Position numbers and translations under genes: made by a program | The notes under the pieces: model-generated | The model's database searches: none | The model's input: the letters and a program-made list of their open reading frames with translations, nothing else | Told to the model about the DNA's origin: nothing | DNA from: Rhodospirillales bacterium | GTDB lineage: Bacteria > Pseudomonadota > Alphaproteobacteria > JAJFIK01 | DNA: 64,000 nt | Reading direction: 5' to 3' | Assembly (NCBI GenBank): GCA_021775005.1 | Contig: JAJFIK010000036.1 | Location: 1 to 64,000 of the forward strand | Part shown: piece by piece, positions 1 through 64,000 of the stretch | Position numbering within the stretch: position 1 is the stretch's first letter | Layout: every line of letters begins with the position of its first letter

Positions 1-79
1 TATGGTTCGTGGAAAACAAGTAACGGCCAATGCCCTTTGGCGTGTCGTCGTGAAGCGCTGCGTCAGCTGCGTGAGCCAT
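1..79 (-). CDS. ctaD: Cytochrome c oxidase subunit I, N-terminal fragment
   Basis: Only the first 26 codons are in the window; the gene runs off the left edge. The reverse strand starts with an ATG and reads MAHAADAALHDDTPKGIGRY, followed by LFSTNH, the conserved entry to the first membrane helix of aa3-type oxidase subunit I. The subunit holds heme a and the heme a3-CuB centre in the inner membrane. It lies 20 bases downstream of coxB on the same strand, the usual coxB-ctaD order, so the two are probably co-transcribed. The fragment is short, but the context makes the call firm. Confidence 0.85.
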   Translation of the reverse strand, partial: MAHAADAALHDDTPKGIGRYLFSTNH

Positions 80-99
80 GTATTTTTACCCCTTAAGCC

Positions 100-957
100 T
101 TAGCGACCTGCCGCATCAGCGACTTGATTTGATGTCGCGTCTGCGACTTGACGAATTTCAGATTCCATTGGCGGCAACCCGGCTGAGCCGCGCCGGGTAT
201 TCACCCAGGCATCAAATTGTTCCTGGCTGACGACCTGAACTGAGATTGGCATGAAGGCGTGATCGATGCCGCAAAGCTCTGAGCATTGCCCATAGTACAT
301 GCCGATCTCTGTGGCCTGGAACCAGGTCTCATTAATGCGGCCCGGTACGGCATCCATCTTGAGCCCGAACGCCGGAATGGCCCAGGCGTGAAGTACGTCA
401 GCGGCGGTAATCAACACACGCACCGTGGCGTTCACCGGAACAACAACATTGTTGTCGGTAACCAGCAAGCGCGGTTCAGCGTCCGCCACCAGATAGGAAT
501 CAAAGGTGAAACTGCCGTGGTCGGGATACTCATAGCCCCAATACCACTGATAGCCCGTGACCTTAATGGTGAAATCGGCGGGCGGCGTTTGCTCTTCATA
601 CCAAAGCAGCGGCAGCGAAATAACGCCGATAACAACCAGAATCAAAATCGGCCCGGCGGTCCAGATTATTTCAATGAGGGTATTGTGAGAAAATGTTTTT
701 GGCGTCGGGTTGGCGCGCGCATTATAGCGCAGCATGACCCACAAAAGCAGCGCCAGCACAAAGACCGTAACCGCTGTGATGATGATCAGAATGAAATCAT
801 GAAACGACGTGATGCGTTCCATCACCGGCGTGGCAGCTTCCTGGAAACCCAGCTGCCAATCTGCAGGCTGGCCCGATTGCGCATGCGCTGCGCCGGTAAA
901 CCCGAGCAATAGCAGCATGGCTGTATAAAATGGCGTTGCGATCCGCGTAAGGCTCAC
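100..957 (-). CDS. coxB: Cytochrome c oxidase subunit II
   Basis: This 285-residue subunit carries the CuA centre that accepts electrons from cytochrome c. It has a signal-like N-terminus, two membrane helices (about residues 55-79 and 94-118), then a periplasmic cupredoxin domain. The CuA ligands are visible as His190, Cys225, Glu227, Cys229, His233 and Met236 (motif QCSELCGIDHAFMP). The aromatic stretch YQWYWGYEY, used in electron entry, is also present. I chose the GTG at 957 because GGAGGGA lies 5 bases ahead of it; a longer frame to 1017 has no such site and adds an atypical Arg/Pro-rich leader. ctaD follows after 20 bases. Confidence 0.95.
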   Translation of the reverse strand: MSLTRIATPFYTAMLLLLGFTGAAHAQSGQPADWQLGFQEAATPVMERITSFHDFILIIITAVTVFVLALLLWVMLRYNARANPTPKTFSHNTLIEIIWTAGPILILVVIGVISLPLLWYEEQTPPADFTIKVTGYQWYWGYEYPDHGSFTFDSYLVADAEPRLLVTDNNVVVPVNATVRVLITAADVLHAWAIPAFGLKMDAVPGRINETWFQATEIGMYYGQCSELCGIDHAFMPISVQVVSQEQFDAWVNTRRGSAGLPPMESEIRQVADATSNQVADAAGR

Positions 958-1273
958 TTCGTTCCCTCCATGGAAGTATGGGAGGCGCGGAGGGGCCCCC
1001 CGGCGCGCCAATGACATAAACCAGCCTCAAAGCCCAGGCCACGGACGTATTGACGCATGAATTGAGTCCCGTCAACCGCCCAAGAGCCGCAGATTTCCTT
1101 AGCATTTGCTCAAATCATGCGCACGCGCCAAACCACGGGCGCAAGGCACCCTAATTGTTCCACCTTCAAGCTGCCCTGAATTCGCAGATTCCGGCGATTT
1201 TGTCTTTACCGAATCGCTGCGAGAGCCGATATGTGGAAGTCTGCACCACCGCCAGCGCGACCCGAGGACCAAT

Positions 1274-2704
1274 ATGACGCTTTCCACCGACGAACTCTTT
1301 TTCACCCAGACCGGCATGGACCGGGGCCGGGTCGAATCTCAGGTCAATGACGCCCTTAAGGGAGCCGATGATGGCGAACTTTATCTCGAATATGCGCAAA
1401 GCGAGAGTTTTGTCTTCGATGACGGGCGCCTGAAGAACGCCAGCTTTGATACCAACCAGGGCTTTGGCCTTCGGGCTGTTGCCGATGAAGCCACCGGCTT
1501 TGCCCACGCCTCTGAGCTTTCTGAAGCCGCCCTCAAACGCGCAGGCGACGCGGTGCAAGCGGTCAAGACCGGCCACGCGGGCACTTGGTCGTCTGAGCCG
1601 CCAAGAACCAACCGCGCGCTTTACACCGCTGACAATCCGCTAACGGCGGTGCCCTTTGAGACCAAAGTGAAGGTGCTGCAAGACATCGACGCCTATGCCC
1701 GCGATAAAGACATTCGCGTGCGCCAAGTAAGCGCCGCCCTGGCTGGGGAATGGCAAGCCATTGAAATTATTCGCGCCGGCGGGGAAACCGTGCGCGACAT
1801 CCGCCCCCTCGTGCGCCTCACCGTTTCGGTCATGGTGGGCGAAGGGGATCGGCAGGAAACCGGCAGCCACAGCGCCGGGGGCCGCCGCGGCTTTGAAATG
1901 TATCTTGAGCCGGGCTCGTGGCAGGGCAGCGTGGATGAAGCCATTCGCTCGGCGCTGGTTAATTTGGATTCCATCGATGCGCCAGCAGGGGAAATGGATG
2001 TGGTGCTGGGGCCGGGTTGGCCCGGCGTCATGCTCCATGAAGCTGTGGGGCATGGCTTGGAAGGCGACTTTAATCGCAAGGGCACCTCAGTGTTCGCCGG
2101 GCTTTTGGGCCAGCAAGTGGCCTCAAAAGGCGTCACCATAATTGACGATGGCACTATGCCTGACCGGCGCGGCAGTCTTACGGTCGATGATGAAGGCACG
2201 CCAACCACCGAGACTGTGCTCATCGAAGACGGTATCTTGAAAGGGTATATGCAAGACCGCCTCAATGCGCGGCTGATGGGCGTCGCCCCCACCGGCAACG
2301 GGCGGCGCGAATCCTATGCCCACTCCCCCATGCCGCGCATGACCAAGACCTATATGAAAGGCGGCGATCACGACCCTGCGGAAATCCTGAAATCCGTGAA
2401 GCGCGGCGTTTACATGGTGAACTTCGGCGGCGGGCAAGTGGATATTACCTCCGGCAAATTCGTTTTCTCCTGCACCGAAGGCTATTTGATCGAAGATGGC
2501 AAACTTGGCGCGCCGGTCAAAGGAGCCACGCTGATCGGGTCCGGCGCCGATGCGCTCACCAAAATCCGCATGATCGGCAATGACTTCAAGCTCGACAGCG
2601 GTACCGGCACTTGCGGTAAAGGCGGGCAAAGCGTGCCTGTGGGCGTGGGACAACCAACCTTGCTCATCGGCGGGTTGACCGTTGGCGGCACCCAAGCGGC
2701 GTAG
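1274..2704 (+). CDS. tldD: TldD metalloprotease subunit
   Basis: TldD (476 residues; the E. coli protein has about 480) forms a heterodimer with TldE/PmbA. The complex is a cytoplasmic zinc peptidase that degrades unfolded peptides and matures some ribosomal peptides. The zinc motif HEAVGH is at residues 255-260, inside MLHEAVGHGLEGD, and the glycine-rich C-terminal part typical of the family is present. The ATG at 1274 has GAGGA just upstream; an open frame from 1106 adds a leader without family character. It is divergent from coxB, a common alphaproteobacterial arrangement. Its partner pmbA is 18 kb away. Confidence 0.95.
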   Translation: MTLSTDELFFTQTGMDRGRVESQVNDALKGADDGELYLEYAQSESFVFDDGRLKNASFDTNQGFGLRAVADEATGFAHASELSEAALKRAGDAVQAVKTGHAGTWSSEPPRTNRALYTADNPLTAVPFETKVKVLQDIDAYARDKDIRVRQVSAALAGEWQAIEIIRAGGETVRDIRPLVRLTVSVMVGEGDRQETGSHSAGGRRGFEMYLEPGSWQGSVDEAIRSALVNLDSIDAPAGEMDVVLGPGWPGVMLHEAVGHGLEGDFNRKGTSVFAGLLGQQVASKGVTIIDDGTMPDRRGSLTVDDEGTPTTETVLIEDGILKGYMQDRLNARLMGVAPTGNGRRESYAHSPMPRMTKTYMKGGDHDPAEILKSVKRGVYMVNFGGGQVDITSGKFVFSCTEGYLIEDGKLGAPVKGATLIGSGADALTKIRMIGNDFKLDSGTGTCGKGGQSVPVGVGQPTLLIGGLTVGGTQAA

Positions 2705-2715
2705 GGTCACTGCCC

Positions 2716-3900
2716 ATGGCATTGAAGCTCTCAAACCGCGAAGCACGCCGGCTCTGGCTTGATGCCCAAGGCCTGAGTGCAGAGCCCACCGGCAAACTGA
2801 CCGCTGAGGGGCTTTTGGACATCATCAAGCATCTGGGGTTTGTGCAGCTGGACACCATCCGTGTGGTGGCACGCGCCCATGATCATATTCTGTGGAGCCG
2901 TAATCAAAACTATCGCGAGCCCATGCTTCACAAAGCACTGGCAGACCACCGCCATGTCTTTGAGCACTTCACCCATGATGCCAGCGTCATCCCCATGGAG
3001 ATTTATCCTCATTGGCGGCGGCAATTTCGGCGCATGGGCAAAGCTACCAGCTCTGGCAATTGGGGGTCGGCGCTTCCCACCAAACGCGTCCAGAACGCCA
3101 TCTATAAACGCATCGAAGAGGAAGGCCCTCTGTGCACCCGTGACTTTGAAAGCAACGCCAAGAAAAAGAAAGCCTGGTCGCGCCCACCCCACAAAGTGGC
3201 ACTGGATCACATGTGGTACGCGGGGCGGCTGGCGACGTCTCATCGGAAAAACTTCATTAAGTTTTATGATGTGGCGGAACGGGTGATCCCCGAGCATCTT
3301 CATACAGACAAACGTGACGACGCCGCGCAAATCGATTGGCTTTGCAACGGGGCTCTAGACCGCCTTGGCTTCGGCACACCAAGTGACATTCAAAAGTTTT
3401 GGAATGCGGCAACCCCAAAGGAAGTGAAAATTTGGAGCGACAATGCCGGTGCCGATCATGTTCCCGTAGAAATCAAAGGCGCTGACGGCGGTACTATCGC
3501 CGCTGTGGCACCAGCTGAAATTGAGGCGCGCCTTGCTGCCCTGCCGGAGCCTTCCTCACGGCTCCGCATCATCAACCCCTTTGATCCGGTGGCGCGAGAT
3601 CGCAATCGGCTCACAAAGCTTTTTGGTTTTGACTATCGCATTGAAATTTTTGTGCCCGCCGCCAAACGTGCCTATGGCTATTACGTTTATCCCCTTCTGG
3701 AAGGCGATCGCTTTGTCGGCCGCATCGAGATTGCGTCCGACCGCAACGCAAACACATTGACCGTGCTCAATTTGTGGGGCGAGCCCGGTGTGCGGCCAAG
3801 TAAAGCGCGGGCAAAGAAACTGGATGCGGAGCTGGCCCGGCTCGGCCGCCTCGTCGGAGCAAAAGATATCATCTGGAATTGCCCGCGAATGGAGGACTAG
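2716..3900 (+). CDS. YcaQ-like winged-helix protein (DNA glycosylase superfamily)
   Basis: This 394-residue protein belongs to the HTH_42/YcaQ family. E. coli YcaQ (AlkX) is a DNA glycosylase that unhooks interstrand crosslinks. The N-terminus reads as winged-helix modules, with LGFVQLDTIRVVARAHDHIL near residues 38-57 and the conserved HFTHDASVIP that follows. The C-terminal part contains FGFDYRIEIFVP and YGYYVYPLLEGDRFVGRIE, both typical of the family. It starts 11 bases after tldD, so the two may be co-transcribed. The stop overlaps the convergent kinase gene by four bases (CTAG). The family call is firm; crosslink repair itself is inferred. Confidence 0.85.
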   Translation: MALKLSNREARRLWLDAQGLSAEPTGKLTAEGLLDIIKHLGFVQLDTIRVVARAHDHILWSRNQNYREPMLHKALADHRHVFEHFTHDASVIPMEIYPHWRRQFRRMGKATSSGNWGSALPTKRVQNAIYKRIEEEGPLCTRDFESNAKKKKAWSRPPHKVALDHMWYAGRLATSHRKNFIKFYDVAERVIPEHLHTDKRDDAAQIDWLCNGALDRLGFGTPSDIQKFWNAATPKEVKIWSDNAGADHVPVEIKGADGGTIAAVAPAEIEARLAALPEPSSRLRIINPFDPVARDRNRLTKLFGFDYRIEIFVPAAKRAYGYYVYPLLEGDRFVGRIEIASDRNANTLTVLNLWGEPGVRPSKARAKKLDAELARLGRLVGAKDIIWNCPRMED

Positions 3901-4805
3901 GCGTCTTCTTCAAGGCGCGCAAACAACCGCTCACCCATTTTCTGATGCTGCGGGTTATCCACACGGCCGGTGTCGTAAAGCAGCACCGCGAACAACACCG
4001 CCCAACCTTTCGCGCGCAACCAGGTCGCCTCTGTTGGTTGTTCATAGGCTTCGATCAAAGCGCGGCGCGCGGATTTACTTTGAAACAGATGCCACACACA
4101 ACTGAGGTCTGAGGCAATATCGCCCGCGGTCATATCGCCCCAGTCGATCACCCCCGCCAGCTTGCCATCCTTGCACAGCACGTTGCGCGCATGTAGATCC
4201 CCGTGGAGCCAAAGCCGCGGCATATCGATGGGAACCTCAAGAGCTTCGCGCCAAATCCGCTCAACCAATGGCGTGATGAAATTCGATGTGGATTTCGTTC
4301 GCGCCATGCGCTCCTCAAGGGGCGCAGAGCGTTCAAGGAGCAACACCCCGCGCACATCATTGAACGGCGCATCGTCCGGCGCGGGTGTGTGTATCGCGGC
4401 CAAGAATTTGGCCAGCACGAGCGCCTGATCGTCATTGGGCTGATCAAGATAGGCCGTAGTGCCCTCAATCCATGGCACAACACTCCACCCCCAGGGATAA
4501 TCGAGAGCCGGCGTTCCAATACGCACCGGCGCAGGAATAAAAAGCGTGGCGCGCCTTGCGAAGTACGGCAGCCATCGCTGCTCCCGTGCGATGAGCATGC
4601 CGCCAATCTCTCGACGCGGCAAACGCACAGCTAAATCACCGCCCAATCGAAACGTATAATTGTCCCACCCCACATCAAAAAGCGTGATGGGCAAATCCGC
4701 CAGGTCAGAATGCTGCTCAGCCAAAAGCGCACGCACCGCGTCGGCATCCAATTCATATTCGGATGCCGGGGTGCCTGCGGTGGTGCTCTCGTCGCCGGTT
4801 GGCAT
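3897..4805 (-). CDS. Aminoglycoside phosphotransferase-fold kinase
   Basis: A 302-residue APH-superfamily kinase. Visible motifs are the nucleotide-loop region DVGWDNYTFRLGGDLAVRLP, the catalytic loop LHGDLHARNVL near residues 207-217 and the metal-binding IDWGD. Proteins of this type (COG3173) phosphorylate antibiotics or metabolites such as sugars, choline or acyl-CoA derivatives, and the substrate cannot be read from the motifs. The start has GCGAGGAC ahead of it. The cupin gene lies upstream on the same strand, 20 bases away. The 3' end overlaps the YcaQ-like gene by four bases. Confidence 0.85.
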   Translation of the reverse strand: MPTGDESTTAGTPASEYELDADAVRALLAEQHSDLADLPITLFDVGWDNYTFRLGGDLAVRLPRREIGGMLIAREQRWLPYFARRATLFIPAPVRIGTPALDYPWGWSVVPWIEGTTAYLDQPNDDQALVLAKFLAAIHTPAPDDAPFNDVRGVLLLERSAPLEERMARTKSTSNFITPLVERIWREALEVPIDMPRLWLHGDLHARNVLCKDGKLAGVIDWGDMTAGDIASDLSCVWHLFQSKSARRALIEAYEQPTEATWLRAKGWAVLFAVLLYDTGRVDNPQHQKMGERLFARLEEDA

Positions 4806-4825
4806 GCAGTCCTCGCTTAAGCGCG

Positions 4826-5323
4826 TCAGTCCTTGACCAACCAGTCAGACATTTTGCGCGTCTTGCCGTCCTGCAATTCGTGAAACGTCATGCCGCCTTC
4901 GTGTTGAATGGCGACCTTGCCCAGTTCAGGAAAAGTGGCGACTTCCGTTGCTGTGCGCTCGCCCCCCATGAGGCAAATGAGGTCCGCATCGCCAGTGTTG
5001 CGAATGCCGTGCGGTGTGTCATCGACAGGAAATCCCAAATAATCGCCAGGACCTATTTCGCAGGTGGCATCGCCAATAGTCGCTGTGCCCTTACCCGACA
5101 CCACGAAGACGTATTCTTCCTGCATAGCGTGGAAGTGCACCGGAAATGCTGCTTTGCCTGGCGGAATACGGGCGAAATTTAGGTGCGCGCGCTGCATCCC
5201 CACGCGGTCACCAAGACTGATCCAATAAACCTCCGCATCATCCTGCATGGGATGGCGTATGTGATAGCCCGCGTTGCGATCCATTGCAGATGTCCGCACC
5301 AGGTACTTTGAAATGTCGGTCAT
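4826..5323 (-). CDS. Cupin-domain protein
   Basis: A small 165-residue protein with one double-stranded beta-helix (cupin) domain. The first cupin motif appears as FPVHFHAMQEEYVFVVSGKG near residues 60-79, with two His and a Glu that could bind metal. The second motif surrounds GPGDYLGFPVDDTPHGIRN. It ends with a stretch reading MTFHELQDGKTRKMSDWL. Cupins range from sugar isomerases to dioxygenases and small-molecule sensors, so no reaction is assigned. The start has a strong GGAGGGGA Shine-Dalgarno sequence. The APH-type kinase follows 20 bases downstream and is probably co-transcribed. Confidence 0.85.
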   Translation of the reverse strand: MTDISKYLVRTSAMDRNAGYHIRHPMQDDAEVYWISLGDRVGMQRAHLNFARIPPGKAAFPVHFHAMQEEYVFVVSGKGTATIGDATCEIGPGDYLGFPVDDTPHGIRNTGDADLICLMGGERTATEVATFPELGKVAIQHEGGMTFHELQDGKTRKMSDWLVKD

Positions 5324-5377
5324 CAGTATCCCCTCCGAACACGCAAATCGACTTGTCGACTCAGAATTGTCCCGCAG

Positions 5378-5689
5378 CTAACTCGGGTCTACATCATCCT
5401 TGGCAATCGCACTTGAGATGTCCATGCTTTCATGAAGTACGCGCAGTACTATCACGCAATCTTCCGTCAACCTGTACAAAATTAAATGGTGTTCAGCCAA
5501 TAGCGACCTATAGCCCTTTCGCAATTCTGGTCGTGATCTGCCAAAATGCGGATTTGCGATAAGCATGCGAAAGTGCGATTCAATTGCGTCCAAATATTGG
5601 TCGGTTTGTTCTTGACCCCACTTTTCGATTGTATATTTGGCAATGTCTTCAAGATCGCCCTGAGCTGAGCGACTTACAATTAGCTTCAT
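5378..5689 (-). CDS. parE: ParE-family toxin
   Basis: A 103-residue RelE/ParE-fold toxin. It opens MKLIVSRSAQGDLEDIAKYT and has the family core FGRSRPELRKGYRSLLAEHH followed by LILYRL and a C-terminal VIVLRVLHESMD strand. ParE toxins usually inhibit DNA gyrase; relatives cut mRNA on ribosomes, and the sequence alone does not separate these. The ATG overlaps the parD stop by one base (TGATG), so translation is coupled to the antitoxin. There is no sign of truncation. Confidence 0.9.
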   Translation of the reverse strand: MKLIVSRSAQGDLEDIAKYTIEKWGQEQTDQYLDAIESHFRMLIANPHFGRSRPELRKGYRSLLAEHHLILYRLTEDCVIVLRVLHESMDISSAIAKDDVDPS

Positions 5690-5952
5690 CAGTCCTTGGC
5701 AATTCGGCGCAACGCCTTGAAGTAATCAGCAATGTCAGTGTCCGACGCGAGTTCAATGACATCCCCCGCGGAAACATCACGTTCGGCTTGGTTCAGCAAA
5801 GCGAGCAGTCGCGCTTTCTTTGCCTCCTTTTGTTGGTCGTGCCGAATGAGAGCGCGGACGTAGTCGCTCGCGTTAGAAAACATACCTGCTTTCACCCGCG
5901 CTTCGACCACCGCTCTAAGTTCATCCGACAGCGAGATATTCATCGTTGCCAT
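5689..5952 (-). CDS. parD: ParD-family antitoxin
   Basis: An 87-residue type II antitoxin. The N-terminal ribbon-helix-helix reads MATMNISLSDELRAVVEARV with the following FSNASDYVRALIRHDQ, typical of ParD/CopG proteins. The C-terminal half is charged and ends DIADYFKALRRIAKD, the part expected to clamp ParE. I chose the ATG at 5952 by homology; another ATG lies at 5943, and neither has a good Shine-Dalgarno sequence. Repeats in the upstream DNA (5996-6040) look like its own operator. Confidence 0.9.
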   Translation of the reverse strand: MATMNISLSDELRAVVEARVKAGMFSNASDYVRALIRHDQQKEAKKARLLALLNQAERDVSAGDVIELASDTDIADYFKALRRIAKD

Positions 5953-5995
5953 AGTCGTGACGTGCCGTTGCCGTAATGGGGTCAATCCCGAATAC

Positions 5996-6040
5996 TGTTT
6001 GCCTCACCATTTTGGCAAATATTGGCAAACATTGTCAAGG
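5996..6040 (-). promoter_or_regulatory. parDE promoter with operator repeats
   Basis: On the minus strand a TTGACA -35 box (6038-6033) is followed after 18 bases by CAAAAT (6014-6009), four of six matches to a -10 box. Between and over these lie two direct copies of TTTGCCAA, ten bases apart (plus-strand TTGGCAAAT at 6012-6020 and TTGGCAAAC at 6022-6030). An inverted half-site GTTTGCC lies at 5997-6003. Direct repeats spaced one helical turn fit cooperative ribbon-helix-helix binding, so ParD autorepression is the likely role. Promoter and repeats are seen; binding is inferred. Confidence 0.55.
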
Positions 6041-7402
6041 CTAGAAAAATGCACGTTCCTGGAAGATCGGCTCAATGGAGCCGCCCCATTCGTTCGCGAA
6101 GCGATCAAGCAGCGTGTCGGCTGGTGTCTTACCACTCTCCACAATGGCGCGCAGGGGCAAAAGGTACCCTGTTTCGTCGGTGCTTTTGTCTTTGCGATCC
6201 CGCGCCACAAGCCCTTGCCACGACAAGTCCACAATTTCACGAGCGATTTCTTGCGCACTTCGCCCGCCGATTTTCGCGGCCAATCCTTGCGTTGCCACCT
6301 CCCGGCGCAGGGCCTCGCGCTCTTCCAAAGACCAGTTCTTGGCCAGCTCCCAGGCCGCATCCATAGAGGGCTCATGGTAAAGCAGCCCAACCCAGAAGGC
6401 TGGCAAGCCGCAAATTTTATCCCACGGCCCGCCATCTGCGCCGCGCATTTCGATGAATTGTTTGACGCGGGCTTCGGGGAAAATTGTCGTCAGGTGATCG
6501 GCCCAATCGCTCAGCGTTGGTTTTTCGCCTTTGAGGGGGCCAAGCTCGCCCTTCATAAAGTCGCGAAACGAAAGTCCGGTGACGTCAATATACTTGCCAT
6601 CGCGATAGACAAAATACATCGGCACATCGAGGGCATATTCTGTCCACGCCTCATAGCCAAAGCCCTCCTCAAAAACGAACGGCAACATGCCGGTGCGGTC
6701 AGGGTCGGTGTCGGTCCAAACGCGGGCACGATAGGACACATAGCCCGTTGGTTTGCCATTCAAAAACGGCGAGTTGGCGAAAAGCGCGGTGGCGATGGGT
6801 TGCAGGGCAACGCCCAGGCGCATCTTTTTCACCATGTCCGCTTCGGATGAGAAATCCAGATTGACCTGAATGGTGGCAGTGCGAAACATCATGTCGCGGC
6901 CAAGGCTGCCTTTCTTGGCCATATATTCGCGCATGATCTTGTAGCGGCCCTTGGGCATGATCGGGGTTTCAGCGAGGGACCACTTGGGCGATGAGCCGAG
7001 CCCTAGGAACCCTGCGCCGATTTCCTCGGCCACTTCTTTGACTTGCGCCAAATGGGTATGAACTTCGTCGCAAGTTTGGTGGAGGTTTTCCAGCGGCGCA
7101 CCAGAAAGCTCAAACTGCCCGCCGGGTTCAAGGCTGACGGAGGCGCCATCATTGGTCAGCCCGATAATGTGCTCACCCTCAAACACACCCTGCCAACCAA
7201 AGCGCTGCATGCCTTCAAGCATGGCGCGCACTGATGCGGGGCCCTCATAGGGAAGCGGCTTGTTGCCATCCAGAAGGAAGCCAAACTTTTCGTGCTCGGT
7301 GCCAATGCGCCAATCTGCCTTTGGCTTTTCGCCTTTTGCAAAAAACCCAAGCAGATCATCATAGCTCTCGATCAGGCCTCCGCCCGACTGAGGTATCGAC
7401 AT
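6041..7402 (-). CDS. gshA: Glutamate-cysteine ligase
   Basis: GshA (453 residues) makes gamma-glutamylcysteine, the first step of glutathione synthesis. It is of the EgtA/plant-like GCL type common in alphaproteobacteria. Motifs include IGTEHEKFGF near residue 33, the substrate-site stretch DGASVSLEPGGQFELSGAP, MFRTATIQVNLDF, and IEMRGADGGPWDKICGLPAFW. The ATG has GAAGGA eight bases upstream. The stop codon is next to the parDE promoter, which lies between the two genes with no other space. Confidence 0.95.
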   Translation of the reverse strand: MSIPQSGGGLIESYDDLLGFFAKGEKPKADWRIGTEHEKFGFLLDGNKPLPYEGPASVRAMLEGMQRFGWQGVFEGEHIIGLTNDGASVSLEPGGQFELSGAPLENLHQTCDEVHTHLAQVKEVAEEIGAGFLGLGSSPKWSLAETPIMPKGRYKIMREYMAKKGSLGRDMMFRTATIQVNLDFSSEADMVKKMRLGVALQPIATALFANSPFLNGKPTGYVSYRARVWTDTDPDRTGMLPFVFEEGFGYEAWTEYALDVPMYFVYRDGKYIDVTGLSFRDFMKGELGPLKGEKPTLSDWADHLTTIFPEARVKQFIEMRGADGGPWDKICGLPAFWVGLLYHEPSMDAAWELAKNWSLEEREALRREVATQGLAAKIGGRSAQEIAREIVDLSWQGLVARDRKDKSTDETGYLLPLRAIVESGKTPADTLLDRFANEWGGSIEPIFQERAFF

Positions 7403-7526
7403 GGCACGCGTCCTTCAGTCTAGCGCTTTGCTAAGCGAACAAAGCGGATGTGTATGACCCATAAAGGCGCGAGGCATCACCCAAACGCAAGCTGTAATTT
7501 GCCAAATTTCCGTGCAAATCTTGTGA

Positions 7527-8276
7527 TTACCAGTCGCCGAGCGCGGCCTGCCATAGGGTCAGGGCCGCAATAGCGGCAGTATCGGCGCGCATGATCCGCG
7601 GGCCAAGGTTCACCGCCACAACACTGGGGTGCGCGCGAAGCATGGCGCGCTCTTCTGCATCAAAACCCCCTTCAGGCCCGATGAGCACGGCCCAAGGCCC
7701 TTTAGTGGCAGAGGCCAAAGCGTCGCGCGCCGGCGACACCCCCTCCCCCTCATCACAAAACATGACCTGGCGGTCAGAGCTGACAAGAATTTTTTCCAGC
7801 GTGGTGGCATCATATACATCCGGCACCGTAAGCCGCCCGCATTGCTCTGCCGCCTCAATGACATTTGCCCGCAAACGGCCATCTTTTACGCGCGATACAT
7901 TTGTGCGCCGTGTCATCACCGGACAGATAGCGGCGACCCCCAATTCTGTTGCCTTCTGCGCGAGGAAATCAAGCCGCACGCGTTTCACCGGAGCAAACCA
8001 AAGCTGCAGATCAGGCACCTCGTCCTGGGGTCTGGTCTGTGTACGAACCGTTGCAATTGATGATCGCTTGTGGGCGCGGGTCAGTTCTGCCTGCCACTCT
8101 CCATGCCGACCATTGAACAACCGGATGGGGGCGCCGTGCTCCAACCGCATGACGTTCACCAGATAGTGGCTCTGATCCGGACTAAGGCCTGCAGCGGCTT
8201 CGGCGACCAGATCTGCTTCCACATAAAGGCGAATCTTGCCGGTCGCGCAGGCGGCATTGTCGTGCTCTGTTGCCAT
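7527..8276 (-). CDS. rsmE: 16S rRNA m3U1498 methyltransferase
   Basis: RsmE (249 residues) methylates N3 of U1498 in 16S rRNA using S-adenosylmethionine. The N-terminal PUA-like region runs to about residue 75. The SPOUT methyltransferase domain follows with the knot motifs VLIGPEGGFDAEE and NLGPRIMRADTAAIAAL near the C-terminus. The length fits the family. It is divergent from ubiA, with a 44-base gap to the chosen ubiA start, a common alphaproteobacterial arrangement. Confidence 0.93.
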   Translation of the reverse strand: MATEHDNAACATGKIRLYVEADLVAEAAAGLSPDQSHYLVNVMRLEHGAPIRLFNGRHGEWQAELTRAHKRSSIATVRTQTRPQDEVPDLQLWFAPVKRVRLDFLAQKATELGVAAICPVMTRRTNVSRVKDGRLRANVIEAAEQCGRLTVPDVYDATTLEKILVSSDRQVMFCDEGEGVSPARDALASATKGPWAVLIGPEGGFDAEERAMLRAHPSVVAVNLGPRIMRADTAAIAALTLWQAALGDW

Positions 8277-8320
8277 AGACCCTCTTGCCCCTTTCCTGAG
8301 CCTTGGATAGGCGTATTGCC

Positions 8321-9262
8321 ATGAACGCGCAATCCAAACCGAAGAGTAAAGTCATCAAGGACGCCGCACCCACCAATTGGGTCGACCGCAGCGCGCCTGC
8401 CTTCGCGCGGCCCTATCTGAAATTGATGCGCGCGGATCGGCCTATCGGCGTATGGCTGCTCCTTTGGCCGGGCTGGTGGGCCCTGGCCATGGCGAGCACA
8501 GAATTTGAAGGCTCGTTCCTGGCCCTGCTTGTGCCATTCGGGCTTTTTGCTGTGGGCGCGTTTGTCATGCGCGGCGCGGGCTGCACCTATAACGATATTG
8601 TTGATCAAGACATTGACGGCGAAGTGGAACGCACCGCCCTGCGGCCCATCCCGTCGGGGCAAGTGAGCGTCTATAGCGCCTCAATTTTTCTCATTGTGTT
8701 GCTCGCCGTTGGCCTTTTGATTTTGCTGCAATTCAATTTAACCACAATCCTTCTCGGCGCGGCGTCGCTGGTGCCTATCGCTGCCTACCCGTTTATGAAG
8801 CGCTGGACGTGGTGGCCGCAGGCGTTTCTGGGACTCACGTTTAATTGGGGTGCACTGGTGGGGTGGACCGCCATCACGGGCTCGCTCTCCCTCGCGCCCG
8901 TGTTTCTGTATATCGGCGCGATGCTGTGGACGCTGGGCTATGACACTATTTATGCCCATCAAGACAAAGAAGATGATGCGCTCATCGGGGTGAAGTCCTC
9001 CGCGCGGCGGCTGGGTAATCAGACCAAGCCATTCCTGATGGTCGTCTACGCGGCGGCAGTTCTTGCCTTTGGCGTTTCCGGTGTGGTGGCGGGATTGCAC
9101 TGGATGTATTTCGTGTTCCTCGCGCTATTTGCCTGCCACCTCATCTGGCAGATCCGGGTCATCGACATCGACGACCCCGTGATATGCTTGGAGGTGTTCA
9201 AAACGAATCGGGACGCGGGTGCCATTTTGTTCCTCGCGTGTTTCCTTGGCGCCGTGCCTTGA
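8321..9262 (+). CDS. ubiA: 4-Hydroxybenzoate polyprenyltransferase
   Basis: UbiA (313 residues) attaches the polyprenyl tail to 4-hydroxybenzoate in ubiquinone synthesis, in the inner membrane. Both Asp-rich motifs are present: NDIVDQDIDGEVERTALRPI near residue 88 and YDTIYAHQDKEDDALIGVKS near residue 207, the two diphosphate-Mg sites. Several hydrophobic helices follow the expected pattern. I used the ATG at 8321; an upstream TTG at 8303 would add six residues. ubiD, for a later step of the same pathway, lies 3.6 kb downstream. Confidence 0.93.
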   Translation: MNAQSKPKSKVIKDAAPTNWVDRSAPAFARPYLKLMRADRPIGVWLLLWPGWWALAMASTEFEGSFLALLVPFGLFAVGAFVMRGAGCTYNDIVDQDIDGEVERTALRPIPSGQVSVYSASIFLIVLLAVGLLILLQFNLTTILLGAASLVPIAAYPFMKRWTWWPQAFLGLTFNWGALVGWTAITGSLSLAPVFLYIGAMLWTLGYDTIYAHQDKEDDALIGVKSSARRLGNQTKPFLMVVYAAAVLAFGVSGVVAGLHWMYFVFLALFACHLIWQIRVIDIDDPVICLEVFKTNRDAGAILFLACFLGAVP

Positions 9263-9297
9263 TCTAATACCGCATCAATTACGAGGGGAAACCACCC

Positions 9298-9720
9298 ATG
9301 GAAACGCCGATTATTGCACTCATCTGGTTTACGCTCTGGGCCATCGCTCTGACGCTGTATGTTGGATTTAACCGGTTTAAGCTGATCTTGACTGGCAAAG
9401 CAAAAGTGACTGACTTTCCCGCAGGACAGCAACACGGCACGGATCATTATTGGCGCACCAATCGCGCGCATATGAACGCCCTTGAGAACCTGCCCATCTT
9501 TGGCGTGCTGGTCCTTGCCGGTGTTGATATCGGGCTTGCTGCGCCGATCTTCTCAACCTTGTGCCTCGTCGTCGTGGGCGCGCGCATTGTGCAGTCACTC
9601 CTTCACCTGATTTCGGGCTCAGCCATGTTTGTGAATTTGCGCTTCACAGCGTTTGTGGTGCAGCTCATCTGCTTTATCTGGATCGCTGTTCTTGTTCTTT
9701 GCAATATGTACGCAGGTTAG
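9298..9720 (+). CDS. MAPEG-family membrane protein
   Basis: A 140-residue, four-helix inner-membrane protein of the MAPEG superfamily (membrane-associated proteins in eicosanoid and glutathione metabolism). The family signature is seen as TDHYWRTNRAHMNALENLPIF near residues 50-70, with the Arg-x-His-x-Asn arrangement used to bind glutathione. ARIVQSLLH lies in the third helix. Bacterial members are often glutathione transferases or peroxidases of unknown substrate. It follows ubiA by 35 bases with AGGGGA as a ribosome site. A second MAPEG gene is at 20007-20432. Confidence 0.88.
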   Translation: METPIIALIWFTLWAIALTLYVGFNRFKLILTGKAKVTDFPAGQQHGTDHYWRTNRAHMNALENLPIFGVLVLAGVDIGLAAPIFSTLCLVVVGARIVQSLLHLISGSAMFVNLRFTAFVVQLICFIWIAVLVLCNMYAG

Positions 9721-9824
9721 GCCATGTAGAATCGCATTGAAGCAATCTAGGTTTGGTTTGATTCCAGCGCCCTACTAATATGGTTTTCCAGGATCAAAAG
9801 ACGGCAAGAAATGGTTGGCGGTAA

Positions 9825-10235
9825 ATGCGCAAGTACTTGGTACCACTCAAAAAAAAGCTGACGAGAGACGTACTCTATTGCGCAGCCCTGATGCTGGCAT
9901 TGCTGTTTGTCGCCGTGGTGGACAGTACTGTCATTGCATCATTTCTGGGCCGAGCAGTGGGTCATTTCTCAGACCCGCTTTATCTGGCTGCAATCTTAGT
10001 AGGTGTACTGATTTCAATTCGCTATGACGCACTAATAGGCGGGTTGCTCGCGTTAGCGCTTTATCGGGGTGTGAGCTACTTCCCGATAAAGTCATGGCAT
10101 CAAGAGCTTGGTATATTTGAGAGTGATACTCAACTTATGATACAGTTACTCTCCGGCTCATTGATTCCCACAATAGGTGTTTGTGTTCTGATTGCATTTA
10201 TGTTCTCGATCCTAGGTAACAGAAATCAGACGTGA
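9825..10235 (+). CDS. Small membrane protein of unknown function
   Basis: A 136-residue protein that I do not recognise. It opens with a basic stretch (MRKYLVPLKKKLTRD), then three or four hydrophobic helices at about residues 15-40, 48-76 and 107-129. A soluble loop reading YFPIKSWHQELGIFESDTQ sits between the last two. No catalytic motif is visible. Its DNA is less GC-rich than ubiA. It lies between a MAPEG gene and a desaturase, and the 63 bases before the desaturase start could allow co-transcription. It may be a lineage-specific gene. Confidence 0.5.
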   Translation: MRKYLVPLKKKLTRDVLYCAALMLALLFVAVVDSTVIASFLGRAVGHFSDPLYLAAILVGVLISIRYDALIGGLLALALYRGVSYFPIKSWHQELGIFESDTQLMIQLLSGSLIPTIGVCVLIAFMFSILGNRNQT

Positions 10236-10298
10236 TGCTTTCCCTTGGGAAAGGCTGACGTTTTAGTCTCAGCGCGAACTCGTGCTATACTGCCGCCC

Positions 10299-11237
10299 AT
10301 GCTGAAAGAAGCCGCCAATATTCTGACCCCTGAGGAATTGGCATCGGTGCGTCAACGCTCCGATGTTATGGGGCTTTGGGGCGTTGTTTCTTGCTGGGCA
10401 ATGGTCTTCTTCGCCATGGCGCTGTTTGCGCAATATCCGAACCCGCTAACGTTCCTGCTGGGGGTTGTCGTTATCGGCGGGCGGCAATTGGGCATGGCGG
10501 TGCTGATGCATGACGCCGCCCATGGCATCATGTGCGAGAGCAAAAGCCTGAATGATTTTCTGGGGCGCTGGTTTGCCGGGAACCCCATTGGCGTATCCCT
10601 GGATGGCTACCGCCCCTATCACTTAAAGCACCACCGCCATACGCAGCAGGCCGAAGACCCTGATCTGCCGCTGTCTGCGCCGTTCCCCATTACCAAAAAA
10701 TCTCTGCGCCGCAAAATCATTCGCGATCTCACGGGCCAGACATTTTTCAAGCAGCGCAGGGCGCAGATTAAAAACGCTATGGGAGACCAAAGCTGGTCGC
10801 TTTCAAAGCGCGCCGGGTGGTTTACCTCACGGCTCGGCGGCTTTGTGCTCACAAATGCGATTTTGCTCGCGATCCTTATGGCTAGCGGTCATTGGTATTT
10901 GTATTTTGTGTTGTGGCTTTTGCCCATGGCCACATTCAATATGCTGATCACCCGCATCCGCAATATTGCCGAACATGCCGTAGTGCCGGACAATGACGAT
11001 GTTTTTCGCAATGCACGCACCACCAAAACCAATTTGATCACTCAAGTGTTGCTCGCGCCTTACAACGTCAACTACCACGTGGAACATCATCTTTTCATGT
11101 GGGTGCCGTGGTATAACTTGGCAAAGTTGCACAAGATACTGCTGGCCAAGGGCTATGGCCCGCGCATGGAAATTCGCAATAACTATTTTGAGGTGTTGGG
11201 CCTGGCGACGTCCAAACCAAGTTCCGTAATCGCCTGA
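10299..11237 (+). CDS. Fatty acid desaturase
   Basis: A 312-residue di-iron membrane desaturase or hydroxylase. All three histidine boxes are visible: HDAAHG at residues 71-76, HLKHHRH at 108-114 and HVEHH at 260-264. Hydrophobic segments lie at about 27-45, 50-70 and 178-217. The family includes acyl-lipid desaturases and beta-carotene or sphingolipid hydroxylases, so the substrate is open. I took the ATG at 10299, where homology begins (MLKEAANILTPEELASV); an upstream in-frame start would add 18 atypical residues. No redox partner is adjacent. Confidence 0.87.
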   Translation: MLKEAANILTPEELASVRQRSDVMGLWGVVSCWAMVFFAMALFAQYPNPLTFLLGVVVIGGRQLGMAVLMHDAAHGIMCESKSLNDFLGRWFAGNPIGVSLDGYRPYHLKHHRHTQQAEDPDLPLSAPFPITKKSLRRKIIRDLTGQTFFKQRRAQIKNAMGDQSWSLSKRAGWFTSRLGGFVLTNAILLAILMASGHWYLYFVLWLLPMATFNMLITRIRNIAEHAVVPDNDDVFRNARTTKTNLITQVLLAPYNVNYHVEHHLFMWVPWYNLAKLHKILLAKGYGPRMEIRNNYFEVLGLATSKPSSVIA

Positions 11238-11619
11238 GCTATTACGCCGTCGCCTGATCCAAGGATGTGTTAGACGGCTGTGGCACCCACATAAAACGCA
11301 GCACCAACGCCGGCAAACACTGTCACGTAACAGAGTACCAAATAGACGGTCTTAAACATTTTCTTCCAGTCCCTTACTTGCTGGCCTCTCCCTGGAGAGG
11401 CATCTTAACCACACCGGCCCGCCCACCGACCAAGTAAAGATGGCTGAAAACATTGCGCTTGTGACCGCAAAAAAGCGTCCATGTTTTGCACAAGAATGCC
11501 AAATAGATGACGCATCCGTAATGTGGCGCAGATGCATCATAGATATGGCGGCTTTGTGCTACCCGAAGTGCTACCCGAAAAGTTACCGATAGGTAATAAA
11601 GCAGAGCGCTTGAGGCGAG
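11238..11619. other. Intergenic region with a possible broken small gene
   Basis: This 382-base gap has no intact gene I can support. On the minus strand, an ATG at 11360 preceded by GGAAG begins MFKTVY, then shifts out of frame at a four-T run (plus-strand A4 at 11340-11343). One base fewer would give a 29-residue single-helix membrane protein ending at 11270. A near-perfect palindrome, CCTCTCC-CT-GGAGAGG, is at 11386-11401. A 62-residue open frame at 11352-11540 has no protein character. Confidence 0.35.
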
Positions 11620-11922
11620 CTATTCGCCGGGGGTGAGGTGGGGATCGGTGCGCTCAATCACCCGGGCGATAAAGCTGGGCACTTTACCGTGGACCCGGCG
11701 CAGGCGTTGATCCACGCTTGCGCTGTTGCGACGCCAGCTGCGAATCCACCTTTGCAGAAATATGCTCTCCCCGGCGAGCAGGGCAAATCCCACGAGAATA
11801 AGCACAAACCCCAGCGGTATGGGGGTGGGGAATAGCGGAATCCCGATAAGAATTAGCAGCACACCAAAGGCCGCCAATACATGCCTCAACATTGAAGTTC
11901 CCAACTCGATTACGTGCGCCAC
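11620..11922 (-). CDS. Small two-helix membrane protein, PGPGW-like
   Basis: A 100-residue protein with two adjacent hydrophobic helices (about residues 12-30 and 34-52) separated by FPTPIPLGF. An amphipathic basic region follows, reading LQRWIRSWRRNSASVDQRLR. The layout resembles the short PGPGW/TIGR02611-type membrane proteins, whose turn is PGPGW, but the exact motif is absent. No function is known for that group. It stands alone on the minus strand, with a small gap to the divergent kinase gene at 12023. Confidence 0.55.
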   Translation of the reverse strand: MAHVIELGTSMLRHVLAAFGVLLILIGIPLFPTPIPLGFVLILVGFALLAGESIFLQRWIRSWRRNSASVDQRLRRVHGKVPSFIARVIERTDPHLTPGE

Positions 11923-12022
11923 CCGCCCCGGTACTCCTTACACGGTGCCCTATATAGGGGTCAAAGACTTATAAAGACAATCGCGCCCAGCCTAGCAAAG
12001 AGACCCTAACGAATTCCGACCT

Positions 12023-12877
12023 TTGGCTTATAGTGAAACGCAGATTTTGGGCCAATATGGGGCGCCAGTTGTGATCGATTTGGGCAATATCTTGACATCG
12101 CAAGGCCTGAAGTGCGCCTCCCCTTTGCCTGCGGCAACGCATTCAAATGTATTTGAAGCTATGCGCGGCCAGCAGAATGTTGTCCTGAAACTTGCGGGTC
12201 CTGGCCAAACTTTAAGCCATGAGCGCCTGGCATTGATGCAATTTGAGGGCTTCGGCGCTGTGCCTTTACTTGCGGCGAGTGACAATTTTCTGCTTATGCC
12301 GAAAGTCCAACCAGGCACAGCTCTCTCTGAAACCGTGCTCAGCGGCAATGATGATGATGCTACCGTGATCATCACACAGGTCGCATCTCGACTTCATCGC
12401 GCGCCTCTTGGTGCGGACATGCGTCCAATCCCCACCTGGCATGCGCGCTACGACCGCCATGCCGAGAACGCGGCTCTGCAAGGAGGCTTATATGAGCGCG
12501 CGCGGCTCATTTATGAGCAACTCAGCCAAAGCCAGTCTGACCCTGTCACGCTTCACGGCGACCTTCATCATGACAATATTCTACTTTCGGCGAATCGAGG
12601 ATGGATCGCCATTGATCCCAAAGGCTATGTCGGCCAGCCGGAATACGAATTTGGCGCGCTACTCCGAAATCCCACTAAGGATCCCCGACACTACGCCGAC
12701 CCACGCATTGTCTCACAGCGGCTGGAAACCATTTCACGGCTAACCAATTATACTCACCAGCGCCTATTGTGCTGGGCATTCGCACAAGCGGTGCTTTCAG
12801 CCTTATGGAGCCTTGAGGATGGGCTGGACCCGCTTCGTGGGCTTTCCACTGCCAATGCAATCGCTCCCCTGCTATAA
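12023..12877 (+). CDS. APH(6)/hydroxyurea-type antibiotic kinase family protein
   Basis: A 284-residue kinase of the APH_6_hur family (PF04655), whose known members phosphorylate streptomycin or hydroxyurea. The catalytic loop [13 protein letters not shown] and the following [21 protein letters not shown] are characteristic of this family rather than of general APH proteins. The start is uncertain: the annotated TTG at 12023 has no clear ribosome site. The gene ends 25 bases before the chosen ubiD ATG. Whether it gives resistance cannot be told; many chromosomal members have no known substrate. Confidence 0.8.
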
Positions 12878-12902
12878 GGGCGCGCCGCAACAAGGGGATC
12901 CC

Positions 12903-14429
12903 ATGGCCTATAAGTCCTTACGTGCCTTTATGGAGCGCCTGGAAGCCGACGGCGAGCTGGTGCGGGTGACCGAGCCCGTCTCCACTGCCCTTGAAATGAC
13001 CGAGATCCAGACCCGCCTGCTGGCTGAGGGCGGCCCGGCGGTGCTCTTTGAAAATCCCGTGAGCGCCGATGGCAGCCCTGCCGGGATGCCGGTGCTGGTG
13101 AACCTGTTTGGCACCGTCAAACGGGTCGCCATGGGGGTGACCATGGACGGCAAGGACCGCACCACATCCGCTGAGTTGCGCGAAGTCGGCGAGATGATGG
13201 CGTTCCTGCGCCAGCCGGAGCCGCCCAAGAGCATGAAGGACGCAGCTGAGATGCTGCCGCTGGCGAAATCCGTCATCGACATGCGCCCGGCCCATGTCTC
13301 AAATGCCCCGTGCCAAGAGGTGGTGCTGACCGGCGATGATATTGATCTGACTAAGTTGCCTATTCAAACCTGCTGGCCGGGGGAGCCCGCACCACTGATC
13401 ACCTGGCCGCTTGTTGTGACCAAGGGCCCGTCGGAGAAGGCTGAGGACAATTACAATCTCGGCATCTACCGCATGCAGGTGACGGGCAAGAACACCACGC
13501 TCATGCGCTGGCTCAAACATCGCGGCGGCGCGCAACACCATCAGCGCTGGGGCCAAGAAAAGCCCGAGCCCCTGCCCGTCGCCGTGGTGATCGGCGCGGA
13601 CCCGGGGACCATCCTGGCGGCGGTGACGCCGGTGCCCGACACTTTGAGCGAATACCAATTTGCAGGGCTTTTGCGCGGCAAGCGCGTGGAGCTGACTGAC
13701 GCCAAGACTGTTCCTCTGAAAGTGCCTGCAGAAGCAGAGATCGTCATTGAGGGGCATGTCTCCCTCACCGACTATGCCGATGAAGGGCCTTACGGCGATC
13801 ACACGGGATACTATAACTCCGTGGAACAGTTCCCGGTCTTCACCGTCTCCGCCATCACCATGCGCAAGAACCCGGTCTATCTCAGCACGTTCACCGGCCG
13901 CCCGCCGGATGAGCCGAGCATTTTGGGCGAAGCGCTGAATGAGGTGTTCATTCCACTGATTCAGCAGCAATTTCCTGAGATCACCGATTTCTGGTTACCG
14001 CCGGAAGGCTGCAGCTATCGCATCGCAGTGATCTCTATGAAGAAAGCCTACCCCGGCCACGCCAAGCGCGTGATGCTGGCGGCATGGTCGTACCTGCGCC
14101 AGTTCATGTACACCAAATGGCTTATTGTGGTGGATGACGACATCAATGCCCGCGACTGGAAAGAAGTGATGTGGGCGATCTCCACCCGCATGGACCCGGT
14201 GCGCGATGTCACCATGATTGAGAACACCCCCATTGATTATCTCGACTTCGCGTCACCCGAAAGCGGCCTTGGCGGCAAGATGGGCCTTGATGCCACCAAT
14301 AAACTCCCGCCTGAGACCCACCGGGAATGGGGCACGGAAATTCGCATGGATGCGGACGTGGTGAGCCGCGTGACGGAAAAGTGGTCGCGCCTTGGCCTGC
14401 CCGGCTCCGGCAAGCCGATTTGGCGCTAG
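12903..14429 (+). CDS. ubiD: 3-Octaprenyl-4-hydroxybenzoate carboxy-lyase
   Basis: UbiD (508 residues, near the family's usual 490-510) decarboxylates polyprenyl-hydroxybenzoate with prenylated FMN in ubiquinone synthesis. Conserved stretches include [17 protein letters not shown] near residue 180, [17 protein letters not shown] near residue 295 and [17 protein letters not shown], with the catalytic Glu/Arg region. The ATG at 12903 has AAGGGGAT just ahead. The flavin prenyltransferase ubiX is not in the window. It is followed by the AT-rich leader of the HipA locus. Confidence 0.95.
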
Positions 14430-14597
14430 TTCTTATTCAAAACTCGATACTTATGATATTTTGGGTTGATTTATTGCATAAAATATGCAACTTTTAATTT
14501 CTGGATCAAGAATATGAACTAAATTGCTGATAATTATATGTTTAGATCTATTTTTTGATACAAAAATGTAATAATTGCCATAAAAGTTCAAGTTCTT
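14430..14597. promoter_or_regulatory. AT-rich leader of the HipA locus
   Basis: These 168 bases are strikingly AT-rich compared with ubiD before them and contain short stretches such as TTGATTTATTGCATAAAAT. Inverted TTGCATA...TATGCAA motifs appear near 14473-14491 (ATTGCATAAAATATGCAA), a candidate operator for the HTH partner encoded downstream. The kinase ATG at 14598 has no convincing Shine-Dalgarno sequence. The abrupt base change marks a likely left edge of acquired DNA. Confidence 0.4.
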
Positions 14598-15902
14598 ATG
14601 TCAAATTATGAGAAAACCAGCCTCAGAATCCGCTTTGGGGACGAACTTGCAGGAACACTCACCAGTACGGAAGGCGGGGGGACAACCTTCACCTATGATC
14701 GCAACTATCTGCAATCAGGCGGGCAACCGATATCCCGCACACTTCCCATACAGGTTGAACGCCACGAATGGCGAACCGGACTCCTGCCCTTTTTTGACAA
14801 CCTTGTGGCGGAAGGCTGGCTAAAGAACGCACAGGCCCGGTATCTCAAAATCCGGCCGAACGATCGCTTCCGACTGCTTGCTCACTTTGGGTACGACTGT
14901 GCCGGAGCGGTCTGGGTCGACGTGCAGGATGACCAGCACACTGACCCTTTTGGCGAGGAGCTTCCCGAAAACATATCAAATCCCGAAGCGTGGATTGCGG
15001 CCCAATCGAGCCGCGCATCACTCTCCGGAGTTCAGCCGAAATTGTTAGCCAGACAAGAAGGGACAAAATTCCGGCCTGTAAGAAACAGAGAACTCAGCAC
15101 CCACATTGCAAAAATTGAGACGCACGACAGCAACCACCCCAACATTATAGAGCTGGAATACCTGACATCCATAGCAGCAAGGGACCTGCTACCTTCAGAT
15201 CAGATCGCCAAGATGGAAATCGGAACCATTCAGATTCCCACCAGCCAAAAGCCGAAAGCGGTCAAAGCTCTAATGATTGAGCGATTTGACAGGCGTCAAA
15301 GCCGCGCCAAACAAAGGGAAAACGAGGTAGAATCGATCAGGCGTCTACACTTCGAAGAATTCAACCAGCTATTCGGCCATATGTCGGAACAAAAGTACGA
15401 TAGCTCATACGAAAACCTGTGTTCCTATTTCAACGAAGCCAATAACGTCATTCCTGCTGAAAGGTTCAAGCTGGTAAGACGAATACTTGTAAGCCTACTT
15501 CTCGGAAACACGGATGCTCACGCTAAAAATTTTGCATTGTTTGATGTTGGACAGATCAGAACTCTAACGCCATCGTATGACCTGGTCGCATCGGCGGTAT
15601 ATCCACAATACGACGTCGTAGCACTTTCAATAGCCGGCGCAGATGAAATCAACATAACAAGCCTGAAGGCTAAGCATATTGCAATTTTTGCCCGGTCTAT
15701 TGGAATGTCGAACGATCAAATCGAAGAAATGGTTGAGGACATAAAACAGCGGCTACCTAAGGCGAAAGAAACCATTTCAAACTCGACAAATGGGCATCAG
15801 GCCCTGAAAGACCAGCTTTTGAGGATAATTGAAAAACGATGGAACGGAACATTCAGCTCAATTGGCAACTTCTTGTCGAAGAAGCAAAATACCGACGGAT
15901 AA
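14598..15902 (+). CDS. HipA-family serine/threonine kinase (toxin candidate)
   Basis: A 434-residue HipA-type kinase. E. coli HipA phosphorylates glutamyl-tRNA synthetase and induces persistence. The N-terminal subdomain (about 1-105) is present. It is followed by the phosphate loop region SRASLSGVQPKLLARQ near residue 138, the ATP lysine in THIAKIET, ERFDRR, the catalytic loop LLGNTDAHAKNFALFD near residue 309, and the metal Asp in TPSYDLVASAV. The gene precedes its HTH partner and overlaps it by 64 bases, the reverse of the classic hipB-hipA order. DNA is AT-richer than the flanks, suggesting transfer. The target is unknown. Confidence 0.88.
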   Translation: MSNYEKTSLRIRFGDELAGTLTSTEGGGTTFTYDRNYLQSGGQPISRTLPIQVERHEWRTGLLPFFDNLVAEGWLKNAQARYLKIRPNDRFRLLAHFGYDCAGAVWVDVQDDQHTDPFGEELPENISNPEAWIAAQSSRASLSGVQPKLLARQEGTKFRPVRNRELSTHIAKIETHDSNHPNIIELEYLTSIAARDLLPSDQIAKMEIGTIQIPTSQKPKAVKALMIERFDRRQSRAKQRENEVESIRRLHFEEFNQLFGHMSEQKYDSSYENLCSYFNEANNVIPAERFKLVRRILVSLLLGNTDAHAKNFALFDVGQIRTLTPSYDLVASAVYPQYDVVALSIAGADEINITSLKAKHIAIFARSIGMSNDQIEEMVEDIKQRLPKAKETISNSTNGHQALKDQLLRIIEKRWNGTFSSIGNFLSKKQNTDG

Positions 15903-16309
15903 GACAAGGGCTCTCTCAGGCGGATTTTGCAGAAACTGCAGGGGTTGCAAAAGGTACACTGTCGCGATTTGAAAGCGCCGAAAAGGGCGTACAACTTCAA
16001 TCAGCACTCCAAATCCTGACCCTGTTAGGGCTCACTGACAGTCGCTGGATCACATTTGACACCGAAAAGTGCTTCTATGACTTTGACCGGGGCATGGTTA
16101 CCTTCAAGGGCAAAAACGAGCAACAACAAGTCAAGTGCGCAATATCAGAAGAAGCACTAGAAGATCATTTTGGTTTAGGCGGTCGGACAAAGGCCATAAC
16201 CATATATAAGAAGCATACTGATGAAATCCACCACATTGCCCGGCGCAAGTACTTCGGCGAGCAAATCGAGCCAGATGGTTCAATCCTGATCCGTAGTCGA
16301 GACGTCTAA
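15839..16309 (+). CDS. XRE-type HTH protein fused to a DUF1488-like domain
   Basis: A 156-residue protein with two parts. Residues about 8-66 form an XRE/Cro helix-turn-helix (RRIRQGLSQADFAETAGVAK, then GTLSRFE), like HipB antitoxins. Residues about 75-156 match the pattern I know for the small DUF1488 proteins: VTFKGKN, VKCAISEEALEDHFG, HHIARRKY and EPDGSILIRSRDV. DUF1488 has no known function and usually stands alone. The start overlaps the kinase gene by 64 bases; GAGGAT lies upstream. The natural reading is antitoxin and repressor of the pair, with DUF1488 perhaps binding the kinase or a ligand; that role is inferred. Confidence 0.75.
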   Translation: MERNIQLNWQLLVEEAKYRRIRQGLSQADFAETAGVAKGTLSRFESAEKGVQLQSALQILTLLGLTDSRWITFDTEKCFYDFDRGMVTFKGKNEQQQVKCAISEEALEDHFGLGGRTKAITIYKKHTDEIHHIARRKYFGEQIEPDGSILIRSRDV

Positions 16310-16327
16310 CAAAAGGGGGACTCAGTA

Positions 16328-16966
16328 ATGCTTGCCAACATTGATCTTGTGGTTTGGGATTTCGACGGCGTCTTCGGCTTCAACTACGACGAAGAGGGCT
16401 ATTTCGTCTGGCGCAATGCGGCGCGTGATCTGAATATGGATGTGCGCAAGTTTCAGGTTTCGCTGTTTGGCAATGCGGAGTTCCGCAAAGTCCTCTCCGG
16501 TGAAATGGACTTGCTGGAAGAAGTGGGCAAGCTGCTGCCGGAATGCGGCTACCAAGGTACCGCGCAGGAATTTGTCCATTGGTGGTTCACCAATGACTTT
16601 GTGCCCAATGAGGGCATGCTCGACTTGCTGGCCGATGTGCAAGCGTACGGGCCGCGTTGCGTGTTAGGCACCAATAATGAGCGCCACCGCATGCGCTACA
16701 TCCTCGATGACTTCGGATTTGACGGGAAATTTGACAGCGTTTATGCCGCCGGCCTGATCGGCGTGGCCAAGCCCGACCATGGCTTTTTCGATCACATCAT
16801 GGACGCAGAAGGCGTGAGCGATAAATCCCGCGTGTTGTTTATTGACGATCACCCGGAAAACATCCACGCTGCCCACGCCTATGGCTGGCGCGGCCATCAG
16901 TTTGGGGATTTAAAGAAATTCCATCTCGGCACGGCAGATAAGCTGCGCGCGGCGATGGGGCTTTAG
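16328..16966 (+). CDS. HAD-superfamily hydrolase
   Basis: A 212-residue HAD-like phosphatase. Motif I is DFDGVFGFN near residues 11-19 (nucleophile Asp, second Asp present), the cap lies at about 20-95, motif II is at LGTNN, motif III Lys is in GVAKPDHGFF, and motif IV is VLFIDDHPENI. This is subfamily IA, close to YihX or epoxide-hydrolase-N-terminal type proteins. The substrate is unknown. The start has GGGGGA upstream, and the GC content returns to the normal level here. It is followed by a small ABM-like gene after 19 bases. Confidence 0.85.
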   Translation: MLANIDLVVWDFDGVFGFNYDEEGYFVWRNAARDLNMDVRKFQVSLFGNAEFRKVLSGEMDLLEEVGKLLPECGYQGTAQEFVHWWFTNDFVPNEGMLDLLADVQAYGPRCVLGTNNERHRMRYILDDFGFDGKFDSVYAAGLIGVAKPDHGFFDHIMDAEGVSDKSRVLFIDDHPENIHAAHAYGWRGHQFGDLKKFHLGTADKLRAAMGL

Positions 16967-16985
16967 CTCTAAGAAGGAAAGCCAC

Positions 16986-17306
16986 ATGCCAAGACTCGTT
17001 ATCGCCAGCTACAAGCCCAAGCCGGGCATGGAAGCCAAACTGCTCGACCTGTTGAAGCGACACACGCCAGCGCTAAAAGCAGAGGGGTTGATCACCGACT
17101 ATCCCGCGACCTTCATGAAGTCAGACGATGGCATCTATGCGGAAATTTTTGAGTGGATTTCGACCGAAGCCGCCCAGAGTGCCCATAGCAATGCTGTGAT
17201 TGGACCCATGTGGGAAGAATATGCTGCTCTGTCAGACTTTGTGCCGCTGGCCACAGTTGAGCAAACCCAAACGCCCTTCGCCCACTTTGAGCAATTCACG
17301 CTCTAA
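16986..17306 (+). CDS. ABM-like ferredoxin-fold protein
   Basis: A 106-residue protein with the pattern of a single antibiotic-biosynthesis-monooxygenase/dabb-type alpha-beta barrel: MPRLVIASYKPKPGMEAKLL at the start, a central YAEIFEWISTEAAQSAH and PMWEEYAAL. Such proteins are small monooxygenases, heme-degrading enzymes or of unknown role, and no specific catalytic residue can be read. AAGGA precedes the start, and the HAD gene lies 19 bases upstream. Its 3' end overlaps the convergent tetR gene by 11 bases. Confidence 0.65.
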   Translation: MPRLVIASYKPKPGMEAKLLDLLKRHTPALKAEGLITDYPATFMKSDDGIYAEIFEWISTEAAQSAHSNAVIGPMWEEYAALSDFVPLATVEQTQTPFAHFEQFTL

Positions 17307-17946
17307 GCCACGCGGCATACATTTTTGCCAAGTCGCTCGCGAATTGCTCATCACTGATGTTGAGGCCCGCTGCAGGCAATTGCGCCGGATAAAGCGCCCG
17401 CTCATTCACATTCGCGATCAACGAGTGACCCAAAAACGCGGCGGCGTCTTGCGGCGGTTTTAAAATTTCGCTCTTAAAAGTTTTGAGTAAGCTCCCGAAT
17501 GGTTCAAACGACGCGTTGGTTGGTGATCCTGCTTTCACAGATTGCGCACGCAATCGCGCAAAAAGATGCACGGTGCGAAAGATATGCGCTTGGTCGCGAA
17601 AGCAGCGAAGCGTTTCCTCAATAACAACGCGCAGCGCGCCCTCCAATGTAGTTTCTTGACTGAGAACAAATTCCGGCGTGACGCGGGCCAGCCATTTGCC
17701 CAACTCCTCGCGATAGCGATCGAACACATGCGGCAGAAGCGCTTCTTTGTTTTCAAAGCGGCGATAGATGGCGCCCGGGCTCACCTTCGCGCCTTTGGCA
17801 ATTTCGACCATGGTAATTTGCTCAAAGTTTTTGGATTTGAGCAGCTCCTCAAGCGCCGCCGCGATGGCCCGCGTGGTCTCACGACTGCGCGCTTGCTGGG
17901 CGGGTTTTGCCCCTGCCGGGCCTTTGTTTTGGTCAGTCTGGTTCAT
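17296..17946 (-). CDS. TetR-family transcriptional regulator
   Basis: A 216-residue repressor. The DNA-binding domain is at about residues 24-72: ARSRETTRAIAAALEELLKS, then the recognition helix region MVEIAKGAKVSPGAIYRRFE. The C-terminal ligand domain is not assignable. It is divergent from a small membrane protein gene (18023), and the 76-base gap holds an imperfect palindrome at 17954-17967, so autorepression and control of the neighbour are likely. The Gln/Lys/Ala-rich first 20 residues are probably disordered. Confidence 0.88.
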   Translation of the reverse strand: MNQTDQNKGPAGAKPAQQARSRETTRAIAAALEELLKSKNFEQITMVEIAKGAKVSPGAIYRRFENKEALLPHVFDRYREELGKWLARVTPEFVLSQETTLEGALRVVIEETLRCFRDQAHIFRTVHLFARLRAQSVKAGSPTNASFEPFGSLLKTFKSEILKPPQDAAAFLGHSLIANVNERALYPAQLPAAGLNISDEQFASDLAKMYAAWLRA

Positions 17947-17953
17947 AACGTGA

Positions 17954-17967
17954 ATGTGAATTTACAT
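17954..17967. promoter_or_regulatory. Candidate TetR operator
   Basis: ATGTGAATTTACAT is a 14-base near-palindrome (12 of 14 positions symmetrical), eight bases upstream of the tetR ATG and 56 bases before the divergent membrane-protein gene. Its size and place fit a TetR-family operator controlling both directions. Binding is inferred. Confidence 0.45.
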
Positions 17968-18022
17968 TTGCACTTAAATTCCAATATGACCTAAGCAGCG
18001 CATTACGTACAAGGGGCAATTG

Positions 18023-18511
18023 ATGAATACGGCAGTGAAATATGGGCTTTTCCTTGGCGGATTCTTGTCGGCCTATGGTTTGGTGTTTCGTCTGCTCAAT
18101 CTCCCCTTTGATTCTCCATTTGGCTGGATATTCTACATCTCGCTACCGATCTTTGCCGGGTTGGCCCTCTGGCAATTGCGCAAAACCCCGCCCCTGTCCT
18201 ACTGGCGCGCCCTGGGCACTGCCGCAATGATCACGGTATTGGGGGGAGCGATTTATTCCCTCTACGTCTTTGCATTTAACGCCTTCATTGACGATTCGCT
18301 GATCCAGGCGGTGCGAGATTCCAGTTTGGCCAACATGGCATCTCGCAATCTATCGCCTGAAGGGGAAGAAGCCCGCCGCGCATTGATCGTGTGGGCGACG
18401 GAGCCCCTGGGGTTTGCGATCACCATTGCGATTCAAATGACTATTGCCAGCATAGTCTCGTCGTTCGTGCTGGCAATCTTTTTCCGGCGCACCGCCAACC
18501 CGGCGGCGTGA
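18023..18511 (+). CDS. DUF4199-like membrane protein
   Basis: A 162-residue protein with four hydrophobic helices (about 7-25, 32-50, 66-88 and 131-155). A polar loop between the last two reads SLANMASRNLSPEGEEARRA. The layout resembles DUF4199 membrane proteins of unknown function; the match is by pattern, not by a clear motif. I used the ATG at 18023, which has AAGGGG six bases ahead; an in-frame TTG at 18020 is less likely. It is divergent from tetR and probably its target. Confidence 0.6.
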   Translation: MNTAVKYGLFLGGFLSAYGLVFRLLNLPFDSPFGWIFYISLPIFAGLALWQLRKTPPLSYWRALGTAAMITVLGGAIYSLYVFAFNAFIDDSLIQAVRDSSLANMASRNLSPEGEEARRALIVWATEPLGFAITIAIQMTIASIVSSFVLAIFFRRTANPAA

Positions 18512-18554
18512 TCTCTGCGAATGTCGAGAGTCTGCTTTGGCTTTAAGCCGATGC

Positions 18555-19895
18555 TCAGGCTGAAACTGACGGGTGTCCTTGGTGCCGCAAGACGCGGCAC
18601 GCCGCCAGATCGCCGGTCACATTCACGACCGTGCGGGACATGTCCAAGATGCGGTCAACGCCGAGGATCAGAACCAGACCCGTTGTGGCGATGGCAAAGT
18701 CACCGGCGATGGTGGCGAGAATGACAATTCCCACCCCCGGCGTACCTGGCGCACCGATGGAACTGGCAACCAGCGTCACCACAATCAGCACAAGTTCGGC
18801 CATTGAGAGATCAACCCCCGCGACCTGTGCCAAAAAGATAAGCGCAATCGCCTGATAGAGCGCCGTGCCTGCCATGTTCACCGTGGCTCCCAAGGGAATG
18901 ACAAGGCTCGCCACCCCTTGAGGAACGCCCAGGCGCTCAATCGCGGTTTTGATGGAGACCGGCATCACCGCGGCAGAACTTGACGTTGAGAAAGCCAGAA
19001 GCTGGGTTGGCGCAATAGCGTGGGCAAAGGCGATGGGGCTCATCCCGCCCAAGATTCCCGCTGCGAGATAGAAGAACAGCAACATGATCAACAGTCCCAG
19101 CAACACCGTGAAGACATAAACGCCCATCCCCACAAGGGTGCTGATGCCGGTTTGTGCGGTCAGCTGGGCGATCAACCCGAACACCGCATAGGGGGTGATG
19201 AACATGGCCCATTTCACCACGGTCATCGAAACTTCAAGCAGCGCTTCAAAAAGTTTCCGCAATGGCTCCAGCGCTTCGCGGCGGCTCGCCGTGACAAACG
19301 CAACGCCGATGAAGACAGAAAAAATCACAACGGCCAGCATCTCTTGATCGACCAGTGCGCCAAACACGTTCTGCGGGATCAATTGCACGATGAAGTCGGG
19401 AACCTGCTCGGTGATTTCCTGTAACGGGTTGGCGTTGAGGGCCTCCGGGTCAGGGCGAATGCTGGGCTGAGGCATCTCCCCGACAAAGACGTATTGGCCG
19501 GGGCGAAAATAGAGCGCCAGCGATATGCCAATGGCTGCGGCGGCAGTGGTGGTCGTGACCACAAAGACCGCCAGTCGCGACCCGATCCGCTTCAGCTGCT
19601 CACCGGAGGCCGCGCCAGCAAGCCCCAATATGATTGAACACACCACAAGCGGGATCAGCACCATGCCGATGAGGCCCAGAAAAAGCCGCCCCGGCAGGGC
19701 CAGCCATGTCCCGATAATCTCTGCTGTATCGCGCGGCACCAGCGCCAGATCAGGACCCAGCAGAAAACCTACAAATGCGCCCAGACCAAGCGCAATCATG
19801 ACCTGCAGCCACAGCCGTCCGCGCACCCACGCGTCTGCCCGCTGGAATAGCGCATGATATTTGATGAAACGGCGATGATGATGCGCTGTGGCCAT
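18555..19895 (-). CDS. Dicarboxylate/amino acid:cation symporter
   Basis: A 446-residue DAACS-family transporter (GltP/DctA-like) of the inner membrane. Signatures are the serine-rich re-entrant loop AFSTSSSAAVMPVS near residue 305, the GATVNMAGTALYQ helix (NMDGT equivalent) near residue 345, and SSIGAPGTPGVGIVIL. The last helix has GVDRILDMSRTVVNVTGDLAA, with the Asp/Arg/Asn/Asp substrate and cation residues. In NMDGT the Asp is Ala here (NMAGT), as in several bacterial relatives. Substrate could be glutamate, aspartate or a C4-dicarboxylate. The ATG at 19895 was preferred over 19922. Confidence 0.9.
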   Translation of the reverse strand: MATAHHHRRFIKYHALFQRADAWVRGRLWLQVMIALGLGAFVGFLLGPDLALVPRDTAEIIGTWLALPGRLFLGLIGMVLIPLVVCSIILGLAGAASGEQLKRIGSRLAVFVVTTTTAAAAIGISLALYFRPGQYVFVGEMPQPSIRPDPEALNANPLQEITEQVPDFIVQLIPQNVFGALVDQEMLAVVIFSVFIGVAFVTASRREALEPLRKLFEALLEVSMTVVKWAMFITPYAVFGLIAQLTAQTGISTLVGMGVYVFTVLLGLLIMLLFFYLAAGILGGMSPIAFAHAIAPTQLLAFSTSSSAAVMPVSIKTAIERLGVPQGVASLVIPLGATVNMAGTALYQAIALIFLAQVAGVDLSMAELVLIVVTLVASSIGAPGTPGVGIVILATIAGDFAIATTGLVLILGVDRILDMSRTVVNVTGDLAACRVLRHQGHPSVSA

Positions 19896-20006
19896 GGGCG
19901 AGACTATACCGCAGTCCCCCATGCCTCCAAAGGCGCAGAGTGTCTCAGCCCTTGGTCTGCCGGGCTCTATGGTATAGCTAATTCAACGACTCGTAAGGAG
20001 CACCAA

Positions 20007-20432
20007 ATGCCAGAAATCACCGTTTCAACTCAGGGCATGAGCCTTGAGATGTTCTCCATCACCGCCATCTATATCGCGCTCAACGCGCTCGTCATGCTTG
20101 GCCTCGCTTTCATGGTAGTCCGCGCCCGACAAGCCAATGCCAAGGCGGGCATGACCTTGGGTGACGCTCGTGACAATTGGATTCGCGCCCACGCTAACAA
20201 CACAGAATATGTACCCATTGCACTCTTGCTCATGGCGTCAGTGGAATTCCTTGGCGGACCAGCTTGGTTTCTGCACGGGTTTGGCATCGTCCTCACCGTT
20301 TCGCGACTCCTGCATGGATACGGGCGCGGTGCCGCCGATGGTGCAAATTTCGGGCGGTTCTATGGCACCCTTGGCACTTGGATAGCCATTGCGATTGGTG
20401 CTTTGGCTGTTTTGTTCCTCTCCATTTTCTAA
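20007..20432 (+). CDS. MAPEG-family membrane protein (second copy)
   Basis: A 141-residue, four-helix MAPEG protein. The signature reads DNWIRAHANNTEYVPIALLL near residue 55, with the Arg-x-His-x-Asn-x-x-Glu pattern for glutathione, and VSRLLHGYG in the third helix. It differs clearly from the copy at 9298, so it is not a recent duplicate. The ATG at 20007 has a perfect AAGGAG. It lies 15 bases before pmbA and may be co-transcribed with it. Confidence 0.88.
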   Translation: MPEITVSTQGMSLEMFSITAIYIALNALVMLGLAFMVVRARQANAKAGMTLGDARDNWIRAHANNTEYVPIALLLMASVEFLGGPAWFLHGFGIVLTVSRLLHGYGRGAADGANFGRFYGTLGTWIAIAIGALAVLFLSIF

Positions 20433-20447
20433 AAAGCGAGATATAGC

Positions 20448-21806
20448 GTGAGCGAACCTGCCGGACGCAGCCAACAAGATATGGAACAAATTATTGAGCG
20501 CCTTATCACCAAAGCGGTGAAGGCAGGCGCTGATGCGGCTGATGCCATCGTCGTCGAAGGTTTGTCTCTCGGCGCCAGCTATCGCCTTGGTAAATTAGAA
20601 GATGTTGATCGCTCTGAGGGGCAGGACCTTGGCCTGCGCGCCATCATCGGCAAACAGCAAGCCAGCGTGTCGGGTAACGACTTTTCGAGTCGCGCCCTTG
20701 ATGAATTGGTGGAACGGGTGACGGCGATGGCCAAACTCGCGCCGGAAGATCCCTATTGCGGCCTCGCCGGTGCTGATAAATTGGCCAAGACCTGGCCTGA
20801 TCTTGACTTGGCCGACGACGTAGAACCATCGGCAGAATCCCTCTCTGAGCGCGCCGCAGAGGCAGAAGATGCCGCCCGCGCCGTGCCCGGTGTCACCAAT
20901 TCAAATGGCGCAGGTGCCGGATGGGGCCGGGGCCGCGTGGTGCTGGCAACGTCTGAAGGGTTCTTGGGCGGTTATGTTTCTTCATCTCATTCAGTATCCG
21001 CGTCGGTGGTTGCCGGTGAGGGCACTGGCATGGAAACCGATTACGATTTTGCCACCACGCGGCACCTTAAAGACATGCCTGATGCCGCCTCCATCGGTCG
21101 CGCGGCGGCAGAGCGTACAGTTAAACGCCTGGGTGCGCGCAAAGTTGATACCCAAAGCGTGCCGATTGTTTATGACCCGCGCGTGGGCCGCTCGATCCTG
21201 GGGCATTTCGCTGGGGCCATCATGGGACCATCCATTGCACGCAAGACCTCGTTTCTTCGCGAACGAATGAACAAAGCCATTTTTGGTGAGCACATCAACA
21301 TCATTGATGATCCGCACATCAAAAGAGGCCTGGCCTCAAAGCCGTTCGATGGCGAGGGCGTCGCGAACGGTAAAACCGCATTGGTAAAGGATGGCGTTCT
21401 ATGCACATGGCTGCTGCATTCCGCCAGCGCCCGGCAGCTGGGCCTTGAAACCACTGGCCATGCAGGGCGAGGCACCGGCGGTCCCCCTGGCGTGACGACT
21501 TCCAACCTTTACATGGCCCCTGGCGCGCAATCGCCAGAAGACATGATCAAAGATATTCCGAACGGCTTCTATGTAACGGAATTGATCGGCCAAGGGGTCA
21601 GCGGTGTCACCGGCGACTACAGTCGCGGCGCTGGTGGGTTTTGGATTGAAAATGGCGAGCTCAGCTTTCCAGTGAATGAGGTCACCATCGCGAGCAACTT
21701 GAACGACATGTTCAAGAACTGCACACCTGCGAACGATCTTGAATTCAAATTTGGCACCAACGTGCCCACCTTACGCGTTGACGGCATGACGGTGGCAGGC
21801 GGGTGA
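20448..21806 (+). CDS. pmbA: TldE/PmbA metalloprotease partner
   Basis: PmbA/TldE (452 residues) pairs with TldD to make the active peptidase; it lacks the zinc HExxxH motif, which I also do not find here. Family features are GLRAIIGKQQASVSGND, GFLGGYVSSSHSVSASVVA, VPIVYDPRVGRSILGHFAGA near residue 244, and the C-terminal GVSGVTGDYSRGAGGFWIEN. It starts with GTG. Its stop overlaps the start of the cysQ-like gene (GTGA), so they form an operon, which probably continues towards the lipid A genes. Confidence 0.93.
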   Translation: MSEPAGRSQQDMEQIIERLITKAVKAGADAADAIVVEGLSLGASYRLGKLEDVDRSEGQDLGLRAIIGKQQASVSGNDFSSRALDELVERVTAMAKLAPEDPYCGLAGADKLAKTWPDLDLADDVEPSAESLSERAAEAEDAARAVPGVTNSNGAGAGWGRGRVVLATSEGFLGGYVSSSHSVSASVVAGEGTGMETDYDFATTRHLKDMPDAASIGRAAAERTVKRLGARKVDTQSVPIVYDPRVGRSILGHFAGAIMGPSIARKTSFLRERMNKAIFGEHINIIDDPHIKRGLASKPFDGEGVANGKTALVKDGVLCTWLLHSASARQLGLETTGHAGRGTGGPPGVTTSNLYMAPGAQSPEDMIKDIPNGFYVTELIGQGVSGVTGDYSRGAGGFWIENGELSFPVNEVTIASNLNDMFKNCTPANDLEFKFGTNVPTLRVDGMTVAGG

Positions 21807-22612
21807 GCGATGACCTTGCGGCGCTGACGAGCATTCTTACAGAAACCGCCCGCGAGGCCGGCGCGCACGCGCTGAAACTTCGGGCTGAGGGCGTAGAGTT
21901 TTGGTCCAAGAAAGACACCACACCGGTCACCGACGCAGACCTTGCCATCGATGCCCTCACCAAAGAACGGTTGTTGGGCGCGCGACCAGATTTTGGCTGG
22001 CTATCTGAGGAAACCGCTGATGGCCCGGCAAGGCTTGATAAGCGCGACGTCTTTGTTGTGGATCCCATAGACGGCACCCGTGCTTTTCTCGACGGCAGAC
22101 CAGAGTGGGTCATCTCCATTGCGGCGGTGCAAGACAATACCCCGCGAGCAGCGGCGATCTTCAATCCCGTGACGGATGAGATGTTTGTGGCCTCGGCGGG
22201 ATCAGGTTGCACCTGCAATGGCGCAACCGTGCACGTGACCAATGCGAGCGTGATCAATGGCTGCCATATGATTGGCTATGCCGACATGTTTCACCATCCG
22301 GATTGGCCCCGACCTTGGCCACCTATGGAGATTACGCAGAAGAACGCAGTGGCCTATCGCATGGCATTGGTGGCCGCGGGAAAAGCAGATGCGACCTTGT
22401 CGCTCTCCTTCAAGCATGAGTGGGACACCGCGGCGGGCACCTTGTTGGTGACAGAGGCTGGTGGCACTGTTAGCGACCACAAAGGCGCTCCTCTGCGCTA
22501 CAATCAACCCTCCCCCCGCGGGCGCAGCCTGATCGCCGCAGGTACCGGACTGCATGGGCGAATCGCCGCGCGGGTGAGCTTTATCCCTGATGAGCGCATT
22601 GCCGGACAATAA
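21803..22612 (+). CDS. Inositol monophosphatase-family phosphatase, CysQ-like
   Basis: A 269-residue Mg-dependent phosphatase. The metal sites are seen as WLSEETADG (Glu), VDPIDGTRAFLDGRPEWVIS (DPIDGT motif) near residue 87, and EWDTAAGTLLVTEAGG near the C-terminus. Position beside pmbA and sequence point to 3'(2'),5'-bisphosphate nucleotidase (CysQ), which recycles PAP from sulfate assimilation; inositol or histidinol phosphatase is the alternative. The start is a GTG overlapping the pmbA stop by four bases. Confidence 0.85.
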   Translation: MSDDLAALTSILTETAREAGAHALKLRAEGVEFWSKKDTTPVTDADLAIDALTKERLLGARPDFGWLSEETADGPARLDKRDVFVVDPIDGTRAFLDGRPEWVISIAAVQDNTPRAAAIFNPVTDEMFVASAGSGCTCNGATVHVTNASVINGCHMIGYADMFHHPDWPRPWPPMEITQKNAVAYRMALVAAGKADATLSLSFKHEWDTAAGTLLVTEAGGTVSDHKGAPLRYNQPSPRGRSLIAAGTGLHGRIAARVSFIPDERIAGQ

Positions 22613-22695
22613 GGCCCAATTTCGCTGGTTGACCCAGGCTTCAAGATGTCCCATCACCGCGCCTTAAGATCACCCCTGTCACTTGCGAGGACCCC

Positions 22696-22938
22696 ATGGG
22701 CGACAAGCAACTATTGCATTTGGTTATTGGCGGCGAGCTGACCAGCTTGACCGGCGAGGTCGAGTTCAAGGACCTGAGCAAGGTCGATATTGTGGGGGCG
22801 TTTCCCAATTTCGCCGCAGCGCATAGGGCCTGGCGCGCCGCCGCTCAGCGCACCGTCGATGACGCCCAGACACGGTATTTCATTGTCCATCTGCATCGCT
22901 TGTTTGACCCCGAGAACGACGGCCTCATCGAGGGTTGA
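22696..22938 (+). CDS. DUF4170 protein
   Basis: An 80-residue protein with the full DUF4170 pattern: LHLVIGGELTSLTGEVEFKD, VDIVGAFPNF, HRAWRAAAQRTVDDAQTRYF and HLHRLFDP. The family is small, soluble and found mainly in alphaproteobacteria, usually at this place between a cysQ-like gene and the DUF374 acyltransferase. Function is unknown. GCGAGGACCCC precedes the ATG. Confidence 0.9.
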   Translation: MGDKQLLHLVIGGELTSLTGEVEFKDLSKVDIVGAFPNFAAAHRAWRAAAQRTVDDAQTRYFIVHLHRLFDPENDGLIEG

Positions 22939-23064
22939 GCTGCCGCATCAACGGCTCATCCCATCCTTAACGCTATGACGCGGCCATGCTTTGAGATCGG
23001 ACCGCCGCCCGTGATAGGCTCCAGGCTCAACGCCACGACCCAGAAGACGATTTAACCCGACCCC

Positions 23065-23847
23065 ATGGCCCAAAAACACCAATCTTGGCTTGATCGCCTC
23101 CTCCTCAGCGCCGGGATATCAGTTGTCACGCTCTATATGCGGTTCATCAAGGCCACCGCGCGGGTGCAACATCTCAATGAGCATTACGCGCAAGCATTTT
23201 GGGATGAAGGCACACCGTTTATCGGCACTTTGTGGCATGGGCGCTTTATCATGATGCCTTATGGCTGGCGTTCAGAGCACCCCATTGGCGCGATCATTTC
23301 AAAACACGGCGACGGCGAGTTTATTTCGCGCGTTCTGACCAACTTCAACTTTATAAATGTGCGCGGGTCGTCCAATGCCGCCAACAAAAAGCGCAAAGAC
23401 CGTGGCGGCTCGGCAGCCCTTCGCGCCATGGTCAAGGCCATACGCAACGGCACATCCATGGGCATCACGCTCGACGGCCCCAAGGGGCCACGGATGCGCG
23501 CCAAAGAAGGCGCCATTGTTCTTGCTCGCATGACCGGTGCACCCATCCTGCCTATTGCGTTCAGTGCCAACCGGGCCAAAGTCATCGGGACGTGGGACAG
23601 TTTCCTGCTGGTGTGGCCGTTTTCACGCGCCGCCTTCAATTGGGGGGCCCCCATATATGTGCCGCGCGATGCGGGGGCTGATGTGATGGAAGAAAAACGC
23701 CTGGAACTTGAGACCACACTCAATCAGCTCACAGATGAGATTGATCGCGCAATGGGGCGCATACCGGTTACCCCTGCGCCCCTGTCCGACGCAGCGCCCC
23801 CGCCCTCCCCAGCTCCGGCGAATGCTGATGCCAGCCCAACGGTCTGA
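23065..23847 (+). CDS. DUF374 lysophospholipid acyltransferase-family protein
   Basis: A 260-residue protein of the DUF374 group within the LPLAT acyltransferase superfamily. The acyltransferase core is seen as FIGTLWHGRFIMMPYGWR (His in place of the HxxxxD block), ISKHGDGEFISRVL, and GITLDGPKGPRMRAKEGAIV near residue 133. It sits at the head of the waaA-lpxK lipid A locus, so a role in envelope lipid acylation is likely; the acceptor is unknown. The C-terminal 25 residues are Pro/Ala-rich and probably flexible. waaA overlaps the 3' end. Confidence 0.85.
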   Translation: MAQKHQSWLDRLLLSAGISVVTLYMRFIKATARVQHLNEHYAQAFWDEGTPFIGTLWHGRFIMMPYGWRSEHPIGAIISKHGDGEFISRVLTNFNFINVRGSSNAANKKRKDRGGSAALRAMVKAIRNGTSMGITLDGPKGPRMRAKEGAIVLARMTGAPILPIAFSANRAKVIGTWDSFLLVWPFSRAAFNWGAPIYVPRDAGADVMEEKRLELETTLNQLTDEIDRAMGRIPVTPAPLSDAAPPPSPAPANADASPTV

Positions 23848-25138
23848 GTTGCCAGAAACTGCCCTGATGGCCCTGTGGCGCGGGCTCGCAGAGGCCGGCG
23901 GTCCATTGATCCGCAGCCATCTTCAATCCCGTGCGAAGAAAGGCAAGGAAGATCCCGCAAGACTTACTGAGCGATTTGGTCTGGCATCCGCCCAGCGTCC
24001 TGATGGTGATCTCGTTTGGCTCCACGCCGCCAGCGTGGGCGAAGCCGTGTCGGTCCTCAGCCTTATTGAGCGCACGGTATCCAAGCCCGGCACCCATGTC
24101 TTGTTGACCACAGGGACCGTGACGTCGGCGACGTTGATGGCAGAGCGCCTGCCGGTTGGGGCCATCCACCAATACGTGCCGTTTGATCGCCCCAGCTATG
24201 TGCGGCCGTTCCTTGACCATTGGCGGCCCGACTTGGGCGTTTGGGTGGAATCTGAGCTCTGGCCCAACCTCATCGGCGAAGCCCACGCGCGGCGCATTCC
24301 GCTGGCACTCATCAATGCCCGCATGTCAAAAAAATCTCATCGCGGCTGGCAGCACTGGCCAGGCACCGCAAAAACCCTATTGGGATCATTTGATGTCATC
24401 CTCGCCCAGGATAAGCGCATTGCGGAGCGCCTGCATGATCTTGGTGCCTTACATGCGCGCGCTATTGGTAATATCAAGCTCGCCGCCAAACCGCTCACCT
24501 GTGACGAAGCTGAGCTGGCCCGCATGACGGCGGCAATTGCCTCGCGCCCGGTGTGGTGCGCTGCAAGTATTCACGCACGCGAGGAAGCTGCCGTCCTGGA
24601 GGCGCATGCCCTTGTTCAAGCACGCCTGCCGCACACCTTAACCATCATTGCCCCGCGGCAACCTGATCGGGGTGCTGCCATTGCCGATGCCGCTCGGGCG
24701 CGCGGCAATGACGTGGCGCAACGCTCCCTTGGAGACGCACTGACCCCGGAGACCGAGATCTACATTGCCGATACTATTGGCGAGATGGGTCTGTTCTTTC
24801 GCCTGGCAACGGCGGCATTTTTGGGCCGTAGCCTTGTGGACAAGGGCGGCAGTAATCCCATGGAGGGGCCACCCCTTGGCTGCGCCGTGGTCGCCGGACC
24901 CCATACAGACAATTTCGCCGGACTTTATGAGCGGCTTGATCGTGCCCAAGGCGTCGCCCGCATTGGGTCTACCATTGAACTTGCTGAGACCATTGCCGCC
25001 TTGCTAAACGATCCCGTTAGCGCCAAGGCGCTTGCAGAGGCCGCCTTGACTTTGGTGACGCAGGCGCATGAGGTTCTGGATGAAACCGCAACAGCGCTTG
25101 AGAATTTGATGCAACGAGGCCCCGATGCAGCCGCCTAG
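23828..25138 (+). CDS. waaA: 3-Deoxy-D-manno-octulosonic acid transferase
   Basis: WaaA/KdtA (about 436 residues) adds Kdo from CMP-Kdo to lipid A precursor at the inner membrane. Motifs: GKEDPARLTERFG near residue 40, LVWLHAASVGEAVSVLSLIE with the catalytic-region Glu, WVESELWPNLI, LINARMSKKS, and the GT-B nucleotide site GGSNPMEGPPLGCAVVAGPH near residue 330. The start is uncertain; ATGs at 23822, 23828 and 23867 all lack a good ribosome site. I chose 23828, which keeps the family N-terminus and allows coupling to the upstream gene (20-base overlap). lpxK overlaps its 3' end by 14 bases. Confidence 0.92.
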   Translation: MPAQRSELPETALMALWRGLAEAGGPLIRSHLQSRAKKGKEDPARLTERFGLASAQRPDGDLVWLHAASVGEAVSVLSLIERTVSKPGTHVLLTTGTVTSATLMAERLPVGAIHQYVPFDRPSYVRPFLDHWRPDLGVWVESELWPNLIGEAHARRIPLALINARMSKKSHRGWQHWPGTAKTLLGSFDVILAQDKRIAERLHDLGALHARAIGNIKLAAKPLTCDEAELARMTAAIASRPVWCAASIHAREEAAVLEAHALVQARLPHTLTIIAPRQPDRGAAIADAARARGNDVAQRSLGDALTPETEIYIADTIGEMGLFFRLATAAFLGRSLVDKGGSNPMEGPPLGCAVVAGPHTDNFAGLYERLDRAQGVARIGSTIELAETIAALLNDPVSAKALAEAALTLVTQAHEVLDETATALENLMQRGPDAAA

Positions 25139-27086
25139 GTTCTGGTATCCTTCGCGACGTGGACGCACAGGCCTTTTCGCCCGGGCGCTTTGGCCCATTG
25201 CGGCTCTCTATGACTATGGCAGTTGGCTGCGGCGGCGCTTGACCCGCGCCAAGCGGGCTAGCGTTCCCGTCGTATGTATCGGCAATCTAACTGTCGGCGG
25301 CACTGGCAAAACACCGGTCGTGATTGCCCTCGCTGAGCGGCTCACGGAAGAAGGCCGCAAACCCTTTATCCTGACCCGCGGGTATGGTGGACGGCTTCCC
25401 GGCCCCGTGCGGGTCGATCCTGAAATTCATACAGCCGCTGACGTGGGCGACGAACCGTTGCTGCTGGCCCGCGCTGCGCCGGTCATCATGTGCGCTGATC
25501 GCCCCTTGGGCGCGCGCTTTGCCATCAAAGAAGGCGCCGACATTATCCTTATGGATGATGGCTATCAGAACCCCACTTTGCGCAAAGATATGTCCATTGT
25601 GGTGGTGGATGGGCGGCAGTTCTTTGGCAATGGCCGGGTGTTTCCCGCAGGCCCTTTGCGCGAAAATGTAAAAGCCGGCATGACCCGTGCCGATGCTTTG
25701 ATTGTTATGGGGGGCGAATCTTCGGCGGCGCTTCCCCTTGCGGTTGGGGACTTTGCGCGATCAGTTTTGCGGGCGCGCCTTGCGCCGCTCCTAGAAGCAG
25801 GTGCCCTGGAGGGCAAAAAACTTATCGCCTTTGCAGGTATTGGATCGCCGGAGAAGTTCTTCCGCACGGTACGCGATTTGGGCGGCCGCATTGTATCTGA
25901 GGTTTTGTACCCCGACCATCACGTTTACACAGCGCGCGATATCAAGCTGCTCAAAAAAATGGCGCGAGATGAAAGTGCCGATCTTATTACGACAGAAAAA
26001 GATCGCGTACGCCTCGACAAAGACATTAAGGGCATCAGCACGGTTCCCGTTGAAGCGCGATTTGAAAACCGGCATGACATTAAGGCGCTCACACAGAGGA
26101 TACTGGCGTTGAAAACCACTGAAGTTGAAACCACCGAAATCAGAGTTGATGATCACAAGCGGGTAAAAAAACTCGGCCATTATTTCGAAGCTGCGGGGTT
26201 TTTTGCGGTGTTATGGTTGTTCGGCGCGCTGGGCTTGAAAAACGGATCCGCCTTCGGGGGTTGGATAGGCCGCACCTTTGGCCCCATGGTGCCGCCGGCC
26301 AATCGGGCGCGGCTTAACCTCAAAATTGCCTTTCCTGAGATGTCCGACGACGAGATTGAGGCCACGGTGGTGGGCATGTTTGATAATTTAGGACGAACAT
26401 TTGCGGAATACGCTCACATTCCGAAGTTTGCAAAAGACCCCGAAGCCTATGTGGAAGTGATAGGCAAAGAGCATGTGGAAAGCGCCCGCGCCGAAGGTAC
26501 AGGTGTGCTTTTTGTCTCTGGCCACTTCGGCAATTGGGAATTGATGCCGCTGGTATTACGCCAACATGGCGGACGAGGCGCAGAGGTTTATCGTGCGCCG
26601 AACAATCCCATTATTGATGATTGGCTGATTTCTTTGCGCGCGCGGTACATTTTTCCGGTTCAGGTCCCAAAAGGATCAGAAGGCGGACGCGCCTTGCTGC
26701 GGGTGGTGCGGGCCGGCGAGGAAGTTGCCATGCTGATTGATCAAAAAATGAACGAGGGCATTCCTGTTCCCTTTTTTGGACGCGAAGCCATGACCGCGCC
26801 CGCTGCCGCCGCGCTTTCCATCCGCTACAAGATTCCTATTATTACGGCGCGTATGGAGCGGGTTAGTGGCACCAAATTTCGCTTGGTAGCAAACCCGCCG
26901 CCGAACCTACCCAGCACCGGCGATCTCAACCTGGATATCTATAATCTCTGTGTTTGGCTCAATGAGTTCCTGGAAGACGCCATCAGGGAACGCCCCGACC
27001 AATGGCTCTGGCTGCACCAGCGCTGGGGTAAATTCAAAGATGGCAAATTGGAAGAGCGCAAACCAAAAAAATCTGAAGCGGCTTAG
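25125..27086 (+). CDS. lpxK: Fused lipid A 4'-kinase (LpxK) and LpxL-type acyltransferase
   Basis: One 653-residue frame contains two lipid A enzymes. Residues about 1-330 are LpxK, which phosphorylates the 4' position of the lipid A disaccharide: N-terminal FWYPSRRGRTGLFARALWP, P-loop GGTGKTP at 58-64, ILTRGYGG, and MDDGYQNPTLRKD. After a linker (about 331-350) comes an LpxL/HtrB-like acyltransferase, with RARLNLKIAFPE, the catalytic SGHFGNWEL (His467, Glu472), IDQKMNEGIPVPFFG and QWLWLHQRWGKF. I see no internal stop or frame change. Normally these are separate proteins. Both parts keep their key residues, so a bifunctional enzyme is likely. The stop overlaps the M23 gene by four bases. Confidence 0.9.
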   Translation: MQPPRFWYPSRRGRTGLFARALWPIAALYDYGSWLRRRLTRAKRASVPVVCIGNLTVGGTGKTPVVIALAERLTEEGRKPFILTRGYGGRLPGPVRVDPEIHTAADVGDEPLLLARAAPVIMCADRPLGARFAIKEGADIILMDDGYQNPTLRKDMSIVVVDGRQFFGNGRVFPAGPLRENVKAGMTRADALIVMGGESSAALPLAVGDFARSVLRARLAPLLEAGALEGKKLIAFAGIGSPEKFFRTVRDLGGRIVSEVLYPDHHVYTARDIKLLKKMARDESADLITTEKDRVRLDKDIKGISTVPVEARFENRHDIKALTQRILALKTTEVETTEIRVDDHKRVKKLGHYFEAAGFFAVLWLFGALGLKNGSAFGGWIGRTFGPMVPPANRARLNLKIAFPEMSDDEIEATVVGMFDNLGRTFAEYAHIPKFAKDPEAYVEVIGKEHVESARAEGTGVLFVSGHFGNWELMPLVLRQHGGRGAEVYRAPNNPIIDDWLISLRARYIFPVQVPKGSEGGRALLRVVRAGEEVAMLIDQKMNEGIPVPFFGREAMTAPAAAALSIRYKIPIITARMERVSGTKFRLVANPPPNLPSTGDLNLDIYNLCVWLNEFLEDAIRERPDQWLWLHQRWGKFKDGKLEERKPKKSEAA

Positions 27087-27922
27087 TCGTTGCCGCCGAC
27101 CCCATCGTCCGCTGGCATGGGTCCCACCAGATTTGAGGGGTCCACCCGCTGGCCCATCACATACATGCGCCAATCCAGGTGCGGCCCGGTTGCGCGGCCG
27201 CCTGCGCCAACAAGACCAATAACCTCGCCCTGTTGAACCACCTGCCCGACCTCAACGGTCACCTCGCTGAGGTGCATAAAAACATCAATCATGCCGTGGC
27301 CGTGGTCGAGGAATATGAGCCCGCCTTCATAGTACATGTCATTATCGGCAAGGGTCACCACACCGCTCGCCGGGGCCACAATGGGCGTACCGGTGGGCTG
27401 AGCGACATCGATCCCCAAGTGCGGGCGACCTTGGGTCTCATTATAGACGCGCGCGCTGCCATAAGTGCCCGTGATGATGCCGGTCAGGGGCCAGATGAAA
27501 TCTTCCGCAAACCCCGTATGCGAAGAGACGGGCGTGCGTGCTTCTCGTTTCACAGCTTGCTCGGCCCGGATGCGCGCCAGCACTTCTTCAGGCGGGGAGA
27601 CATATTGCGGCGGGATACCCTCGACTATTTGAAGGGCGTATTCGCGCCGCGCCACGTCAAACGTGGTCGCTTCAGTTTCGCCACTTGGTAGCGTCACCGT
27701 AACCGTAGCGGCCTCAGGGAAGTCGCGCTGAAACCCGAAAACAAAGACGCCTTCATTGCTCACTGGCAACGTGGTGCCTTCATAATCCACGCTTGCGCCC
27801 GGATCGGTATAGCCGCGGATGATCCCGCCCTGGATGGCCTCGCCATCATAGCGAACGAGTTCCTGCGCTTCTGCGCCGAACGCGAGCAATAGCACTGCCG
27901 CAAAACTTAGTACGCGGATCAT
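27083..27922 (-). CDS. M23-family metallopeptidase-like protein, secreted
   Basis: A 279-residue periplasmic protein. It has a signal peptide (MIRVLSFAAVLLLAFGAEAQ), a beta-rich N-domain with GYTDPGASVDYEG, then a lysostaphin-type M23 domain at about 150-270. Zinc-site elements are RPHLGIDVAQPTGTPI (His, Asp), IDVFMHLSEV and TGPHLDWRM. In the last motif the usual HxH is H-L-D, so one zinc ligand is Asp rather than His. M23 enzymes cut or regulate peptidoglycan crosslinks. The ATG at 27922 overlaps the DUF2093 stop. It could be a regulator if the Asp change abolishes zinc binding. Confidence 0.85.
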   Translation of the reverse strand: MIRVLSFAAVLLLAFGAEAQELVRYDGEAIQGGIIRGYTDPGASVDYEGTTLPVSNEGVFVFGFQRDFPEAATVTVTLPSGETEATTFDVARREYALQIVEGIPPQYVSPPEEVLARIRAEQAVKREARTPVSSHTGFAEDFIWPLTGIITGTYGSARVYNETQGRPHLGIDVAQPTGTPIVAPASGVVTLADNDMYYEGGLIFLDHGHGMIDVFMHLSEVTVEVGQVVQQGEVIGLVGAGGRATGPHLDWRMYVMGQRVDPSNLVGPMPADDGVGGND

Positions 27923-28146
27923 GACGACGCGCCCGCGCGCGCCGCCTGCCATTCAAGATGACGACGGGTTGCGATCTCATTGCTGGCATAGGCCTCTTGC
28001 AACTCATGGTTCCAATAGCGAAGCTGGGCCAAGGGGATCTTCACTTTCGTAATGGCGCAGACCACATAGCTGCCGGGTCGCAGCACGTCGTATTCGCCAG
28101 AAAAATATTCGAGTTTTGCCTCGCCTTCAGCAGGTGTCGCGCGCAT
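27919..28146 (-). CDS. DUF2093 protein
   Basis: A 75-residue protein matching the DUF2093 pattern: AKLEYFSGEYDVLRPGSYVV, CAITKVKIPLAQLRYWN and HELQEAYAS. The family is small, soluble, alphaproteobacterial and often adjacent to lpxK or xseA. No function is known. The single Cys in VCAITK could be part of a metal or substrate site in some members, but that is speculative. It lies 34 bases after xseA and overlaps the M23 gene by four bases, forming an operon. Confidence 0.9.
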   Translation of the reverse strand: MRATPAEGEAKLEYFSGEYDVLRPGSYVVCAITKVKIPLAQLRYWNHELQEAYASNEIATRRHLEWQAARAGASS

Positions 28147-28180
28147 CTTTGCCTCTTCGATTTTGGCCCCTGCCTACAGC

Positions 28181-29746
28181 CTACCCCTTGTCGCCCTCAT
28201 CGAAAAGGGAAGCCTGATTGGTTTTTTGGCTCGCCTTTTGTTTGGCCGCTGGCTTTGGGGGCACCTGGGGCTTGGGGCGAGCAGCGCCCGCGCCTTCTAC
28301 ACGCGCAGTAACAGAGCCATCCGCAAAGCTCACATTCATCCCAGCGCCGGGCGCTAAAGCACCAGCGCTGCGCACAACGTCGCCCGCCTCATCGCGGACA
28401 AGAGCAAATCCGCGCTGCAAGGTTTCATAATAGCTGTAGCTGCGGAGCAGTTTTCCTGCCCCGGCCAGTTGTGTCCTACGGGCTTCTATCAAGCGTGCTG
28501 TTGCGGGTCTCAACCGCCGAGCCGCCTGAGCAAGGGTTTCACGTTGGCGCGCCAGCGCGGCTTTGTGTTCGTCAAACGCTCGGTGTCGCGCCACGCCAAG
28601 CCGTCGCCCCAGGCTGGAAATTTGCTCATGAGCAGCTTCAACATTGGCGCGAAGCAACCTGGCACTGAGGCGCGCGCCATGTTCGCGATAACGCCCCAGT
28701 TGGTCGCGAAGCCCCAGCTTTAGCGCCCCCGCTAACCGCCCGGTGATGAGATCAAGCTGCTGCGAAGCGGTTTCCAGTAATGTTGCCGCCCGCGGCAAGG
28801 CGCGCGCAAGTCCCGCCAAGGTCTGGCGGCGCGTTTCAGCCCCACGTGCGATAGCGCTCACCAAGCGGCGTTCAAACCCAAGCACATCCGCTACGAGTTC
28901 GGCGCGGACAGGAACCGCCATTTCTGCAGCCCCCGTGGGCGTTGGCGCGCGCACGTCTGCGGCAAGGTCAATCAGCGTCGTATCGGTTTCGTGGCCAATG
29001 GCGGAAATGAGCGGGATGACACTGGCCGCGGCGGCGCGCACAACAATTTCTTCGTTGAACCCCCACAGGTCTTCAATGGAGCCGCCACCGCGCGCCACAA
29101 TCAACAAATCCGGACGTGGCACCGGGCCATCATCAGAGAGGGCGTTGAAGCCTTCGATGGCCGCCGCTACTTGAGCTGCTGCTTGCTCCCCCTGCACTAC
29201 CACTGGCCAGAGCAGCACGCGGCGGGGAAACCGATCTGCAAGGCGATGGAGAATGTCGCGAATCACGGCGCCCGACGGGGAGGTGATGACGCCAATCACC
29301 TCTGGAATGAACGGGATGGTTTTCTTGGCCTCAAGCGCGAAGAGCCCCTCAGCGGCGAGCGCCACTTTTCGCTTTTCCAAAAGCGCCATCAAGGCGCCAA
29401 CGCCGGCGACCTCCAGCCGTTCAATGACAAGCTGATATTTCGATTGACCGGGGTAAGTCGTCAGGCGACCGGTAGCGACCACCTCCAACCCTTCTTCAGG
29501 CTCAATGCCCAATTTGGACACGGTGCCCTTCCAGATCACTGACCCCAGTACGGCCTTTTCGTCCTTGAGATCGAGATAGATGTGACCTGAGCGCGGGCGG
29601 CTGACGCGGCCCAGCTCACCGCGGACCCTCACGTAAGGGAAGGTATCCTCAACGGTGCGCTTGAGCGCCTGGCTCAATTCCGAGACAGAAAACTCCGGCA
29701 GATTTGGCGCGGCGGCAGCGGAATCGGAAGGCATATTGTCAGGCAT
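28181..29746 (-). CDS. xseA: Exodeoxyribonuclease VII large subunit
   Basis: XseA (521 residues) is the large subunit of exonuclease VII, which degrades single-stranded DNA to oligonucleotides. The N-terminal OB fold (about 18-110) has VRVRGELGRVSRPRSGHIYL. The catalytic domain has VITSPSGAVIRDILHRLADR, DLLIVARGGGSIEDLWGFNE and SAIGHETDTTLIDLAADVRA, followed by PTPTGAAE. The long coiled-coil region (about 290-430) is Arg-rich, and the C-terminus has the usual YETLQRGFALVRD. The last 35 residues form a Pro/Lys tail. The small subunit xseB is not in the window. It is divergent from purD. Confidence 0.95.
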   Translation of the reverse strand: MPDNMPSDSAAAAPNLPEFSVSELSQALKRTVEDTFPYVRVRGELGRVSRPRSGHIYLDLKDEKAVLGSVIWKGTVSKLGIEPEEGLEVVATGRLTTYPGQSKYQLVIERLEVAGVGALMALLEKRKVALAAEGLFALEAKKTIPFIPEVIGVITSPSGAVIRDILHRLADRFPRRVLLWPVVVQGEQAAAQVAAAIEGFNALSDDGPVPRPDLLIVARGGGSIEDLWGFNEEIVVRAAAASVIPLISAIGHETDTTLIDLAADVRAPTPTGAAEMAVPVRAELVADVLGFERRLVSAIARGAETRRQTLAGLARALPRAATLLETASQQLDLITGRLAGALKLGLRDQLGRYREHGARLSARLLRANVEAAHEQISSLGRRLGVARHRAFDEHKAALARQRETLAQAARRLRPATARLIEARRTQLAGAGKLLRSYSYYETLQRGFALVRDEAGDVVRSAGALAPGAGMNVSFADGSVTARVEGAGAARPKPQVPPKPAAKQKASQKTNQASLFDEGDKG

Positions 29747-29823
29747 AGAAGGCCGGTTTGTTCGCGTCGAAGGGCATGCTAATCAACCTGCCACATGACT
29801 CTAACGGGCGAAAGGCGCGAGCC

Positions 29824-31110
29824 ATGAATGTGCTGTTAATTGGCTCTGGTGGGCGGGAACACGCGCTGGCGTGGAAAATCAAACAAAGCCCCTTGGTGGA
29901 TCGCCTGATCTGCGCGCCCGGCAATGCGGGTATGGCGCAAATCGCCGTCTGCACACCGCTGAACGCAAGCGACCACGATGCGGTGCTGGCCCTGGTTCGC
30001 GCCGAGGACATCGATTTCGTTGTTATCGGTCCCGAACAGCCGCTGATCGAAGGGATCGTGGACCGGCTTGAGGCGGAAGGCATTCTCGCCTTCGGGCCAT
30101 CACAACAGGCGGCACAGTTGGAAGGCTCCAAGTCCTTCACCAAAGAACTATGCACGGCAAACAACATCCCAACAGCCGCCTATGCCCGATTTACCGATGC
30201 TGCCAAGGCAAAGGCCTATCTCGCCACCCAAGCCATACCCATTGTCATCAAAGCGGACGGGTTGGCTGCGGGCAAAGGCGTCGTGATTGCTGAGAGCCTG
30301 AACCAAGCCGAAGGCGCGGTTGATGAAATGTTCGCGGGACGTTTTGGTGCTGCGGGCGCAGCCATCGTCATTGAAGAATTTATGACCGGCGAGGAAGCCA
30401 GCTTCTTCGCCCTCACCGATGGCGACTTAATCCTCCCGCTTGTCACCTCGCAGGACCACAAGCGTGTGGGCGATGGCGATACCGGGCCCAACACCGGCGG
30501 CATGGGCGCCTATTCCCCTGCCCCGGTCATGACGCCTGCGCTCATTGCTCAAACTATGGCTGAGATTATTGAGCCAACGGTATCGGGCCTCGCCAAGATC
30601 GGATGCCCCTATAAGGGCGTTCTCTATGCCGGGCTGATGATCACAAATGAAGGCCCGAAGCTGATCGAATACAACGCCCGTTTCGGCGACCCGGAAACCC
30701 AGGTGCTGATGCCGCGCCTTCAGAGCGATCTTGTTCCCGTTTTGCTCGACATTGCCAAGGGGGCGCTGACCACCAGCGCGCTGCAATGGAAACCTGAGGC
30801 CGCAATGACCGTGGTAATGGCGGCTAATGGATATCCTGGCAGCTATGACAAAGGTTCTGAGATCAAAGGCGTCCAGGCGGCAGAAAGTGGCGGCGCCATT
30901 GTGTTTCACGCCGGAACGACAATGGACGGCGGCAAGCTGGTGGCCAACGGGGGCCGCGTTCTCAATGTAACCGCGCTGGGCAGCACAATCAGCGCAGCAC
31001 AACGAAGCGCCTATGAAGCGGTGGATGCCATTGATTGGCCCGGCGGGTTTTGCCGCCGCGATATCGGCTGGCGTGCCCTTGAACGTGAACCCGCTTCTAC
31101 CGCAGACTAG
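29824..31110 (+). CDS. purD: Phosphoribosylamine-glycine ligase
   Basis: PurD (428 residues) makes glycinamide ribonucleotide, the second step of purine synthesis. The ATP-grasp enzyme shows [19 protein letters not shown] at the start, [37 protein letters not shown] near residue 140, and [20 protein letters not shown]. The metal-binding [17 protein letters not shown] is near residue 280. The ATG at 29824 starts exactly at the conserved N-terminus; an upstream start would add 22 residues. It begins 77 bases from the divergent xseA. Confidence 0.96.
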
Positions 31111-31134
31111 CCGCGCAACAATAAGGGCTGCCCC

Positions 31135-32217
31135 ATGACTGAGGTCGAATCTCGCCAGGACCAATACACCGGCACAAAAGCTGTTGCGGATACGCACAAG
31201 TTTGATGAGGCTAAACTCCATGAGTACATGGAAGCCCATGTGGATGGCTTTAAAGGCCCCATCGACGTGCAGCAATTCAAAGGCGGGCAATCGAACCCAA
31301 CCTATCAGCTTATAACGCCAGGCAAGAAATACGTTTTGCGCCGCAAGCCGCCGGGCAAACTTTTGAAATCAGCCCATATGGTGGACCGTGAATTCAAGGT
31401 GATTAGCGCGCTTCACAGTGTCGGATTTCCCGTGGCCAAGCCTTATGCCCTTTGCGAAGACGAAAGTGTCCTCGGCACCATATTCTACATTATGGATTGC
31501 GTGGAAGGCCGCATTCTCTGGGAAGGCAACATGCCATCCTTGGAGAAAGAACAACGCAGCGCCACCTTTCACGCCATGAACAAGACCTTGGCGAAGTTGC
31601 ATTCAGTGGACCACATCGCCGCCGGCTTGGAAGATTTTGGTCGGCCCGGTAATTACTTTGCCCGGCAGATATCGCGCTGGACGAAACAGTACCAACTATC
31701 TGAAACGCAAAGAATTGACTCTATGAATCGGCTGATCGAGTGGTTACCCGAAAGCATCCCCGATGATGATGCCACTACTATCGTTCATGGGGACTATCGT
31801 TTGGACAATATGATCCTGCACCCAACCGAGCCCAAAGTTGTTGCGGTGCTGGATTGGGAGCTTTCCACATTGGGCCACCCCTTGGGGGATTTCACATATC
31901 ATTTGATGCAGTGGCGCATGCCCGTCCATGGCACCACGGGCGGATCCCTTGTCGGGCTCGATTTGAAGGCATTGGGTATTCCAAGTGAAGAGGAATATAT
32001 CGAAGCCTATTGTCGCCGCACCGGGCGTAGCGGGATTGAAAACATTGATTTCTATTTCGCCTATAATTTCTTCCGTCTTGCGGGGATCTTGCAAGGCATC
32101 GTCGGGCGCGTGCGCGATGGCACTGCCTCCAATGCCAATGCCGCTGCCATGGCGGACCTCGTTGGCCCCCTTGCAGATGCCGCGTGGGATTTTGCGAAAC
32201 GCGCTGGCGCAAAATAA
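31135..32217 (+). CDS. Acyl-CoA-type phosphotransferase (ACAD10/LvaA-like APH kinase)
   Basis: A 360-residue APH-fold kinase of the group associated with acyl-CoA dehydrogenases. Motifs are FKGGQSNPTYQLITPGKKYV, LRRKPPGKLLKSAHMVDREF, the catalytic VHGDYRLDNMILHP near residue 222, and VLDWELSTLGHPLGDFTYHL. Known relatives are the N-terminal kinase of human ACAD10/11 and Pseudomonas LvaA, which phosphorylate 4-hydroxyacyl-CoA. An acyl-CoA dehydrogenase lies 3.4 kb downstream on the other strand. The substrate is inferred from family and context. It follows purD by 24 bases. Confidence 0.85.
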   Translation: MTEVESRQDQYTGTKAVADTHKFDEAKLHEYMEAHVDGFKGPIDVQQFKGGQSNPTYQLITPGKKYVLRRKPPGKLLKSAHMVDREFKVISALHSVGFPVAKPYALCEDESVLGTIFYIMDCVEGRILWEGNMPSLEKEQRSATFHAMNKTLAKLHSVDHIAAGLEDFGRPGNYFARQISRWTKQYQLSETQRIDSMNRLIEWLPESIPDDDATTIVHGDYRLDNMILHPTEPKVVAVLDWELSTLGHPLGDFTYHLMQWRMPVHGTTGGSLVGLDLKALGIPSEEEYIEAYCRRTGRSGIENIDFYFAYNFFRLAGILQGIVGRVRDGTASNANAAAMADLVGPLADAAWDFAKRAGAK

Positions 32218-32320
32218 CTGAAGCCTGCGAGCGGTTTAAACATGCACCAACATGGTTAAGGGCGTTTAACGATTATTCCATAAACTGATAATTATTTTCT
32301 CAAGTCTGCCTCAATCCAAA

Positions 32321-32336
32321 TGTGACACTAATCACA
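32321..32336. promoter_or_regulatory. Perfect Crp-type site upstream of the PAS kinase
   Basis: TGTGA-CACTAA-TCACA matches the E. coli CRP core TGTGA-N6-TCACA exactly. It lies 38 bases before the start codon of the histidine kinase, so bound regulator could act as repressor or overlap the promoter. A second perfect site lies before the Crp-family gene at 51690. Confidence 0.65.
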
Positions 32337-32374
32337 TTCCGGGGGAGCGAGGAATTGAGGAGCAGCTTGCCGCT

Positions 32375-34312
32375 ATGACCGATGCCCTGCCATCGGGGAA
32401 TGCATCTATTTGCACGCCCACCGCTACGGATGATTGTCCGCAAGGAGCGCATGATGTGTCTCTTGCGGCGTTATTGCTCGCTCACCAGCGAGATGTCACG
32501 CTTCTCATCGACAATGATGCCAGAATTAACTACGCCTCCCCGTCTGTAAGAACATTGGCCGGGTATGCGGCCGAAGACGTGATCGGTGAGGAAATGCTCT
32601 CGTTTGTCCATCCCGACGATACCGACCTCACTGCAGGCGGATACCTTCGATTTACCAACGGCCATGAGAACGATGAGCCCATTCAATTCCGCATTCGCAC
32701 CGCTGATGGGTATTGGCTTTGGTGCGAGTCGCGGCTAAGCAAAATGATCGACGCCCCCTATGAAGGGTTCACGGTTGTCAACTTGCGCGAGATCGAACAC
32801 TTGCAGCGCCTGCGCACTCACATTCGCACCGGCGAATTTGCAGTTGGCATCGGCTCGTGGCGTTGGGGTTTGAATGAAGCGGCGCCGGAATGGTCCGACG
32901 GGCTGTTCGCGCTGTTGGGACAGGAACGCCAACCCGGACCTGTCGACGTTGACGAAGCCCATAGCCTGTGGCACCCCGATGATCAAACCCGCCTTGTAGC
33001 ATTAATATCCGAAGCGCTGGAAAACCCACACAATTTCGATACGGTGGCCCGCATACGCCACAAGAATGGGCACTATTTGATAGTGCGTCTCTATGGCTAC
33101 GTAGAAGCCAATTCCAAAGGCAAACCTGTTGCGCTTATTGGGGTGGTCCACGACATTACCAGCCAGCGGAAGGCCGAAGAAGCCTTGCGCGAGAGTGAAC
33201 GGCATTATCGCCTGATTGTGGATCAAGCATCTGACATGATCGCACGATTTGATGCAGTGGGGCGTTGCACATTCATGTCACCGGGGGGCTGCGCAATTCT
33301 TGGGCGTGATCCTTCGGACATCATCGGCCAAGGACCCCTTCGGTTTGTCCACCCCGATGATCGGGACGACATTGCAAAAATTTACGAGCACGCACAACAA
33401 GGCCAAGACCAGCCCAATGTGGTTTATCGCGCCGTTCACAAGGATGGCCACAGCGTATGGCTCGAAGCCAGTTCGCGTCCAATTTATGATGATGAAGAGC
33501 AATTACGCGAGATCATCATCATCGCGCGCGACATTTCAGAACGCAAAGCGACAGAAGATCACTTGCGCGCCGCACGGGAAAAGGCGGAGGCAGCCAACCG
33601 TACAAAATCGCGCTTCCTTGCCAACATGAGTCATGAACTTCGCACACCCCTGAACGCCGTCATCGGCTTCTCAGACATTATGTGCGAAGAAATGTTCGGC
33701 GAGCTGGGTTCAGAGAAATACAAGGATTATTCAAGGCTCATCCGCGAGAGCGGGCATTTTTTGTTGGATTTGATCACCGACATTCTTGATATGTCGAAGA
33801 TCGAGGCGGGCAAGTATGAGCTTTATCTTGAGGATATACGTCTTGATGCCGTAGCTGATGCCGCCCTTTTGTTGGTGCATCAACGGGCAAAAGATAAGCA
33901 GCTCACCATCTCCGTTGACATCGATCCGGAGTTACCAGTGATTACCGCCGATGAGCGCGCAGTAAAACAGATACTTCTCAATCTTTTATCCAACGCTATA
34001 AAGTTCACGCCGAAAAACGGTGCCATCGCCCTTACCGCCATACAACAAGAAGACATGGTGCAAATTACTGTGCGGGATACGGGGATTGGCATTGCCCCCG
34101 ACGCTGTGCCGCGGCTGGCCAGGCCGTTTGAGCAGGCCAGAAGCGACGCAGCCCTTGCCCAAGCCGGAACCGGCCTCGGCCTTGCCCTGGTTAAATCCTT
34201 TGTGACCCTTCATGGCGGCGAGTTATCAATTGATAGCGCCTTAGGTAATGGCACGGCGGTTACCTTCACCCTCCCCCTCAACCAACCCTCAAGCGTCGCG
34301 CAAACTGCCTAG
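32375..34312 (+). CDS. Soluble PAS-domain sensor histidine kinase
   Basis: A 645-residue kinase without a membrane helix, so probably cytosolic. It has three PAS domains (about 25-130, 150-265 and 272-395, each followed by a PAC-like strand), then HisKA with the phospho-acceptor His420 in NMSHELRTPLNAVIGFSD. The HATPase domain has the N box LLNLLSNAIKFTPKNG, RDTGIGIAP and GTGLGLALVKSFVTLHGG. No receiver domain or cognate regulator is adjacent, so it is an orphan kinase. The ligand is unknown; no heme or flavin signature is evident. A perfect Crp-like site lies 38 bases upstream. The stop overlaps the P450 gene by four bases. Confidence 0.93.
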   Translation: MTDALPSGNASICTPTATDDCPQGAHDVSLAALLLAHQRDVTLLIDNDARINYASPSVRTLAGYAAEDVIGEEMLSFVHPDDTDLTAGGYLRFTNGHENDEPIQFRIRTADGYWLWCESRLSKMIDAPYEGFTVVNLREIEHLQRLRTHIRTGEFAVGIGSWRWGLNEAAPEWSDGLFALLGQERQPGPVDVDEAHSLWHPDDQTRLVALISEALENPHNFDTVARIRHKNGHYLIVRLYGYVEANSKGKPVALIGVVHDITSQRKAEEALRESERHYRLIVDQASDMIARFDAVGRCTFMSPGGCAILGRDPSDIIGQGPLRFVHPDDRDDIAKIYEHAQQGQDQPNVVYRAVHKDGHSVWLEASSRPIYDDEEQLREIIIIARDISERKATEDHLRAAREKAEAANRTKSRFLANMSHELRTPLNAVIGFSDIMCEEMFGELGSEKYKDYSRLIRESGHFLLDLITDILDMSKIEAGKYELYLEDIRLDAVADAALLLVHQRAKDKQLTISVDIDPELPVITADERAVKQILLNLLSNAIKFTPKNGAIALTAIQQEDMVQITVRDTGIGIAPDAVPRLARPFEQARSDAALAQAGTGLGLALVKSFVTLHGGELSIDSALGNGTAVTFTLPLNQPSSVAQTA

Positions 34313-35544
34313 GCGGCTTTGAACCTATATTTGATAGGCAGGGTTTTCAGACCGCTGACAAAATATGAACTCACGCGCGATACATCGCCGGTGATTTCAA
34401 TATGCTCAAGGCGCAGAATGAGCTGGCGATAGAGCGCCGCCATTTCCATGCGCGCCAAATGCATTCCAAGGCACAAATGCGCGCCATAACCAAATGAAAG
34501 GTGCGGGTTGGGATTACGGTCAGCCTTGAACGTGAAGGGATCCTCAAACACGTCTTCGTCGCGATTACCGCTGGGGTAATGCAACATCACCGATTGACCT
34601 TTCTCAATGGTCTTGCCGCGCAATTCATAGTCTTGCGTGGCGGTGCGCATGAAGTGTTGCACCGGCGTTGTCCAGCGAATGGCCTCGTTGACCATTAACG
34701 GCATCAGGTCGGGATTGTCTTGAAGCTTTTTCAGCTCGCTTGGGTTTTCGATTAGGGCGAGAAGCCCACCTGCCGTGGACGAGCTGGTAGTATCATGGCC
34801 AGCTGTTGCAACGATGATGTAGTAGCTCAACGCTTCAAAGTCGGGTATCGGCGCGCCATCGATCTCAGCATTGGCGATAATGGTCGCGATATCGTCTTGC
34901 GGGTTTTTGCGGCGATCTTCGGTCAGCGCCGTGAAATAGGTGTGGAAGTCCGCGATGGTTTGCAAAATCGCATCGTCATCCATATTGCGGCGCATTTCAT
35001 TGTCTTCTGCACCAAAAAGTTCCTGCGTCAGCTTCAGCATGCGCGCTTCGTCTTCTTCAGGAATGCCCAGCACCATCATCACTACATGCAAGGGATACCA
35101 AATGGCGATATCCTTCACAAAGTCACAAGTGCCGCCGCGGTCCTCCAAGCGCTTAACAAATCCTGCCGCGATGTCATCCACTTTTTGCTCAAGGGAGCGA
35201 AGCGACTTAGGCATGAAAAAAGCTTGCGTCAGGGCGCGATATTTTACGTGATCGGGATCATCCATCTGCACTAATGAGCGTACCGGATTGTGCGTCCCGG
35301 TCATCTCAACAATTTTTTGCACGGCCTCATCACTGGCCAGCACCGTGCGCGGCTCATTAAGAAATATCTCTTTCTGACGCTCAATCTCCAGGATGTCCGC
35401 GTGCTTAGAAATCGACCACCAGCCGGTAAAGCCCTCAGGCTCCACCCAGGTAACGGGATCATTGGCCCGCATATGAATAAAGAGCTCGTGGAGCTTGGCG
35501 TTATCGGCATAAGTTTCGCCGCGCCCAACCGCTTCGTAGTTCAT
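34309..35544 (-). CDS. Cytochrome P450
   Basis: A 411-residue soluble bacterial P450. The I-helix oxygen motif reads AGHDTTSSSTAGGLL near residue 245, the K-helix ExxR is EAIR in NEAIRWTTPVQHFMRT, and the heme-binding loop is FGYGAHLCLGMHLARME, with the cysteine near residue 357. The family includes terpene, steroid and fatty-acid hydroxylases. The acyl-CoA dehydrogenase gene ends 10 bases upstream, so they are co-transcribed and may act on the same substrate. No ferredoxin is nearby. I chose the ATG at 35544 (MNYEAVGRGETY); the longer frame overlaps the upstream gene. Confidence 0.93.
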   Translation of the reverse strand: MNYEAVGRGETYADNAKLHELFIHMRANDPVTWVEPEGFTGWWSISKHADILEIERQKEIFLNEPRTVLASDEAVQKIVEMTGTHNPVRSLVQMDDPDHVKYRALTQAFFMPKSLRSLEQKVDDIAAGFVKRLEDRGGTCDFVKDIAIWYPLHVVMMVLGIPEEDEARMLKLTQELFGAEDNEMRRNMDDDAILQTIADFHTYFTALTEDRRKNPQDDIATIIANAEIDGAPIPDFEALSYYIIVATAGHDTTSSSTAGGLLALIENPSELKKLQDNPDLMPLMVNEAIRWTTPVQHFMRTATQDYELRGKTIEKGQSVMLHYPSGNRDEDVFEDPFTFKADRNPNPHLSFGYGAHLCLGMHLARMEMAALYRQLILRLEHIEITGDVSRVSSYFVSGLKTLPIKYRFKAA

Positions 35545-35554
35545 CAATGCACCC

Positions 35555-36790
35555 CTATTCAGCGGCTCCTTGAGTGAGTTTATTTTTGTATTTTCTGAAC
35601 TCCATTTTCGCGATGGTGCGGTTGTGCACCTCGTCGGGACCATCAGCCAGGCGCAGCGTGCGCATGCCGGCATAGGCTTTGGCGAGACCAAAATCTGTGG
35701 TCACACCGGCACCGCCATGGGCCTGAATCGCATCGTCGATGATTTTCAATGCCATTTTGGGAGCGGCCACTTTGATCATGGATATTTCCTGGCGCGCGAC
35801 TTTGTTGCCCACCGTATCCATCATGTAAGCCGCCTTCAGGCAAAGTAGCCGACACATTTCAATGTCCGTGCGCGCTTCACCGATGCGTTCTTCCCAAACA
35901 GAATGCTCATAGAGTTTTTTGCCGAAGGCTTCGCGGGTGAGCAGACGCTGACACATTTTCTCAAGCGCCCGTTCCGCAACGCCGATGGTGCGCATGCAGT
36001 GGTGAATTCGTCCCGGGCCGAGGCGGCCTTGAGCAATTTCAAACCCCCGCCCTTCCCCCAGAATAATATTGGAAGCCGGAACGCGCACATTGTCCAACAA
36101 CACCTCGGCATGGCCGTGCGGCGCGTCGTCGAACCCGAACACCGGCAGCATCCGCAAAACTTTCACGCCTGGTGCATCTGCGGGGACCAAAATTTGGCTT
36201 TGTTGTTGGTGAATGGGGGCATTGGGATCGGTTTTGCCCATCACGATATAAATCGTGCAACGCGGATCACCCACACCGCTTGACCACCACTTGCGGCCAT
36301 TGATGACATATTCATCGCCATCACGTTTGATGCTGGTCTCAATGTTTGTGGCGTCCGAGGAGGCCACTTGTGGTTCGGTCATCAAAAAGGCCGAGCGAAT
36401 ATCCCCCGCCATGAGGGGCTTCATCCATTTTTCTTGCTGCTCCGGCGTGCCGTAACGCGCAAACACTTCCATGTTGCCGGTGTCTGGCGCAGCGCAGTTG
36501 AACACCTCTGACGACCAGCCCACATGGCCCATAATTTCGGCCAGCGGCGCATAATCTAGATTGGAAAGGCCGGGACCGCCCTCGCCCTCAGGCAGGAACA
36601 TATTGAACAGACCGGCTTCCTTGGCTTTCACTTTGAGGTCTTCGATGATCTGCGGCACTTGCCAGCGATCAGCCCCAAAAGCTTCCATTTGGCGCGCATA
36701 GGTATCCTCATTGGGATAGACATGGGCTTCCATGAACGCTTCCACGCGCTCAATCCACTGTTTCGCCGTATCGGAATAGTCAAAATGCAT
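35555..36790 (-). CDS. Acyl-CoA dehydrogenase
   Basis: A 411-residue FAD enzyme of the acyl-CoA dehydrogenase superfamily. Seen are [40 protein letters not shown] (FAD/substrate loop), [20 protein letters not shown] and the C-terminal [20 protein letters not shown] followed by [19 protein letters not shown]. The pattern is closest to the ACAD10/11 group. The ATG at 36790 has GGAGG ahead. It lies 10 bases upstream of the P450 and near an ACAD10/LvaA-type kinase, which suggests breakdown of a hydroxylated acyl compound; this is inferred. Confidence 0.92.
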
Positions 36791-36925
36791 GGGGGCCTCC
36801 TCCAGCCGCATGAGGAATTGTCACTAATTGCGGGCGACCTTAACGGCTCCGTTTCGTCTCGTCACGGGTGGCGTAAGGGAAACCCCTGCGACTTACCGCG
36901 CCCCATGCGGCACGACCATGGACCC

Positions 36926-36972
36926 TTGACAATCAGCTTTTTGACATGTACTTTGCTTTTTAAAGTACTTTG
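36926..36972 (+). promoter_or_regulatory. Promoter with paired GTACTTTG operator boxes
   Basis: A TTGACA -35 box (36926-36931) is followed 17 bases later by TACTTT (36949-36954), a weak -10. Two copies of GTACTTTG lie at 36948-36955 and 36965-36972, 17 bases apart, and AAAGTACTTT at 36962-36971 is a perfect 10-base palindrome. The boxes sit over the presumed -10 and start of transcription, 13 bases before the membrane-protein ATG. The winged-helix regulator encoded in the same operon is the likely binder. Confidence 0.55.
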
Positions 36973-36985
36973 AGGAGACTATAAA

Positions 36986-37576
36986 ATGAGCACGCAAGAT
37001 GATCTCGCATATGTCCGTTCCGTGGCCGAAAAGGGCGCCGACGCACCCATTGGCGGCGGCCGTGTCCTAATGCTTTGGGGCGGTTTGACCACCATAGCGC
37101 TGACAATCGATTGGGCCCTGATTACGGGCATTATGGCCCTGCCCAGATGGGTCCTTCTGATCCTTTGGCCAAGCGTCATTCTGCTCGGCTGGATCGGAAC
37201 TTTTGCCATGAGGTCCTGCCGGACGGGCGGCACCGTCACTCATACCAATGCCACATTCGGCGCCGTGTGGATGGCCTCCGGGGCATTTCTGACCATTCTC
37301 GCCTTCGCCATTATCGGCAAGCAGATGACCGCGCCGGTGGGCCCGGAGCTCTATGACATGTTGTTGCCGATCTCGACGGGTATCTACGGCATTGCTTTTG
37401 CCACCAGTGGCAGCGTCGGGCGAAATCGCCTGCTCTGGGTCGTGGCGTTGATGGCGTTTGGGTTTGCGGCCACTTATGTTTTTCTTCTCGGGACGCCGAC
37501 GCTCTATCTGCTTGCGGCAGTTGGCACCGCGCTGATCATGTTTTTGCCGGGTCTCATTCTTACGCTTCGCCGGTAA
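36986..37576 (+). CDS. Multi-helix membrane protein paired with a winged-helix regulator
   Basis: A 196-residue protein with about six hydrophobic helices (roughly 27-50, 53-73, 88-105, 120-138, 146-164 and 166-190) and a short cytoplasmic start, MSTQDDLAYVRSVAEKGADA. I do not know its biochemical role. GAGGAG precedes the ATG. It is followed after four bases by a winged-helix regulator; such membrane-protein/regulator pairs recur in bacteria, and the pair probably forms an autoregulated unit. Confidence 0.65.
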   Translation: MSTQDDLAYVRSVAEKGADAPIGGGRVLMLWGGLTTIALTIDWALITGIMALPRWVLLILWPSVILLGWIGTFAMRSCRTGGTVTHTNATFGAVWMASGAFLTILAFAIIGKQMTAPVGPELYDMLLPISTGIYGIAFATSGSVGRNRLLWVVALMAFGFAATYVFLLGTPTLYLLAAVGTALIMFLPGLILTLRR

Positions 37577-37580
37577 GGCC

Positions 37581-37880
37581 ATGACGGAGTTTGATCACAA
37601 GTCCCTCGACGATGTTATTCATGGGCGCTTGCGGCTTGCCGTGATGGCTTATCTGAGCGCTGTGGCGCAAGCGGACTTTGCCTCGCTTAAGCGTGAAACT
37701 GGCGCAACCGATGGCAATCTTTCAGTGCACCTGAGAAAACTTGAGGACGCCGGCTACATCGCATCGGAGAAAACATTTGTGGGCCGCAAACCCAAAACCA
37801 CGCTGAAGCTGACCAAGCAAGGCCGCACCGCATGGCTCAAATATCTTGACCATCTGAAAGATCTGATCGGCGACGCCTAA
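37581..37880 (+). CDS. Winged-helix transcriptional regulator (PF13601 type)
   Basis: A 99-residue single-domain regulator. The winged helix spans almost the whole protein: LDDVIHGRLRLAVMAYLSAV, then FASLKRETGATDGNLSVHLR (recognition helix), KLEDAGYIASEKTF and the wing GRKPKTTLKLTKQGR. This is the small PF13601/MarR-like group. It starts four bases after the membrane protein gene and probably represses their shared promoter through the GTACTTTG boxes at 36948-36972. Its stop overlaps the tadA stop by four bases. Confidence 0.9.
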   Translation: MTEFDHKSLDDVIHGRLRLAVMAYLSAVAQADFASLKRETGATDGNLSVHLRKLEDAGYIASEKTFVGRKPKTTLKLTKQGRTAWLKYLDHLKDLIGDA

Positions 37881-38326
37881 CGCCGCGCTTTGAAAAATGC
37901 TTTCAGCATGTCAGAGGCTTCGTCTCCCAAGGCGCCGCCTAAATGTTCCACCTGGGGGCGCCAATGGCAGGTCGGCTGGTCGAAGAAATTAGCGCCATGA
38001 AGCACGGCCCCGCCTTTGGGATCGTCGGTGGCAAAAACCAATCCCTTTACCCGGGCAAAGGAGATCGCCCCCGCGCACATGGTGCAGGGCTCCAGCGTGA
38101 CGTAAAGCGTTGTGCCCAAAAGGCGTTCGTTCCCAAGGGCCGCGGCGGCTTCGCGGAGTACCAAAATTTCTGCATGAGCAGTGGGATCATGAAGCTCTAA
38201 TATACGGTTCCCGGCCCGCGCGATAACGTTCTCCCCCGCCGCCAGCACTGCCCCCACAGGCACTTCGCCGCGTGTGGCGGCGGCGCGGGCTTCCTCAAGG
38301 GCCATCTGCATAAAGCTCTCGTCCAT
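37877..38326 (-). CDS. tadA: tRNA-specific adenosine deaminase
   Basis: TadA (149 residues) converts A34 to inosine in tRNA-Arg(ACG). The zinc and catalytic site are visible: HAEILVLREAA (His, Glu) near residue 56 and TLEPCTMCAGAI (two Cys) near residue 87. The N-terminal MQMALEEARAAATRGEVPVG is also conserved. I chose the ATG at 38326; the open frame extends 12 codons further. It is divergent from the pseudouridine synthase gene, whose start is 48 bases away. Confidence 0.93.
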   Translation of the reverse strand: MDESFMQMALEEARAAATRGEVPVGAVLAAGENVIARAGNRILELHDPTAHAEILVLREAAAALGNERLLGTTLYVTLEPCTMCAGAISFARVKGLVFATDDPKGGAVLHGANFFDQPTCHWRPQVEHLGGALGDEASDMLKAFFKARR

Positions 38327-38373
38327 GACTTCGACCTTGCAGGACGGGCCGGATTCGGGCAAGAGCGCGGGCT

Positions 38374-39123
38374 ATGACTGAGACCCCTTTTGTCCCTGAC
38401 GGCGAACGCATCGCCAAGTACCTGGCCCGCGCCGGGGTGGCCTCGCGCCGCGCCAGTGAGAAGCTGATTGCCGAGGGCCTTGTGACCGTTGATGGCCATG
38501 TGCTCTCCACCCCCGCCTTCAAGGTCACGGGGTCTGAGGACATCCGCGTTGACGGCGCGCGGGTGAGCGGCAAAGCGGAAACAATGCTCTATCGCTACTA
38601 CAAGCCCTCCGGGCTCGTGACCACCAACAAAGACCCCGAAGGCCGCCCCACGGTGTTTGACGCGCTACCAAAGGATTTGCCGCGGGTGATCACCATCGGT
38701 CGGCTGGACCTGACCACTGAGGGGTTGCTGCTGCTCACTAATGATGGCGAGCTGGCGCGGCACCTGGAGCTGCCCTCCACAGGTTGGGTGCGGCGCTATC
38801 GCGTACGCGTCTATGGTCGCCCCAATGAGAAGAAACTCGCGAGCCTTGCTAAAGGCGTCAGAGTCGATGGCATCAAGTACGAGCCCATCATTGCCACATT
38901 GGAGCGCAGCCAGGGGGCGAATGCGTGGCTCAAGGTCGCCATCACTGAAGGCAAGAATCGCGAAATTCGCAAAGTGATGGAATCCCTTGAGCTCAAAGTG
39001 AACCGCCTGATCCGCACTTCCTATGGGCCATTTCAACTTGGCAATTTGGCTGAGGGCGCGCTTGAGCAAGTTCCCGCGAAGATGCTGGCCGAGCAGATCG
39101 GCACCAAGTGGAAATCTAAATGA
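38374..39123 (+). CDS. RluB/RsuA-type pseudouridine synthase
   Basis: A 249-residue rRNA pseudouridine synthase. The S4 RNA-binding domain is at about 8-60 (RIAKYLARAGVASRRASEKL, then IAEGLVTVDG). The catalytic motif IGRLDLTTEGLLLLTNDGEL, with the nucleophile Asp, is near residue 110, and the C-terminal KNREIRKVMESLELKVNRLI matches RluB/RsuA/RluE. RluB (23S U2605) is most likely given the S4 domain. It lies ten bases before rsmD, a usual alphaproteobacterial pair. Confidence 0.9.
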   Translation: MTETPFVPDGERIAKYLARAGVASRRASEKLIAEGLVTVDGHVLSTPAFKVTGSEDIRVDGARVSGKAETMLYRYYKPSGLVTTNKDPEGRPTVFDALPKDLPRVITIGRLDLTTEGLLLLTNDGELARHLELPSTGWVRRYRVRVYGRPNEKKLASLAKGVRVDGIKYEPIIATLERSQGANAWLKVAITEGKNREIRKVMESLELKVNRLIRTSYGPFQLGNLAEGALEQVPAKMLAEQIGTKWKSK

Positions 39124-39133
39124 GGGTGGCATC

Positions 39134-39685
39134 GTGCGCATCGTAGGCGGCGCATTCAAAGGGCGCAGCATCGATGCGCCCAAAGGACTTGCCACCCGTC
39201 CCACCACGGACCGCGTGCGCGAGAGCCTGTTCAACATCATTGAGCACAGTTATGGCGGTCTTGAGGGCAAACGCGTGCTTGACTTGTTTGCCGGATCCGG
39301 CGCCATGGGCCTGGAAGCCCTCTCGCGCGGCGGGAGCTATGCCTTGTTTGTAGAGGAAGCCTCAGCACCGCGCGGGGCCATCCGCAGCAACGTCGAAGCG
39401 CTTGGCCTAAATGGGCGGACAAAAATCTTTCGCCGAGACGCGACCAATTTGGGCCGCTTGCCCGCCAACGTCAGTGCGCCATTTGATCTGGTTTTTTTGG
39501 ACCCGCCCTACGGTAAAGGCTTGGCCGCGCGTGCGCTCTTTTCCGCCCGTGCGGGCGGCTGGCTATCACCAGATGCCTTGATTTTGGTGGAAGAAGAAGT
39601 CGGCGGCTTTGAAGCGCCCGAAGGTTTCACGTTACTTGAATCCCGGCCCTTTGGCGGCACCGAAGTGCATTTCCTGCGCGCTTAG
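39134..39685 (+). CDS. rsmD: 16S rRNA m2G966 methyltransferase
   Basis: RsmD (183 residues) methylates G966 of 16S rRNA. The start [16 protein letters not shown] (GTG, with GAGGGTGG ahead) and [16 protein letters not shown] are the family hallmark. The SAM site is [19 protein letters not shown] near residue 46, and the catalytic motif is DPPYGKG near residue 120. It overlaps the convergent mutL stop by four bases and is co-transcribed with the pseudouridine synthase gene. Confidence 0.94.
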
Positions 39686-41517
39686 CGCCGCCCAAAGAGC
39701 CGCTCAATATCCGCCAGCTTCAACTCCACATATGTAGGCCGCCCGTGATTGCACTGGCCTGAGTTTGGCGTGGCCTCCATATGCCGAAGAAGCGCATTCA
39801 TTTCTTGCCCCGTTAGCCGTCGCCCGGCGCGCACCGAACCATGACACGCCATCGTCGAGCAGACCTCCTCCAGGCGCTCTTTAAGCAACATGGATTGATC
39901 AAACTCCGCCAGCTCATCTGCCAAATCACGCACCAGCGCAGCCACATCGCAAGCGCCCAAAAGCGCCGGGGTCTCGCGCACCACCACAGCACCCTCCCCA
40001 AAAAGCTCGATCACAAGCCCAAGCTCGCTTAGTTCCTCCGCCCGCGCAGCGAGCCGCACCGCGCCGTCGCCATCAAGTTCGACTACCTCAGGAAGCAATA
40101 AACCTTGCCGTGCAACGCCCTTTTCCGCGAGCTGCGCCTTCATGCGTTCATAGGTAAGCCGCTCATGGGCCGCATGCTGGTCCACAATCACAAGGCCGTC
40201 TTTGGTTTGCGCCACAACGTAAGTTTCATGCAACTGTGCGCGGGCAGCGCCCAGCGGCAACGCTTCGGTCTCAATGGGCGCCGCGTCCCATGCTTCTACA
40301 CGCGCGGACGGGTCTGCGGTGCCGGGCAATGTCGGCGCACTTTGAAGCGGCGTGCCATAGGCATCTGCAAACCCTTGTGCACGACCGAGGTCTTGCGGCG
40401 GGATTATTGCTCGCTCCCCCGAACGGAAACTTTGCAGCGCCGCACCCGCCACAGTGGTCGAAGCCCGATGACCGGCAGCGGCCAGGGCGTGACGCAACCC
40501 TGAGACGATTAACCCGCGAATGAGCTGGGGGTCACGAAAGCGCACTTCTGCTTTGGCGGGATGCACATTCACATCCACATGAGTGGGCGGCAGGTCCAAA
40601 AACAATGCCACCGCTGGGTGCCGATCACGCGCCAGAAAATCCTGATACGCGCCGCGCACCGCGCCCACCAGCAGCTTGTCGCGCACCGGGCGCCCGTTTA
40701 CGAATAAAAACTGCATCTGCGCATTGCCGCGATTGAACGTCGGCAGACCCGCAAACCCGGAAAGCGTAATGCCTTCGCGTTCAGCATTGATGCCCACCGC
40801 ATTATCTTCAAACTCGCGGCCCATGATGCGCCCGAGACGATGAAGCCGCGCATCTGTGCCTAGGTCTGCTTCAGCGGAAGCCTCAAACAGGGTACGACCG
40901 CCAGAGCGCAAGGCGAACGTCACCTCGGGATGGGCCATGGCCAGGCGTTTGACAATCTCGCTCACCGCCATGGTTTCAGAGCGTTCCGTGCGTAAAAATT
41001 TCAACCGCGCAGGGGTGGCGAAAAACAAGTCGCGCACTTCAATGCGAGTGCCCGCGCTGAGCGCCGCAGGTTCAAGCGCGCTTACGGTGCCGCCGGTGAC
41101 TTCGATCTTCCAGGCATCATTTGAGGTTTTTGCCTTACTGGTAATCGTCAAGCGACTAACCGCGCCGATGGACGGCAATGCTTCGCCGCGAAATCCCAAA
41201 TGCGCTATGTTGAGAAGATCAACCGAGCCATCGTCCTGGGCCTTGAGTTTTGAGGTTGCGTGGCGCTCGACGGCAAGGGCCAAATCTTCAGGCCCCATGC
41301 CGAAACCATCATCGGCCACACGAATGAGATTGGCCCCGCCCGATTCAATTTCGATGTGGATGGTCTTTGCCCCTGCATCGAGGGCGTTCTCAACCAACTC
41401 TTTCACGGCGCTGGCAGGGCGCTCCACCACCTCCCCCGCCGCAATGCGGTTGATGGCAGCGTCCGGCAGACGCCGGATCGAAAGCGCAGGTCGAGTGTCA
41501 GATGCGGTGATTCCCAT
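39682..41517 (-). CDS. mutL: DNA mismatch repair protein MutL
   Basis: MutL (611 residues) couples MutS mismatch recognition to strand cutting. The GHKL ATPase domain shows [36 protein letters not shown] and [15 protein letters not shown]. The C-terminal domain retains endonuclease motifs: [15 protein letters not shown] near residue 445, [12 protein letters not shown] and [12 protein letters not shown]. So this MutL likely nicks DNA itself, as in bacteria lacking MutH. A Pro/Ala linker lies at about 345-420. It is convergent with rsmD. Confidence 0.96.
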
Positions 41518-41565
41518 GGCCCCAGCCTAACAAATGCGGGGCGGCTGAGTCTTGGACGAAAGAAA

Positions 41566-41617
41566 TGCTTGCATTCTTCATCATGCAAGCATATGCTTGC
41601 TTAAAAATTTGCAAGCA
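41566..41617. promoter_or_regulatory. Four-copy TGCTTGCA operator array
   Basis: Four copies of an octamer in alternating orientation lie just before the P63C gene: TGCTTGCA at 41566-41573, TGCAAGCA at 41584-41591, TGCTTGCT at 41594-41601 and TGCAAGCA at 41610-41617. The middle two form a perfect 16-base palindrome, GCAAGCATATGCTTGC (41585-41600). A possible promoter, TTGCAT (41569) and TATGCT (41592) 17 bases apart, is buried in the array. A tight repressor site is the likely meaning; the binding protein is unknown. Confidence 0.6.
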
Positions 41618-41628
41618 TGGAGTTTAAG

Positions 41629-42636
41629 GTGACTAAACGCGACGAATCGAAAGCGAAGGGCGGACAGGCAAGAGCAGAGGCCCTAACGCCAAAAAGACGA
41701 ACGGAAATTGCGCAAATCGCAGCGACAGCCCGTTGGTCAAAGGACCTTCCCCAAGCAACACACGAAAGTTCGATCACGCTTGGTGATCTTGAAGTCGAAT
41801 GCGCGGTGCTTGAAGACGGCACTCGAGTCATCTCGGAGCGAGCAATGACGAGAGCCTTTGGTGGTAAACGTGGCGGGTCACACTGGAAGCGTTTGAAGGC
41901 CGGTGGAGCCACCTTGCCCGTGTATCTCTCGGCGAAGAACTACTCACAATTCATTTCGGAAGACGTTAGCAAAGCCTTGGCTAATCCGATTCGCTACAAA
42001 ACGAGTCGCGGCCAATTGGCGAATGGGCTTGATGCAAAATTGCTTCCAGAAGTCTGCAATGTCTTCCTTAAGGCCCGGGACGCCAAAGAGCTGCATCCAA
42101 GTCAGGTAACGCTTGCAACTCAAGCTGACATAATTATGAGGGGGTTGGCCGCCGTTGGCATCATAGCCCTGATTGATGAAGCGACCGGCTATCAAGCAGA
42201 TCGAGCTGTTGATGCTCTTGCAAAGATACTTGAACAATTTATCGCGAAAGAGCTGCGCCCTTGGGTGCATACATTTCCCGATGTCTTCTACCGCGAGCTG
42301 TTTCGGATTAGAGGGCTTGAATTTCCGCAAGATAAGGTGAGTCGCCCTAAGTACTTTGGGCACCTAACGAACGACATCATCTATGAACGGTTGGCTCCAG
42401 GAGTGCTCGCCGAGCTTAAGAATAAGACACCAAAAGATGATTCTGGCAGAAGAAAGCACCACCTGCATCGGCGGTTGTCTGCTGAGTTAGGCCATCCAAA
42501 GCTAGTTGCTCACCTTGAAGCTGTGATCGCGGTGATGAAATTGTCCGATGATGATGACTACAAAGGGTTCATTAAAAATCTTGATCGTGTGAAACCACGC
42601 TACAAAGATACCCTGCAGCTGCCACTTAGTGACTGA
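41629..42636 (+). CDS. P63C-domain protein, probably phage- or element-derived
   Basis: A 335-residue protein. The C-terminal third matches the P63C domain (PF10546): IDEATGYQADRAVDALAKIL, ELRPWVHTFPDVFYRELFRI, RPKYFGHLTNDIIYERLAPG and HLHRRLSAELGHPKL. P63C occurs in phage and mobile-element proteins; its role is unknown. The N-terminus is Lys/Arg/Ala-rich (TKRDESKAKGGQARAEALTP). The GTG at 41629 has GGAG seven bases ahead; an ATG at 41617 would lie inside the operator array. Its DNA is AT-richer than mutL, and no integrase or phage gene is near. It looks like an isolated acquired gene. Confidence 0.75.
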   Translation: MTKRDESKAKGGQARAEALTPKRRTEIAQIAATARWSKDLPQATHESSITLGDLEVECAVLEDGTRVISERAMTRAFGGKRGGSHWKRLKAGGATLPVYLSAKNYSQFISEDVSKALANPIRYKTSRGQLANGLDAKLLPEVCNVFLKARDAKELHPSQVTLATQADIIMRGLAAVGIIALIDEATGYQADRAVDALAKILEQFIAKELRPWVHTFPDVFYRELFRIRGLEFPQDKVSRPKYFGHLTNDIIYERLAPGVLAELKNKTPKDDSGRRKHHLHRRLSAELGHPKLVAHLEAVIAVMKLSDDDDYKGFIKNLDRVKPRYKDTLQLPLSD

Positions 42637-42670
42637 CGCCGGACACGATTTTCGGATACCGCGCTGAGCG

Positions 42671-44002
42671 TTACTCGAGCCCCTCAGGCTCGCCCACCAC
42701 CACGACCAGAAGGTCATCAGGGCGCAGCAGGCGCTCCGCCACCCGGTGCACATCTTCGGCCGTCACGGCGCGAACGCGGGCGTTGCGTGTGTTGATATAG
42801 TCTATGCCCAGGTCTTCCAGTTGATAGAACGCCAGCCGGTTGGCAATGGAGCCGTTAGAGTCAAACCCAAGCGCATAGGCGCCGGTGAGGTAGGTTTGGA
42901 TCTGCTCCAGCTCGCCGGGCTCAACCCCTTCGTCGCGCAGGCGCGTCATTTCCGAGCGAATGAGATCGATTGATTCGCCCACCCGCGCGTTCTCTGTTCC
43001 CACCGATCCTGAGAGCAACGTCACCGCATCGTAGGTAGAAAGACTAGAATTGACGGAATAGGCCAATCCATTTTGCACCCGCACAACCTGCATCAAACGA
43101 CTGGAAAAACTCGCGCCGCCCAGCACCGCGTTCATCACCATCGCCGCCATGTAGTCGGGATCATCATAGCCAATGCCTTCGCCGCCAAATATCACCACGC
43201 TTTGCGGATTAGGGCTTTGCACGATGATTGTCTCACCGGCTCCGGCCGGCACGGTCGATTGCGGCTCATAGGCCGGGCCCGACGCAGGCAAATCACCAAA
43301 TGTTTCATCCAGTAACCGGCCAAGGGTTTCGGGATCAATGTCCCCCGCCACGCCGATGCGCATGTCGCGCCGATTGAGCGTGCCGTGGAAGTTGCGCAGA
43401 TCATCAACGTTAATCAGCTCGACGGTTTCGCGTGTGCCTGACAGCGGGATGCCATAGCGATGACCCCCGAAAGCAGCCTCCCAGAAGGTTCGGTTCGCGA
43501 TAGATCCGGGATCACGCTCAGACTGCGCAATTTGGCTCAGTAAGCTGCGCCGCATGCGCTCTACCGCTTCGGCGTCAAACCGCGGCTCAGTCAGCGCGAG
43601 GCGAAGCATTCCGAATGCCTCGTCCAAATTTACCGTCAGGGTTTGCATTGAAGCATTGAATCGATCCCGGCCTGACCCAAAGCCCATGCGGATCGCGTGT
43701 TCTTCAAGGCGGTTTTGAAAGGCAATAGAATCCATTTCGCCTGCGCCCTCATCATAAAGCCACGAGGCGAGGCGCGCCGTGCCCTCTTTACCCGGCACAT
43801 CACGCGTTGCGCCGCCATAAAACCCAATGCGAACGGCGACAATGGGTACAAAGTCGTCTTGCACCAGCCATGCCTCAATGCCGCCGGGCGATACCACCCG
43901 TTGAATTTCAACGAGACCCTGCTCATGGTCCTCTTGGGCATTGGCCGCACTCACCATTGCGAAGGCAAAAAAACCAAGGGCAATACTCAGAATACGGATC
44001 AT
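42671..44002 (-). CDS. M16-family peptidase-like protein, likely non-catalytic subunit
   Basis: A 443-residue secreted M16-fold protein with signal peptide MIRILSIALGFFAFAMVSAA. Where active members have HxxEH, this has GKEGTARLASWLYDEGAGEM, so the zinc motif is missing. The second-half M16 features are kept (GLAYSVNSSLSTYDAVTLLS and IDYINTRNARVRAVTAEDV). It begins four bases after the HLLEH-containing partner, so the two likely form a periplasmic heterodimer, as in PqqL/YmxG-type pairs. Substrates are unknown. Confidence 0.9.
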   Translation of the reverse strand: MIRILSIALGFFAFAMVSAANAQEDHEQGLVEIQRVVSPGGIEAWLVQDDFVPIVAVRIGFYGGATRDVPGKEGTARLASWLYDEGAGEMDSIAFQNRLEEHAIRMGFGSGRDRFNASMQTLTVNLDEAFGMLRLALTEPRFDAEAVERMRRSLLSQIAQSERDPGSIANRTFWEAAFGGHRYGIPLSGTRETVELINVDDLRNFHGTLNRRDMRIGVAGDIDPETLGRLLDETFGDLPASGPAYEPQSTVPAGAGETIIVQSPNPQSVVIFGGEGIGYDDPDYMAAMVMNAVLGGASFSSRLMQVVRVQNGLAYSVNSSLSTYDAVTLLSGSVGTENARVGESIDLIRSEMTRLRDEGVEPGELEQIQTYLTGAYALGFDSNGSIANRLAFYQLEDLGIDYINTRNARVRAVTAEDVHRVAERLLRPDDLLVVVVGEPEGLE

Positions 44003-44006
44003 GTCC

Positions 44007-45491
44007 TCAGTCCTTTTTGTCTTCGTCGTCGGTGATCGAATCAGGTTCACCCTCTTCAACGCTGGTGGTTTCTGATTTCGCATCCTGCGCAGGGGCCTCA
44101 TCACTTTGAGGGCTTAAGGTACCGGTCACAGCGTTTTGCGGGTCAAAGACGCCCGCCATTGCCGCTTGAATATCTGAGGCCGACACAGCTTCAATGGCAG
44201 CGACCCAACCCATGATATCGTCGATGCTGCGCCCGCTGGCGAGGCCACGACCAAATAATTGCGCCATGGAGACTTGGTCATCCTGCGCGTAAATTGCGCT
44301 GGCAACGGTGCTGGTTATTGTGCGGGTCAACTGCTCAGCCGTTGGGCCTTCAGCAAGATAGGCCGCAACAACTTCATCCATCGCGGTTTCAAGTTCCGCA
44401 AAACCGACGCCTTCATTGGGTACGGCGTAAAGCACGACCTGTCCGTCATCAAAGGTTGAGCCCCAATAATATCCACCAGCCATTGAGGCCAAGCCGCTGT
44501 CTATGACGAGATCGCGATAGAGCCATTCGGTCGTACCGCCATCCAGGATCGACACGCCCAGCGAAATCGCTGCGCCCAGCGCCGTGCCGGCGGTGCGATA
44601 ACTTGGCACTTCGTAATAGCGATAGAGATAGCGCTCACCCGCCAATTCATGCTCAAGGGTGACACGATCTGACGCGCGCGCGTCTTCAGTTCCTGCGCGC
44701 GCACGGCTTGGTACCGGCCGACGGGGTATTTGCCCATAGGTGCGCTCCGCCATAGGCCGCAGCGTCTCGGCAGTAATATCACCAGCTACCACCAGGATAG
44801 CATTGTTGGGCGCGTACCATGTTTGGTAAAATGCGTTCACTTGATCGGGCTCGATGGCACCCAATTCGTAATCCCACCCCGCAATAGGGATGCCATAAGG
44901 ATGCACAGGCCATAGCGTGCGGCTCATCTCCACATCCATAATTTCGCCGACGTCTTGCTGGCTAATGCGAATTTCTTCCAGCACCACATCGCGCTCGGAA
45001 TAGAAATGATCTTCAGGGAAATTGAGATTGACCATGCGATCAGCTTCATACCCCATGAACAGCTCTAGCCGATCAAGGGCCACGCGTTGGAAATAGGCTG
45101 TGTAGTCAAACGAGGTGAAGGCATTTTCGACGCCGCCATTGCGCGCGACGATCTGGCTAAACTCTCCCGGACCAAGGGTGTCGGTACCCTTGAACATCAA
45201 ATGCTCCAGCAAGTGTGCGATGCCGGATTGGCCTTCAGGCTCATCCGCGGCGCCAACGCGATACCACACCATGTGGGTGACAACAGGCACACGGTGATCA
45301 GGCAACACCACCACCTCCATGCCATTGGCGAGCGTAAAGCTCTCAGGGGCCCATGAAATCGTGTCAGCAATGGAAGCGGGCGTATCGCCGTCGCTTGAGG
45401 GCGCGGGGCCGGAGCAGCCAGCCAAGACGGCAGCGAAGAGAACCGCAACTGCCGTATGCAACGCGCGCGATTTACTGAGCTTAAAACCCAT
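44007..45491 (-). CDS. M16-family zinc peptidase, lipoprotein
   Basis: A 494-residue peptidase with a lipoprotein signal ending LAGC (Cys near residue 24), so membrane-anchored on the periplasmic side. The zinc motif is HLLEHLMFKGT near residue 95, with the downstream Glu in NFPEDHFYSERDVVLEEIR. GRGLASGRSIDDIMGWVAAI and the Asp/Glu/Lys-rich last 30 residues close the protein. The partner without the motif follows after four bases. AGAGGAAA precedes the ATG. The Asp/Glu tail is unusual and may be flexible. Confidence 0.92.
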   Translation of the reverse strand: MGFKLSKSRALHTAVAVLFAAVLAGCSGPAPSSDGDTPASIADTISWAPESFTLANGMEVVVLPDHRVPVVTHMVWYRVGAADEPEGQSGIAHLLEHLMFKGTDTLGPGEFSQIVARNGGVENAFTSFDYTAYFQRVALDRLELFMGYEADRMVNLNFPEDHFYSERDVVLEEIRISQQDVGEIMDVEMSRTLWPVHPYGIPIAGWDYELGAIEPDQVNAFYQTWYAPNNAILVVAGDITAETLRPMAERTYGQIPRRPVPSRARAGTEDARASDRVTLEHELAGERYLYRYYEVPSYRTAGTALGAAISLGVSILDGGTTEWLYRDLVIDSGLASMAGGYYWGSTFDDGQVVLYAVPNEGVGFAELETAMDEVVAAYLAEGPTAEQLTRTITSTVASAIYAQDDQVSMAQLFGRGLASGRSIDDIMGWVAAIEAVSASDIQAAMAGVFDPQNAVTGTLSPQSDEAPAQDAKSETTSVEEGEPDSITDDEDKKD

Positions 45492-45661
45492 ATTGTTTCC
45501 TCTACTTGCCAGACCGGCAATATCTTGAGCTTCGGCGCTCAATGCCTGCTTTGGCGACTGGGGCGCAAGGCAGCGCCCGGCAGCCCGCTAATGCGCTGCA
45601 GACTGCCAAATTCGCACACATACATACAATGACAATTGCGCGAGAGCTCGCGTGTTCAGCC

Positions 45662-46228
45662 TTAGAAGATTCCGCGATTCTTAGAAATCGTAGGCGTAAC
45701 CCCTTCGGTAACAGGGCGACCTGTCGCCTGATTATCACGAATGCGGTCCGTCTCGGCACTCGCATTAACGACCGAAGCGCCATCTGCCTCGCCGCCCGCC
45801 CAGAACAAAATGCGATCTGTGAACGTACGGTCTTTCTGCACGACGTTGCCGATATCGGCGGCAAGCAATTCACGAATGCTTGGATCTGCGTCCTGGGCAT
45901 CCATGGCGTTCAGCAAGGCATACTCACCGGATGTCACAACGCCATCGGCAACCGGGCTTGTGCCCTCACCAAAGAGCGCCTCATGGGCTTCACGCTGCGG
46001 TGAAAATGATGCGGCACGCGGCGCACCTGGCCGTGGCGGGCGCAAGTTATAATCTGGCGGAATCACCAGCGGCGCCTTAGTGACAATGGAAAACTCATCC
46101 GGGCTGACTTTCTCAATGCCCATGGCGCGCTGCAAACTCGAGCAGCCCCCCAAGGAGACCAATACGGCAAGTCCAACGCCCAGGCTGAGGCCTGATTTTA
46201 TGATGGGTGACAGACGAAATGTACTCAT
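45662..46228 (-). CDS. bamF: DUF3035 lipoprotein, BamF-like
   Basis: A 188-residue outer-membrane lipoprotein. The signal peptide ends LGGC (Cys near residue 27). Soon after comes EKVSPDEFSIVTKAPLVIPP, followed by DYNLRPPRPG, the DUF3035 signature. In Caulobacter this family is BamF, a subunit of the BAM complex that inserts outer-membrane beta-barrel proteins. The C-terminal half is polar and poorly conserved. lspA, needed to mature its lipid anchor, is the next gene upstream (58-base gap). Confidence 0.85.
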   Translation of the reverse strand: MSTFRLSPIIKSGLSLGVGLAVLVSLGGCSSLQRAMGIEKVSPDEFSIVTKAPLVIPPDYNLRPPRPGAPRAASFSPQREAHEALFGEGTSPVADGVVTSGEYALLNAMDAQDADPSIRELLAADIGNVVQKDRTFTDRILFWAGGEADGASVVNASAETDRIRDNQATGRPVTEGVTPTISKNRGIF

Positions 46229-46286
46229 GGGTTCCAATCCCTTACCTTTTCCTGCCCCCGGGCCAAGTCGCCCTTCCCCGCACAGA

Positions 46287-46844
46287 CTATGCATCTGGTG
46301 CTGGCGACGGTTGCTCTGTGCCCCAAAACGCGTCCCAAATCAACAGCATAACCCCAAATACAATGGCTGCATCGGCGACATTGAAGACATACCAGTGAAA
46401 TTGCCCAATGTGGAAGTGCAAAAAGTCCACCACAGCATGGTAGGCCAGCCGGTCAATCCAGTTGTTCCCTACCGCCCCGCCAATAATCAGGCCAAGCCCC
46501 ACGGCCATGGCCCAATGGCGGGACTTGCTCATCCACCAGCCCAAAATCGGGACGATAGCAAAAGCGAAGGCGATATAGGCGTAGCGGCCCCAGGCCGAAT
46601 CAGCCTGCAGCAACCCGTAGCTCATGCCCTGGTTCCAAACCAATGTCAGATTGAAAATCGGCAGAACCTCAATGCTGGGGCCGGAGGAAAATGTGGCTGG
46701 GGGCTGAAATAATGCGCCGCCCACTGTGATCATGAACCAGACTTTTGACGCCTGATCGAGCAACAGCGTCAGCCCGGCCACAATCCACCCCAGCATGACG
46801 AGTGAAACCGACCGACCGCCAATTGTTACCCGCTCGCCGCTCAT
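46287..46844 (-). CDS. lspA: Lipoprotein signal peptidase
   Basis: LspA (185 residues) cleaves prolipoprotein signal peptides in the inner membrane. The two catalytic Asp motifs are seen as IIGGAVGNNWIDRLAYHAVV, then DFLHFH, and VFNVADAAIVFGVML. The first helix contains LDQASKVWF, and LVWNQGMSYGLL corresponds to the conserved NxGxxFG loop. Four hydrophobic helices are present. The ATG at 46844 overlaps the ribF stop by one base (TGATG). Confidence 0.94.
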   Translation of the reverse strand: MSGERVTIGGRSVSLVMLGWIVAGLTLLLDQASKVWFMITVGGALFQPPATFSSGPSIEVLPIFNLTLVWNQGMSYGLLQADSAWGRYAYIAFAFAIVPILGWWMSKSRHWAMAVGLGLIIGGAVGNNWIDRLAYHAVVDFLHFHIGQFHWYVFNVADAAIVFGVMLLIWDAFWGTEQPSPAPDA

Positions 46845-47824
46845 CAATTGTCCTTCCACGGGGTGTCATCCGGATTCAGCGCCCGCTGCGCCAAAACCGC
46901 GCGGGCCGCGTCGGTGTCTTTAGCGATCTGCGCCTTAAGGGCGTCCAAGCCGTCGAACTTTAGTTCAGGGCGTAAGTAGGCCAGCAAGCTTACGCCCATG
47001 TCGGCGTTGTAAATGTCGCCCTCGAATTCAAGTAAAAACGTTTCCAGCAAAATGTCTGTGGCATCAAAGGTCGGGCGGCGGCCAAGATTGGCAACCCCGG
47101 CATAGCACCCTTTGTGGGGGCCGTCATAAATCGTTGCCTGCACCGCATAGACGCCATAAGCCGGATGGAGATAGCGCCCCAGCGACAGATTGGCCGTGGG
47201 GAACCCAATGGTGCGGCCGCGCTGTTCACCCTTTTGCACAACGCCTTCGATAGTCCACCAATGACCCAGCAGTTTGGCAGCATCTTCCGGGCGACCGTCT
47301 CGCAAGGCATCACGAATCCGCGTGGAGGAATAAACTTCCTCCTCTCCCGAAGGCGTGACCGGCGCTACAATAGTTGTGCCAAACCCCAATTCCGCACCCA
47401 TGACCTCTAGCAGCGCGGTATCGCCTTTGCGGCCCTTCCCAAAGCAAAAATCATAACCCACAACCACGTGGCGTGCCTTAAGCCCGCCCACCAATACGTC
47501 ACGCACAAAATCTTCTGCTTCCTTGGTGGCGAGAGCTTGATCGAAGGGGAGTTGAAAGACGATATCGACGTGATGTGCCTCAAGAAGACGGGCGCGGGTT
47601 GTGTTCGTGGACAAACGAAACGGCGGCGCATTGGGCGCAAAGTAATCCCGCGGGTGCGGTTCAAACGACATCACGGCCAATGGGGCGTTCAGCTTGTCCG
47701 CTTGGGCTTTCGCGCGTTCGATGACAATGGCATGCCCGCGATGAACACCGTCAAAGTTACCGATCACAATGACGGCGCCTTTGGCGGTCGCAGGAATATC
47801 AATGTAGTGGTCGATGATTTCCAT
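46844..47824 (-). CDS. ribF: Bifunctional riboflavin kinase / FAD synthetase
   Basis: RibF (326 residues) makes FMN and FAD from riboflavin. The FAD synthetase part has VIVIGNFDGVHRGHAIVIER near residue 18 and VVGYDFCFGKGRKGD; the SSTRIR motif is present as YSSTRIRDALRDG. The kinase part has GRTIGFPTANLSLGRYLHPA near residue 205 and GVANLGRRPTFD. The ATG at 47824 starts the conserved region. The MaoC gene ends 10 bases upstream; lspA overlaps by one base. A ribF-lspA pair is common. Confidence 0.95.
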   Translation of the reverse strand: MEIIDHYIDIPATAKGAVIVIGNFDGVHRGHAIVIERAKAQADKLNAPLAVMSFEPHPRDYFAPNAPPFRLSTNTTRARLLEAHHVDIVFQLPFDQALATKEAEDFVRDVLVGGLKARHVVVGYDFCFGKGRKGDTALLEVMGAELGFGTTIVAPVTPSGEEEVYSSTRIRDALRDGRPEDAAKLLGHWWTIEGVVQKGEQRGRTIGFPTANLSLGRYLHPAYGVYAVQATIYDGPHKGCYAGVANLGRRPTFDATDILLETFLLEFEGDIYNADMGVSLLAYLRPELKFDGLDALKAQIAKDTDAARAVLAQRALNPDDTPWKDN

Positions 47825-47834
47825 GGCGCGCCTT

Positions 47835-48266
47835 TTACGTCTTGCGCGACGGCACCATGATGACCGCTTCACCCTCGACGACGACAGTGTCGCCCACTTT
47901 GCATTGGCAATGAATGAGCGCACGGCGCTTTTCAACTTTGATGGTCGCAACGGTGCAGAGGGCTGTTACCGTATCGCCAATTTTTACCGGCGCTTTGAAA
48001 TTCAGCGTTTGACTCAAATAGATCGCGCCGGGTCCAGGCATTTTTGTACCCAAAACCGTAGAGATAAATCCCGCCGTGAGCATGCCGTGGGCGATACGCT
48101 CCTTGAAAATTGTCCCCTTGGCGAACTCCGCATCGACGTGAACGGGATTTGTATCCCCTGAAATGCCTGCAAACAGAACCACATCGGTCTCTGTTACAGT
48201 TTTGGTGAAGCTGGCGCTTTGGCCTTCGCTTAAGTCCTCAATATAAAGTCCGACTTGGCGGCTCAT
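47835..48266 (-). CDS. MaoC-type (R)-enoyl-CoA hydratase
   Basis: A 143-residue single hot-dog protein. The hydratase-2 motif FAGISGDTNPVHVDAEFAKG (catalytic Asp and His) is near residues 32-51, followed by RIAHGMLTAGF. PhaJ-like enzymes hydrate trans-2-enoyl-CoA to (R)-3-hydroxyacyl-CoA, linking beta-oxidation to polyhydroxyalkanoate or other routes. No PHA genes are in the window. It lies 10 bases before ribF and heads that operon. Confidence 0.9.
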   Translation of the reverse strand: MSRQVGLYIEDLSEGQSASFTKTVTETDVVLFAGISGDTNPVHVDAEFAKGTIFKERIAHGMLTAGFISTVLGTKMPGPGAIYLSQTLNFKAPVKIGDTVTALCTVATIKVEKRRALIHCQCKVGDTVVVEGEAVIMVPSRKT

Positions 48267-48371
48267 GCAATTGGTCCTTTCGATGGGTATGCGAATTCGC
48301 GCCGCACCTTAGTGATGGGGGTCGTTAGCTGCAACCGGTCATCGGCCAAAGAGGAATAGAGGTGCCCGGAC

Positions 48372-49640
48372 TTAGGCAGCGCGGGAGCCGGCGATGGCGC
48401 TTGGTTCCACTGCATTGCGACGCAAGGGGCGGGGTTCGCCAAAGAGGTAGCCTTGGCCAAAGTCCACTCCAAGCGAGACGATTTGGTCCATCACGCGGGC
48501 GTCTTCAATCTGCTCCGCGATAAGATCAAGCCCCACCCGTCCAAGAGAGTCTTTAAGCGCGGCCACCCGGTCTTGTGAATTGTCTCGCCGGCCATCGTCC
48601 AGCAGAACCTGGGCTGGCACTTTGGCAAATCGAAAACCCCGGTCCCGCAGAAATGCTGGGTCAAGGACCAGAGACGTCACCCGATCGACGGAGAAGGTAA
48701 ATCCAAATCCCGCCAGTCGACGCAAATTGGCAAGCTCCATGGGCCCGCACATATCCACAGTGTCCTGACCAAACTCGAATATAAGGCGGCTTGCCAGATC
48801 ACTCTGATTTTCCATGTACTCAAGAAATTGCGGGAAAAACACATCGTCTTGCAGGGAGTGAGCTGAAATGTTGCAAAACACGCCAATGTCACGTGAGCTC
48901 TCGATCAATCGCCGCAATACTTTGACGCATCGGAACAACAGTAAGTTGTCGATCGTGGTAATCAATCCGGCCCGCTCCGCCACACGCAAATAATGCCGCG
49001 GCATGATGATCTGGCCTTCTTCGGATCTCAACCGCGTCAAGGCTTCATAGTATCGCGTCTTGCGTTGCGGCAGCGAGACAATGGGCTGCAAATACAGATC
49101 AACGCGATCTTCTTGCAGCGACTGACGCACTTCGCTCAAAAGCGCCTCATCGGACGCGCGATCAAACCCACTGGGGTTGGCGCGGTCAAAACCGCCTATG
49201 CTCCATCCGGGGTTCAGAACTTCGTCCTTATCTTCGACATCGTCGCCAGCTTCCAATTTCGCCTGGCGCAAAACATTTGATGCCATTTGCTGCACAAGGC
49301 TTTCCAAGACCTTCATTTCAGAAACCAGCTTCATGTTGCGCGCCTTGTCGGTGCGGTCCACATGCGCTTTGAGGGTATCCAAACGTTCCCTGAGCGTTTC
49401 GTTTTCCTGCTCAATGGCCACCATAGATTTTTTCGCCGCCGCCATGGCGTCGGTGATCAGCTCATTTTCATGGGACCGGTTCAGGGCGGCATGGATCTGA
49501 GCGGCGAATAGGAAAAATACTGCCGAAGCCAACCAGCCGACGAATTCGGAGACATCAAGGAACGCTTGCAGCCCCAGAGAAAGGGCCACAGCCACAACGA
49601 TGTAGGATCCAAGGATCAATGTATTGGTCAAAAACGACAT
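48372..49640 (-). CDS. TipF-like membrane protein with degenerate EAL domain
   Basis: A 422-residue protein with two N-terminal membrane helices (about 5-24 and 32-52), a coiled coil (about 55-140), and an EAL domain (about 165-405). The EAL signature is RYYEALTRL; Asn in CNISAHS, Glu in FEFGQD, Lys in AKVP, Glu in IAEQIED and QGYLFGEP are kept. The metal-binding DDFG stretch is SVDRV. Loss of that pair suggests c-di-GMP binding without hydrolysis. The layout matches Caulobacter TipF, a c-di-GMP receptor in flagellar assembly; no flagellar genes are here. No good ribosome site is visible. Confidence 0.8.
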   Translation of the reverse strand: MSFLTNTLILGSYIVVAVALSLGLQAFLDVSEFVGWLASAVFFLFAAQIHAALNRSHENELITDAMAAAKKSMVAIEQENETLRERLDTLKAHVDRTDKARNMKLVSEMKVLESLVQQMASNVLRQAKLEAGDDVEDKDEVLNPGWSIGGFDRANPSGFDRASDEALLSEVRQSLQEDRVDLYLQPIVSLPQRKTRYYEALTRLRSEEGQIIMPRHYLRVAERAGLITTIDNLLLFRCVKVLRRLIESSRDIGVFCNISAHSLQDDVFFPQFLEYMENQSDLASRLIFEFGQDTVDMCGPMELANLRRLAGFGFTFSVDRVTSLVLDPAFLRDRGFRFAKVPAQVLLDDGRRDNSQDRVAALKDSLGRVGLDLIAEQIEDARVMDQIVSLGVDFGQGYLFGEPRPLRRNAVEPSAIAGSRAA

Positions 49641-49727
49641 ATATGGGCGCCCGGGCAGCGATTTCAGGTTCGATGCCAGTTTGAACCCAGGCCCTTGCCA
49701 AGCCGTTAACTGTATTTTGCCGCCCCC

Positions 49728-49758
49728 AAAAAAGGCCGAACCCCAGAGGGTCCGGCCT
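49728..49758 (-). terminator. Rho-independent terminator after the OmpA-like gene
   Basis: On the minus strand AGGCCG-GACCC-TCTG-GGGTT-CGGCCT forms an eleven-pair hairpin (one G-U pair), followed directly by six T. It starts 25 bases after the stop of the OmpA-like gene, just before the TipF-like gene. Confidence 0.85.
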
Positions 49759-49782
49759 GGTCAATTGGTCGGGAAGGAAGTC

Positions 49783-50457
49783 TTAGTAGTTTCGATCATC
49801 CGTAAAGGGAACGATCTGAATCTCAACCCGGCGATTTTGCGGCTCGTTCACATTATTGCCGGTTGGCACTAGGGGCCGGGTTTCGCCATAGCCGCGGACG
49901 ATAAGCCGCCCCGGAAGGACTTCGCGACGAATGAGGCGATCCGCCACTGCCCATGCACGGCGCTCGGACAGATCCTGATTAAATTCGTGGGACCCGGTCG
50001 TATCTGTGTGGCCGTCCACATAAATGTAGGTTTGGTCGTACTCCTTCACGACAATGGCAACCGAACGGAGGACTTGCTGAAAGTCGTCCCGAATACGATC
50101 ACTGCCTGTGTCGAAGGTAATATTGCTCGGCATGATCAGTTCGATGTAATCGCCATCGCGATAGATCTGCACGCCGGTGCCTTGCAGGCGGCGGCGAAGT
50201 TCAGCTTCTTGTTCGTCCTGATAATGGCCAATGGCCCCACCAGCCAATGCCCCAATGCCAGCACCCAGAAGCGCATTCTTCGCCATCTGCTCGCCGTCTG
50301 AGGTATTTGTGAGCGCGCCGATTATGGCACCGCCAAGTGCACCAATGATGGCACCTTGCGTCGCGCGACTTGTCCGCTCCTCACCGGTATAGGGGTCTGT
50401 TGTAGTACACGCGGCCAAAAACATGGTCGCTGCAGCTATGGTCAAAACTTTCTTCAT
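49783..50457 (-). CDS. OmpA-family lipoprotein with glycine zipper
   Basis: A 224-residue envelope protein. A lipoprotein signal ends LAAC (Cys near residue 16). A glycine-zipper region follows (TQGAIIGALGGAIIGAL and LLGAGIGALAGGAIGHY, about 27-75). The OmpA peptidoglycan-binding domain (about 105-215) has YVDGHTDTTGSHEFNQDLSE, then RRAWAV and the C-terminal NEPQNRRVEIQI, with the diaminopimelate-binding Asp and Arg. The ATG at 50457 is followed by typical signal residues. A strong terminator lies after the stop. Confidence 0.92.
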   Translation of the reverse strand: MKKVLTIAAATMFLAACTTTDPYTGEERTSRATQGAIIGALGGAIIGALTNTSDGEQMAKNALLGAGIGALAGGAIGHYQDEQEAELRRRLQGTGVQIYRDGDYIELIMPSNITFDTGSDRIRDDFQQVLRSVAIVVKEYDQTYIYVDGHTDTTGSHEFNQDLSERRAWAVADRLIRREVLPGRLIVRGYGETRPLVPTGNNVNEPQNRRVEIQIVPFTDDRNY

Positions 50458-50682
50458 GAGGAATTTCCTCTCCATAAGTCGCCGGTTCCCATCGCACCGG
50501 AATCACTAGGCCCATCAATGTTCTAGGGAAAACAGAACACCCCGCCCGCCTACACGCGTTAGATATGTTCCTTTGGGCCATACTCAACTGCCCCTGCCTG
50601 TTCATACGCTACAACTGAGCACGCTTGCGATAAAGAGCCAATCGCGCTCCAATCGCCGAAATCAGCAAAAAAGGGGCTTATT

Positions 50683-51456
50683 ATGAGCTTGTTCGACCTT
50701 TCAGGAAAAGTTGCCATCATCACCGGTTCAACCCGCGGCATCGGCAAAGCCATTGCCTTTCGTATGGCAGAGGCAGGCGCGAAGGTTGTGGTCTCCAGCC
50801 GCAAGGCCGATGCCTGCGACGCTGTGACCCAGGAAATTAACCAAGAATTTGGCAAGGGCACCGCCGCGTCCATCCCGTGCAATATCTCGCACAAGGAACA
50901 ACTCCAGAACTTGGTGGATACGACTGAAAATGCCCTGGGCCAGGTGGATGTGCTGGTCTGTAATGCGGCGGTAAACCCCTATTTCGGCCCCTCCATTGAT
51001 TGCCCTGATGCCGCGTTTGAAAAAATCATGGATTGCAACGTCAAAAGCAATTTCTGGCTTTGCAATATGGTGTTGCCGCAAATGAAGGCGCGCGGCGAGG
51101 GGCGGATTATTATCATTTCATCCATCGGAGGCCTCAAAGGCTCAGCACTACTGGGCGCCTACGCCATTTCCAAAGCGGCGGATTTTCAGCTCGCGCGAAA
51201 TCTGGCCGTGGAATATGGCGCGTATGGCATTACCGCCAACGCCATTGCGCCGGGGCTTATCAGAACTGATTTTGCCAGGGCGTTGTGGGAAGATCCTGAC
51301 ATCTTGAAGGCCTCAACCGCCGGTGCCCCCCTCAAACGCATTGGGGAGCCTGATGAGATTGCCGGAATGGCTGTCTTGCTGGCATCTGAGGCCGGATCGT
51401 TCACCACCGGGCAAGGCATCGTCATTGACGGGGGCGCAACCATTGCTGGCGGTTAA
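50683..51456 (+). CDS. SDR-family oxidoreductase
   Basis: A 257-residue classical short-chain dehydrogenase. The NAD(P) site is ITGSTRGIGKAIAFRMAEAG near residues 14-33, the structural NAAVNP motif is near residue 89, and the catalytic Ser-Tyr-Lys is in SSIGGLKGSALLGAYAISKA near residue 145-165. The C-terminus GQGIVIDGGATIAGG is typical. The charge pattern VVSSRKADA suggests NADP use. The substrate is unknown; it resembles DHRS4-like bacterial proteins. Confidence 0.9.
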   Translation: MSLFDLSGKVAIITGSTRGIGKAIAFRMAEAGAKVVVSSRKADACDAVTQEINQEFGKGTAASIPCNISHKEQLQNLVDTTENALGQVDVLVCNAAVNPYFGPSIDCPDAAFEKIMDCNVKSNFWLCNMVLPQMKARGEGRIIIISSIGGLKGSALLGAYAISKAADFQLARNLAVEYGAYGITANAIAPGLIRTDFARALWEDPDILKASTAGAPLKRIGEPDEIAGMAVLLASEAGSFTTGQGIVIDGGATIAGG

Positions 51457-51510
51457 CCCGACGGTCATGGTTTTTTAAGCGAAAATGAAAAGCGACATTG
51501 CCCATGCGGG

Positions 51511-51526
51511 TGTGATTGTGCTCACA
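51511..51526. promoter_or_regulatory. Perfect Crp-type site upstream of the Crp-family gene
   Basis: TGTGA-TTGTGC-TCACA is an exact match to TGTGA-N6-TCACA. It is 164 bases before the chosen GTG of the Crp-family gene, consistent with autoregulation. The same half-sites occur before the PAS kinase at 32321-32336. Confidence 0.65.
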
Positions 51527-51689
51527 TCCATCCAAGATTCACTTGTGCGCCTGTCACGATCCTGATGCGTTTGCTATTCACTGATGTAAGCTTAACACGC
51601 TGTTAACGGGTTGTTGTGGGGGAACACGACGAGGTCTCGGTCCGTGCAGGAATTGAACGCAATTTCTGACTTTCATGAGGAGCCCCGCC

Positions 51690-52463
51690 GTGAGTACACA
51701 AAAAGCGAGCATTATCCGCCGGTCCATGACCCCATCTGAATCACGCCCTCAAGCCGCGAACGATTCCGCAGGCAGTTTAGCTGGCATCCGCCTGCTGAAA
51801 ACCCTCAGCGCCGAAGACTTGCAGGTACTGGAAGGGGAATGCCGCTGGCTGAACGCGCGCGCGGGCGAAGAAATTCTGAACAAAGAGTGCGAAAACCGCG
51901 ACATCTTTTTTGTCGTCCAAGGCAGTGTGGCGATCAAGAATTTTTCGCTTTCTGGCCGCGAAGTTGCTTTCGCGCAAAAAGGCGAAGGCGACTATTTCGG
52001 CGAGCTTTCGGCTATTGATGGCAAACCGCGCTCAGCAAATGTTGTTGCCGCAGAAGATTGCCGTTTGGCGGCGCTTGCACCGGAGACCTTCTGCCAACTT
52101 CTCAGAGATAATTCTTTCATTGCCCTTGAGGTGCTCAGCAAGCTTGCTGCCATTGTGCGCGATTGCGATGAGCGGATCATGGATCTCGCAACGCTTTCTG
52201 CGTATCAGCGGGTTTATAGCCAACTGATCAAAATGAGCCGCGAAGACCCCGTACGCCCTGATAGCTGGCTGATCTACCCGCTGCCGACCCAAGCCACCAT
52301 CGCGGCAGAAGCAAGCACGACACGGGAAACCGTGGCACGGGTATTGAGCCAGTTGGCACAAGCCAATATCGCGGAGCGCAAATCCAAGACGCTGTACATT
52401 CGTGAGATCAAAAAACTCCGCACTTTATGCGAGCGCGTCTCGCCGGTTCTTCCCAGCGAATAA
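51690..52463 (+). CDS. Crp/Fnr-family transcriptional regulator
   Basis: A 257-residue regulator. The cyclic-nucleotide-binding beta roll is at about 35-150, with GDYFGELSAIDGKPRSANVV near residues 102-121, where Arg follows GELxxxxGxPR as in cAMP-binding proteins. The HTH is at about 180-240 (LPTQATIAAEASTTRETVAR, then VLSQL). FNR-type N-terminal cysteine clusters are not seen, so a cAMP or similar ligand is more likely than an iron-sulfur switch. The GTG at 51690 has GAGGAG seven bases ahead. Perfect Crp-like sites lie upstream of it and of the PAS kinase. Confidence 0.9.
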   Translation: MSTQKASIIRRSMTPSESRPQAANDSAGSLAGIRLLKTLSAEDLQVLEGECRWLNARAGEEILNKECENRDIFFVVQGSVAIKNFSLSGREVAFAQKGEGDYFGELSAIDGKPRSANVVAAEDCRLAALAPETFCQLLRDNSFIALEVLSKLAAIVRDCDERIMDLATLSAYQRVYSQLIKMSREDPVRPDSWLIYPLPTQATIAAEASTTRETVARVLSQLAQANIAERKSKTLYIREIKKLRTLCERVSPVLPSE

Positions 52464-52932
52464 TTTTGCCTTGCCCAAATGTGAAAAACCCCGACCGCGA
52501 GGACGTGGCCGGGGTCATTCATGATCAGCTGCTCGGGGGAAGGGCCGTGGTGCGAGTATGGGACTGTCTAGCGAGGACAAGACCCTTTCCCGTCTCCCTT
52601 GCGGGCTGAGCCAATCAGGGGACAGCACTTAGGTAATCACGATTACGCAGATTCCTATGTGACATACGCTACAGGCCTGCGGGCGCCCTGCCCCGACCGC
52701 AGAAAACTAAGCTTTTCAAAGCCGAAGGAGGGTCTTTGGGTCCGTTTTAAGTACCTTGCGGACAGCCAAAAACCCTCCAAGGCTCGGAATCCGACACATC
52801 ACGGGAATGCACGCCCGCGCGAGGCCTCGGAATGTGTCGCTCGGGAAGGGGCGACAGGCCAAGCGTCTCACGGCAGATCAGGGGGGCGCAGTGCCCGGCA
52901 TCACAGTCGATGCACAGGCAGCAAAGCTAGCG
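52464..52932. ncRNA. Intergenic region with RNA-like structure, candidate ncRNA
   Basis: This 469-base gap has no protein gene I believe. It holds a long hairpin at 52721-52783: about 20 pairs in four blocks (GCC, GGAGGGT, TTTGG, GTCCG with their complements) around a 14-base loop. A second has arms CGACACAT/ATGTGTCG at 52792-52799 and 52832-52839. A third is at 52488-52515 (ACCCCG-CC paired with GG-CGGGGT) and is followed by five T on the minus strand. I do not recognise tmRNA, RNase P, 6S or SRP motifs. Transcription is inferred from structure only; minus-strand transcription fits the terminator. Confidence 0.35.
52482..52515 (-). terminator. Hairpin with T-run on the minus strand
   Basis: On the minus strand ACCCCGGCC pairs with GGTCGGGGT and is followed by a T5 run. 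No minus-strand gene ends nearby; the nearest is the aminotransferase, 418 bases away. It may end an unrecognised minus-strand RNA, or act as a terminator for the Crp-family gene in the other direction, where the T-run is missing. Confidence 0.55.
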
Positions 52933-54273
52933 CTAGGAAATGTGAGCGATGACCTTCGCCGTCTTCTCAACCATCTCAGCAATATGATCTTCGGTGGCGA
53001 TGAGCGGCGGGGTCAGGCAAATCGTGTCACCGGACACGCGTAACATGATGCCCACATCGTGGAATGCATACTCCACCGCGTCATAGCCGCGCTTGCCGGG
53101 CTTGCCTTCGATAGGCTCAACGTCAAATGCTGCGGCCAATCCAAGGGTGCGAATGTCTTGCACGCTGGAACACTTGTCGCGCACGCTGTGGCAGGCATCC
53201 GCAAACACCGGCTCAAGCCGCTTTGAGTTCTCAAACAAACCCTCATCGCGATAGAGATTGAGCGTGGCCAGCGCAGCAGCGCAGGCCATGGGGTGGGCGC
53301 TATAGGTGTAGCCATGGAACAAGCGGATCTCGTGATCTTCCGCCTCGCCATTGATCACGTCATGCACATGGTTGCGGCAAATGACGCCGCCCATGGGAAT
53401 GACCCCTGAGGTGATGCCTTTCGCAAAACAAATCATGTCCGGAATAACGCCATAGCGTTCAGCGGCGAAAGACGCGCCAAGCCGGCCGAAGGCGCAAATA
53501 ACTTCGTCAAAGATCAGCAAGATGCCATGACGATCACAAATCTCGCGCAGGCGTTTCAAATATCCCTTGGGCGGCGGCAGCACCCCGGTGGACCCCGCCA
53601 TGGGCTCGACAATCACCGCAGCAATCGTAGATGCATCATGAAGCGCGACAATATTTTCAAGCTCATCAGCCAAGTGCGCGCCCCACTCGGGCTCGCCTTT
53701 GGTGAAGGCTTGCTCGTCGCGATTATAGGTATGCGGCAGGTGATCGGTGCCCGCCAGCAGGGGGCCAAAAAATTTCCGATTGTTGACCATGCCGCCCACA
53801 GAAATGCCGCCAAAGCCAACCCCGTGATAGCCCCGTTCGCGCCCGATAAACCGCGTCCGCGTACCGTCGCCATTGTAGCGATGATAGGCGAGCGCAATTT
53901 TCAGCGCGCTATCCACCGCCTCAGAACCTGAGTTAGCAAAAAACACATGATCAAGATCACTCGGCGCCAAAGCTGCTATGCGCGAGGCGGTCTCAAAAGC
54001 TTTAGGGTGGGCGTATTGGAATACAGGGGCGAAGTCGAGCTCAGCCACCTGGTCCTGCACCGCTTTCACGATGGGGTCGCGGCCATGGCCTGCATTGCAA
54101 CACCAAAGCCCCGCTGTCGCATCGAGAATTTCGCGCCCCTCCGGCGTATAGTAATGCATGCCCTTGGCGCGCGCGATCATGCGCGGGCGGCGCTTAAAAC
54201 TATCGTTGGGGGTAAACGGCAACCACAGGGGATCAAGATCGTTCGGCGTCACGCCGTCGTGAGCAAGTGCCAT
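52933..54273 (-). CDS. Class III omega-aminotransferase
   Basis: A 446-residue PLP aminotransferase of the beta-alanine:pyruvate/omega-amino-acid type. Features include LDATAGLWCCNAGHGRDPIV, the phosphate-binding FANSGSEAVDSALKIALAYH near residue 115, VIVEPMAGSTGVLPPPKGYL, the Asp in IFDEVICAFGRLG near residue 255, and the PLP lysine in CFAKGITSG near residue 285. The start MALAHDGVTPND has AAGGA ahead; the upstream in-frame ATG adds 15 residues. The DSD1-type enzyme gene ends 60 bases upstream on the same strand, so both may handle amino acids. Confidence 0.9.
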   Translation of the reverse strand: MALAHDGVTPNDLDPLWLPFTPNDSFKRRPRMIARAKGMHYYTPEGREILDATAGLWCCNAGHGRDPIVKAVQDQVAELDFAPVFQYAHPKAFETASRIAALAPSDLDHVFFANSGSEAVDSALKIALAYHRYNGDGTRTRFIGRERGYHGVGFGGISVGGMVNNRKFFGPLLAGTDHLPHTYNRDEQAFTKGEPEWGAHLADELENIVALHDASTIAAVIVEPMAGSTGVLPPPKGYLKRLREICDRHGILLIFDEVICAFGRLGASFAAERYGVIPDMICFAKGITSGVIPMGGVICRNHVHDVINGEAEDHEIRLFHGYTYSAHPMACAAALATLNLYRDEGLFENSKRLEPVFADACHSVRDKCSSVQDIRTLGLAAAFDVEPIEGKPGKRGYDAVEYAFHDVGIMLRVSGDTICLTPPLIATEDHIAEMVEKTAKVIAHIS

Positions 54274-54333
54274 TTCAAGTCCTTTGAAAAGTGATTTGCG
54301 CGACGCTAGCAGGTCCATCGCGCGCTGTGAAAC

Positions 54334-55485
54334 TTATTGACTGGCCCCGCGCGCTTCGATGGGCCAGATGTCCACCACCCGGTCGCCATCCACGACATAA
54401 TAAGCGTCGTAGAGATTCACTGTCGGGTCGCAATGGGGCACAATGCAGCTGAGCACGGCCCCGCGCGGCAGGTGGTCGGTCTCGGGATTGGCCAGCGCCA
54501 CACCCCCTTGCTCATCTCCAAAGAAGAAGAACGCAGCCCCCTCAGGGGCACCGCTATGCAGCACCGGCGCATCTGCATCGGTGGCGAAGGCCTTGAACCC
54601 TGCATCGGTTGTAACGATACCCGGCGTGTTGGCGCTGATCACCGTCATCTGCACAAAGAGCGCAGGCGCAAAGGGAAGCCGGCCCTCCTTGGTAGCAACC
54701 TCGCCATATTGCCGGTCCATAAAGATATATGACCCCCCTTGCAGATCGCTCAGCACACCTGCTTGGGGATCAATGTCATAGGTTCCCGTGCCGCCGCCGC
54801 TGACGATGGGGCAATCCATCCCTAGATTTTCCGCCCGCGCCCGCGCCGTTGCCAACATGTCCATCACTTCAAGTGATTTTTGCGTGCGCTCGTCATTGTC
54901 TTCCACATGCATTAGTTGACCGGCATAGCCTTGCAGGCCGCAGAATGTGAGCGCCCTTGCATCGTCGATCTGCCGCGCCAGAGGTTCAAAGTCCTGACCA
55001 AGGCCAATGCCGGTGCGATGCAGCCCCACATCAACATCGATCAGCACACGCATGGCTTTGCCCGCCGCGTCGGCGGCAAGATCCAAATCTCGCACACCGT
55101 CTGGATGATCGACAGTGATGATCAATTCATCAATCAGCTCGTTCAAAGCAATGGCGCGAGCAAGGGAGCCCTTGGTCACCAACGGGGAAGTGAGCAGGAT
55201 TTTTTGAACCCCATGCGCCGCCAAAGCTTCGGCTTCGGCGAGTTTGGCGCAACAAATCCCCACCGCGCCAGCGGCCAACTGCCGCCGGGCGATCTCAGCG
55301 CATTTATGGGTTTTGGCGTGAGGCCGAAGTCCAAGCCCCTCAGACCGGCAATGGGCGGCCATGCGCGCCAAATTGGCCTCAAACGCAGGCAGATCAATCA
55401 CCAGCGCCGGCGTCGGGATTTCCGAGCGCCCCCCGGGCTTGCCGATCAGCGCGCGGCCCACTTGCTCAATGACGGATGATGACAC
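54334..55485 (-). CDS. DSD1-family PLP enzyme (D-serine dehydratase/D-threonine aldolase type)
   Basis: A 383-residue fold-type III PLP enzyme. The PLP lysine is in LRPHAKTHKCAEIARRQLAA near residue 55, preceded by IPTPALVIDLPAFEANLARM. The C-terminal metal site is seen in VPHCDPTVNLYDAYYV, where His and Cys bind zinc in known D-serine dehydratases. Alternatives are D-threonine aldolase or 3-hydroxyaspartate aldolase. The GTG at 55485 has GAGGGGAG ahead; the longer frame is unsupported. Confidence 0.88.
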   Translation of the reverse strand: MSSSVIEQVGRALIGKPGGRSEIPTPALVIDLPAFEANLARMAAHCRSEGLGLRPHAKTHKCAEIARRQLAAGAVGICCAKLAEAEALAAHGVQKILLTSPLVTKGSLARAIALNELIDELIITVDHPDGVRDLDLAADAAGKAMRVLIDVDVGLHRTGIGLGQDFEPLARQIDDARALTFCGLQGYAGQLMHVEDNDERTQKSLEVMDMLATARARAENLGMDCPIVSGGGTGTYDIDPQAGVLSDLQGGSYIFMDRQYGEVATKEGRLPFAPALFVQMTVISANTPGIVTTDAGFKAFATDADAPVLHSGAPEGAAFFFFGDEQGGVALANPETDHLPRGAVLSCIVPHCDPTVNLYDAYYVVDGDRVVDIWPIEARGASQ

Positions 55486-55585
55486 TGCGTGCTCCCCTCG
55501 CATCTTTGTAGAACAATAACCCTCGTGCCCTCGCCAAGGCCAGCACTGCCGCGTTAGAGTGCCCGTAAATCTCAAGGAGACCCCC

Positions 55586-56404
55586 ATGCCGGATACAAAG
55601 CTCAAAGGTAAAACCGCCCTCGTTACCGGGGCATCAAGCGGCATTGGCCGCGCCACGGCGCTGAAGCTGGCAGCGGCAGGGGCCACGGTCTATGCCACCG
55701 GGCGACGCCAGGACGTGCTTGATGAACTGGCAACGGCGGTCGCTCATGTGGACGGCAAAATCATTAGCGACGCCTTCGACATTCGCGATGCGGCAAAATT
55801 TCAAGGCTTCATCGACCGTGCCGCCAGCGAGACCGGCACCTTCAACATCCTGGTCAATAATGCCGGGCTGTCCTACCCCGGCTCCATCGCTGACGCCGAC
55901 CCGGACAAATGGCGCCAAATGGTGGACGTCAACATTTTGGCGCTGCTGACGGGGTCGCAAAAAGCGCTCCAAGTGATGCGCGCTGGCGGCCATCACGGCC
56001 ATATCGTCAATATTTCATCCACCGCAGCCCGCGGCGATGCCAGCGGCGTTTATGGCGCAACCAAAGCCATGGTCAGTTCCATCGCCACCACCCTGCGCAG
56101 TGAAACCGAGGACGACAACATTCGCGTGGTCAATGTCTGCCCCGGCGCGGTGATCACCAATTTTGCGCGCAATTTTTCGCCAGAGACCATCAATGCTGTG
56201 CTCGGCATGTTGGGTCTGGACCTTGAGTTCACCCCCGGCATGACGTTGCCGCAAGATGTGCAAGACCAGATCAACAAAGCAGCGCCGACCCTATTGCTCC
56301 ATGCGGACGATATTGCGCGCGCGGTGCTCTATGCCGTGACCCAACCCATCAATGTAGATGTGTTTGAGATCACTGTGCGCCCAGCCAAGAACCTTCAGCT
56401 TTAG
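55586..56404 (+). CDS. SDR-family oxidoreductase
   Basis: A 272-residue short-chain dehydrogenase. NADP site: VTGASSGIGRATALKLAAAG near residues 14-33 and YATGRRQD. NNAG motif: LVNNAGLSYPGS near residue 88. Catalytic Ser-Tyr-Lys: NISSTAARGDASGVYGATKA near residue 140-160. It differs from the SDR at 50683. The ATG has AAGGAG ahead. It precedes the 2OG oxygenase gene by 15 bases, so the two may act in one pathway; no substrate is evident. Confidence 0.9.
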   Translation: MPDTKLKGKTALVTGASSGIGRATALKLAAAGATVYATGRRQDVLDELATAVAHVDGKIISDAFDIRDAAKFQGFIDRAASETGTFNILVNNAGLSYPGSIADADPDKWRQMVDVNILALLTGSQKALQVMRAGGHHGHIVNISSTAARGDASGVYGATKAMVSSIATTLRSETEDDNIRVVNVCPGAVITNFARNFSPETINAVLGMLGLDLEFTPGMTLPQDVQDQINKAAPTLLLHADDIARAVLYAVTQPINVDVFEITVRPAKNLQL

Positions 56405-56419
56405 AATTCGGCGCACCCC

Positions 56420-57151
56420 ATGACGGCCCTTGAAATTCAGCTCAATCCTGAAATTGACATCGATGCACTGGCCAAAGCCTATGCGGACAAAAAGCGCATC
56501 CACATTCCAAATATCTTTACCGATGAGACCGCCGATCAGATTTACGCGATCCTGGACAAGCAGGTTGAGTGGGAGCTGACCTGGTTCGACGGCAATGTGG
56601 ACCAATACACAAGCTTCAAAGAGCTAACCGCTATGGCGCCGCAAGAGCGCGCGGCCTTTGCCCAAAATACCAAACGCGTGGCGAGCAATGGTTTTGGCTT
56701 TGCCTATAACACCTTCAAGTTTCATGAGCGCATTGCCGAAGGCAAAGTACCTGACCACCCTTTGCAGGCATTTGATGATTTTGTGGTGTCTGACAAGATG
56801 ATCGCGTTTTTCCGCGCCCTTACCGGCGATAATGAAATTAACGCAGGGGGTGGCCACGCCACCTGGTATGCGCCGGGGCATTTTCTCAATATCCACACCG
56901 ACAAAATCCCCAACAAGGACCGCCGCGCGGCGTTCGTGTTTAATTTCACCAAAGCCTGGCGGCCCGATTGGGGCGGCGAGCTGAAGTTCTATACCGACCG
57001 CGTGACAAAAGTGGACGAGGCGTTTTTGCCGGACTTCAATTCACTCAATGTCTTCACCGTGCCGGTACCTCACGCGGTGGGTCTGATCGCCCCCTTTGCC
57101 ATGTATCCAAGGGTCGCCATCACAGGCTGGTATTCCCACGAAGGCGCTTAA
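56420..57151 (+). CDS. 2-Oxoglutarate/Fe(II)-dependent oxygenase
   Basis: A 243-residue double-stranded beta-helix oxygenase of the prolyl-4-hydroxylase-like type. The iron ligands read as His and Asp in FLNIHTDKIPNKDRRAAFVF near residue 157, and the distal His in VPVPHAVGLI. An Arg for 2-oxoglutarate follows in PRVAITGWYSHEG at the C-terminus. WGGELKFY is the usual strand between them. Substrate may be a protein side chain or small molecule. It lies 15 bases after an SDR gene, and its stop overlaps the next gene by four bases. Confidence 0.88.
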   Translation: MTALEIQLNPEIDIDALAKAYADKKRIHIPNIFTDETADQIYAILDKQVEWELTWFDGNVDQYTSFKELTAMAPQERAAFAQNTKRVASNGFGFAYNTFKFHERIAEGKVPDHPLQAFDDFVVSDKMIAFFRALTGDNEINAGGGHATWYAPGHFLNIHTDKIPNKDRRAAFVFNFTKAWRPDWGGELKFYTDRVTKVDEAFLPDFNSLNVFTVPVPHAVGLIAPFAMYPRVAITGWYSHEGA

Positions 57152-57810
57152 GCTCGTCGCCGCATCCAGCGCGGCGCGAAGAAATAGGTCAGCGGTAGAG
57201 TCAACACGATTTGCAACGCCACGAAGGTGACCATCTGCATGGGCTGCCCCGCAAGCGCGACCTCGCCCCCGTGAAGTTGCGGCAGATAAAATGTAACGCC
57301 GACAGCGTTGAAGAGAACAAGCAGCCCCAGCAACCACTTGCCGCCGCCAATAAGCCGCCAGATCGCCAAGCCAAACGCAATCTCAAGTACAAAGGCAAGC
57401 GCAGGCGCGCTGCCATAGGGGCCCAGCCCCAGCTTGGGCATATCCAGAAAAGGCGCGACGGCAATGTCTGGCGCATGGAGCAGTAGATCGAGAGCCACAT
57501 GGCTAAAGGCCCCAACCGCCAAAGCCGCCGCCACAGTCCACTGCTTCCAAAGGGCTGCCCCCAAGGCTGCAAACAACAGCGCCAGGATTATTCCGGCGAA
57601 AATGGAATGGGACCACGGCATGTGCTCAAAATGCACATTGGCGATAGAGTTCATGGGGCTGTCCACACGCGACCACTCCCACCCGACAAAATGAAACCCG
57701 ACCCACAAAAGCTCGGCGGCCTGTACGGATACAAGCAACGGGATCAGTGGCGCGGTTGGCGCGATTTTTTTGATGGCAAGCGCCGTAATGGCGTGATTGG
57801 CGGCATGCAT
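57148..57810 (-). CDS. Membrane protein resembling YdjM/DUF457 hydrolases
   Basis: A 220-residue membrane protein with about six hydrophobic helices. Conserved-looking His/Asp residues lie at MHAANHAITALAI, HMPWSHSIFAGI and FSHVALDLLLHAPD, the spacing seen in YdjM-like (DUF457) membrane-bound metal-dependent hydrolases. The match is moderate and the activity unproven. A near-perfect TetR palindrome lies 26 bases before the ATG, and the tetR gene is just upstream, so TetR control is likely. Confidence 0.6.
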   Translation of the reverse strand: MHAANHAITALAIKKIAPTAPLIPLLVSVQAAELLWVGFHFVGWEWSRVDSPMNSIANVHFEHMPWSHSIFAGIILALLFAALGAALWKQWTVAAALAVGAFSHVALDLLLHAPDIAVAPFLDMPKLGLGPYGSAPALAFVLEIAFGLAIWRLIGGGKWLLGLLVLFNAVGVTFYLPQLHGGEVALAGQPMQMVTFVALQIVLTLPLTYFFAPRWMRRRA

Positions 57811-57835
57811 GTTTTCTCTCCTTCAGCATTTCGGC

Positions 57836-57851
57836 GTTAGCATTTGCTAAC
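57836..57851. promoter_or_regulatory. TetR operator, copy 2
   Basis: GTTAGCATTTGCTAAC matches the perfect palindrome at 58502-58517 at all but one base. It lies between the tetR stop and the membrane-protein start, 26 bases before the ATG, where it could block that gene. Confidence 0.65.
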
Positions 57852-57881
57852 TTATGGTTCAAAAAAACGAGCCCAACTTTT

Positions 57882-58493
57882 TTACGCGAACAATTTCTCC
57901 AACATGACAAAGCAATCTTTGCGATAGGCGGTGACGGGTTTGGAGAGGCCGCCCTGCCGCGCCATGCGGGCGAGCTGCCCCACAACGCCGACCACAAAGA
58001 CCACTTGCAGCTCTAGCGGCTGGTCCCGCGTCACCGCGCCTTCTTTGCGGCCGCGCAAGAGCAGCTCTCGCACTTGCGTCACTTGCGTGCGGGCTTTCAG
58101 GCCTTCCGGCATGTCGCCCCAAAACCGGGGCAAGTTGTCATTGACGAAATCAAGCGCTTCAGGCGCGTCCACATAGAGCTGCATAAGCGTTGCCATGTAG
58201 CCGTCCAGCGCCCCGTGAAATGGCAACCCGGCGTGTGCCGCACGCTCCATCCGCGCCACCATAAAACGGTAGCAGGTCTCAAACAGATCTGCCGCCATGG
58301 CTTCTTTGGACTTGTAGTGCTTATAGAGCGCGGGATTGGTAAACCCGGCTTCTTCCGCCACATCGCGGATGCTGACCCCATCGATGCCGTTTGCTGCAAA
58401 CAATGTCAGCGCCGCCTTCAATATGGCGGCCTTGGCGGGGGCGGCGCCGTCTTCCGCAAGGAGGGCCGCAATGTCGAATGTGGATCTTGTCAT
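57882..58493 (-). CDS. TetR-family transcriptional regulator
   Basis: A 203-residue repressor with an N-terminal HTH at about 18-65 (AKAAILKAALTLFAANGIDG, then VSIRDVAEEAGFTNPALYKH, YKSKEA). The ligand pocket is not assignable. A perfect 16-base palindrome lies nine bases upstream of its ATG and another 31 bases after its stop. A TTGACA (58527-58522) and TAACTT (58505-58500) promoter would start RNA at about the ATG, so the mRNA may be leaderless; this is inferred. Confidence 0.9.
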   Translation of the reverse strand: MTRSTFDIAALLAEDGAAPAKAAILKAALTLFAANGIDGVSIRDVAEEAGFTNPALYKHYKSKEAMAADLFETCYRFMVARMERAAHAGLPFHGALDGYMATLMQLYVDAPEALDFVNDNLPRFWGDMPEGLKARTQVTQVRELLLRGRKEGAVTRDQPLELQVVFVVGVVGQLARMARQGGLSKPVTAYRKDCFVMLEKLFA

Positions 58494-58501
58494 AGCAAGA
58501 A

Positions 58502-58517
58502 GTTAGCATATGCTAAC
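58502..58517. promoter_or_regulatory. TetR operator, copy 1
   Basis: GTTAGCATATGCTAAC is a perfect 16-base palindrome between the divergent tetR (nine bases away) and the membrane-protein gene at 58566. It overlaps the spacer and -10 of the presumed tetR promoter. A matching site is at 57836. Confidence 0.75.
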
Positions 58518-58565
58518 CTCGTGTCAAGAGCACAATTTTGGGCTATGCTCAAGGAAAGTGAGGAC

Positions 58566-59225
58566 ATGCAAATGCTTGGAGCTTTTGTAGCAAGAGATGA
58601 AATGGGCCGACCTCTGGTGCGAATCGCAGACACTCGGCCGCCGCCAAATCCCCTAAACGCACTCTTCACTTACACGGTAACGGCAACGGCATCGCCACGC
58701 ATGAGAGTTTTTGCTGTCAATGCAGATGGCGACGCCAAGCGTATAGCCCGCTCACTTCTACGCGGGCTTTACTTTACAATTCTGACCTTTATTGGCTCGG
58801 CTGGAATAGCCATGACCATTGTTTCTGCAATTTTTGCACACCTAGGGCTCGGCAGCCTTGGCCCAGTCGCCATTTTCCCAGCGGCGTTGATCATTTTTCC
58901 AACAACATTTTTCGTTTTCCGGCTCACTCAGAAGTCTGTCGAGACAGCCCTGGCAGACAGCGAAGTCTTGAATTCGTCTGCAGCACAGCCATCCTTGTCT
59001 GAGCAATTGGCCTACACAATGGGCAGCATGATTACTATTGGGCTACCGTTTCTAGGTGGCGCATTGCTGGGTGTGAGTTTGTTCTCCGCCTACACCACAT
59101 CATTGCCGGGCGCTCTTGGGCAATTGGCTGCGGCCTGGCTAGGCATGGCAGCAATGTTTGCAACCATGCTGGTCGTGATCACGGTGTTGGACGCACCCTC
59201 ACTTCCCGGTCCAAAACCAAGCTAA
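58566..59225 (+). CDS. Membrane protein of unknown function, divergent from tetR
   Basis: About 219 residues. A soluble N-terminus (about 1-60) reads MQMLGAFVARDEMGRPLVRI, with TRPPPNPLNALFTY. Four hydrophobic helices follow (about 75-97, 103-119, 156-180 and 192-212), with a polar loop KSVETALADSEVLNSSAAQP. I recognise no family. The upstream part of this open frame is antisense to tetR and not real. Start choices are 58545, 58566 and 58572; AAGGA lies ten bases before 58566. A TetR palindrome lies 49 bases upstream. The stop overlaps the convergent gene by four bases. Confidence 0.6.
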   Translation: MQMLGAFVARDEMGRPLVRIADTRPPPNPLNALFTYTVTATASPRMRVFAVNADGDAKRIARSLLRGLYFTILTFIGSAGIAMTIVSAIFAHLGLGSLGPVAIFPAALIIFPTTFFVFRLTQKSVETALADSEVLNSSAAQPSLSEQLAYTMGSMITIGLPFLGGALLGVSLFSAYTTSLPGALGQLAAAWLGMAAMFATMLVVITVLDAPSLPGPKPS

Positions 59226-59740
59226 CCCCGCCCATCCTTGATGCGATTGCGCACGCGGAGCGCCGCGTCACGAAGCCGATTGGCCGTGCCGGTTTCTTCC
59301 GCCTCGATGCGGGCGTCGAGCTGTTCTAGCGCCTCGTTGATCCGGGCCTTGGCCTTGGCGCTGAGCTCCCCCGATTGATGCTCCGTCACGATGACATTTT
59401 CCAAATGCCCCACCAAATCGTCGAGGGACGGAATGTTGCCCGCGCCCACTTCGCCCTCGCCGCGATGCGCCCCGGCGGAGAAAAGCCCGATGAAGCGGTC
59501 CGAGACCCGGCCCCAGGTCATCAGGCGATAAAAGAAATACCCCGGATCCGCGGGCCGCGTGACCAGGCCCGCCAGCAGCGCCACCACGGCCACCGGTGCC
59601 AGGATCAAATCCCGCCCCCAATCAAGGAACAGCTTGCCCTGGAACACCAATAAATCGCGCAGGGCCGCCATCCACGGCGGCAGGTTGCCGCCTGCGGGCA
59701 GCAGGGGTTCGGGCTGAGACTCAAAGGGGTCGTCGTTCAT
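59222..59740 (-). CDS. Hypothetical protein with a hydrophobic N-half and coiled C-half
   Basis: A 172-residue protein I do not recognise. A Pro/Glu-rich start (MNDDPFESQPEPLLPAGG) leads to one or two hydrophobic segments (about 25-60, LLVFQGKLFLDWGRDLILAP and the following VAVVALLAGL). The C-terminal half is helical and charged (about 100-170, SAKAKARINEALEQLDARIE). It may be a membrane-attached protein. The ATG at 59740 is preferred over 59758. It sits alone next to the repeat region before groES. Confidence 0.55.
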   Translation of the reverse strand: MNDDPFESQPEPLLPAGGNLPPWMAALRDLLVFQGKLFLDWGRDLILAPVAVVALLAGLVTRPADPGYFFYRLMTWGRVSDRFIGLFSAGAHRGEGEVGAGNIPSLDDLVGHLENVIVTEHQSGELSAKAKARINEALEQLDARIEAEETGTANRLRDAALRVRNRIKDGRG

Positions 59741-59855
59741 GGAGGCACCGTGCCACAACCCCTAACTCGCGTCATCCTCGGGCGCGCAGTAACGAGACCC
59801 GGGGATCTGGCGGCTTTTCTGCTTGCCCGGCAGAATCGAGCCGCACCTCAGCCAG

Positions 59856-59951
59856 ATGCCCGGATCAAGTTCCGGGCATGACGAATTGGGAGGGCGGTCA
59901 GACTGGGTCCCCCGGTCAAGCTTCGTGCCCGCGAAGGCGGGTACGGGGGAC
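59856..59951. repeat. REP-like palindromic repeats
   Basis: Two hairpin units. The first is ATGCCCGG-8-CCGGGCAT at 59856-59879 (perfect arms). The second has GTCCCCCG/CGGGGGAC arms at 59907-59914 and 59944-59951 around an inner CCCGC-GAAG-GCGGG. Sequences of this type (CCCGCGAAGGCGGG) recur in many alphaproteobacterial genomes as extragenic palindromes. The 386-base gap between 59741 and 60126 holds these, the CIRCE element and no gene. Confidence 0.7.
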
Positions 59952-60040
59952 GCGAAGAAGAAGTACAGATTGAGGTTGGGAAGCAAGGCTACCCCCTTGA
60001 CTCTGCCCCCCACCATCCTTACTTCCGCCTACGAAGGCTG

Positions 60041-60067
60041 GTGGCACTCAATTCTAGTGAGTGCTAA
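60041..60067 (+). promoter_or_regulatory. CIRCE element before groES
   Basis: GTGGCACTC, nine bases, then GAGTGCTAA. The right arm is the exact CIRCE consensus, and the left arm differs from TTAGCACTC at the outer positions. HrcA normally binds this to repress groESL until heat shock. It ends 59 bases before the groES ATG. HrcA itself is not in the window. Confidence 0.88.
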
Positions 60068-60126
60068 CAGCGACTTCTAGTTGTAGTGAAAAATTATTTT
60101 CAACCAAGCAATAGGAGAAGCGGAAG

Positions 60127-60462
60127 ATGAAATTTCGTCCTCTGCATGACCGCGTGGTCGTTCGTCGTGTTGAAGAAGACACCAAGACCGCCGGGGGGAT
60201 CATCATTCCCGACAGCGCAACTGAAAAGCCCCAACAAGGCGAAATCGTTGCCATAGGTACCGGCGCCCGCAACGAAGACGGCAAGATCGTGCCGCTCGAC
60301 GTTAAAGCTGGCGACACCGTGATTTTCGGCAAGTGGTCGGGCACGGAAGTAAAGGTCAACGGCGAAGAGCTGCTGATCATGAAAGAAAGCGACATCATGG
60401 GCATTCTCGAAGGCAAAGCGCCTGCGAAAAAGAAGGCCCCTGCAAAAAGAAAAGCTGCGTAA
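60127..60462 (+). CDS. groES: Co-chaperonin GroES with Lys/Ala tail
   Basis: GroES (111 residues) caps the GroEL barrel. The full family sequence is present: [20 protein letters not shown] at the start, the mobile loop [20 protein letters not shown], and [20 protein letters not shown]. It then continues about 15 residues beyond the usual 95-97 with a tail of [15 protein letters not shown]. The frame is open with no sign of error. AGGAGAAG precedes the ATG. It is followed by groEL after 64 bases and controlled by CIRCE. Confidence 0.96.
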
Positions 60463-60496
60463 GCGAACATCGCCGACGCAGTTTTTTTATAACTGA

Positions 60497-62179
<1,683 letters not shown>

Positions 62180-62208
62180 GCTCAGACCAACCAGCGTAAT
62201 CTTCGAAG

Positions 62209-62241
62209 GGTCGCGAGGGGGTTTCCTCTCGCGGCCTTTTT
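62209..62241 (+). terminator. Rho-independent terminator after groEL
   Basis: GGTCGCGAG and CTCGCGGCC form a nine-pair stem (one G-U) around a ten-base loop, followed by five T. It starts 29 bases after the groEL stop and separates groESL from the acidic lipoprotein gene. Confidence 0.88.
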
Positions 62242-62310
62242 CTATGGCGCTTCCAACATTGCCAAATTGTAATAATACGGCCACGGGCCGGTAAGCTTGG
62301 AGATGACAGT

Positions 62311-63351
62311 ATGACCCTCATGGAAAACACACTCACCTCATTGGGGGCCTTTATGAAATGGTCAGCAGGCGCTGCACTCGGCGCGAGTTTATTTTTGGGC
62401 GCATGCGCCACATCGGCCATGGGCGACGAGGTATTTGTCTCGTCAGGCGGCGAAGAAGAAACGCGCATCCGCATGGTCATCGATGAAATCCATGACGGCG
62501 AAGAACGCACCCGTATGTGCGTCTTTGTTCCCGCAGGGGGCGATGAAGCGGCAGGCGCGATTAGCTGTTCTGGCGCTGACTTCCGCGTTGTTGAATTTGG
62601 CGACGACGGCAATGTTTTCTTCAACGGCGATACGGTTATCAGCGAATCCGAAATCACCCGCATGGTGGAAGAGCGCTTGGTCGAGTTTAGCGAACGAATG
62701 GCCGAACGCGGCGAGCTGCACATTGAGTTCCAGGAAATGCACCTTGAAAGCCAAGCCTTTGCAGAAGAAATGGCTGAGCTTGGCCGCGAAATGGAAGAGC
62801 TGCATGTAGAGCTCACCCTAGAGAGCGAAGAAGAGCGCGCAGAGCTGGAAGCAGAATTGCAAGAGCTCGCCCGCGAGATGGAAGCATTGAACCGTCAAGG
62901 CTTTGCGGCAGACAGTGAAGAAATGCGTGAGCAACGCGAAGAAATGGAAGAGCTTCGCGCTGAAATGGCTGAGCTGGCCATGGACCAGCAAAACATTCAG
63001 CGTGAGCTGTGGTTTGAAAACCGCGAGGAAATGGCCGAACTCCAAGCGGAAATGGCGATTGTTCGCGCTGAAGCCATGGCCGAAGTTGCCGAAGAAATGG
63101 CGCGTCTTGAAGCTGATGGCATTTTCGTGCGCGCAAGAGATGGCGAGCATGCTTGGGTTAGTGAGTTGGGGGAAAGCATGTCCTTTCTCCGCGAGCTGGT
63201 CATTGACGACGTGGACGGCGACGTTGTCATTGTTGAGCGTCTCTCCGGCGAAGACGGCGGCCCACGGATCATCATCCGCACCACTGACCCCAGCCTTGTG
63301 GAAGTCATTCAAATAGATCGCGGCGATATGGAGTTCCACGAAGACGATTAA
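62311..63351 (+). CDS. Very acidic coiled-coil lipoprotein of unknown function
   Basis: A 346-residue protein I do not recognise. A signal peptide ends FLGAC, so Cys32 is the likely lipidated residue. A beta-like domain follows (about 45-115, with two cysteines in RMCVFV and AISCSG). A long Glu/Met/Leu coiled coil (about 118-265) repeats blocks such as EEMEELRAEMAELAM. A C-terminal beta-like domain (about 275-346) contains GDVVIVERLSGEDGG and ends DMEFHEDD. The coil has almost no basic balance. GGAG is eight bases before the ATG. It has its own terminator and stands directly after groESL. Outer-membrane attachment is likely; function unknown. Confidence 0.7.
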   Translation: MTLMENTLTSLGAFMKWSAGAALGASLFLGACATSAMGDEVFVSSGGEEETRIRMVIDEIHDGEERTRMCVFVPAGGDEAAGAISCSGADFRVVEFGDDGNVFFNGDTVISESEITRMVEERLVEFSERMAERGELHIEFQEMHLESQAFAEEMAELGREMEELHVELTLESEEERAELEAELQELAREMEALNRQGFAADSEEMREQREEMEELRAEMAELAMDQQNIQRELWFENREEMAELQAEMAIVRAEAMAEVAEEMARLEADGIFVRARDGEHAWVSELGESMSFLRELVIDDVDGDVVIVERLSGEDGGPRIIIRTTDPSLVEVIQIDRGDMEFHEDD

Positions 63352-63393
63352 TCCTCCGTCACCACCAGCGCCCCCAAACGCGGGTGGGTGAGG

Positions 63394-63428
63394 AAGGCGA
63401 GGGGTGCCTGGTGCGGCCCTCGCCTTTT
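63394..63428 (+). terminator. Rho-independent terminator after the acidic lipoprotein
   Basis: AAGGCGAGGG and CCCTCGCCTT form a ten-pair stem around a 13-base loop, followed by two more T. It begins 43 bases after the lipoprotein stop and ends before the esterase gene. Confidence 0.8.
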
Positions 63429-63485
63429 CATTTGGCGATCCTGCGCATAGGCTAATGCTCCCTTGCCTCTGGCCCGGAGCCCACC

Positions 63486-64000
63486 ATGCGTTCGCTGCTA
63501 GTATTACTTGGACTAAGTGTTGCCGTCGCCGTTCTTGCTGGATGCTCTAATGAGCGCCGCACAGGTGGCGCGTTCGAGCTTCCAAACACTGAAACATTTG
63601 AACTGCGCAGCCGCGCTATCGGCCAGACCTATGACATCCGCGTGGCTTTGCCCGATAGCTATGACACTGACGAGGCACCGGAGAGCTATCCGCTGCTGGT
63701 CCTTTTGGATGCTGACTATTCTTTTGCCATCGCCCGCAATGTGACCCAGCATTTGGCGCAGCGAGGACAATTGCCGGAAATGATTGTTGTCGCCATTGCC
63801 TATCCTGATGCCGAAGGCAATCAGGAACTCTATCGCATGACGCGAAGCCGGGACTACACGCCAATATTTCACCCAACCGGTGGCTACGGCTCAGAGTTCC
63901 AAGCCAACTCTGGCGGCGGCCCGGCGTTTCTCAGCTTTATCGCGGATCGCCTGCTGCCGGAGCTTGAACGGCGCTATCCCATCGATGATGAAGATCGCAC
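63486..64000 (+). CDS. Esterase D-like alpha/beta hydrolase, lipoprotein, partial
   Basis: The gene runs off the right edge; about 171 codons are present. A signal peptide ends LAGC (Cys20), so the enzyme is probably membrane-anchored. Then comes an esterase-D/feruloyl-esterase-like start (COG2819/PF00756): TYDIRVALPDSYD, YPLLVLLDADYSFAIARNVT, MIVVAIAYPD and FLSFIADRLLPELERRYPID. The catalytic Ser, normally after this last block, lies outside the window. Homologues hydrolyse siderophore or acyl esters; the substrate is unknown. Confidence 0.85.
   Translation, partial: MRSLLVLLGLSVAVAVLAGCSNERRTGGAFELPNTETFELRSRAIGQTYDIRVALPDSYDTDEAPESYPLLVLLDADYSFAIARNVTQHLAQRGQLPEMIVVAIAYPDAEGNQELYRMTRSRDYTPIFHPTGGYGSEFQANSGGGPAFLSFIADRLLPELERRYPIDDEDR

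Follow-up and report, generated by a model that had tools for sequence, protein, structure and literature searches.

The closest described counterparts of the locus reported here are the type II HipBA systems of E. coli and S. oneidensis. Subclades with reversed hipAB order have been recognized in clades VI and VII, and HipE, encoded by hipEB, in clade IX (Gerdes et al. 2021, PMC8262856). The same study, whose text mentions no DUF, also described HipF and HipG modules with putative antitoxins that are HTH and Stl-like (PMC8262856).

Among stand-alone DUF1488 proteins, E. coli YrdB is encoded in the tsaC-aroE-yrdB operon, located beside rrnD and near def-fmt-rsmB, a gene neighbourhood that gives a weak hint towards translation. 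A DUF1488 structure has been known since 2006. In SCOP the domain forms a separate fold, which includes a left-handed beta-X-beta crossover (PMC2954204). It is frequent in integron cassettes of Xanthomonas (PMC12444791), and occurs in a protein from a low-oxygen-activated Burkholderia locus (PMC6127331); yrdB featured in a study of antimicrobial peptides (PMC4006907). DUF1488 is rarely named in the open literature, and none of these four papers assigns a function to it. We observed that many stand-alone DUF1488 genes lie 0.7 to 2 kb from contig ends (noted interval L150, 6767-7024), for which assembly breaks at rRNA operons may be the explanation, given the position of yrdB.

We analysed a hipA-type gene pair carrying this domain in the window, the whole 64,000-nucleotide stretch of DNA under study. 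Its features are as follows.

14430..16327, unstranded: inserted segment, from directly behind the ubiD stop codon to the start codon of a HAD-like gene (empty site in G001 and G002)
14430..14597, unstranded: presumed promoter and operator region, AT-rich, 168 bp (23.2% GC)
14598..15902, plus strand: predicted HipA-family Ser/Thr kinase, 434 aa (Pfam/NCBIfam, motif columns, AF2 model)
15839..15902, plus strand: conserved dual-coding overlap of kinase and partner, 64 nt (alignment with relatives)
15839..16309, plus strand: partner, HipB-like XRE HTH with DUF1488, 156 aa, putative antitoxin and autorepressor (Pfam, AF2 model)
15887..16036, plus strand: HTH_3 of the partner, residues 17-66 (Pfam E 2e-8, HipB fold matches)
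16049..16288, plus strand: DUF1488 of the partner, residues 71-150 (PF07369 E 1.4e-10, 2GPI fold match)

The kinase has full HipA length, and its catalytic motifs are intact. It contains Couple_hipA (PF13657, E 5.7e-22, 78.5 bits against a cut-off of 22.5) and HipA_C (PF07804, E 5.7e-39, 134.4 bits against a cut-off of 30.5). The glycine-rich loop (139-RASLSGVQPKL), Lys172, the catalytic motif (303-GNTDAHAKN), and Asp328 were all identified; the motif columns overall are invariant or nearly so among 14 aligned kinases, with S141, S143, G144, Q146, K148, K172, N304-D306, N311 and D328 strictly invariant. The first match in a sequence-profile search was S. oneidensis HipA. The AF2 model, built on the 14-kinase alignment (pLDDT 83), found its best fold match in E. 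coli HipA (Z 34.4, 367 residues, rmsd 3.0). The kinase is thus like those of HipBA in its architecture and catalytic motifs and in its fold (Z 31-34), and from its sequence it looks active. It is the most divergent member of its subfamily, with an end branch of 1.09 in the kinase tree, and given this divergence the window system may have drifted in function. A profile search of the same genome gave four HipA_C loci and a single DUF1488. Elsewhere in this genome, a HipA kinase with an HTH gene directly upstream, in canonical order (L004, 845-2268, G000:C60), offers a natural comparison.

The partner proved to be an XRE HTH joined to a DUF1488 domain, as the original prediction had proposed. Its DUF1488 region scored 41.5 bits in the match to PF07369 (E 1.4e-10, cut-off 22), covering profile positions 1-81 of 82. 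In the AF2 model of the partner (pLDDT 81), residues 66-156 matched the DUF1488 crystal structure 2GPI with a Z of 14.4 (88 of 91 residues, rmsd 1.9), at 17% identity in the aligned part. The HTH half matched the folds of HipB from P. fluorescens, S. oneidensis, L. pneumophila, and E. coli (Z 9-11). A sequence search of the window DUF1488 domain alone against PDB gave no match, and a whole-partner profile search recovered HTH proteins only; it was the fold comparison that linked the domain to 2GPI. YrdB and Shew_3726 (2GPI) share fold and Pfam family with the domain of the partner but, unlike the partner, are about 85-90 aa long and have neither HTH nor kinase.

In a single scan, 84,980 species genomes yielded six full-length HTH-DUF1488 genes elsewhere (L038-L043, with L039 being the same locus as L007), and both Pfam domains are present in all seven family members. 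The same kinase (41-46% identity) lies directly upstream in each of these six, making seven out of seven with the window; the association of HTH-DUF1488 with HipA is therefore recurrent and not confined to one genome. The full-length partner is rare, being found in 2 of 385 alphaproteobacterial genomes. Proteins encoded in the window flanks are absent from the flanks of L038-L043, which have no DNA similarity to one another, so the HTH-DUF1488 loci lie at different chromosomal places. Full-length HTH-DUF1488 had no match in a plasmid collection, which yielded HTH or DUF1488 parts only, and was not found in a phage collection. Viral contigs gave one partial match to the DUF1488 region (L107) and none to the single partner sequence used or to the kinase. 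PADLOC returned weak HTH and kinase matches only and called no defence system.

There are also 13 sister loci with the same kinase (about 40-43% identity), in which the partner ends at about residue 66, the end of the HTH. The partner had been predicted to follow the kinase with a 64-base overlap, which is exact at 15839-15902; genes of the remaining DUF1488-type loci overlap by 70-76 nt and those of most HTH-only loci by 52 nt. The overlap encodes both the kinase C-terminus (RWNGTFSSxGxxLS) and the partner N-terminus (MERNIxLNW), and this dual coding is conserved in both locus types. The HTH-only sisters have the reversed order too, which is thus independent of the DUF1488 tail and common to a kinase subfamily. 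The original prediction regarded this order as a mark of novelty, which is not supported, because reversed hipAB and hipEB are already published (PMC8262856) and the HTH-only relatives share both order and overlap. What is new is the DUF1488 tail on the partner of a reversed hipAB pair. In the kinase tree, twelve HTH-only rows formed one clade (100/100), with L058 apart. A single clade of the seven DUF1488-type kinases was not rejected (p-AU 0.52), and therefore DUF1488 could have been gained once in the kinase lineage; the tree fits either gain or loss of the domain. Another reversed pair was noted in L010 (1474-2475), L015, L029, L030, and L032 (1471-2457), in which a HipA-like kinase about 30% identical to that of the window precedes an HTH protein extended at its C-terminus by about 260 aa. 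This extension had no Pfam match in L010 and L032, the two that were scanned.

The gene pair has 48.7% GC and the upstream gap (14430-14597) 23.2%, in a window of 56.5%. These figures agree with the AT-rich locus and sharp edge after ubiD originally described, and comparison with both congeners shows that the edge is a real junction. In G001 and G002, a gene matching the window gene that starts at 16328 begins no more than about 8 bp after ubiD, and the segment 14430-16327 is absent. From this empty site in two congeners, the unit was either inserted here or lost there. Insertion in the lineage of the window is the simplest reading, and loss in the congeners is possible. As to the transfer suggested originally, insertion beside an empty site supports a horizontal origin, with loss from the congeners as a formal alternative. 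No integrase, insertion sequence, or terminal duplication was found at the segment edges. A 9-bp direct repeat, AGTTCTTAT (14428-14436 and 14591-14599), was considered as a target-site duplication of the whole segment and rejected, as its second copy lies inside the segment.

We then consider the DNA upstream of the kinase. In the relatives, a 16-bp palindrome with the consensus ATAAAATATATTTTAT occurs in up to three copies about 41 bp apart, at -14, -55 and -96 relative to the kinase start in L039, at -16, -57 and -98 in L041, and at -11, -51 and -91 in L022. The copy nearest the kinase overlaps or abuts its start codon. In 17 upstream regions, 26 sites matched at least 13 of 16 positions, compared with a mean of 0.78 and a maximum of 5 in dinucleotide shuffles; the consensus was taken by eye from the same regions, which somewhat flatters this count, and the fixed spacing was outside the search criteria. 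Predicted operators in this pattern fit what one would expect of an autoregulated toxin-antitoxin operon. They occur in HTH-only and HTH-DUF1488 loci alike; the HTH half is therefore their likely reader, and DUF1488 would be dispensable for this. The spacing is close to four helical turns in L039, L041, L042, and L022, which suggests cooperative binding on one face of the DNA.

In the window, the palindrome of the relatives was not recognised between 14430 and 14597 (best match 11/16, shuffle p 0.84). The window HTH differs from the relatives at the expected recognition helix (VAKGTLSRFE versus VSxPTxSRFE), and a changed operator is therefore plausible. The best palindrome in the window, TTGCATAAAATATGCAA at 14474-14490, is a weak candidate that does not rise above chance (42 of 100 shuffles). 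A promoter and terminator scan gave no more sites than shuffles did, and none upstream of the kinase.

Set against HipBA, the window and its relatives thus share a partner whose HTH half matches HipB and, in the relatives, palindromic predicted operators. They differ in the reversed gene order with an overlap of 52-76 nt across the subfamily, in the predicted operator over the kinase start codon of the relatives, and, for the window partner, in a folded DUF1488 where HipB has a short tail. The pair resembles reversed hipAB and hipEB (PMC8262856) in having the kinase first, the HTH second, and N-subdomain-1 present, a likeness judged by order and domains. As in HipF and HipG, the HTH partner bears an additional domain that might act as a trigger sensor, whereas DUF1488 has its own fold (PMC2954204) and is not Stl.

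A partner scan revealed that two unrelated families, Fic/DOC and NTP_transf_8 (PF12281), also have members ending in this DUF1488 subfamily. The NTP_transf_8-DUF1488 proteins are about 450 aa long and come mostly from Bradyrhizobium and other alphaproteobacteria (L009, 430-1767; L012, 448-1827; L045, 3897-5303; and about 35 more). The Fic/DOC-DUF1488 proteins have several architectures, one with DUF4172, and come mostly from Acidobacteria (L046, 3411-5270; L048, 82-2019; L051, 3405-5228; L069, 3546-5234; L094, 3861-5258; and others). Sorting of the loci by motif and BLAST gave 39 NTP_transf_8 and 16 Fic rows, a few duplicates included, with further Fic cases recognized by Pfam. In these proteins the domain is on the enzyme itself and not on a repressor partner, and there is no HipA kinase in the same gene; the C-terminal subfamily is the same as in the window, up to 69% identical to the L038 domain. 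The original view that DUF1488 normally stands alone was right for the most part, with the HTH partners, Fic, and NTP_transf_8 proteins as further settings, and the proposed tie of the domain to toxin-antitoxin-type enzymes was strengthened by the Fic and nucleotidyltransferase fusions. In L046, on a betaproteobacterial contig, 7.6 kb contain a canonical HTH-HipA pair, a Fic-DUF1488 gene and, farther along, an HTH gene with a gene bearing a Fic-type motif, HPFANGNGR, behind it (noted intervals 570-2218 and 5880-7009), an arrangement resembling a toxin-antitoxin island.

The subfamily core, F-x-G...C-x-I-S-x-E-A-L-x-D-H-F...A-R-x-K-Y...S-V-L-I, is common to the HipB, Fic, and NTP_transf_8 proteins. 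PF07369 matched 66 of 398 Pseudomonadota genomes and the fused-subfamily profile 2 of the 398 at 1e-12; of 199 genomes from the same phylum as the Acidobacteriaceae MAG that carries L051, the latter matched 3 at 1e-8. By sequence, the fused subfamily can be told apart from ordinary DUF1488 proteins that stand alone. The domain of L038, a HipB-type protein, is 68-69% identical to the Fic-borne domains of L046 and L044, and 48% identical to the nearest HipB-type domain, that of the window. A single clade of HipB-type domains was rejected (p-AU 0.003 and 0.007) in trees that are weak, having fewer than 100 columns. The main cause of rejection is the Fic protein L094, which nests beside L040 (97/83); with L094 allowed into the clade, it was not rejected (p 0.21). 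This supports at least one exchange of context between Fic and HipB proteins, and a second is suggested only by identity.

On the basis of these comparisons, the locus is probably a toxin-antitoxin operon of the reversed-order hipAB type, with DUF1488 as a plug-in module added to the partner. The kinase would be a growth-arresting Ser/Thr kinase. By analogy with HipBA biology, the HTH half of the partner would dimerise, bind the operators, and repress the operon, and the partner would hold the kinase inactive until release, as in known HipB-HipA complexes. The gene overlap may couple translation of the partner to that of the toxin. Once released, the kinase would phosphorylate a target; the known target of HipA is an aminoacyl-tRNA synthetase. 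DUF1488 would not be needed for basic pairing or DNA binding, because it is absent from sisters that keep the kinase, HTH, overlap, and operators. The domain may instead have a common role in protein docking or signal sensing, and so govern the timing of enzyme activity. Such a role is the most likely one because the same subfamily tails Fic and NTP_transf_8 proteins, and it is read from the company that the domain keeps. In its broadest form, which we propose tentatively, the subfamily may be a shared trigger or docking module plugged into several unrelated effectors of post-translational modification or nucleotide transfer, namely HipA kinases (through their HTH partner), Fic AMP-transferase-like enzymes, and NTP_transf_8 nucleotidyltransferases. 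It would recognize one signal or target, cellular or derived from phage, for all of them and thereby set the timing of action.

The main rival to the plug-in reading is that DUF1488 is a passive structural tail, serving dimerisation, stability, or as a protease handle, in which case the hipAB module would be an ordinary one that receives no extra input. The HTH-only sisters, in which the basic circuit does without the domain, are in keeping with such a tail, and flexible or degradable C-termini are common in HipB antitoxins. We nonetheless regard it as rather unlikely, since the core of the domain shows strong conservation from HipB to Fic and NTP_transf_8 proteins, and its exchange between contexts suggests a specific shared function.

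We find it improbable that the pair is a one-operon switch outside the toxin-antitoxin class, in which a signalling kinase works with a transcription-factor partner and DUF1488 senses the state of the cell. To our knowledge, toxicity has not been proven for all HipA-like kinases, and E. coli YrdB is a housekeeping-type gene product in its operon, both of which would suit a switch of this kind. Against it, the patchy distribution (2/385), the empty site in the congeners, and the lack of a shared flank among the compared loci are typical of mobile toxin-antitoxin modules. An error of gene calling or assembly behind the DUF1488 match or the fusion, for which only the 17% identity to 2GPI could be cited, is ruled out to near certainty by the recurrence of the fusion in seven independent assemblies, the Pfam matches in all seven, and the Z of 14.4.

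For the plug-in reading, the HTH-only sisters provide a natural control, with the same kinase, overlap, and operators and without DUF1488. The wider lead beyond the gene pair is the shared DUF1488 module. Its presence on a HipB-type repressor, on Fic proteins, and on nucleotidyltransferases, with exchange between contexts, means that an orphan domain can be studied as a testable module, and raises the question of which binding need would be common to the repressor of a toxin kinase, a Fic enzyme, and a nucleotidyltransferase.

Follow-up and report, generated by a model that had tools for sequence, protein, structure and literature searches.

The DNA analysed here, a stretch of 64,000 nucleotides from contig JAJFIK010000036.1 of a Rhodospirillales bacterium (the window), encodes the tetraacyldisaccharide 4'-kinase LpxK and an LpxL-type acyltransferase in one unbroken reading frame. 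We read this as a genuine fusion, fixed within a single genus, that joined two genes which in many Alphaproteobacteria lie next to each other and often overlap, and put the probability of this reading at roughly 0.83. The frame starts with an ATG at 25125, closes with a stop codon at 27084–27086 and has no internal stops, so that the open frame and the Pfam matches to both families bear out what an earlier note on this DNA had described as LpxK and a Lip_A acyltransferase joined in a single 653-residue frame. The gene and its parts, all on the forward strand, are the following.

25125..27086, forward strand: lpxK-lpxL fusion gene, 653 aa (open frame; both Pfam domains; same fusion in genomes G001 and G002)
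25125..26087, forward strand: LpxK (tetraacyldisaccharide 4'-kinase) domain, residues 1–321 (PF02606, TIGR00682, A. aeolicus LpxK structures)
26106..26171, forward strand: interdomain linker, about residues 328–349, ending in a basic patch (HKRVKK) (AlphaFold2 pLDDT; alignment of the fusions)
26154..27026, forward strand: LpxL-type lipid A acyltransferase domain, residues 344–634, with H467, E472, R490 and D539 (PF03279, Foldseek, alignment A3)
26172..26288, forward strand: helix-break-helix (350–369, 371–388) that opens the acyltransferase domain (AlphaFold2 model)

The kinase half matches PF02606 over residues 19–321 with 316 bits (cut-off 27, E 2.7e-94) and TIGR00682 with 224 bits, above the cut-off of 92. 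The P-loop GGTGKTP, which had been described as intact, is present at residues 58–64. The residues that matter in A. aeolicus LpxK, K51, T52, D99, E100, D138, D139 and H261 (review PMC6286764), align with K62, T63, D109, E110, D144, D145 and H265 of the fusion protein, in which the Walker B Asp pair D144/D145, the D109/H265 dyad and E110 are thus all present.

The acyltransferase half matches PF03279 (Lip_A_acyltrans) over residues 360–634 with 189 bits (cut-off 22.3, E 1.4e-55). H467 and E472 are found in the translation as previously stated, and H122, E127, R159 and D192, the residues that matter in A. baumannii LpxM (review PMC6286764), map to H467, E472, R490 and D539, a correspondence based on the HX4E motif and its conserved neighbours and in part inferential. 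In alignment A3, over 30 sequences from fused genes and in-frame tandem pairs, these four positions, comprising the HX4E motif and the conserved Arg and Asp, are invariant, as are the mapped positions of the kinase half except D109, which is nearly so. More specific LpxL models match this half below their cut-offs, the best being NF005120 with 216 against 273 bits, while TIGR02207 reaches 105 bits against 298, and the half is therefore named LpxL-type only, as distinct from LpxL proper, the enzyme that acylates the 2' chain of Kdo2-lipid IVA. As the fusion is the sole match to either family in the 2.85 Mb, 97.8 %-complete assembly, both jobs rest on this gene. With its catalytic residues intact, the protein would be expected to carry both activities. 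It would presumably exist in the cell as one uncut polypeptide.

The same unbroken fusion occurs in G001 (64 % identity; identical in sequence to locus L033 of record JAJFIL010000026.1) and G002 (61 % identity), and hence in all three genomes examined of the genus, which supports a lineage-specific fusion. In the LpxK tree the three fusions group together as a single clade (ultrafast bootstrap 100, SH-aLRT 95), and they do so again in a quickly built tree of the acyltransferases (SH-aLRT 99). An error in sequencing, assembly or binning might in principle have deleted a stop and a start codon from between two ordinary genes, and both the fragmented state of the assemblies concerned and the presence of two genes in relatives outside the genus would be in keeping with it. 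Three separate genomes, however, share the same unbroken frame and a homologous linker in proteins that are 61–64 % identical, which makes such an artefact practically negligible. A sequencing error was the first of two grounds on which the earlier note would have given up the fusion, and it fails on these three genomes; the second, relatives with two separate genes at this point, fails within the genus, whereas outside it every sampled relative has two genes, with one separate exception.

The unfused locus L113 (genome G293, family f91) lies near the genus fusions in both trees with weak support. Its lpxK and lpxL are separated by three in-frame TGA codons, with the junction at about 2505–2560, and no obvious ATG, GTG or TTG start is seen shortly before its acyltransferase domain.

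The earlier figure of 20 residues for the linker is fair for the linker proper, since residues 328–349 are loosely structured in the AlphaFold2 model; the gap between the two Pfam matches amounts to about 38 residues (322–359), and order is lowest at 332–336, where pLDDT falls under 50. The model, computed with alignment A3, in which each row reads through any stops between in-frame tandem genes, has a mean pLDDT of 89.6 and a pTM of 0.59. It suggests two confidently predicted domains on a flexible linker, with no clear fixed orientation between them as far as pTM indicates. Foldseek retrieves the solved LpxK structures 4LKV and 4EHY for the kinase half, and LpxM (5KN7, 5KNK) and PatA for the acyltransferase half.

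Such a linker could also be the place where cleavage or an internal start gives separate proteins, in which case the acyltransferase would also or mainly be made on its own and the fusion would matter little. A linker ATG in G001 (locus L004), at about residue 336 and at a good distance after AAGGAAG, and a TTG at 26109 in the window, preceded by AGAGG, speak for this reading. The window's candidate is a TTG, however, and a weak one, and what is common to all three genomes is the fused frame and not a start, so we consider separate production unlikely. An internal start conserved as a shared feature was rejected, since the linker of G002 lacks any in-frame start comparable to these. The G001 ATG with its strong ribosome-binding-like AAGGAAG may still be in use, or may be what is left of a former lpxL start.

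The preferred reading of a bifunctional fusion protein also fits published evidence on membrane topology. The helix-break-helix at the start of the predicted acyltransferase half has an uncharged core of just 16 residues (356–371) and is modelled in a form that makes it a probable re-entrant membrane anchor. E. coli LpxM was found to be monotopic and re-entrant, with its N-terminus and catalytic domain located in the cytoplasm by cysteine accessibility, and its authors proposed the same monotopic topology for LpxL (PMC6133551). A cytoplasmic kinase placed on the N-terminus of the acyltransferase agrees with this topology and would be difficult to bring into line with a single transmembrane helix. 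The fusion may thereby serve as natural evidence that both enzymes work at the cytoplasmic face and that the acyltransferase N-terminus is cytoplasmic, matching the re-entrant topology of LpxM.

How rare the fusion is was assessed by genome searches, in which a stop-free full-length match was found in only the three genus genomes among 385 sampled from the class, and in none but the window's own among 398 sampled from the phylum Pseudomonadota, counts that may miss fusions since a long linker can split one fusion into two rows, as happened with the Parvularculaceae case described below. The open-frame length reported by the search may run through stop codons and is insufficient alone to call a fusion; G415, G425, G430, G437 and G441 were rejected as additional fusions after their fetched loci turned out to hold separate genes. 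Family f12, which is well sampled in the class and which, at a guess, could be the sphingomonads, shows almost no LpxK or LpxL match in complete genomes and may lack ordinary LPS.

One further fused lpxK-lpxL frame, of 696 codons, is present in the Parvularculaceae MAG MED-G105 (SHAI01000070.1, locus L038). Because the two genes are unfused in its closest relatives (about 70 % identity in the acyltransferase) and it lies far from the window's genus in both the LpxK and the acyltransferase trees, we regard it as a separate fusion event, albeit one seen in a single genome, where it may be an error.

The genomic context offers a simple source for such events. In 127 of the 129 fetched loci with both genes, lpxL directly follows lpxK within 300 nt. 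The tandem pairs overlap in 66 of 131 cases (by exactly 4 nt in 41 and by 8 nt in 13) and share a frame in 29 of the 131, nearly all of these one stop apart; gene starts were chosen by rule for these counts, and the loci were picked by query similarity, with some Deltaproteobacteria and duplicates among them, and form a non-random sample. Where the locus of a sampled relative extends far enough, DUF374 and waaA lie upstream of the pair; on the pair's other side, several relatives have an M23 peptidase gene in convergent orientation. With the two genes adjacent and often overlapping or one stop apart, the fusion is a small step from a common operon, and its origin would have needed little beyond the loss of one stop. 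That many lineages are one stop away and few are fused would argue against a strong general advantage.

The window itself retains this context upstream of the fusion gene:

23065..23847, forward strand: DUF374 gene and probable lpxJ (for a late 3' secondary acyltransferase), which overlaps waaA (PF04028, 86 bits)
23822..25138, forward strand: waaA (Kdo transferase), start ATG at 23822 or 23828 (PF04413, 193 bits)

The end of waaA at 25138 gives a 14 nt overlap with the start of the fusion gene, and since DUF374, waaA and the fusion overlap one another, the cluster looks translationally coupled. Together the three genes cover 23065–27086, about 4 kb, in agreement with the earlier statement that the Kdo-lipid A segment lies within 4 kb. 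DUF374 proteins are LpxJ late acyltransferases that acylate the 3' chain; they are able to act before LpxL, in epsilonproteobacteria even ahead of Kdo transfer (PMC6148475). The DUF374 neighbour exceeds the PF04028 cut-off of 26.8 bits, and WHGRF and SKHGDGE were picked out by eye in its translation as candidate counterparts of the residues mutated in Rickettsia LpxJ (W60, H61, H84 and D86). It is very probably lpxJ, in which case lpxJ, waaA and the fusion, overlapping one another, would probably account for the final four steps of lipid A synthesis. LpxC and LpxB are present in one copy each on other contigs, the lipid A gene set having been sampled through LpxC, LpxB, LpxK and Lip_A_acyltrans as well as through waaA and DUF374 in the window.

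Taken at face value, the N-terminal domain would phosphorylate the 4'-position of the lipid A disaccharide, and the C-terminal domain would add a secondary acyl chain, from the inferred order of steps most likely after Kdo addition by WaaA. The product is most likely bifunctional, its two active sites working independently of each other while tethered together at the inner face of the inner membrane. In the E. coli pathway, the step between those of LpxK and LpxL belongs to the Kdo transferase WaaA, and a direct hand-over from kinase to acyltransferase is for that reason not expected. The suggestion that fusion binds phosphorylation to late acylation holds in the covalent sense; a direct hand-over of substrate is not supported, given the intervening WaaA step, the flexible linker and the lack of a clear domain arrangement.

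If the tethered acyltransferase accepted lipid IVA directly from the kinase, ahead of Kdo addition by WaaA, this would constitute a new route, with Kdo-independent acylation in this genus. The covalent link between the domains and the precedent of LpxJ-type late acyltransferases that act before Kdo transfer (PMC6148475) lend it some plausibility. Yet the window has a waaA gene that overlaps the fusion, the model has no clear fixed domain arrangement, and a non-systematic look at alignment A3 noticed no acyltransferase residues that separate the fusions from unfused relatives, so that we consider such a reordering highly improbable. The lineage-specific lipid A route that the earlier note had envisaged likewise finds no support: the fusion has the catalytic residues usual for such enzymes, the genome encodes LpxC, LpxB, WaaA and DUF374/LpxJ, and relatives have the same enzymes from adjacent genes. 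A fusion of two ordinary enzymes most likely leaves the pathway chemistry as before and gives no evidence for a new lipid A; any gain would probably come from having the two enzymes in equal dosage and at one place, not from new chemistry. It does provide a ready-made single-chain construct with which to ask what LpxK and LpxL gain, if anything, from being held together.

The literature searched contains no report of an lpxK-lpxL fusion; most subscription journals and UniProt/InterPro lay outside its scope, and the novelty of what is apparently an unreported domain architecture in a well-studied pathway is provisional. The nearest published cases are an lpxC/fabZ fusion and waaA-lpxK clustering (PMC3087551). 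In the lpxC/fabZ fusion of Bacteroidetes and others, adjacent lipid A-related genes have merged as here, though these are other genes at another point of the pathway.

Compared with LpxK itself (PF02606, TIGR00682; A. aeolicus 4EHX, 4LKV), the fusion has the domain, the fold and the mapped catalytic residues in common; characterised LpxK proteins are, to our knowledge, single-domain, whereas here an acyltransferase comes next on the same chain. With the late acyltransferases LpxL and LpxM (PF03279; A. baumannii LpxM 5KN7) it shares the family, the HX4E motif, the R and D residues and, in the model, the helix-break-helix start, but differs in the kinase that precedes the acyltransferase N-terminus and in scoring below the specific LpxL cut-offs. 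The Parvularculaceae fusion has the same two domains in the same order and in one frame, with a linker about 35–40 residues longer. Closest in organisation is the alphaproteobacterial lpxJ-waaA-lpxK-lpxL cluster, which has the same genes, order and short overlaps as the window and keeps separate the last two genes that are fused here.
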